DNA of 22,201 nt from the IMG/VR virus record IMGVR_UViG_3300046820_000223, positions 1-22,201 of that record; one strand, written 5' to 3'. Both the position numbers and the translations under genes were made by a program. The notes beneath the pieces were generated by a model. The model did no database searches, was not told the DNA's origin, and saw nothing but the letters and a program-made list of their open reading frames with translations. Below, piece after piece: positions 1 through 22,201 of this stretch. Every line of letters starts with the position of its first letter. The first letter of the stretch is position 1. This DNA is from a virus.

Positions 1-454
1 CACTTAGAGTTTGAATCAACTTACTACCAGCATAAATGTTCAAACTTAAAGCAACGATGGCGATAAGAATAAACGCTAAGTTGTATGTGTTGTGAGCAAC
101 GCTACCGTAGTGTAGTTTGATGTGCTCAGAGAACGTAAACCCAGTTGGATACATCTCACGAATCTTATGCGCAGCAAATCCGAACAAGAATAGTGTCAAT
201 GTGTTCATCACTAGAATCCAAAAGAATCCTGTGAATCCAAATTGATAACTTAATTGTGGTGCCAAGAACAGAGCAGTTGCCCATGTCCATGCTGCAGAAA
301 TACTAAACGCACCTCTGATTGTTTCGAACTTACGATTGGCCATTAAGAATGACTCTTTGGTTTTATCCAATGTTCCACTGAATAACCAAATGAAACCACT
401 ACACAGTATAAAGTATACTGCCATTAATCCTGTAATAGAACTAAGGTCTAACAT
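1..454 (-). CDS. Sodium:solute symporter family transporter, N-terminal part (cut by window edge)
   Basis: The frame is open from an ATG at 454 to base 1, giving 151 residues. An AGGAAA ribosome site lies about 7 bases before the ATG. The N-terminus has a first membrane helix (about residues 5-25), then a short loop with FLMANRKF, which resembles the FLxxR loop between TM1 and TM2 of the SSF/SSS family. Helices follow at about 52-74 and 77-98, then a loop ending TFSEHIKLHYGS, like the T-x-E-x(4-6)-RYGS segment of SSF proteins, and a further helix near 123-148. SSF proteins use a Na+ gradient to import sugars, amino acids, urea or similar solutes through the inner membrane. The substrate cannot be told from this fragment. 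It sits 3 bases after the oxygenase-like gene, so it is probably co-transcribed with it. A transporter of this size is unusual in a phage. The family call is moderately secure. Confidence 0.7.
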   Translation of the reverse strand, partial: MLDLSSITGLMAVYFILCSGFIWLFSGTLDKTKESFLMANRKFETIRGAFSISAAWTWATALFLAPQLSYQFGFTGFFWILVMNTLTLFLFGFAAHKIREMYPTGFTFSEHIKLHYGSVAHNTYNLAFILIAIVALSLNIYAGSKLIQTLS

Positions 455-457
455 GTT

Positions 458-1141
458 TTATTTCCTATCAAGTTTCTCGCCAGTTACGACGAGGATATAA
501 TTAGTATGATAACCAACATTGGAAGTATAATGCGGAATACTTTGGTGCTCCCATGTGAAAGTATCACCCTTCTTCCAATTTATAGAAGTTGTGCCGAAGC
601 TAAAATTCTGACCAAGTTGTTGATCAGTTAAAAACGTAATGAAAATGTCATGAGCATGTTGATCGCGAACTTTCTCATAAACAACTTCTTCGTCTAGAGT
701 CCACTTTTGATAACGCTGACGATCCATATGAACAACAAAGTATTGTCCTGGTTTTTCAATTTGAATTCTAGTAGAAACAGTTTCTGGTTTTAATTTATAA
801 AACTCAGCAAACTTTTTATTGATTTCTTCAGTGTGTTCACCGAAGTTAGTAGTGTAGCTGTGACCATTCCCAGACATTAAATCCGCATATTCAAGCAACC
901 ATGTTCTAAAATCATTCTCGCTAACATCACCATTGGTGCTAGCTGCAGTTCTTGCGATGTAATCTTTATTGAAGAACACGTTCTCAAACTTAGTTGGGAT
1001 TGAACCATCTTCTATCCCAGAAACTACTGCATCAAAATGTGAACCAAGAACATCAGATATGTTGTCTAATTTATAGACTCTTTTATCCCAGTCCCAATTT
1101 CTAACCTGATTCTTCAGTTGATAATCAACCCACTTTTTCAT
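458..1141 (-). CDS. HxD...H oxygenase-like (2OG-Fe(II)/cupin-type) protein
   Basis: 227 residues from an ATG at 1141, touching the stop of the PP-loop gene upstream. The C-terminal half has the look of a double-stranded beta-helix metalloenzyme: PGQYFVVHMD gives an H138-x-D140 pair, and GDTFTWEHQSIPHYTSN supplies a distal H204. This arrangement is the facial triad of 2OG-Fe(II) oxygenases such as AspH-like hydroxylases. The arginine that usually binds 2-oxoglutarate after the distal His is not evident, so a non-2OG cupin or a diverged enzyme is possible. The N-terminal 120 residues match nothing I know. Its neighbours are an asparagine-synthetase-like ligase and a symporter, which suggests a small-molecule or peptide modification role, but that is inference. 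The fold call is tentative. Confidence 0.55.
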   Translation of the reverse strand: MKKWVDYQLKNQVRNWDWDKRVYKLDNISDVLGSHFDAVVSGIEDGSIPTKFENVFFNKDYIARTAASTNGDVSENDFRTWLLEYADLMSGNGHSYTTNFGEHTEEINKKFAEFYKLKPETVSTRIQIEKPGQYFVVHMDRQRYQKWTLDEEVVYEKVRDQHAHDIFITFLTDQQLGQNFSFGTTSINWKKGDTFTWEHQSIPHYTSNVGYHTNYILVVTGEKLDRK

Positions 1142-2227
1142 TTATACTCCAAAACTGTTATTAGGATTATACCAATACTCAACATCCGTTTTATTTATAA
1201 GGTTAAAATTAGAATCTAACGCTTCGTTTCTCGGAACATGACTCATAACAACAGTTAAACTTCCTTGTCTATGCTTAAGAGAGTATTCTTCTCCAACTAA
1301 ACTACAGACATATTCCTTGGCTTTCCATTTATATGTATTCCAATCACCTTTGTGTTTTTCGTGTCTCATATGCATACTCCACAATTGAAACTCTTCACTG
1401 GAATAAAATGGAAAGAAGTGATTATTGATTGTTGTTCTATCAACAGAAGTAAAGCTCTTAGTTATCAGTCTATAAAATGTAGAACTCCACTTACATGTAA
1501 AATTTAACCACCAGAAAAAATCCCCGACAGTCTTAATATCTAAGTTTGATTTTTTAACCTGATCGATCATAACATAAGATAGAATATCAGCTTCTGAATC
1601 TATCAATCCACTGCGTTCTCTTACGTATTCTTTAATCAGATCTTCGGTCCAAAGTCTTCCGATAATATCAGAACCATACTTGCGTATCAGTGGTCTATAA
1701 ACATCAGTTCCGTGAACTTGATCGCCACCTTCTCCATTCACAGCAATATAATCGTTCGCGTAAGTGTCTTCGAAGGATAGCGAGTTTATCAACTCAAATC
1801 TCTCTTTACGTATAATCTTCCACATATATGGATTCTCATAGATTCCATTCGAAGACATAACTATGTTTACACAGCGTTTAGCTTCAGCAACACCAAGAAG
1901 TTCTATGAATGCTGTCAATGCAGCGGAACTGTCAATACCACCACTCCAATGCATTTTGATAGGAACACCGAACTCTTTATGTTTGGAATAAATCTTCTCA
2001 GCTGTTTTCAGTGCGCAATCTCTAAATGATAAATTAAAATTATCATTAACTGGTAATAGGTTTTCTTGAAGAGTTGTAGTTTTGACAGGAACCTGAATCG
2101 TATCAGTTCTGTCGATGAAGCTGATTGTTGATTGGAATAATTTAAATAAACCCAACCAAATTCTTACGTCTTTTTTATGTGATAACATATCAAAGACACC
2201 TGGAGTATAATATATTAAATGTGACAT
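1142..2227 (-). CDS. Asparagine-synthetase-like PP-loop ATPase without glutaminase domain
   Basis: 361 residues. The PP-loop signature SGGIDSS at residues 95-101 is preceded by a beta strand (IKMHW), as in N-type ATP pyrophosphatases that adenylate a substrate carboxylate. NGEGGDQVHG at 164-173 corresponds to the GEGxDExxGGY loop of the AsnB synthetase domain. The first 90 residues lack the Cys2 and Ntn-hydrolase features of the AsnB glutaminase domain, so ammonia or another amine would have to come from elsewhere. The protein is shorter than a full AsnB (about 550 residues). It starts inside the end of the preceding gene (13-base overlap) and touches the next gene, so translation is probably coupled. 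It may act as an amide ligase on a small molecule or peptide rather than in asparagine synthesis. The family is secure and the substrate unknown. Confidence 0.75.
   Translation of the reverse strand: MSHLIYYTPGVFDMLSHKKDVRIWLGLFKLFQSTISFIDRTDTIQVPVKTTTLQENLLPVNDNFNLSFRDCALKTAEKIYSKHKEFGVPIKMHWSGGIDSSAALTAFIELLGVAEAKRCVNIVMSSNGIYENPYMWKIIRKERFELINSLSFEDTYANDYIAVNGEGGDQVHGTDVYRPLIRKYGSDIIGRLWTEDLIKEYVRERSGLIDSEADILSYVMIDQVKKSNLDIKTVGDFFWWLNFTCKWSSTFYRLITKSFTSVDRTTINNHFFPFYSSEEFQLWSMHMRHEKHKGDWNTYKWKAKEYVCSLVGEEYSLKHRQGSLTVVMSHVPRNEALDSNFNLINKTDVEYWYNPNNSFGV
1192..1199 (-). promoter_or_regulatory. Possible T4-type late promoter (TATAAATA)
   Basis: The minus strand reads TATAAATA, the exact T4 late -10 element used by the phage sigma factor gp55. 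It lies 51-58 bases before the ATG of the oxygenase-like gene and inside the 3' end of the PP-loop gene. A chance match in AT-rich DNA is quite possible. No gp55 gene is in the window to confirm that this class is used. Confidence 0.25.
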
Positions 2228-2835
2228 TCGCGAATTAACTTTTGTTCTATTTCTTCAATAAGTTCGTCAGCTCTTTCTTTAGTAGACACTTCACGTATAA
2301 GATTCTCATACTTCTTGGCTGTTGCATAAGCACGCATCTTCAACGCATGTATAGTATCGACCTCGAGGGTTAATTCTTTATACGCTTCTTCATTTGACAT
2401 ACCAACAACCTGAGCATATCTAATTACACCAGAACTATATTCATTGTTCTCTGGAATACATTTATTTAATTGATACGCCAATGTATCATCGATAGGGAAA
2501 TAAAACTCTGGTATATGTTTAAATGATTGGGAGATTAACGCTTGAGTAAGTTTTGATATGACAGGAAAAATTAAAGACGCTTTTTGTTGTTTAAATCTGA
2601 ATGTATCATTTATTTCATGATTATTTCCAACAGCATAACTACCATGCTTTTCGTATATGAAATTTCTCTTTATATTTTCACTGGTCAAAATTGGATTATT
2701 TGAAGCACCATATGCGTGTGTATCTAATATGCATGACTGTAATATACTAAAATCCCACTTTAGTTTATTACCATTCTGCGACTCATGCAAAAATACTACA
2801 CCAAAATTAGTATAATCAATTAAAACAAATTTCAT
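2215..2835 (-). CDS. Protein of unknown function, 206 aa
   Basis: I do not recognise this protein. It starts with a hydrophobic beta strand (MKFVLIDYTNFGVVFL) and ends in a long, highly charged helical segment (about residues 140-206) rich in Glu and Lys, predicted to be a helical bundle or coiled coil. There is no signal peptide or membrane helix. The ATG at 2835 has no clear Shine-Dalgarno site. It lies 13 bases after the AhpD stop, so readthrough from the AhpC promoter is the likely source of its transcript. Its last 13 bases overlap the start of the PP-loop gene, which suggests that the two products are made together. Coding is supported by length, tight packing and normal amino-acid composition. 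Confidence 0.7.
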   Translation of the reverse strand: MKFVLIDYTNFGVVFLHESQNGNKLKWDFSILQSCILDTHAYGASNNPILTSENIKRNFIYEKHGSYAVGNNHEINDTFRFKQQKASLIFPVISKLTQALISQSFKHIPEFYFPIDDTLAYQLNKCIPENNEYSSGVIRYAQVVGMSNEEAYKELTLEVDTIHALKMRAYATAKKYENLIREVSTKERADELIEEIEQKLIRECHI

Positions 2836-2848
2836 TGTGTTGTCTGAA

Positions 2849-3388
2849 TCAACTATTCAACACTTTAGCACAAGAGTTCATTACTGCAGCAATACGACCA
2901 ATATCACGTAGTTGCTCAACAGTATAGCCTTCTTTCTTTAGTGTATCATAATGTGCCTTAACACAGAAGTGGCACTTACCAACGATACTCGCAGCAAGAG
3001 AATATGCCTCAAATCTGTCTTTGGTAGTTCCACCATGACTAGCGATAGCATTCATACGCAGTTGAGCAGGTAAACCAGCAAGAGCTGGGTCATCTGCCAT
3101 CTCAACATATGGATACCAAACATTATTCTGAGCCATAATACTTGCAGCTGTCATAGCAGCATCACGCTCTTTGACGTTGTCAATAGTATCAGTTTTAATA
3201 TTTAAATCTGTATTTGCCAGAAAGAAATTTAAAAGTTTACCATTACCTGTCGTCACCAAAGCAGCCAAAGCACATGCTTCTGCAACAACTGGATCTAGAG
3301 AACTGCGTTTCATCACAGCATCTAGATTCAGTTTAGTGTCTTTGGCGTAGTCAGGTAGAGATTCTTTAACCTGATCAATCCACTGCAT
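2849..3388 (-). CDS. ahpD: AhpD-like alkylhydroperoxidase (CxxC)
   Basis: 179 residues, all helical in character. The active-site motif KCHFCVKAH gives C139-x-x-C142 and H146, with E127 upstream in FEAYSLA. This E...CxxCxxxH pattern is the proton-relay and redox centre of AhpD. In the mycobacterial system AhpD accepts electrons from dihydrolipoamide carriers and passes them to AhpC. Length is close to M. tuberculosis AhpD (about 177 residues). Its ATG overlaps the stop of the peroxiredoxin gene by one base (TAATG), so the pair is translationally coupled. AhpD also has weak peroxidase activity of its own. Function is cytoplasmic peroxide detoxification. The call is strong for the family and strengthened by the adjacent partner. 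Confidence 0.9.
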   Translation of the reverse strand: MQWIDQVKESLPDYAKDTKLNLDAVMKRSSLDPVVAEACALAALVTTGNGKLLNFFLANTDLNIKTDTIDNVKERDAAMTAASIMAQNNVWYPYVEMADDPALAGLPAQLRMNAIASHGGTTKDRFEAYSLAASIVGKCHFCVKAHYDTLKKEGYTVEQLRDIGRIAAVMNSCAKVLNS

Positions 3389-3930
3389 TATAGAGTCTCC
3401 CCACCAACAGTACGATTACATGCACACAACTCACCAGTTTGAAGTGCATCAAGAATACGTAAAGTTTCTTCAGGTGAACGACCAACATTCAAGTTGTTAA
3501 CAGTGACATGTTGAATAACATTTTCTGGGTCGACGATAAATGTTGCACGCAAAGCTGCACCTGCTGGTTGATAGAACACACCAAGTTGTTCAATCAAAGA
3601 CTTGTCCCAGTCACGCTGAGTGTCAGCAAACTGAATATGTTTGATTTTCTGTAGATCACTATGTGCTTTTTGCCATGCCACTTTACAGAACTCATTGTCT
3701 GTAGAACCAGTCAATAAAACTGCGTCACGATCTTCGAAATCTTGGAACAACTTATCATACGCAACAATCTCTGTTGGGCATACGAATGTGAAATCCTTAG
3801 GGTAGTAGACAATAACTTTCCACTTACCTTCGAAAGATTTTTCTGTGATGTCAAAAAATGCAACTTCTGGTTGTCCAGGACGAACACCAGTTACCACGAA
3901 TGATTCTAATTTGTCTCCAACTGTTTTCAT
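3388..3930 (-). CDS. ahpC: AhpC-type peroxiredoxin with C-terminal CxC
   Basis: 180 residues with the thioredoxin-fold peroxiredoxin signature. FTFVCPTEI holds the peroxidatic C51, with the usual Pro and Thr. Near the C-terminus, ELCACNRT gives C169 and C171, the two-cysteine CxC arrangement of actinobacterial AhpC (C174/C176 in M. tuberculosis), which is the form that works with AhpD. It lacks the longer C-terminal arm of eukaryotic 2-Cys peroxiredoxins. It reduces H2O2, organic peroxides and peroxynitrite in the cytoplasm. The ATG has an AAGGAA site about 6 bases ahead and its own sigma70-type promoter at 3958-3986. It is followed directly by ahpD. Phage-borne peroxiredoxin with its reductase partner is uncommon. 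Confidence 0.93.
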   Translation of the reverse strand: MKTVGDKLESFVVTGVRPGQPEVAFFDITEKSFEGKWKVIVYYPKDFTFVCPTEIVAYDKLFQDFEDRDAVLLTGSTDNEFCKVAWQKAHSDLQKIKHIQFADTQRDWDKSLIEQLGVFYQPAGAALRATFIVDPENVIQHVTVNNLNVGRSPEETLRILDALQTGELCACNRTVGGETL

Positions 3931-3957
3931 TTTAATTTCCTTTTAATAAATGTTTAC

Positions 3958-3986
3958 ATTATACTTAGTCATAAAACTCAGTGCAA
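3958..3986 (-). promoter_or_regulatory. Sigma70-type promoter for the ahpC-ahpD operon
   Basis: The minus strand reads TTGCAC (3986-3981), a 17-base spacer, then TATAAT (3963-3958), 27 bases before the ahpC ATG. The -10 is perfect and the -35 matches TTGACA at four of six positions. It lies in the 90-base gap between dCMP deaminase and ahpC. Confidence 0.75.
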
Positions 3987-4020
3987 ACCCTGATTTTAAA
4001 TATAACATTTTTCAATGACG

Positions 4021-4455
4021 TTAATTGATTTTTTCAATATCGATATTGCAAGACTTTAGAAAATTTAATCCGATCTCATCACGATAAGAATTTCTATAAT
4101 AGACTTTGTTTATACCCGCACCATAAATTAGTTTGGCACACTGAACACATGGAGCATGAGTGCAGAATAAACTGGCACCATTACCAGATTCACCATCACG
4201 TGCTAACTTGATAATGGCATTTGCTTCAGCATGAATAACTTCGTCTTTAGTTTTTGTGACGACGCCACCATCTTCATGAACCTCAACGACTTCTTCACAA
4301 TCATTAGTCCAACCAGCTGGCATACCATTGTAGCCGATAGAGATAATACGATTATCTTTAACCACAACTGAACCAACCTTCAATCTCTTAGCACTTGATA
4401 GCTGAGAAAACCTCTCAGCTGTATCCATAAATGCATCAACCCACTTCTGTTTCAT
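4021..4455 (-). CDS. cd: dCMP deaminase (deoxycytidylate deaminase)
   Basis: Using the ATG at 4455 the protein has 144 residues. A longer reading would need a TTG at 4509 and adds an unrelated hydrophobic N-terminus, so I reject it. The zinc site is clear: HAEANAI (H75, catalytic E77) and APCVQCAKL (C103, C106). It belongs to the ComEB/T4 Cd group and converts dCMP to dUMP, feeding thymidylate synthesis for phage DNA. In T4 the enzyme is about 190 residues; the missing part corresponds to insertions, not to the catalytic core. It overlaps the upstream YubB-like gene by 20 bases and probably shares its promoter at 4962-4990. The Shine-Dalgarno site is weak, which fits translational coupling. 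Confidence 0.92.
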   Translation of the reverse strand: MKQKWVDAFMDTAERFSQLSSAKRLKVGSVVVKDNRIISIGYNGMPAGWTNDCEEVVEVHEDGGVVTKTKDEVIHAEANAIIKLARDGESGNGASLFCTHAPCVQCAKLIYGAGINKVYYRNSYRDEIGLNFLKSCNIDIEKIN

Positions 4456-4930
4456 TATTATCTGCCATAAATTCGTGATGATAGTCGATAAGACCAGCGT
4501 AATTTTCAATATCTTCTGGTAATTCTTCTAGACTTTGTAAATCTGTAATGTCATATTCGTAGTATTCGTCACCGAAGTCTGAGCTAAACTTACCGCAATA
4601 TCCCATACAACCCTCATGGTAATATGCTGTGACATCCCAATCTAACTCTAACAAAAATTGATATAACTCTGTCGGTGGAGACCATGCTGAATCGAACGAA
4701 ATCCAAATTTCATTGTCATCATCGCGACCCCAATCATTAACAGTGGCATCCCACTTAGTTCCCCAATGACTTACATTCCAGTCATACCAATTTTCTTCTT
4801 GGTCAGCTGGGATTGGTCGCAGCAAATTAAATACTCTGGGATCTTCTTTCAATAACTCTTGTTCAAGAGCATCGATTTTGGTTTTGTCTGAGTGACGCAA
4901 AGTTACAATATTATCGCACCAATTTGGCAT
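4436..4930 (-). CDS. YubB/Api92-like ferredoxin-fold protein
   Basis: 164 residues beginning MPNWCDN, the characteristic start of the Api92/YubB family (ferredoxin-like domain, formerly DUF1281), which occurs on phages and plasmids. Typical family features are visible: the conserved NWCDN opening, a NLLRPIP segment, WYDWNVSHWGTKWDA (about 48-62) and a FDSAWSPP motif followed by an aromatic YYHEGCMGYCG stretch. No biochemical function is established that I know of. It is strongly acidic. This is the first gene after the consensus promoter at 4962-4990, so it should be expressed well by host RNA polymerase. It overlaps dCMP deaminase by 20 bases. The family call is firm and the role is unknown. 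Confidence 0.85.
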   Translation of the reverse strand: MPNWCDNIVTLRHSDKTKIDALEQELLKEDPRVFNLLRPIPADQEENWYDWNVSHWGTKWDATVNDWGRDDDNEIWISFDSAWSPPTELYQFLLELDWDVTAYYHEGCMGYCGKFSSDFGDEYYEYDITDLQSLEELPEDIENYAGLIDYHHEFMADNNETEVG

Positions 4931-4961
4931 ATCAAATCTTTCTCATAATCATCATAATATA

Positions 4962-4990
4962 ATTATACCCTACTTTCTTAATTTTGTCAA
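4962..4990 (-). promoter_or_regulatory. Consensus sigma70 promoter for the YubB-like/dCMP deaminase operon
   Basis: The minus strand shows TTGACA (4990-4985), exactly 17 bases, then TATAAT (4967-4962). Both boxes are perfect consensus. It lies in the 81-base gap after the DUF6433-like gene and 32 bases before the YubB-like ATG. The -10 region shares AGGGTATAATTATATTAT with the promoter at 7686-7714. Confidence 0.9.
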
Positions 4991-4998
4991 GTAGGGTA
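4966..4998. repeat. 8-bp inverted repeat enclosing the promoter spacer
   Basis: TACCCTAC (4966-4973) and GTAGGGTA (4991-4998) are perfect reverse complements separated by 17 bases. On the promoter strand one arm abuts the -35 box and the other runs into the -10 box. It could be an operator for a dimeric repressor, or an mRNA hairpin formed by readthrough transcripts. The 17-base loop makes it a poor terminator. Confidence 0.5.
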
Positions 4999-5011
4999 AG
5001 TTTTCTTGCAA

Positions 5012-5479
5012 CTAGGACTTCGCTCCAGTCTCTGGAGCCTGTTCTTTTTTTGTTTCTTTCTTCTCCTTTGCAACTGGAGCAGGAACTGTAGGGAAGTTCT
5101 CAGAAACAAGTTTATGTGTAATCTTTGGATACAACTTAGTCAACTTCTGTTCTTTCAAGGCAAGAAGCATCTTAGCTTCACTTGGATGTAGGTTTTCCAA
5201 TAGTTGAATGAACAATGTTTCTCTGCGAACAGCGTTTAAATCTTGACGACAGAACACATAAAGTTTTCGTGCTTCCATAAACAAATTAGCAGGACTCATA
5301 CCAATAGGTGCTGCGTCTTGCTTAAATGGAGGATCTCCCTCTGGTAATACAAATTTCTTCGCTGGGTCGAACGCATGTTCGAAAATTAAACGAAGTGCTC
5401 CATTGTCTTTATACTTAACAATAGTTGTTGCATCTTCATTAATTTCTGTTAGAATTTCAGTAATAAGTTTAGTGGCCAT
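5012..5479 (-). CDS. T4-like phage conserved protein (DUF6433-like)
   Basis: 155 residues. I recognise the opening (MATKLITEILTEIN), the FEHAFDPAKKFVLPEGDPPF segment (about 34-53) and the RRETLFIQLLENLHP-EAKMLLALK core as a protein conserved in marine T4-like phages, which I know as DUF6433. Its function is not established. It is helical, with a charged Lys/Glu/Pro-rich tail (last 25 residues) that looks disordered. It directly follows the RNase H gene with no intergenic space, and the frame starts at the base before the RNase H stop codon. This is the last gene of the operon driven from 7686-7714. The association with RNase H hints at a replication role, but that rests on position alone. Confidence 0.75.
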   Translation of the reverse strand: MATKLITEILTEINEDATTIVKYKDNGALRLIFEHAFDPAKKFVLPEGDPPFKQDAAPIGMSPANLFMEARKLYVFCRQDLNAVRRETLFIQLLENLHPSEAKMLLALKEQKLTKLYPKITHKLVSENFPTVPAPVAKEKKETKKEQAPETGAKS

Positions 5480-6370
5480 TTAAAAATCCTCTAGTTCGTC
5501 TAATAGCAAACGACATTTATTTTCAATCAAATAATTCATAATTGACATCTTGTCGCCAGTTGGTTTGTTATTTACATATGTATCTATAATTTCTGTGGAC
5601 ACATCTTCAGGAATATGATCAAAGTCAATCAATTTGACATTCCTATGCCAGTTACGACGCTCCTCATCATTCTTACATGCGTCATATCCATGTTCAAGAA
5701 ACTCTTGAAGACGTTTAGCTGAAACTGGTTTCTGTCTTTCGCCAACAACAAACACATCGTCTTTACTTAGGATGTTAGGAATACCATCGTCACCAGCTTT
5801 AACTATATGAGTAATCTTTTTCTCATGCAGTTCTTTTGCGTTAGCTTTAATCTGTTTCTTCTGCATCGGCGACCACTGAGTCACGTTCTTATACTTCTGA
5901 AGTTGAATAAAGTCACCATCAGATGAGAGAATCAAAACCTTTTGTGGTTCTTCAATCAATCCCTCTTGAATCAAATCGTTTTCTTGTGTATGTTTGGCCA
6001 GAACAGCAATAACATCATCAGCTTCGGCACGATCGATGTGAATAACTTTATATGGAAAATACTTGGCGATGTCTTCACGCATCTCAGTGAGTGTGTCGAA
6101 GATCAAAGTCCAGTTAAGGTCACTGTTATCACGTGCTTTTTTACGATTGGCTTTGTAATGTGGGAAGATTTCACGACGCCAGTACTTACGTCCATCGCAA
6201 CAGATTACAAGTTCTCCGTACTCTTTACCATATTTCTTTTTATATGACTTGAGTGTAGATAACGTAACATGACGAATAAGGTTTTTAACTTCTGAGTCGG
6301 TACCTTTTAATTCGCGTTGGAATGATAGAATATTGCTTAGAGCAACCTGACTATAATCAACTAAAATCAT
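5480..6370 (-). CDS. rnh: RNase H / 5'-3' exonuclease (T4 Rnh, FEN-1 family)
   Basis: 296 residues from the ATG at 6370. A TTG six codons upstream also fits the frame, but the ATG gives the natural N-terminal strand MILVDYSQ and an ATGA overlap with the previous stop. The FEN/PIN acidic set is present: D5 (LVDYS), D59 (VICCDGRKYWRR), the E116/D118/D119 cluster in DRAEADD, and D151/D153 in SSDGDF. A helix-three-turn-helix-like GDDGIPNILS follows near 193-202. T4 Rnh is about 305 residues and removes RNA primers and adjacent DNA from lagging-strand fragments at the replication fork. Neighbours are phage-specific genes of unknown role. This is one of the strongest markers that the window is T4-like. 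Confidence 0.93.
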   Translation of the reverse strand: MILVDYSQVALSNILSFQRELKGTDSEVKNLIRHVTLSTLKSYKKKYGKEYGELVICCDGRKYWRREIFPHYKANRKKARDNSDLNWTLIFDTLTEMREDIAKYFPYKVIHIDRAEADDVIAVLAKHTQENDLIQEGLIEEPQKVLILSSDGDFIQLQKYKNVTQWSPMQKKQIKANAKELHEKKITHIVKAGDDGIPNILSKDDVFVVGERQKPVSAKRLQEFLEHGYDACKNDEERRNWHRNVKLIDFDHIPEDVSTEIIDTYVNNKPTGDKMSIMNYLIENKCRLLLDELEDF

Positions 6371-6552
6371 TTTTGCACCTGCACACAAGTATATTTAATA
6401 ACCTTGGTTGTAGCACTGGCCATTCGTTTAGATTGTTCACCAGCAGAAATACATTGCTGCTCAGATTGAAATCCAGATACACTCGTCAGTGCCATTGAAT
6501 CTTTATCACTCATAATGCCTGCGTGGGCGAATAAAATCAAAGTCCAAATCAT
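6367..6552 (-). CDS. Small exported protein, 61 aa, unknown
   Basis: 61 residues from an ATG at 6552. It opens with a hydrophobic MIWTLILFAHAG, a short signal-peptide or anchor-like stretch, and the rest is polar with two cysteines (C34 and C56), which could form a disulfide in the periplasm. It lies one base after the 367-residue gene and overlaps the RNase H start by ATGA, so it belongs to the same operon. Small proteins of this layout recur beside replication genes in marine T4-like phages, but I know no function for them. Confidence 0.65.
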   Translation of the reverse strand: MIWTLILFAHAGIMSDKDSMALTSVSGFQSEQQCISAGEQSKRMASATTKVIKYTCVQVQK

Positions 6553-6553
6553 A

Positions 6554-7657
6554 TTAGAATGCTCCTAGCAAAATTGTTTCTTCATTGAAGCGACCATTCG
6601 GTGTCGCTGGTTTAGTTTTTAGAGCTTTCACTGCATTATTCAATGCACGCTTACCAAGAGACAACCCCTTGAAGAATTCCTCTGGCTTGCGTAGTGTCCA
6701 CTGCTTGGATTCTTTGATGTCGATACCGATAATGGTAGTTCCCTTAACAGATACAGTCGTTCCATTCTCACCTTTATACACACCAATACGGCGATACTTG
6801 GTATTATAGAACCAAACCTCAGTAGATCCAATAATGTTCGTCAATGCTACAGATTTAAGACCAAGTTCGGCGAACTCACGTTGGAACTTCATCTTAGAAA
6901 CTGCCTTAGTAGGTGTAACTTCTTTACGCTTACGAGGTGCACGATTAGCCTTGGCAGACTGAACCTGTTGTTGACAATCAGCGATGATACCATCGACAAA
7001 CTCAGCAAATTTCTTTAGCTCACGTTTACTGAAGTTTGAATAACCTTCAACCAGCTGATCATCATCACCAGCAATCGCTTCATGCAACTCTTTAGACAAA
7101 TCGACATAGAATTCTCCGATGCGTTTTGCGATGGGAGCTGCAACCTGATTGGCAGCAAGATAATTTTTAGTTGAGAAGTCAGATTTTTTATTGATAGTAA
7201 AGTCATCAAGAGCACCCTCGATCTCACCAGCAAGTTCGTGTGCCTTTTCTTCCATACGATCTTGAATGGAAACTGTAGGAGTAGTATCAACTACAACATC
7301 GACTTTCTTTTTCTTGAAAGACTTGTTTGACAGTTCTGTGATTTTGTTTTCCATCCACTGCTCATCACGAACATCCAAATATTGCTCACGCATTTTGAGA
7401 CGACAAATTACACCTAGTTGTCTAACATCCCAATCAGGTGCTTCGTTGAAGTGCGAGACCAATGCTTTACGATTAGTCTTTGTTAGATACGAATTGACCC
7501 AGCTACGTTTAACTTTGTCTTCTTCGTTGTTGTTATACCAACACAATGCCTTAGACAAGGAACATTGGTAGTCTTCGATACTGGTCTCGGGTTCATCACC
7601 CTTACCAGCTTTAAGGATTGCGTGTGCTTTTGCGTTACGTTTTGCAGTATTACTCAT
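6554..7657 (-). CDS. Conserved phage protein of unknown function, 367 aa
   Basis: The ATG at 7657 has a strong GGAGG site 10 bases ahead and the consensus promoter at 7686-7714, so high early expression is likely. The N-terminal 110 residues are helical with an aromatic SLSKALCWYNN segment. A basic KKKK patch near 115-120 and an Arg/Lys-rich APRKRK stretch near 245 connect to a C-terminal domain with beta character (VWFYNTKYRRIGVYK, about 285-300) ending in basic helices. The composition suggests binding to nucleic acid. I recall similar proteins in marine T4-like phages but no assigned role. It heads the operon with RNase H, which is consistent with a replication or recombination function, though nothing in the sequence proves it. 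Confidence 0.75.
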   Translation of the reverse strand: MSNTAKRNAKAHAILKAGKGDEPETSIEDYQCSLSKALCWYNNNEEDKVKRSWVNSYLTKTNRKALVSHFNEAPDWDVRQLGVICRLKMREQYLDVRDEQWMENKITELSNKSFKKKKVDVVVDTTPTVSIQDRMEEKAHELAGEIEGALDDFTINKKSDFSTKNYLAANQVAAPIAKRIGEFYVDLSKELHEAIAGDDDQLVEGYSNFSKRELKKFAEFVDGIIADCQQQVQSAKANRAPRKRKEVTPTKAVSKMKFQREFAELGLKSVALTNIIGSTEVWFYNTKYRRIGVYKGENGTTVSVKGTTIIGIDIKESKQWTLRKPEEFFKGLSLGKRALNNAVKALKTKPATPNGRFNEETILLGAF

Positions 7658-7685
7658 AGGTTTTCAACCTCCATTTAATAATATA

Positions 7686-7714
7686 ATTATACCCTATTAT
7701 TGAATATTTGTCAA
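7686..7714 (-). promoter_or_regulatory. Consensus sigma70 promoter for the 367-aa protein/RNase H operon
   Basis: The minus strand reads TTGACA (7714-7709), 17 bases, then TATAAT (7691-7686). Both boxes are perfect. The -35 lies inside the last codons of the alpha/beta hydrolase gene. The bases around the -10 match those of the promoter at 4962-4990. Confidence 0.9.
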
Positions 7715-8524
7715 GCAGTATTTCACCATCTCTGCACGGGTCCTGCAAGACTGATTTTCCCACATGGAGAAGTGGGTGGACTCTGGAATGATTACTTCTT
7801 GTAAGTCTGTAAAGACCTTTCTAAACTCAGCATAACCACCAGTTGTAGACTCGTAGTCGTATTCCCCTATGATTGATAGAATAGGAGGGATTCTATCAGG
7901 AGAAAACCCATGGTTCCTACGCATTACCCAGTAATTATTGATATCATAAACAACCTGAGCAGGAACTTTCCATTCAGATTTACCTATGGTAGATAAGATT
8001 CTCTCTTCCCATCCATCAATTCTATTTGGTTTTGGTATTAATTTGTCACTTATTTTAGCAAGTCGCTCAGTCTTTAATTTTTGAATATCAGTATTGAATT
8101 CAGCGTCATGGATAACAAACCACTTCCTATCATTTTTCAATGCTGGGCTGTGGATGATAACTTTATTGAAATAACTTTGAGATGCAATTAATGCTGGGGC
8201 AGTTGTAGTTGAGAATCCAAAAATTGTTTTAGATTCATATTGTTTGCTTATATTAGAAACTACACTGTGTATTTGATCAGCGTAGGTAACTCTATCGTAT
8301 GGATAAAAGTATTTACTATTACCATAACCAACAGGGTCAAATAAAACTACATCAATACCAGCTTCTAAAAAATATTGACTGTGTGTTTTACCATCTGGTA
8401 ATTGAAAATCCCAGAACGCACGTGGTGATAAAGATTGCCCAGGAAGTAAAAACAGTAGATGTTTGTTTTTCTCTGATGAGTAAATCTTTACGAAACATTC
8501 GCCTATATGTTGTTCTGTAACCAT
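7697..8524 (-). CDS. Alpha/beta hydrolase, 275 aa
   Basis: A full alpha/beta hydrolase layout is visible. An N-terminal strand and oxyanion region reads LLFLLPGQSLSP (23-34). The strand FDPVGYGNS (62-70) is typical of the strand-4 region. The nucleophile elbow GFSTT carries S105, an acid lies at D223 in IIGEYDY, and the catalytic H251 is in ESTHFSMW. Substrates may be esters, amides or thioesters and cannot be predicted. There is no signal peptide, so it is cytoplasmic. Its first 22 bases overlap the end of the aminotransferase gene, so it is translationally coupled to it. The second hydrolase of this three-gene island (9315-9935) is not a close copy. Confidence 0.82.
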   Translation of the reverse strand: MVTEQHIGECFVKIYSSEKNKHLLFLLPGQSLSPRAFWDFQLPDGKTHSQYFLEAGIDVVLFDPVGYGNSKYFYPYDRVTYADQIHSVVSNISKQYESKTIFGFSTTTAPALIASQSYFNKVIIHSPALKNDRKWFVIHDAEFNTDIQKLKTERLAKISDKLIPKPNRIDGWEERILSTIGKSEWKVPAQVVYDINNYWVMRRNHGFSPDRIPPILSIIGEYDYESTTGGYAEFRKVFTDLQEVIIPESTHFSMWENQSCRTRAEMVKYCLTNIQ

Positions 8525-9318
8525 GTTAATAGTTCATTTTCATTAAAGTATTTACCCTCAAAACATTTAACTTTAATTACATTACCAGCAGTAGATGTTA
8601 AGAACATAGCATCACACGTGTCCATATCATCAATTGATATCGCCGACCAATTAAATTTAATGTTATTTTTATCGCAAAGATTAGCAACCATACCCATGAC
8701 TGTTCCATCTAGCCTGTTATGTTTTGGCGCATAAACTTGATTGTTTTTAATTATCGCTACGTTAAATCCTGGACCTTCAGTTAAAAATCCACGATAATCT
8801 AATAGAACGGCAGTATCATATCCGCGATCAATAGCTTCCCACTGAGCCATGCTTAAATCATTCCACGAAAAGTTCTTCATAGTTTGATCTATTGCAGTAT
8901 TTCTACGTTGTTTAGATAAACACACCGTAGCTGCATTTTCTACATTAAATCCATAGTAGGGTTTAACATACGCAAAAACATTGGTTGCACAGTTGACTAG
9001 ATCTCTTGGGTTGCCAGAAATTGGAACACCTCTGGTGACACCTACCCAGAGTAACAATTCGGTTTTGGGTGCTTGTGCGATTAGTGTTTGAAACACAATG
9101 TCTAGATCATCGAGCCTTGGTAACGGTAAACGCCAACCCTCACAACTACGTGCGAATCTATCCATATGTGCCTGATAGTTTTCAATCTCTCCATTGATGT
9201 CGACTTTCATAACATCATAGGTAGCATCACAATGAATTAAACCAAGATCAAGAACTGATACAGTTAAATCTTGTATCTTACAATATCTACCATTTTTCCA
9301 TGCTGGGTAATTATTCAT
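8503..9318 (-). CDS. Class IV PLP aminotransferase / lyase (IlvE, D-amino-acid aminotransferase or PabC type)
   Basis: 271 residues, close to the family's usual 270-310. The PLP lysine is K148 in DQTMKNFSWNDLS, matching the family's K-x(3)-YLxN motif in diverged form. The downstream signature GYDTAVLLDYRGFLTEG (167-182) has E181, the Glu that contacts the pyridine nitrogen, followed by the N of FNVAIIKNNQVYAP. RLDGTVMGM replaces the common LPGITR. An internal VTRGVP also fits. It lacks features that would separate branched-chain aminotransferase, D-alanine aminotransferase and aminodeoxychorismate lyase. It overlaps both neighbouring alpha/beta hydrolases (4 and 22 bases), so the three products probably act in one short pathway. 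This is an auxiliary metabolic gene. Confidence 0.85.
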   Translation of the reverse strand: MNNYPAWKNGRYCKIQDLTVSVLDLGLIHCDATYDVMKVDINGEIENYQAHMDRFARSCEGWRLPLPRLDDLDIVFQTLIAQAPKTELLLWVGVTRGVPISGNPRDLVNCATNVFAYVKPYYGFNVENAATVCLSKQRRNTAIDQTMKNFSWNDLSMAQWEAIDRGYDTAVLLDYRGFLTEGPGFNVAIIKNNQVYAPKHNRLDGTVMGMVANLCDKNNIKFNWSAISIDDMDTCDAMFLTSTAGNVIKVKCFEGKYFNENELLTWLQNNI

Positions 9319-9935
9319 TTTATAAAATCCGATATAGCTTTAGCAGCTGTAAATCTAGCTGGTTCTAACATAATATAATGTGAAGAGTTTGGTATAACAA
9401 CTTCAACTTTATTACGCACCGCTCTGAAACATTTACCATTATCTAACATAAGACTGTTTTTAGTTTTTCCATATTCAGAAAACAAAAATAATGTTTTTTG
9501 CTTTAATGGTTTGACTAAAGAAAAATCAAGTGTAGAACTAACTGCATGATTTTTATTTGCTATGTCAGCGTCAAAGAATTTATTAGCAGTATCAATGTCT
9601 TCTATGTATTTTTGCTGAGAGTGATCAACTATTGATTGTGGATCTAAAAGAATAACTCCCTTGGTGTTTTGACGTGTAAGAGCTAAGAAACATCCTAAAC
9701 TATAACCCATTACATAATCAACATCTATGTCAAGACATGCATTATATACATCTATAAAAGTTTCGTCTTTTTCATAATCAATAGCATATGTCTCAATACC
9801 ATGAGAATTTAATAAAGACTCAAAGTTATCTTCTAAAAATACAGAGCCGAACATGGTTTCATATTTCCATGTGGCTCCCATAAAATATAGAAGACTGGCT
9901 CTGGAATTATTCGGCTTTTTGTGGTGTATTCGCAC
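9315..9935 (-). CDS. Alpha/beta hydrolase-like protein, 206 aa
   Basis: I prefer the GTG at 9935 because the first core strand (ASLLYFMGATW) would be lost with the ATG at 9881. An AGAAG site lies ahead of the GTG. The nucleophile elbow is MGYSLGC with S79, and a histidine is in NSSHYIML (H186). The acidic residue may be E154 in LFSEYGK or another nearby carboxylate. At 206 residues it is a compact serine hydrolase lacking a large cap, of the size of esterase/YqiA-like or thioesterase-like proteins. It overlaps dsbA by 29 bases and the aminotransferase by ATGA. It acts in the cytoplasm on an unknown substrate, presumably with its two neighbours. Confidence 0.72.
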   Translation of the reverse strand: MRIHHKKPNNSRASLLYFMGATWKYETMFGSVFLEDNFESLLNSHGIETYAIDYEKDETFIDVYNACLDIDVDYVMGYSLGCFLALTRQNTKGVILLDPQSIVDHSQQKYIEDIDTANKFFDADIANKNHAVSSTLDFSLVKPLKQKTLFLFSEYGKTKNSLMLDNGKCFRAVRNKVEVVIPNSSHYIMLEPARFTAAKAISDFIK

Positions 9936-10179
9936 TGGTCACTTCTTCGTACATCTCAACGAATTCTTCATGTTCAGCAACAGCCTGTGATAGATTCTGT
10001 TTATGATAAACTTTTGCCATCTTATTAACTGTCTTACGTGAGATTTGATAATTATCAGAAACATCTTTAACGATGTCTTTAATCAAGTCACGCTCTGCTT
10101 CGATACGTGTCATTGAATTGCTAATCTCTCGAATAGCACCGAAAACCTTTTTACGATCTTCTACTGAACTAATACTCAT
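9907..10179 (-). CDS. dsbA: DsbA-like dsDNA-binding, late transcription accessory protein
   Basis: 90 residues, basic to acidic helical protein. The middle and end (RDLIKDIVKDVSDNYQISRKTVNKMAKVYHKQ split over 46-61, then EEFVEMYEEV near 72-81) match the pattern of T4 DsbA (89 residues), where a helical DNA-binding section ends in YHK-N followed by an acidic VELY helix. T4 DsbA binds double-stranded DNA near late promoters and assists late transcription. It is unrelated to the disulfide oxidoreductase of the same name. In T4 it lies close to rnh. Here the two are separated by a metabolic island and other genes. Start chosen at ATG 10179. Confidence 0.8.
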   Translation of the reverse strand: MSISSVEDRKKVFGAIREISNSMTRIEAERDLIKDIVKDVSDNYQISRKTVNKMAKVYHKQNLSQAVAEHEEFVEMYEEVTSANTPQKAE

Positions 10180-10182
10180 AAT

Positions 10183-10389
10183 TTAATCTTTCTTATTTGA
10201 AACTGTTGCACGAAACAAACCAGTCAAAACAACAGCAGCTAGCCATGTCTCGAATGTGTATGCAATTGCGAGGGAAGGGAATAAAACATTTAGTGCTCAG
10301 ATATAGGCTAGTGGAAATAGCAAGAAAATAACAATAACTGCCACAACAACACCAATTAAACCAGCACTTTTAAACAAACTCATTAACAT
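10183..10389 (-). pseudogene. Small membrane protein gene interrupted by an in-frame UGA
   Basis: From the ATG at 10389 (GGAG site about 7 bases ahead) the frame runs 30 codons to a TGA at 10297-10299, then continues open for 37 more codons to a TAA at 10183. The first half is a TM helix (GVVVAVIVIFLLFPLAYI). The second half reads ALNVLFPSLAIAYTFETW then a second hydrophobic helix. As I recall related phage proteins, the residue at the stop is Trp, so a single TGG to TGA change explains it. Both halves keep membrane-protein composition, which argues that the stop is recent, a sequencing error, or read through. The 30-residue product alone would be a one-TM peptide. The gene lies between dsbA and the SH3-like gene with 2-3 bases on each side. 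Confidence 0.6.
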
Positions 10390-10391
10390 AA

Positions 10392-10682
10392 TTAAACTCC
10401 ATCAACAGAAATTACAGACTCGAAACGGAAAGATCTCCATTCTTGTTTTTCTGTATCAAAGACCCGAACTGAGGATCCAGCAGTGCTGCTACTTTGCGTT
10501 TCGGTAGTACTCTTTGGTCGTTTGTCTTCTGGGATTTTCGACTCAACAAGAGTGCAGAGCATTTTTCTTTCTGTACCATCGGCTTTGGTAAAGTAGACAT
10601 TGACGATGTCAGTGCGCAATTTTTGAAAGACTGATTCTCTGAAGTCATTGTATTCCTTATCGCTGTTGAAAATTCGGGTCAT
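10392..10682 (-). CDS. SH3-like beta-barrel protein (DUF2693-like)
   Basis: 96 residues. The pattern of a strand (IVNVYFTKADGTERKMLCTLVESKIP, about 26-51), a polar Ser/Thr-rich loop, then VRVFDTEKQEWRSFRFESV (73-91) matches the small SH3-fold proteins of marine T4-like phages related to DUF2693. In these, a TKKDG-ER-M-CTL hairpin is followed by a strand ending in W-RSFR. Function is unknown; the fold is a compact barrel like that of nucleic-acid-binding proteins. The ATG at 10682 lies inside the end of the next upstream gene (26-base overlap). Family call is moderate. Confidence 0.72.
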   Translation of the reverse strand: MTRIFNSDKEYNDFRESVFQKLRTDIVNVYFTKADGTERKMLCTLVESKIPEDKRPKSTTETQSSSTAGSSVRVFDTEKQEWRSFRFESVISVDGV

Positions 10683-10905
10683 TTACAAATCTCTCTTTTA
10701 ATTCATTAAGTAGTGGCTCAAAAAAATCTTTAAACTCTTTGCTAGAGTAAAAAGTAGTGTATCCATTATCAGTAATAACTTTACCTGTAGATAGGTCTGT
10801 TAGTTTTTGTTTAATGGTTAATTCAATTATATCATAAGAATGCTCTTTAACCAAAAGAGTTTTATGTAAACCATCACGATATAATTCAGTTTGAAAATTC
10901 AGCAT
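10657..10905 (-). CDS. Small protein of unknown function, 82 aa
   Basis: I use the ATG at 10905, two codons inside a GTG at 10911, because AGGTG sits about 5 bases ahead of it. The 82-residue product has a beta-rich first half (NFQTELYRDGLHKTLLV) and a helical, acidic second half with FFEPLLNELKERF. No signal peptide or TM is seen. It overlaps the tiny basic gene upstream by 20 bases and the SH3-like gene downstream by 26 bases. Not recognised. Confidence 0.6.
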   Translation of the reverse strand: MLNFQTELYRDGLHKTLLVKEHSYDIIELTIKQKLTDLSTGKVITDNGYTTFYSSKEFKDFFEPLLNELKERFVNDPNFQQR

Positions 10906-11038
10906 AATCACCTTTCTTGTGTTTAACCTTGCGATTGAATTGCATCTTGGATTCTACAACACGCATGCGATACTTCGGTGTGCGTAGATCCTTGGCAACT
11001 AAATTCCTAGGTTTAATAGTATTATACTGCGTTTTCAT
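10886..11038 (-). CDS. Tiny very basic conserved phage protein, 50 aa
   Basis: An ATG at 11038 opens 50 codons ending TGA at 10886. The product starts MKTQYNTIKPRNLVAKDLRT and continues with PKYRMRVVESKMQFNRK, and is rich in Lys and Arg. I recall near-identical openings (KPRNLVAK-L-PK-R--V) among small unassigned proteins of marine T4-like phages. It probably binds nucleic acid or a basic-patch partner, but no function is known. It overlaps the next gene's start by 20 bases. The start has no obvious Shine-Dalgarno site. Confidence 0.65.
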   Translation of the reverse strand: MKTQYNTIKPRNLVAKDLRTPKYRMRVVESKMQFNRKVKHKKGDYAEFSN

Positions 11039-11049
11039 TTTATTGTCAA

Positions 11050-11199
11050 TTATTCTTTAACTTTTGTTAATTTAGCACGTGATTCAGAATACTCAGCGTC
11101 AATCATCATACGCTTGTATGAGTTTCTAAACTCGCTCGGCATAGAAGCAAGAACACGCTTGGTGCTCTTACTCAATCTAAAATTCTTATCAGTTTTCAT
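11050..11199 (-). CDS. Tiny basic conserved phage protein, 49 aa
   Basis: An ATG at 11199 gives 49 residues to a TAA at 11050. The product begins MKTDKNFRLSKSTKRVLASM and includes FRNSYKRMMIDAE. The KNFRLSK-TK opening and YKRMMI-A segment match a small family I recall from T4-like marine phages. It is helical and basic with no TM. Its start overlaps the end of the phosphatase gene by 11 bases, and it lies 11 bases before the next tiny gene, so it is part of the same operon. Confidence 0.65.
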   Translation of the reverse strand: MKTDKNFRLSKSTKRVLASMPSEFRNSYKRMMIDAEYSESRAKLTKVKE

Positions 11200-11608
11200 A
11201 GGTAAATCCAAGTTCTTTCATTAGTTTATGTTTAACACGGAGATTCGGCTGACGATACCTTTCGGTGGCAGTAAATCCCATCATAGTAGCTACTTCAACA
11301 ACAGCACCACTACGGCAAATTCCAGCATGACAGTGCACAATTACATTCATACTATTTGCCAGAGCTTTATTTAGTAGTTGCACAATTTGAGTTGCTTGTT
11401 CGTCGCTAATCATAGCTTCTTCTGGGAAACTATCACCATCTTCTGCATCAAGAAACTCAAAACAGTGAACTTCTTTGTAAGTTCTTTTCGTTGGACAGAA
11501 CTCAGTAGCAGGATCTTGAATGCGAATCAGCATGACATTCTCTCCAAGGTCACTATGATGACCAAGGTGAATATCACTCATACTTACATTTTCAATCCAA
11601 CGAATCAT
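11189..11608 (-). CDS. Dual-specificity/tyrosine phosphatase-like protein
   Basis: 139 residues from the ATG at 11608; a TTG codon just before it is not needed because GGAG sits 8 bases ahead of the ATG. The cysteine-phosphatase P-loop VHCHAGICRSGA places the nucleophile C93 and R99 in the C-x5-R-S motif. Acidic residues in FLDAEDGDSFP (52-62) may supply the general acid. The protein is small for the family (about 140-170 residues) and has no membrane part, so it acts in the cytoplasm on phosphoproteins, phospholipid headgroups or nucleotides. Related phosphatase-like genes occur in cyanophages. It overlaps the MazG-like gene by 17 bases. Confidence 0.82.
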   Translation of the reverse strand: MIRWIENVSMSDIHLGHHSDLGENVMLIRIQDPATEFCPTKRTYKEVHCFEFLDAEDGDSFPEEAMISDEQATQIVQLLNKALANSMNVIVHCHAGICRSGAVVEVATMMGFTATERYRQPNLRVKHKLMKELGFTYEN

Positions 11609-11867
11609 CAATACTACTCCAAGTTTTTAATTTAATTTTCTTTGCACCAGCTGCAAGAGAAACAATACCCCAATCAATCAAACCACGTTCTGACATCATT
11701 TGTAACATACACATCAGATCGCCGATTTCTTCTTCAAGTCTTTGTTTATTTGTTCGTTCATTGTGGACAGCATCCATACCAAAACGGAACACCTTACTAA
11801 TTGCTTGCGTAACTTCTGCACATTCTTCTTGTGCGATCAACATAATCTCACGTTCACTACTATTCAT
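11592..11867 (-). CDS. MazG-like nucleotide pyrophosphohydrolase
   Basis: 91 residues. The all-alpha NTP pyrophosphatase motif is visible as EECAE (E14, E15, E18) in helix 1 and EEEIGD (E46, E47, D50) in a later helix, the usual EExxE...ExxD Mg2+ site. Length fits single-domain MazG-like or dUTPase-like proteins. Likely substrates are non-canonical NTPs or (p)ppGpp-related nucleotides; phage MazG is often thought to alter host starvation signalling or clean the dNTP pool. Its ATG at 11867 overlaps the upstream stop by one base (TAATG), and it overlaps the phosphatase gene downstream. Confidence 0.85.
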   Translation of the reverse strand: MNSSEREIMLIAQEECAEVTQAISKVFRFGMDAVHNERTNKQRLEEEIGDLMCMLQMMSERGLIDWGIVSLAAGAKKIKLKTWSSIDDSLD

Positions 11868-12043
11868 TAATATTCCCCATAATCATAGCTATCTTGGTTT
11901 TGCTTCTCTAGCTCGTAGCGTTCTTCAATCGCATACTCAGCCCACTCAATAGGAACATTAAGAGTTGCTGCAATAAATTTAGCACTCATACCCTGTTCAA
12001 CCAACTCTTGTATTTCAAAAACAATTCTACTCATATTACTCAT
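11867..12043 (-). CDS. Small helix-turn-helix-like protein, 58 aa
   Basis: I start at the ATG at 12043, which has GGAG about 8 bases ahead; the reading from 12067 has no such site. The product, MSNMSRIVFEIQELVEQGMS then AKFIAATLNVPIEWAEYAIE, looks like a short DNA-binding motif: a helix, a turn through LNVP, then a second helix. The C-terminal 15 residues are acidic and tyrosine-rich. It could be a small transcription regulator or an anti-factor. It starts inside the end of the one-TM gene (8-base overlap) and ends on the MazG-like ATG. Confidence 0.6.
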   Translation of the reverse strand: MSNMSRIVFEIQELVEQGMSAKFIAATLNVPIEWAEYAIEERYELEKQNQDSYDYGEY

Positions 12044-12194
12044 ACTTTTCTCCAAGGGAATTGGCACCAGAAGCCATAATCAAAAGACCAACGATAGCTA
12101 CGCTCAATAAAGTCATTAAAGGAGCATCTGGGTTGGCATCAAGACCACCGACAGAACCGAACACAATCAAAAATCCAACAATAAAACGAATCAT
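12036..12194 (-). CDS. Small membrane protein, 52 aa
   Basis: An ATG at 12194 preceded by AAGGA opens 52 codons to TAA at 12036. The product MIRFIVGFLIVFGSVGGLDA then SVAIVGLLIMASG contains two hydrophobic stretches separated by a short polar loop with DANPDAP. Proteins with the MIRFIVGF--V-GAVGGLD opening are common in T4-like cyanophages and pelagiphages. It is an inner-membrane protein of unknown role. It is the first gene after the promoter at 12225-12253. Confidence 0.72.
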   Translation of the reverse strand: MIRFIVGFLIVFGSVGGLDANPDAPLMTLLSVAIVGLLIMASGANSLGEKYE

Positions 12195-12224
12195 AATATA
12201 TCCTTAATCAACCCTTACACCGTA

Positions 12225-12253
12225 AGTATACTCCCATGTCAAATAAATGTCAA
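12225..12253 (-). promoter_or_regulatory. Sigma70 promoter (TTGACA-17-TATACT)
   Basis: The minus strand reads TTGACA (12253-12248), 17 bases, then TATACT (12230-12225), 31 bases ahead of the 52-aa membrane protein. The -35 is perfect and the -10 differs from consensus at one base. It sits directly after the terminator at 12268-12290 and starts the next operon. Confidence 0.85.
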
Positions 12254-12267
12254 CCCCTGCAAATGAA

Positions 12268-12290
12268 AGACCCTACTAACAGTAGGGTCT
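12268..12290 (-). terminator. Rho-independent terminator after the curli/cyclase operon
   Basis: AGACCCTAC (12268-12276) pairs perfectly with GTAGGGTCT (12282-12290) over a 5-base loop: a 9-bp, GC-rich stem. Reading on the minus strand it comes 24 bases after the cyclase stop and is followed by TTCATTT, giving a modest U-rich tail. It separates the cyclase operon from the promoter at 12225-12253. Confidence 0.8.
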
Positions 12291-12313
12291 TGTAAGTGGT
12301 TGTTTTTAGGGAG

Positions 12314-14317
12314 TTATTTACTTGTAGCTCGGTAAGTTCCGTCCCAGTTGGCTGGTTTACCCTCACGCATACGATCTGCCATGTTTTCATAATATTCTGC
12401 AAGTTCTGGTGTTGCAACTTTAAGTTGATCTATCATCTCAAGACATTTATCCCAGTTACCAACAGTATAATTAGACATCCAGTAATCATGCATACTGTTT
12501 TTGTTTGCAATTGTGTAAATGTTAACACCCTGAGTTTTACCTTTTACTGCAATGCAATCAAGTTTAACTACAGAGTATTCATCACTCACTTGTTTTGCTG
12601 TGAGTTCGCCCAACACAATACGAACTCCATAAGGTTTCGACTGACCCTCAAGCCTACTTGCGAGATTAACCCCATCGCCAAGACAAGTATAGTCAAAACG
12701 CTGCTCGCTGCCCATATTACCAACGACAACAGTAGCGGTGTTAATACCAAGACCCATACCGAAAGCAGGAATACCCTCAGCTTCAATCTCTTTATTAAAT
12801 TCATCTAACGACTCCAACATTTGTAATGCAGTTTTAACTGCCATCTTTGCATGGTTAGGTTCATCGACTGGAGCATTCCAAAATGCCATCTGCGCATCGC
12901 CGATATACTTATCAAGTGTTCCGTTATTCTCAATAATCTTTCTTGTCATCGCTGTCATGTAGCGATTCATAATTTTAGTTAACCCTTGGACATCTTTTCC
13001 ATAGTGTTCTGAAATTGTCGTAAACCCTCGAACATCGGTGAACATGATAGAAAGTTCTCGGGACTCCCCTCCAAGTTGAAGTAACTCAGGTTGTCGTTGT
13101 AACTTTTCAACCAAAGCTGGTGAAAGGTAAGTTCCGAATTGTTTTTTGATTTGCAACTTTTGGCGCAGTTCGACAAGGAATTTGACGATGTATCCGTGAA
13201 AGCTGCAGACAAGAATGGTAAGAATCGGGAATACAGCATCAAGTAGATAAGCTGATCGAACAAAGAGTTGGAAACCACCCCAATAGGTGAAGAATCCCAA
13301 AGCGATTGCGAATACGTATCCATGTTTATACCTTGTTAAGTAGATTGAAAGAATCACTGCCACAACCATAAACAAAATTTCTGCTGGCATTGCCCAGAAT
13401 GGACGAGATATATTTGTACCAGATACTACTGTTTCTAAAACTGCTGCCTGTAGGTAATGAGGATATACTGAACCCACTGCTGATGCGACAGGATTGTTAA
13501 GACCTTTTGCGGTGAGTCCAACGATGACAATACCTCCATCAAATGATTTTGGTAATTTTGCTGCGGAATGCTCGATAGGTTTTGACGACCAATCAACCCA
13601 TACTCTGCCGAGCTTGTCTGTTGCGATTTTTCCAAATTTAGGAATACGTACGGCTTCGATTCCTGTTTCGTTAACCTTAACTTGAAAGGAAGGGTCTCCT
13701 GATGCAACACGCAAGGATTCAAGAGAGATTGATGGATAAAGATTTCCGTTGGCTTGCACCACCATTGGTACTCGTCTTGTGACGCCATCAATTTCTGGGA
13801 GAGTGTTAACGATACCAATACCAGCAGCACTGTTATTGAATTCCTTAATGTTCGGTTCAATAATTCCATAATTTACACCTGCGTTATCTCCACCTATTAC
13901 TGATACACCTGGACGGAATGGTGGATATGTGTTTTTAATGTTATCAGTAGTTGCGGTATGTGGAAGAACTACTGGAACTTCCTTCATCAAATTACTTAAC
14001 TGAACATCTTGACCAAAACGATCACGCTCAGGCATATAGATGTTAAAGACAACCAACCCAGCACCAGCATTATACAGATCAGCAATGAGTTGGGCATATT
14101 GTCCACGAGGGAACGGGAACTGTCCTTTTTCTCGAATATAGGCATCGTCAATATTAACTACGTGAACCTGTTGGCTAACAGTAGTTCCTTTACTTGTTAT
14201 TAGTTGATCAAAATAACGAAGTCTGACAGATTCAACAAAAGATGGATCTGCCATTCTCAATAAAAGTAAAATCACTAGAGTTACTAGTGCTGTCCATGGA
14301 CTAAGAAGTTTTTTCAT
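12314..14317 (-). CDS. CHASE2-domain class III adenylate cyclase, membrane bound
   Basis: 667 residues. Order: TM helix (8-22); extracytoplasmic CHASE2 sensor (about 25-305, with VVNIDDAYIREKGQFPFPRG typical of the domain); three TM helices (about 312-328, 332-348, 358-378); a helical linker; then the cyclase domain (about 420-605). All catalytic residues are visible: metal Asp D428 in MFTDVRGF, K470 and metal D474 in LDKYIGDA, D542 for adenine recognition in RFDYTCLGD, and N551/R555 in GVNLASRLEG. This points to ATP to cAMP, not GTP. The last 60 residues form a helical tail. CHASE2 cyclases are common in bacteria, often near FecR proteins, but a phage copy is striking. It overlaps the small soluble gene by ATGA and ends the operon at the hairpin. 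The host would see a cAMP rise if it is active. Confidence 0.9.
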   Translation of the reverse strand: MKKLLSPWTALVTLVILLLLRMADPSFVESVRLRYFDQLITSKGTTVSQQVHVVNIDDAYIREKGQFPFPRGQYAQLIADLYNAGAGLVVFNIYMPERDRFGQDVQLSNLMKEVPVVLPHTATTDNIKNTYPPFRPGVSVIGGDNAGVNYGIIEPNIKEFNNSAAGIGIVNTLPEIDGVTRRVPMVVQANGNLYPSISLESLRVASGDPSFQVKVNETGIEAVRIPKFGKIATDKLGRVWVDWSSKPIEHSAAKLPKSFDGGIVIVGLTAKGLNNPVASAVGSVYPHYLQAAVLETVVSGTNISRPFWAMPAEILFMVVAVILSIYLTRYKHGYVFAIALGFFTYWGGFQLFVRSAYLLDAVFPILTILVCSFHGYIVKFLVELRQKLQIKKQFGTYLSPALVEKLQRQPELLQLGGESRELSIMFTDVRGFTTISEHYGKDVQGLTKIMNRYMTAMTRKIIENNGTLDKYIGDAQMAFWNAPVDEPNHAKMAVKTALQMLESLDEFNKEIEAEGIPAFGMGLGINTATVVVGNMGSEQRFDYTCLGDGVNLASRLEGQSKPYGVRIVLGELTAKQVSDEYSVVKLDCIAVKGKTQGVNIYTIANKNSMHDYWMSNYTVGNWDKCLEMIDQLKVATPELAEYYENMADRMREGKPANWDGTYRATSK

Positions 14318-14553
14318 ACAACTTTTGCTAGTATCTGAGCCATTTGAACTATGTATCTACATGCTATTTCATCGTTAGCCAATTCTTGTTGAGCTCTAAC
14401 ATCTGCAATCTCACTAACTAAAAATTGATATTCTTCATCAGTTAATTCTCCAATAGATCTTTTATCAGTTAGAACTAATAATTCGTTGGCTAACTGTGCA
14501 GCTGATCCACCAAGACCAGCCTGCTCTCTTAAACTTTCTAGATATTCGTTCAT
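14314..14553 (-). CDS. Small conserved phage protein, 79 aa
   Basis: I start at the ATG at 14553, which overlaps the lipoprotein stop as ATGA and has GAGAGG a few bases ahead; an ATG four codons earlier is possible. The product MNEYLESLREQAGLGGSAAQ with ELLVLTDKRSIGELTDEEYQ and an IADVRAQQELANDE helix is wholly helical and acidic, with no signal or TM. I recall closely similar proteins in marine T4-like phages, with no assigned role. It sits between a lipoprotein and the cyclase, so it may be a cytoplasmic partner of that module. Confidence 0.7.
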   Translation of the reverse strand: MNEYLESLREQAGLGGSAAQLANELLVLTDKRSIGELTDEEYQFLVSEIADVRAQQELANDEIACRYIVQMAQILAKVV

Positions 14554-14891
14554 CTTCCTCTCCATGCATCAGCGATTACATTAATACGAGTCTTGTTGAT
14601 TTTAATAACAGATTCGCAAAATGATTTGTTGTTAGAATTTTTAGCTTTAACTACTGCTTCTTGTAGCTTACCTATCGCATCAGCCTGTGGGTCTTTACGT
14701 AGAGAAGCGTATACTTTTAATCTTTCAATTTTATATTCAGCATCTGCCCAATTCTTATCATCACAATTTAATTTATCAACTGCGATCTTAACTTCAACTA
14801 GATTGTTGAACATTGCTGAGTCATGTGGTCGTGGTAAAATAAAAGAACAACCACTAAGTGTTACGAATAAAAGTGCTGCGATAATTTTCAT
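14550..14891 (-). CDS. Lipoprotein, 113 aa
   Basis: An AGGTAA site precedes the ATG at 14891. The signal sequence MKIIAALLFVTLSGCS ends in a lipobox L-S-G-C15, so the mature protein is lipidated and anchored in an envelope membrane. Residue +2 is Ser, which favours transport to the outer membrane. The rest is helical with two cysteines (C43 and C92) that could form a disulfide. It could be an outer-membrane spanin-like lysis protein, or an accessory to the curli pore; the sequence does not decide. It directly follows the FecR gene. Confidence 0.8.
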   Translation of the reverse strand: MKIIAALLFVTLSGCSFILPRPHDSAMFNNLVEVKIAVDKLNCDDKNWADAEYKIERLKVYASLRKDPQADAIGKLQEAVVKAKNSNNKSFCESVIKINKTRINVIADAWRGR

Positions 14892-14896
14892 ATTAC

Positions 14897-15988
14897 CTAC
14901 TTTTGTATTATGTTAATGGTAGTACTACCACCTTTGTTTACCTGTTGATAAACTGCAGAACCATCTTGTGAAATGTTTATGGTTTTATCAGATTCTTTAT
15001 CAATTATTATTTGTGCTACATGACTACTTATTCGATATAAAACTAGCTTATCATTTTCGTCAATACCATATTTCAAGCCAGAAGATTCATTATACCCTGG
15101 AAGCATTGTCTTTTGTTCTAACATAGATTCTTGACTGGCAGCTAACGCTCTATTACTTTCGTCAAGTAAATTAGTCAACAGTTCTACATCAAGAAAATTT
15201 ATATCAAGAGAATTAAACTTTAGATTATCTTCATCTAGTTTAGAATACTTCAATAAGTCTACATCAAGAAAATTAACATCCAACGCAGTTTTAGATTCTT
15301 GCTTGTAATCTTCTTGTATTTCTTTCGGCGGTGAAATAATCAACATATTATTTATGTTCGCCTGATCTATTGAAACTATAATTGGTTTCGATGGTGCTGC
15401 ATTTCTATCTGATACGAATGTTGTTTGATATGCAACATCCATAAACACAGTACCAACATCAGTAGACACTTCAATGGCACCTGTTACGCATGTTTTATTG
15501 TCGCATGAAGGAAGAAGCATAATTAACGAACGACCTAATTCGTCAACTGTCATAGAGAAGTCTGTCCCTCTAACTGCGACTGTTGCAGTTGGTGTTTGAA
15601 CATTTACATTTTGTGGATTTGATTTTGCTATCTGGCCACTGGCATATCTTGCAGTTCCCAGAACAACTTTCATGGCGAGTTTACCAGAACCTTTATTCGG
15701 ATCATACACGAAGTCATCTATCACGAGTTTTGATTGCTCTGTGATATTGACTGTCGTGTTGTCCTCGAATGTTAGTTTGGCTTTAGCCTTAGCCGTTACG
15801 ACTGTGTCGTTCATCTCTACTGGAGTATTGATTTTACTCTCTAGAGATTTCTTATTTCTAACAATTTCTGTAGGTCCAGTTTGCTCAGAAACTTTACCTA
15901 CGGCAGCATAATTAGTTTGACTGGTTAATAGTAATATTGTTAAGATTACCAGTTGAGTTAACTGTAACGCTCTGAGGTAATGTGCCAC
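14897..15988 (-). CDS. Secreted FecR-domain protein with curlin-like C-terminus
   Basis: I prefer the GTG at 15988 (GGAG nine bases ahead) giving 363 residues; a second GTG at 16018 has no such site. A signal peptide (LTQLVILTILLLTSQTNYA) is followed by a FecR domain with its hallmark VQTPTATVAVRGTDF (130-144). A middle section duplicates a FLDVDLL/FLDVELL unit about 25 residues apart. The last 35 residues (TINISQDGSAVYQQ and TTINIIQK) have the I-x-I-x-Q pattern of curlin repeats. The FecR domain here is periplasmic and is not an iron regulator by itself. The protein may link curlin export to the CHASE2 sensor. It overlaps the curlin gene by 77 bases. Confidence 0.82.
   Translation of the reverse strand: MAHYLRALQLTQLVILTILLLTSQTNYAAVGKVSEQTGPTEIVRNKKSLESKINTPVEMNDTVVTAKAKAKLTFEDNTTVNITEQSKLVIDDFVYDPNKGSGKLAMKVVLGTARYASGQIAKSNPQNVNVQTPTATVAVRGTDFSMTVDELGRSLIMLLPSCDNKTCVTGAIEVSTDVGTVFMDVAYQTTFVSDRNAAPSKPIIVSIDQANINNMLIISPPKEIQEDYKQESKTALDVNFLDVDLLKYSKLDEDNLKFNSLDINFLDVELLTNLLDESNRALAASQESMLEQKTMLPGYNESSGLKYGIDENDKLVLYRISSHVAQIIIDKESDKTINISQDGSAVYQQVNKGGSTTINIIQK
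15183..15274. repeat. Short direct repeat inside the FecR gene
   Basis: A 17-base sequence at 15183-15199 recurs exactly at 15258-15274, 75 bases (25 codons) apart. It encodes the two copies of the NFLDVDLL/NFLDVELL unit. The repeat looks like a small internal duplication in a linker between the FecR domain and the curlin-like tail. Confidence 0.7.
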
Positions 15989-16535
15989 TTTGTGTAACTC
16001 CAATAGTATTCGTATCACCAGTAGCTGTTATAATTGCACTTGTCACTCCAGTATTAGTTGAAGTGTGAGTGATGTTATTTGTACTACCAGTAACATTAAT
16101 TTCACTATAATGATTTGCGCCAGCACCTAAGTTCTGTGTTATAGTGTTATTATCACCAACCACGACTTGTTTAATTGTAGAACCAGAACATCCAGCAGAT
16201 GTAGTGGTACCACAGTTAATGGTTTGAATATTACCGCTACCAGTTGTATCAACAATAACGCTGGCAGATGCACCATTAACAACCAATGACAATTCATTGT
16301 TGCTTCCTATTTGATCGATAGTAACTGTGTTAGAGCCACCACCGATGAAGGCAGAACTTAGAGAACTACCAATAGTATTTCCACTACCATCTTGAGTAAT
16401 AGAAATAGTTGAAGAATCTCCAACCTGTTCGATATAGATGTCATTAGCATAAACAAAGGATGAAGCTGTCACGCATAACAAAGCAGTGAGTACTTTTCTC
16501 GACAACCCACAAACGCCTGTCTTACTTGTTTTCAT
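15912..16535 (-). CDS. Curlin-repeat amyloid subunit (CsgA/CsgB-like)
   Basis: Using the ATG at 16535 the protein has 207 residues; upstream codons in the frame lie within CsgG. A signal peptide ends VLTALLCVTASSFVYA. The mature part has repeated curlin-type strands: ISITQDGSGNTIG, VTIDQIGSNNELSL, IKQVVVGDNNTITQN, TIGVTQSG and ITINQSN, with the Q-x-G-x-N turns of amyloid curlins. Spacing is less regular than in E. coli CsgA (22-residue repeats), and two cysteines lie in the middle (NCGTTTSAGCSG), which is unusual. It should be exported through CsgG and assemble as fibre or coat. It overlaps csgG by 14 bases and the FecR gene by 77 bases. Confidence 0.88.
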   Translation of the reverse strand: MKTSKTGVCGLSRKVLTALLCVTASSFVYANDIYIEQVGDSSTISITQDGSGNTIGSSLSSAFIGGGSNTVTIDQIGSNNELSLVVNGASASVIVDTTGSGNIQTINCGTTTSAGCSGSTIKQVVVGDNNTITQNLGAGANHYSEINVTGSTNNITHTSTNTGVTSAIITATGDTNTIGVTQSGTLPQSVTVNSTGNLNNITINQSN

Positions 16536-17331
16536 CTTCTTTGATTTCCTTGTTTGGTTTTGGTTTGAATTTCCAAATACCTTTCTTTTCTCCTTCAATA
16601 ATCATTTCATATACAGCCTGTTCTATTGCAACACGAACAGCGTAAGTAGTTGGTTCATTTAGAGCTGTCCCACTTTCAAGTTCTAAAGACTTAGTGCCTT
16701 GATCAACAAATTTGAACACACCTACTGTATGAGCAGTACTATAAATTGTTTTTGATACTGCCGTACTTAACAAAATCTCTCCGCTACTCACACTTACCAA
16801 GCGTAAAGATATAACAACTTCATCGACACGATATTGCTCACTGCCACCGATACCTAAAAATCTGGCACCATTACCACCAGATCTGATGTTACTATCGTAA
16901 CCAATAATACCACCTTCAACCATAACACCAGCAACAGTTAGTGGCTTGAGTGGTTTGGCTTCTTTTCCTTCATATACTTCTCTTTGGTTTCTAATTAACT
17001 GTCGTTCTTTAACTAAGTTATCAAGACCAACACGTTCAACTACCTTAAACCAATTCTTACTATCTTGTAGTGATTTAATTAAAAATGTTTCACCACCCTG
17101 TGTAACTGCTGATGAGAATAATGCCAACTTATCGTTTGGTTTCTTTTGTCCAGTTTTATCAGCGAATCCATAAACAGCGATAGCTATTTTCGGACCATCA
17201 AGTTCTGGTAGTTTCTCAATGACACTCTCACGTGGTGTTAATTTAACTGGTTCTTCTTGTGAGAAGTTCATACGCAGATTCGCGCAACCAGTTAAAACTA
17301 ACATCGACAATGATAAAACAATTAACTTCAT
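16522..17331 (-). CDS. csgG: CsgG curli secretion channel lipoprotein
   Basis: 269 residues (E. coli CsgG is 277). The lipobox is LTGC16. Family landmarks are strong: IAVYGFADKTGQ-KP (50-64), SAVTQGG, VERVGLDNLVKERQLIRNQ (98-116), and VAGVMVEGGIIGYDSNIRSGG followed by GARFLGIGGSEQYRVD. The long beta hairpins that form the 36-strand outer-membrane pore and the gating constriction region are present by alignment with E. coli. A GEILLSTAVSKTI segment also matches. It should form a nonameric pore in the outer membrane for unfolded curlin. CsgG genes have been noted in marine T4-like phages. Its ATG overlaps the stop of the upstream gene (TAATG). Confidence 0.95.
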   Translation of the reverse strand: MKLIVLSLSMLVLTGCANLRMNFSQEEPVKLTPRESVIEKLPELDGPKIAIAVYGFADKTGQKKPNDKLALFSSAVTQGGETFLIKSLQDSKNWFKVVERVGLDNLVKERQLIRNQREVYEGKEAKPLKPLTVAGVMVEGGIIGYDSNIRSGGNGARFLGIGGSEQYRVDEVVISLRLVSVSSGEILLSTAVSKTIYSTAHTVGVFKFVDQGTKSLELESGTALNEPTTYAVRVAIEQAVYEMIIEGEKKGIWKFKPKPNKEIKEDENK

Positions 17332-19346
17332 TAGAATTTAACTTTTACATTTAATCCAAGAGTGTTGCTTGTTGTTGAATTTAACCAGTTCTTACCAGCA
17401 TAAACATAATATGTGGTATCACCATCTACTTTAGATAAAATTAAGTTTGCTTCAGTTATTCCGTTTGATGTTTTAGCAACTTCAGTTAAAACTTTTCCAC
17501 CCAATACATCTGTTGAATATTGAACACCATATTCTCCGATAGTTTGAGTATTTGAGTTTCCGATAATAGTTTGAGCTGACTGAATGCTACCAGCTTCAAC
17601 CTTAGTTGGAGTTGAGTTCTTTAAAATAGTGGCACCAACGAATGGTCTAAAGCCATAAACTTCTGGAGAAAGAACCTTAGTACTCAACCATGTTGATTGT
17701 GATGCGTTAGAATAACTGTTTGAGAATGGACCGATAGTTCTGCTATAATTATTTTTAATATTAGCATGACCAACATCATTCTGAATAGTAATTCCTTCGT
17801 CTGAATTATAATCAGCGAAAGCACCGAAGTGATAACCATCTAGACCAGCACCAGTAGTATCAACACCAGTTAGCTTACCATTGATTTTGTTAATCTGACC
17901 ACCAACAATCAAAGTTTTATCAATGTCAGTTTCGTATGAAAGACCAACGATAGAAGTGTTTGCAGAATAACCATTCTGCCCTTTGAACTTGGTACCAGTA
18001 ACATTAATGGCAACTCTACCTTTATCATCAGCAACACCATTTCTAGCATTTTGACGATTTAAGTTTCTGTATAAACCAGTCTTGATTATATCAAACTGGT
18101 CAGCCTGATCAGCACGACCAGAGAAACTATCATTGGCGACGCTAGTATCAACTACGTTAAACAATTCAGTAGTAGTTGTAGTTGAACCACGTGTAGTAGT
18201 TGTAGTAGAATCACTATAAGATGTTGTTGTGATAGGAGTAGTTGCTGTTGTTCTAATCCATGGTGTTGTTACATTAGTGGTAGTTGTTCTAGCGATAGTC
18301 TGAAGACCAGAAGATTTACTAGCTTCATGGTGAGCAAGAGAACCAGTAATAACTGGTAATGAAGAATCAACTACAGTTGATACTAATACTTCATTAGTAA
18401 CTGATGTACCAGTGATAGTTGGAGTTGCTGGCGCAGAAGCAGCCGATGTTGCTGAGCCGATATCTGTTAAAGTCCCACTGAAAGAACTTGTTCCTGCTGT
18501 ACCACCACCTGCACCACCATCAATGGCAGTAGAAGCAGAAGCAAATGCAGATGGTCCGAAGATATAAGCGTAACGGTAAGTTACGATATCACCAATTGCC
18601 AAACTGCTTGATAAGAAAGAAATACCGATTGTGTAGTCGCCACGAACTACATCATGACCGCTCGTATTATCGTAGTAGTCTTGTGGATTGCTTGACCAAA
18701 ATGGACTGATACTAGTATTTGAACCAGTAGCCTGAGTTGTGTATAAACCAAGAGCATATCTTGAAGTTAATGCTTCAGAGAATACCACATTCTGTCTCGG
18801 AATAACACCATAACCACGCACGTTGTCAGTAGAAGAACTGTCTCCTGTTGCTGCACGAGCATCTGGATCAATGAAACGAGCAAAGTATAATTGATCCATC
18901 GCAATCTTAGCTTCTATTCTTGTTGCGATGTCAAGGTATTGTTTACCAGAACCTAATGCGTAGGTATGTTGTAAATCAAAATTAGAATGATTAACTGCCC
19001 ATACAGCACTTGAAGACGTTGGAGTTCCAACCCAAGCACCACCTGGCACTTGAGTAACATATGCGTTGTTATTGTGATAGTTAGTGGCGACACCACCATT
19101 GACGATACGAACTGCCCATCCCTCAAATGGAGACCCAGGAGTTAGATAATCGTAAGCTGTATTGAATGTTCCAGTTCCTGTTGAATCGTATAACAATCCA
19201 GGAGAAGTATTACCACCAGAACCTAAAGTTCCTGTAGTGGCATTAACACCAGCTTTAACGTATTCGTTAACTAGAATTACGTTTTGCGCATGTGCCGAAA
19301 CAAACGCACTTGCGATTGCCAGAGAGATTAGGGTTTTCTTAAACAT
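17331..19346 (-). CDS. Autotransporter-like outer-membrane protein, 671 aa
   Basis: A signal peptide (MFKKTLISLAIASAFVSAHA) leads a passenger of about 20-340 rich in Ser, Thr, Gly and Asn, then a Thr-rich low-complexity linker (350-395), an amphipathic helix (QADQFDIIKTGLYRNLN), and a beta-rich domain to the C-terminal residue F (LGLNVKVKF). This terminal F with alternating residues is the outer-membrane assembly signal. The plan matches type V autotransporters: passenger plus about 12-strand barrel. I find no protease or adhesin motif. It lies between csgF and csgG, so the phage would insert it in the host outer membrane at the same time as the pore. AAAGGA sits before the ATG at 19346. The fold call is likely and the role is open. 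Confidence 0.75.
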   Translation of the reverse strand: MFKKTLISLAIASAFVSAHAQNVILVNEYVKAGVNATTGTLGSGGNTSPGLLYDSTGTGTFNTAYDYLTPGSPFEGWAVRIVNGGVATNYHNNNAYVTQVPGGAWVGTPTSSSAVWAVNHSNFDLQHTYALGSGKQYLDIATRIEAKIAMDQLYFARFIDPDARAATGDSSSTDNVRGYGVIPRQNVVFSEALTSRYALGLYTTQATGSNTSISPFWSSNPQDYYDNTSGHDVVRGDYTIGISFLSSSLAIGDIVTYRYAYIFGPSAFASASTAIDGGAGGGTAGTSSFSGTLTDIGSATSAASAPATPTITGTSVTNEVLVSTVVDSSLPVITGSLAHHEASKSSGLQTIARTTTTNVTTPWIRTTATTPITTTSYSDSTTTTTRGSTTTTTELFNVVDTSVANDSFSGRADQADQFDIIKTGLYRNLNRQNARNGVADDKGRVAINVTGTKFKGQNGYSANTSIVGLSYETDIDKTLIVGGQINKINGKLTGVDTTGAGLDGYHFGAFADYNSDEGITIQNDVGHANIKNNYSRTIGPFSNSYSNASQSTWLSTKVLSPEVYGFRPFVGATILKNSTPTKVEAGSIQSAQTIIGNSNTQTIGEYGVQYSTDVLGGKVLTEVAKTSNGITEANLILSKVDGDTTYYVYAGKNWLNSTTSNTLGLNVKVKF

Positions 19347-19355
19347 ATTATTCCT

Positions 19356-19805
19356 TTAGAATGAAAAACTTGCTATCGGCACAGTGATATCAGTTCTATT
19401 ACCATTCGATTCAATAATAGTGAGAGTCACATCTGTGCCAGTTTTCACCCAAGAAATATTAGTTCCCTGAAAATCCATTGTTCCTGACGTCGCACCTGCA
19501 TCTGCAAACATTGCGTCTGCTAACTGCTTTGATAGTTGTGCGTAAATGCGAGATTCTACGTTAACCAAAAATTTTGCTAAGTTTGTATTCTTAGCGTCAC
19601 GTTCAGCTTTATCAGCTGTAGCCTTAGCTTCGTCTTTTAGTTTTTGTTTTCGCTGTGTTTCTAACTGTTCAATAGTTAGAACATGTGATGAATAACCAAC
19701 CCCACTAAAAGCAGGGGAGTTAAATTGGTGCACGAGTTCTGCAGCATAGATATTACTTGCTATCAGACTCGCTAATATGAGACTTCTTTTTAGAAATGTC
19801 ATCAT
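19356..19805 (-). CDS. csgF: CsgF-like curli assembly factor
   Basis: I start at the ATG at 19805 (149 residues; the next codon is also ATG); earlier codons fall in the preceding gene. A signal peptide ends ASLIASNIYA. The mature start ELVHQFNSPAFSGVGYSSH matches the CsgF pore-binding N-terminus (FxNPxFGG in E. coli), which plugs into CsgG. A charged helix follows (EQLETQRKQKLKDEAKATAD), then a beta-rich end with LTIIESNGNRTDITVP like the E. coli C-terminus. E. coli CsgF is 138 residues. It overlaps the upstream one-TM gene by 53 bases. In bacteria CsgF links the pore to nucleation at the cell surface. Combined with csgG and a curlin gene nearby, the identification is firm. Confidence 0.87.
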   Translation of the reverse strand: MMTFLKRSLILASLIASNIYAAELVHQFNSPAFSGVGYSSHVLTIEQLETQRKQKLKDEAKATADKAERDAKNTNLAKFLVNVESRIYAQLSKQLADAMFADAGATSGTMDFQGTNISWVKTGTDVTLTIIESNGNRTDITVPIASFSF

Positions 19806-20040
19806 TTTCTTTTTCGTTGCGTAACGACAAAATGACATTCACTTTCTGGTTCAAACGGATAAGGTCGTTATCCAACATTCTAATTCGATCAATAAGATCG
19901 ACCAGAACTTTACTAGCTTCACTTGTTACTGGTTTAATTTCAGTAGTTACCCACTGCCAAACATAGTAAATGAAGTATCCCAATCCAAACGCTGCTACTA
20001 TTGGGAAACCGAATTTGTTAATTAGTCCTACTATGTCCAT
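19753..20040 (-). CDS. One-TM coiled-coil membrane protein (paralog of 20097-20372)
   Basis: The ATG at 20040 is two codons inside a GTG at 20046 and has AAGAG about 7 bases ahead. The 95-residue product has an N-terminal TM helix (GFPIVAAFGLGYFIYYVW) and then a heptad-like helix (DRIRMLDNDLIRLNQKVNVIL) ending in a charged tail. The next gene upstream has the same plan and shared residues, so the two form a tandem paralogous pair. The size is that of a phage holin or spanin partner, but there is no proof. It leads into csgF with a 53-base overlap. Confidence 0.7.
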   Translation of the reverse strand: MDIVGLINKFGFPIVAAFGLGYFIYYVWQWVTTEIKPVTSEASKVLVDLIDRIRMLDNDLIRLNQKVNVILSLRNEKENDDISKKKSHISESDSK

Positions 20041-20104
20041 ATCCACACTCTTTACATGGTTGATTTTTAGGAGTCAAAGCTCCACAATGTTTACATTCAG
20101 TCAC
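20018..20104 (-). CDS. Putative CxxC/CxxC zinc-ribbon micro-protein, 28 aa
   Basis: A GTG at 20104 opens 28 codons to TAA at 20018. The product is MTECKHCGALTPKNQPCKEC then GYGHSRTN: two CxxC knuckles 9 residues apart, the layout of a minimal zinc ribbon. Its start overlaps the previous gene's stop by 8 bases and its end overlaps the next ATG, so it would fill the gap between the two membrane genes. No good Shine-Dalgarno site is seen. The spacing and overlap are what this genome does elsewhere, but the short length keeps the call tentative. Confidence 0.45.
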   Translation of the reverse strand: MTECKHCGALTPKNQPCKECGYGHSRTN

Positions 20105-20372
20105 GTCGTGCATCAGACTGCTCCGCTCTTGCTATTCTATCTAAATCTGGGGGTATGCCTAAGGCATGGCTAACTTTGGTGTCGATTCTAATTACATCAT
20201 GGTTCATGGCAGCTACACGCTTATCAAGAGCCATAATGATTCCCTGCATAGACTTAACAGATGATGTTACACCAGCTAAGATAAACTTTAGGGTAAGAAA
20301 TACGAAATATCCGCCAGCGATCGCTGCGGCAATTGGAAAGCCAACTTCGGCTACAATCTTGAAAAATTCCAT
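20097..20372 (-). CDS. One-TM coiled-coil membrane protein (paralog of 19753-20040)
   Basis: 91 residues from the ATG at 20372. TM helix: GFPIAAAIAGGYFVFLTLKF (11-30). A helical tail follows with DKRVAAMNHDVIRIDTKVSHAL, in which D-R-x3-N-x-D-IR-x3-KV-x3-L is shared with the downstream protein (D-R-x3-D-N-D-LIR-x3-KV). The GFPI-AA...GYF opening is also shared. It may oligomerise in the inner membrane and could be part of a holin-like, sensor or scaffold complex. It is the first gene after a possible promoter at 20392-20412. Confidence 0.72.
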   Translation of the reverse strand: MEFFKIVAEVGFPIAAAIAGGYFVFLTLKFILAGVTSSVKSMQGIIMALDKRVAAMNHDVIRIDTKVSHALGIPPDLDRIARAEQSDARRD

Positions 20373-20391
20373 TCTAAATCCACTTGTTGTT

Positions 20392-20412
20392 ATAATTATA
20401 GGACTACAAGTA
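20392..20412 (-). promoter_or_regulatory. Possible promoter before the curli block
   Basis: The minus strand contains TATAAT (20397-20392) about 20 bases before the ATG at 20372, in the 47-base gap after the oxygenase gene. The -35 region is poor (TTAAGC at 17 bases). CTAAATA just upstream (about 20415-20409) resembles a degenerate T4-type late element. Either a weak sigma70 or a phage late promoter is possible. Confidence 0.35.
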
Positions 20413-20419
20413 TTTAGGC

Positions 20420-20965
20420 TTAAAGGAAGTTGTAATTTATAATAATTCTTGGGTTTTTGGTTGGGGGTTGTCCAGCATGATAATTATCACCAGAAAATAA
20501 TACCATTCTCCCACGCTTAGATTCTACCTTTTTAGTCACATAAAATGACTTATCAAAGAATAATGTGTATGCATCAGAATCATTGGCGTAATATAAAGCT
20601 ACCATATGAGGGGTGTAACTATCCACATGTGGAGTATTGTATTGGTTTTCTTCTCTGGATTGTGGAAGTTGTAGATTAGCTTTAATTCTAATAAGTTTAC
20701 GAATTGGTGTATTAGTCCTCAAGCAGAACTGCTCAAGAATTGTTGCTCCGATTGGATATTGAGGAGAGTTTGGTTTGTCTATAAACAAGAAGTTAGTTAG
20801 CTGAACACCTTCTATTGTGTTGGAATCAGCATACTTATTATAGACATCAGAGGTAACACTGGCATGATTATCTGCTGTTGACAGATACCATGGCATTGAT
20901 GTTAGTTGATGTTCAAATTTCGAGACCTCAGCATCACTAAAAACATTATCAAATACTGTAATCAT
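20420..20965 (-). CDS. 2OG-Fe(II) oxygenase (prolyl-hydroxylase-like)
   Basis: 181 residues. The Fe(II) triad is H113-x-D115 in TPHVDSYTPH and H163 in SGDNYHAGQPP, and R173 in PRIIINYNF is placed to bind the 2-oxoglutarate carboxylate. This is the standard P4H-like set at the usual spacing. Such genes are frequent in marine T4-like phages, where the target is unknown (protein, nucleotide or small molecule). No signal peptide. Its ATG overlaps the stop of the 4-TM gene (ATGA). Confidence 0.85.
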   Translation of the reverse strand: MITVFDNVFSDAEVSKFEHQLTSMPWYLSTADNHASVTSDVYNKYADSNTIEGVQLTNFLFIDKPNSPQYPIGATILEQFCLRTNTPIRKLIRIKANLQLPQSREENQYNTPHVDSYTPHMVALYYANDSDAYTLFFDKSFYVTKKVESKRGRMVLFSGDNYHAGQPPTKNPRIIINYNFL

Positions 20966-21942
20966 CTAAGTGGTTGACGTGGTGGTTTCTCTGGTAGGTG
21001 TTCGACATGAGCATGATCTGACATAACTACACCAGAATCCAAGTCGACCAAGTGTTTGGTTGTAGCATGGTGGTGTGTTTCTATCTTGGCTTCTTTAGGT
21101 TTAAAGAAGTCCTTTATTATGTTCTTTGATTCTTCTGGCAATGGAGTAGGTTTTATTTCGGCAGTTCCAGAGAATAATTCTAATCCAATGTCTTCTTTCT
21201 CACGTTTCATATTCCAGTTTGCAGCAATTAACATAAGAACTGCCAACGGATCGAACACGAGAACAATCATAATAATAACCCAGCGGACTGACTTTTCTAA
21301 GACATCTTCCTCTGGGTTATCCCCATATATTAATGCTGCGATGTACTTGATCGGACCGACTTCGGCTTCGACTTTTCGGACTTCGCTGGCGATTGGCGCA
21401 CGCTCTTCGTTGAGCTTTGCGATCTTGGTTTGCGTGTCACCGATTTCTTTGAGGATTCTGGCTCGGTCTTTTTGCTGTCCTCTACGGATGGCGATTGCTC
21501 GATCGGCACCTGCTGCGTCGGTTGTTCTACTGATGGTTTGATCAACCTGCTGATCCAGCTGATTAAGTTCTTTACGAGTTGCATTTAGGTTCTCCTTTTC
21601 TGTTTTAATCTTTTCATCAATTAATGCCAACTTAGCAGCAACTTCTCCTGTTGGAACTGCCTGATCTAAGTGTGCCTTTGATAGATATCCAAAGATACCC
21701 ATTGACGTTAATAGCATTAATACTGTTAGTGCGATTGTGAAGTAAACCTTCATCAACTTTGGAATTTCTTTCCATGAACGATACAACCATGAAGCGACAA
21801 CTAGCTTTGATGCTTCGAGTAAAGTTCCCATAATAAAGATGGGTATAACCGCTGCAGAGAAAATCGCCAGCAGTCCCATCACTGAATAGTAAGCAGCACA
21901 GGCTGATAAAGCCAACGCTGTTATGAATAGTAGTTTTGTCAT
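20962..21942 (-). CDS. Four-TM membrane protein with long coiled coil, 326 aa
   Basis: N-terminal helices at about 4-20, 22-44 and 66-87, then a long charged coiled coil (about 100-195, rich in K, E, R and Q with heptads), a fourth helix (about 222-243), and a hydrophilic tail with HHHATTKH and a second His-rich stretch. The order 3 TM, coiled coil, 1 TM resembles DUF4407-type proteins. The location of the coiled coil relative to the membrane depends on topology. I recall this type in pelagiphages, without a function. It begins at the end of the GIY-YIG-associated gene (ATGA) and leads into the oxygenase. Confidence 0.75.
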   Translation of the reverse strand: MTKLLFITALALSACAAYYSVMGLLAIFSAAVIPIFIMGTLLEASKLVVASWLYRSWKEIPKLMKVYFTIALTVLMLLTSMGIFGYLSKAHLDQAVPTGEVAAKLALIDEKIKTEKENLNATRKELNQLDQQVDQTISRTTDAAGADRAIAIRRGQQKDRARILKEIGDTQTKIAKLNEERAPIASEVRKVEAEVGPIKYIAALIYGDNPEEDVLEKSVRWVIIMIVLVFDPLAVLMLIAANWNMKREKEDIGLELFSGTAEIKPTPLPEESKNIIKDFFKPKEAKIETHHHATTKHLVDLDSGVVMSDHAHVEHLPEKPPRQPLR

Positions 21943-22201
21943 AGTTTGTTTTTAATATGAGAACCGTGAACTCTTACAGATATTTGTCCATTGTAGTAGT
22001 CGTCAGATTCTAATACCTTTCTTCCAAACTGCTCACGTGCTTCTATGTATGAGCATTCAGCCTTAGATTTACAATAGAAAAGAATCTCTCTTATGAAGTT
22101 TTCTTTACCAAGTAATTCTATATCTTTGTTCAATTCAATAGAAGATCCATAATAATCCATCCAATCAGAATCAATCTTTGATTTGATTTTCTTTTTCTTT
22201 T
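21939..22201 (-). CDS. GIY-YIG-associated type phage protein, C-terminal part (cut by window edge)
   Basis: The frame is open without a stop from base 22201 down to the TGA at 21939. An internal ATG at 22160 gives 73 residues, but the codons ahead read KKKIKSKIDSDWMDYYGSS, and the DSDW--YYGSS segment is continuous with the family pattern, so I believe the gene starts outside the window. The pattern (S-W--YYGSS---L--DI---GKENF-REIL, then C-SK-ECSYIEA-EQF---VL-SDDYYN) matches the C-terminal region of small GIY-YIG/homing-endonuclease-like proteins of T4-like phages. The catalytic part is not in view. Whether it is an active nuclease cannot be said. Confidence 0.6.
   Translation of the reverse strand, partial: KKKKIKSKIDSDWMDYYGSSIELNKDIELLGKENFIREILFYCKSKAECSYIEAREQFGRKVLESDDYYNGQISVRVHGSHIKNKL

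Follow-up and report, generated by a model that had tools for sequence, protein, structure and literature searches.

A putative CHASE2 adenylate cyclase closes the curli operon of a T4-like phage and may act as the output of an envelope-sensing relay

The stretch of viral DNA analyzed in this work (22,201 nt, further called the window) carries on its minus strand a cluster of genes in which curli secretion functions are combined with a putative signalling module (Table 1). In the direction of transcription a 2OG oxygenase-like gene is followed by genes for two one-TM proteins, CsgF, a 671-aa barrel-like protein, CsgG, curlin, FecR, a lipoprotein, a small ORF and finally the cyclase. From CsgG to the cyclase the adjacent genes overlap or lie only a few bases apart. 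The presence of CsgF, CsgG, curlin, FecR and cyclase in this order identifies the cluster as a phage T8SS-FecR-AC module. The promoter scan gave no excess and none of the RNA families and tRNAs searched for was detected.

Table 1 Coordinates of the features of the curli-FecR-cyclase cluster in the window
Feature	Position (nt)	Strand	Basis
Pair of ~90-aa one-TM proteins, phrog_18771	19753..20372	-	Precede the module in most phages
CsgF	19356..19838	-	Pfam E 5.1e-15
Exported 671-aa protein, probable C-terminal beta-barrel, accessory	17331..19346	-	Signal peptide and sequence; few loci
CsgG outer-membrane secretion pore	16522..17331	-	Pfam E 1.7e-55
Curlin-repeat protein (CsgA/B-like), start codon uncertain	15912..16598	-	Pfam Curlin_rpt E 6e-07
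Periplasmic FecR-domain protein, 373 aa	14897..16018	-	Pfam FecR E 8.2e-12; model resembles PupR signalling domain 6ovk
Putative curlin-like FecR tail, residues 345-373, Q351 and Q372 21 apart	14900..14986	-	Motif, profile, model
Predicted small lipoprotein, 113 aa, LSGC motif	14550..14891	-	Sequence
Small ORF, 83 aa, 4-base overlap with cyclase start	14314..14565	-	Homologues in few loci
Predicted CHASE2 adenylate cyclase, 667 aa	12314..14317	-	ORF, Pfam, conservation, model, structure match
CHASE2 sensor domain, residues 13-324	13346..14281	-	Pfam E 3.4e-36 and model
Class III cyclase catalytic domain, residues 420-603, D428/K470/D474/T544/N551/R555	12509..13060	-	Pfam Guanylate_cyc E 1.3e-20, conservation, Foldseek

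The order hol2-hol1-CsgF-CsgG-curlin-FecR-cyclase is common to most of the related phage loci and to phages HTVC008M and Melnitz. When phage loci with sufficient room were anchored on FecR, CsgG was found upstream in 70/70 and the cyclase downstream in 66/66, figures which are not population estimates since the locus sets were picked by similarity and are partly redundant, some contigs being present in both. Two loci (L035 and L059) encode the cyclase without a curli gene within the stretch available. Other members of the cluster are less widespread. The barrel-like protein (17331-19346), inserted between CsgF and CsgG in few phages only, has no match in Pfam or PHROG, and homologues of the 83-aa ORF adjoin the cyclase in only a small number of loci, among them L008, L056, L074, L076 and L079. 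Histidine kinases have been placed at about the position of the one-TM pair (Wittmers et al. 2022, PMC9599517); the ~90-aa proteins encoded at 19753-20372 are far too short for kinases.

Three further groups of genes in the window deserve mention. An AhpC-like peroxiredoxin gene overlaps a carboxymuconolactone-decarboxylase/AhpD-like gene (2849-3930), an antioxidant pair unusual for a phage. A class IV aminotransferase is encoded between two alpha/beta-hydrolase-like genes (7697-9935), perhaps as a small metabolic cassette, and a dual-specificity-phosphatase-like protein is encoded downstream of the cyclase (11189-11611).

No structural genes were found in the 22,201 nt of the window. Among ten long viral contigs with the cyclase gene six encode the T4-type capsid protein Gp23, and the window shares with the long cyclase-bearing contigs a T4-type exonuclease and dCMP deaminase; the assignment of the cyclase carrier to T4-like phages is thus supported. 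Relatives of the window cyclase occur on no fewer than 593 viral contigs. The phage-type curli-FecR-cyclase module was also seen, complete or in part, on six contigs labeled as bacterial (L084, L089, L090, L092, L108 and L128). These are probably misbinned phage contigs and were treated as phage contigs in bacterial assemblies; the T4 capsid was found in the assemblies of L108 and L084.

The earlier note on this DNA had read the region as a complete membrane-bound cyclase with a sensor facing the envelope, and this reading has been confirmed. The ORF has exactly the coordinates proposed and lies on the minus strand, with ATG at 14317 and the stop at 12314; it encodes both Pfam domains, the Guanylate_cyc domain scoring 74.2 bits against the curated cut-off of 21.9, while PHROG 35576 matches the whole protein. 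In the AlphaFold2 model (built with 39 homologues, mean pLDDT 88) the first transmembrane helix (TM1, residues 7-23) is followed by a periplasmic alpha/beta domain (26-300) and by TM2-4, which run out into a signalling helix (309-394); the cyclase fold comes next, and further helices make up the C-terminus. The periplasmic CHASE2 domain is hence flanked by an N-terminal TM and C-terminal TM helices, which is the layout of CHASE2 receptors. A Foldseek search placed the catalytic part close to the solved structures of CyaC (1wc3) and CyaB (3r5g), with target TM scores of 0.88-0.90. By sequence and model, the predicted product is an intact membrane-bound, envelope-facing enzyme.

The catalytic domain has the metal-binding Asp pair (D428/D474) and the transition-state residues (N551/R555) of class III cyclases. 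In an alignment of 83 proteins, that of the window and its homologues from 82 phage sequences, no substitution of D428, K470, D474 or R555 occurs, and N551 is retained by 80 of them; replacement of this Asn by Ala is on record for a natural cyclase (PMC4215837). Position 544 is occupied by T in 79, D in three and S in one. The list of catalytic residues given in the earlier note stood for these five and failed for D542, proposed as the adenine residue: the alignment with the solved CyaC and CyaB puts T544, seven residues before N551, at the base-recognizing position occupied by their Thr. With K470 and T544 as the base-recognizing pair, the cyclase looks like a class IIIb (K/T) adenylate cyclase by residue pattern. 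Adenylate cyclases keep the Lys and guanylate cyclases have Glu instead, as described in the work on Ma1120 (PMC4215837), and because the Lys is retained in all 83 sequences, cAMP is the likely product.

We regard it as very improbable that the product is cGMP or some cyclic pyrimidine, or that the enzyme feeds or disturbs signalling of the Pycsar type. Thr at the second base position occurs in some adenylate and also in some guanylate cyclases (PMC4215837), and the PycC profiles of PADLOC hit the catalytic domain with E values down to 3e-25, but the invariant K470 speaks against this proposal, as does the presence of the adenylate cyclases CyaC and CyaB among the closest solved structures, and no Pycsar effector gene was recognized adjoining the cyclase. 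The PycC matches probably reflect only the cyclase fold shared through common class III ancestry, and they give no indication of the connection to cyclic-nucleotide defence drawn in the earlier note.

Between closely related sequences the cyclase domain had dN/dS values of mostly 0.02-0.14 (highest 0.18), usually below those of CHASE2, which is likewise under purifying selection. The low values for the cyclase domain indicate that the gene is not decaying. Some published marine curli phages have no cyclase (PMC9599517), as might be expected of a passenger gene or an inactive relic travelling with the curli module; such an origin is nevertheless hardly credible, as the cyclase is intact in all complete homologues, its catalytic residues are conserved and dN/dS is low.

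Comparison of close relatives disclosed mosaic cyclase genes. In the sister phage L079 the flanking genes are mostly 86-99% identical to those of the window, and its cyclase gene (L079:9347-11359) encodes a CHASE2 domain ~92% identical to that encoded at 12314-14317 of the window but a cyclase domain only 55% identical, which makes this pair the strongest outlier among all pairs. The L079 cyclase domain, with D/S at positions 544/551, is 90-98% identical to that of L034. A second pair, L041 and L048, combines nearly identical CHASE2 domains (dS 0.025) with saturated divergence in the cyclase domain (dS 2.4). To judge from these sequences, recombination that kept the sensor and replaced the output is the likely explanation of both mosaics; a chimeric assembly is less likely for L079 because L034 independently has the same domain type. 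Such an exchange of the cyclase domain under a kept sensor in sister phages was not found in the literature on phage T8SS clusters.

The conserved active site, the purifying selection and the replaceability of the cyclase domain would also suit a plain host-manipulation enzyme, largely independent of FecR, that raises cAMP and thereby shifts the metabolism of the host or its expression of receptors. We consider this unlikely, given that the CHASE2 domain is itself under purifying selection and that the linkage to FecR is near universal in the sample.

The phage FecR is modelled as a signal peptide, a signalling domain of the FecR/PupR type, a poorly ordered linker and short strands at the C-terminus; the fold of the signalling domain is recognized both by Pfam (FecR) and by the match to 6ovk (E 6.7e-05). 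FecR anti-sigma regulators have a cytoplasmic anti-sigma domain and a sigma-factor partner; the phage protein begins with a signal peptide instead, and no sigma factor was seen among the window genes scanned. The last 30 residues contain hydrophobic-x-hydrophobic-x-Q motifs, with Q-Q spacing of exactly 21 in 54/54 and a final Q invariant in 55 phage sequences, and are modelled as regular short strands. A first, loose version of the tail motif was uninformative (46% vs 25% in shuffles) and was replaced by a stricter one, fixed after a first set had been viewed and then applied to new loci. The strict motif occurred in 61/62 new phage FecRs, in 12% of shuffles and in 0/29 bacterial FecR neighbours; since the new FecRs are homologues of the first set, the result demonstrates conservation more than independent origin. 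Comparison of the tail with the phage curlin profile gave P 5e-4 (reversed control 0.06) with an hhalign probability of only 32%, and Pfam Curlin_rpt had no match in the FecR tails at E up to 10. Taken as sequence evidence, these data are suggestive of a curlin-like tail. The combination of a PupR/FecR-like domain with a conserved curlin-like tail was not found in the literature on phage T8SS clusters.

The cyclases of the phages group together in a single clade (100 SH-aLRT) adjoining alphaproteobacterial CHASE2 cyclases in a tree based on a quick search and containing several long bacterial branches; this placement agrees with that of Wittmers et al. (PMC9599517). Pairing of FecR with a CHASE2 cyclase is an older bacterial device. 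In bacteria without curli (Nitrospirota and others) FecR is encoded 7-65 bp upstream of the CHASE2 cyclase and is joined to TPR or other parts, and in a Rhizobium the gene for a FecR-TPR protein of 1221 aa runs into the start of the cyclase gene. Such pairs relay outer-membrane signals to cAMP in Campylobacterota (PMC9239204), where FecR and TPR genes are found in clusters with those of CHASE2 cyclases, and in the NsrA/CyaD/CyaK system of S. meliloti (PMC7529298, PMC13001267). The S. meliloti CHASE2 cyclases require the outer-membrane receptor NsrA (PMC7529298), and plasmid-made CyaD1 without CHASE2 gives constitutive cAMP (PMC5498481), which argues that this type of pathway is real and that CHASE2 acts as a restraint. 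Since the bacterial FecR partners carry other input parts, the phage FecR would be the coupler and its tail would name what is sensed, presumably curlin or curlin export.

It is quite conceivable, though we incline against it, that an active cyclase serves a CHASE2-FecR pair which responds to another cue at the envelope, be it a ligand, stress or a second phage adsorbing to the cell, and that curli are the regulated output and not the signal. The occurrence of bacterial FecR-CHASE2 pairs without curli points in this direction, and so do the S. meliloti CHASE2 cyclases, which perceive a protein from outside by way of a receptor in the outer membrane. Against it stand the curlin-like character of the FecR tail, conserved only in the phage set, and the failure to identify an operon regulator.

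The explanation we prefer, to which we assign slightly less than an even chance, is that the cyclase is a working class IIIb enzyme forming the output end of an envelope-sensing relay in the phage curli operon. During infection curlin and the CsgG/CsgF pore of the phage would be produced by the cell. FecR, once exported, would couple to CHASE2 through its FecR domain and touch curlin subunits or the pore with its curlin-like tail, and in this way curli export or assembly would be reported to CHASE2, which would gate the cytoplasmic cyclase dimer. The cAMP might then act through a receptor of the host, proposed because no gene for a CRP-like receptor was found in ten long phage relatives. We infer the enzyme activity, the FecR-CHASE2 contact, the sensing of curlin and the host response. 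As to the reprogramming of host cAMP-CRP control considered in the earlier note, CRP-like sites in the window show no excess and are fewer than expected by chance. Feedback on curli, one of the roles suggested in the earlier note, receives indirect support from the FecR linkage and the curlin-like tail. A more specific version is less likely than not: FecR would be a curli sensor, and interaction of its tail with curlin or the CsgG pore would switch the CHASE2 cyclase. Amyloid export would in this way be coupled to the cAMP of the host, and phages would adjust the output by trading cyclase domains.

Phages that come with curli machinery and a cAMP signal of their own are widespread, as judged from the number of viral contigs encoding a cyclase relative. 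The FecR tail and the domain order make the module a testable relay from the outer membrane to a second messenger, and it may help to explain the role of the bacterial FecR-CHASE2 pairs.

The presence of a cyclase in a phage curli operon is not new, having been published in 2022 (PMC9599517), and is annotated in HTVC008M and Melnitz. Wittmers et al. reported both FecR and adenylate cyclase from type VIII secretion clusters of phages and ascribed to them a possible role in regulation. Their pelagiphage cluster contains CsgF, CsgG, curlin, FecR and adenylate cyclase in the same conserved order, with an origin near alphaproteobacteria; the window represents another phage and differs in that a barrel protein of 671 aa separates CsgF from CsgG and two small ORFs precede the cyclase, and CHASE2 is absent from the main text of that paper. 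A homologous CHASE2 cyclase ends the same operon in Pelagibacter phage HTVC008M (AGE60353.1) and Methylophilales phage Melnitz (QZI94833.1), but these proteins are only 36-38% identical to that of the window, and the Melnitz enzyme has D/S at positions 544/551 instead of T/N. The curli pore of Melnitz has been discussed in a paper whose main text does not mention the cyclase (Buchholz et al. 2022, PMC9004378). No experimental study of an adenylate cyclase encoded by a phage came up when open-licence papers were searched by phrase. CyaC of Spirulina and CyaB of Pseudomonas, both class IIIb, share the catalytic fold and the K/T base-recognition pair with the window cyclase but have different sensor domains, neither being a membrane CHASE2 protein. 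In the bacterial pairs (Nitrospirota, Campylobacterota; PMC9239204) FecR likewise adjoins a CHASE2 class III cyclase, whereas curli genes are absent and FecR is linked to TPR or other domains instead of a curlin-like tail. The CyaD1/CyaD2/CyaK system of Sinorhizobium meliloti is bacterial, signals to Clr and operates without curli, yet, like the relay proposed here, it relies on CHASE2 cyclases, driven in its case by the outer-membrane signal receptor NsrA.
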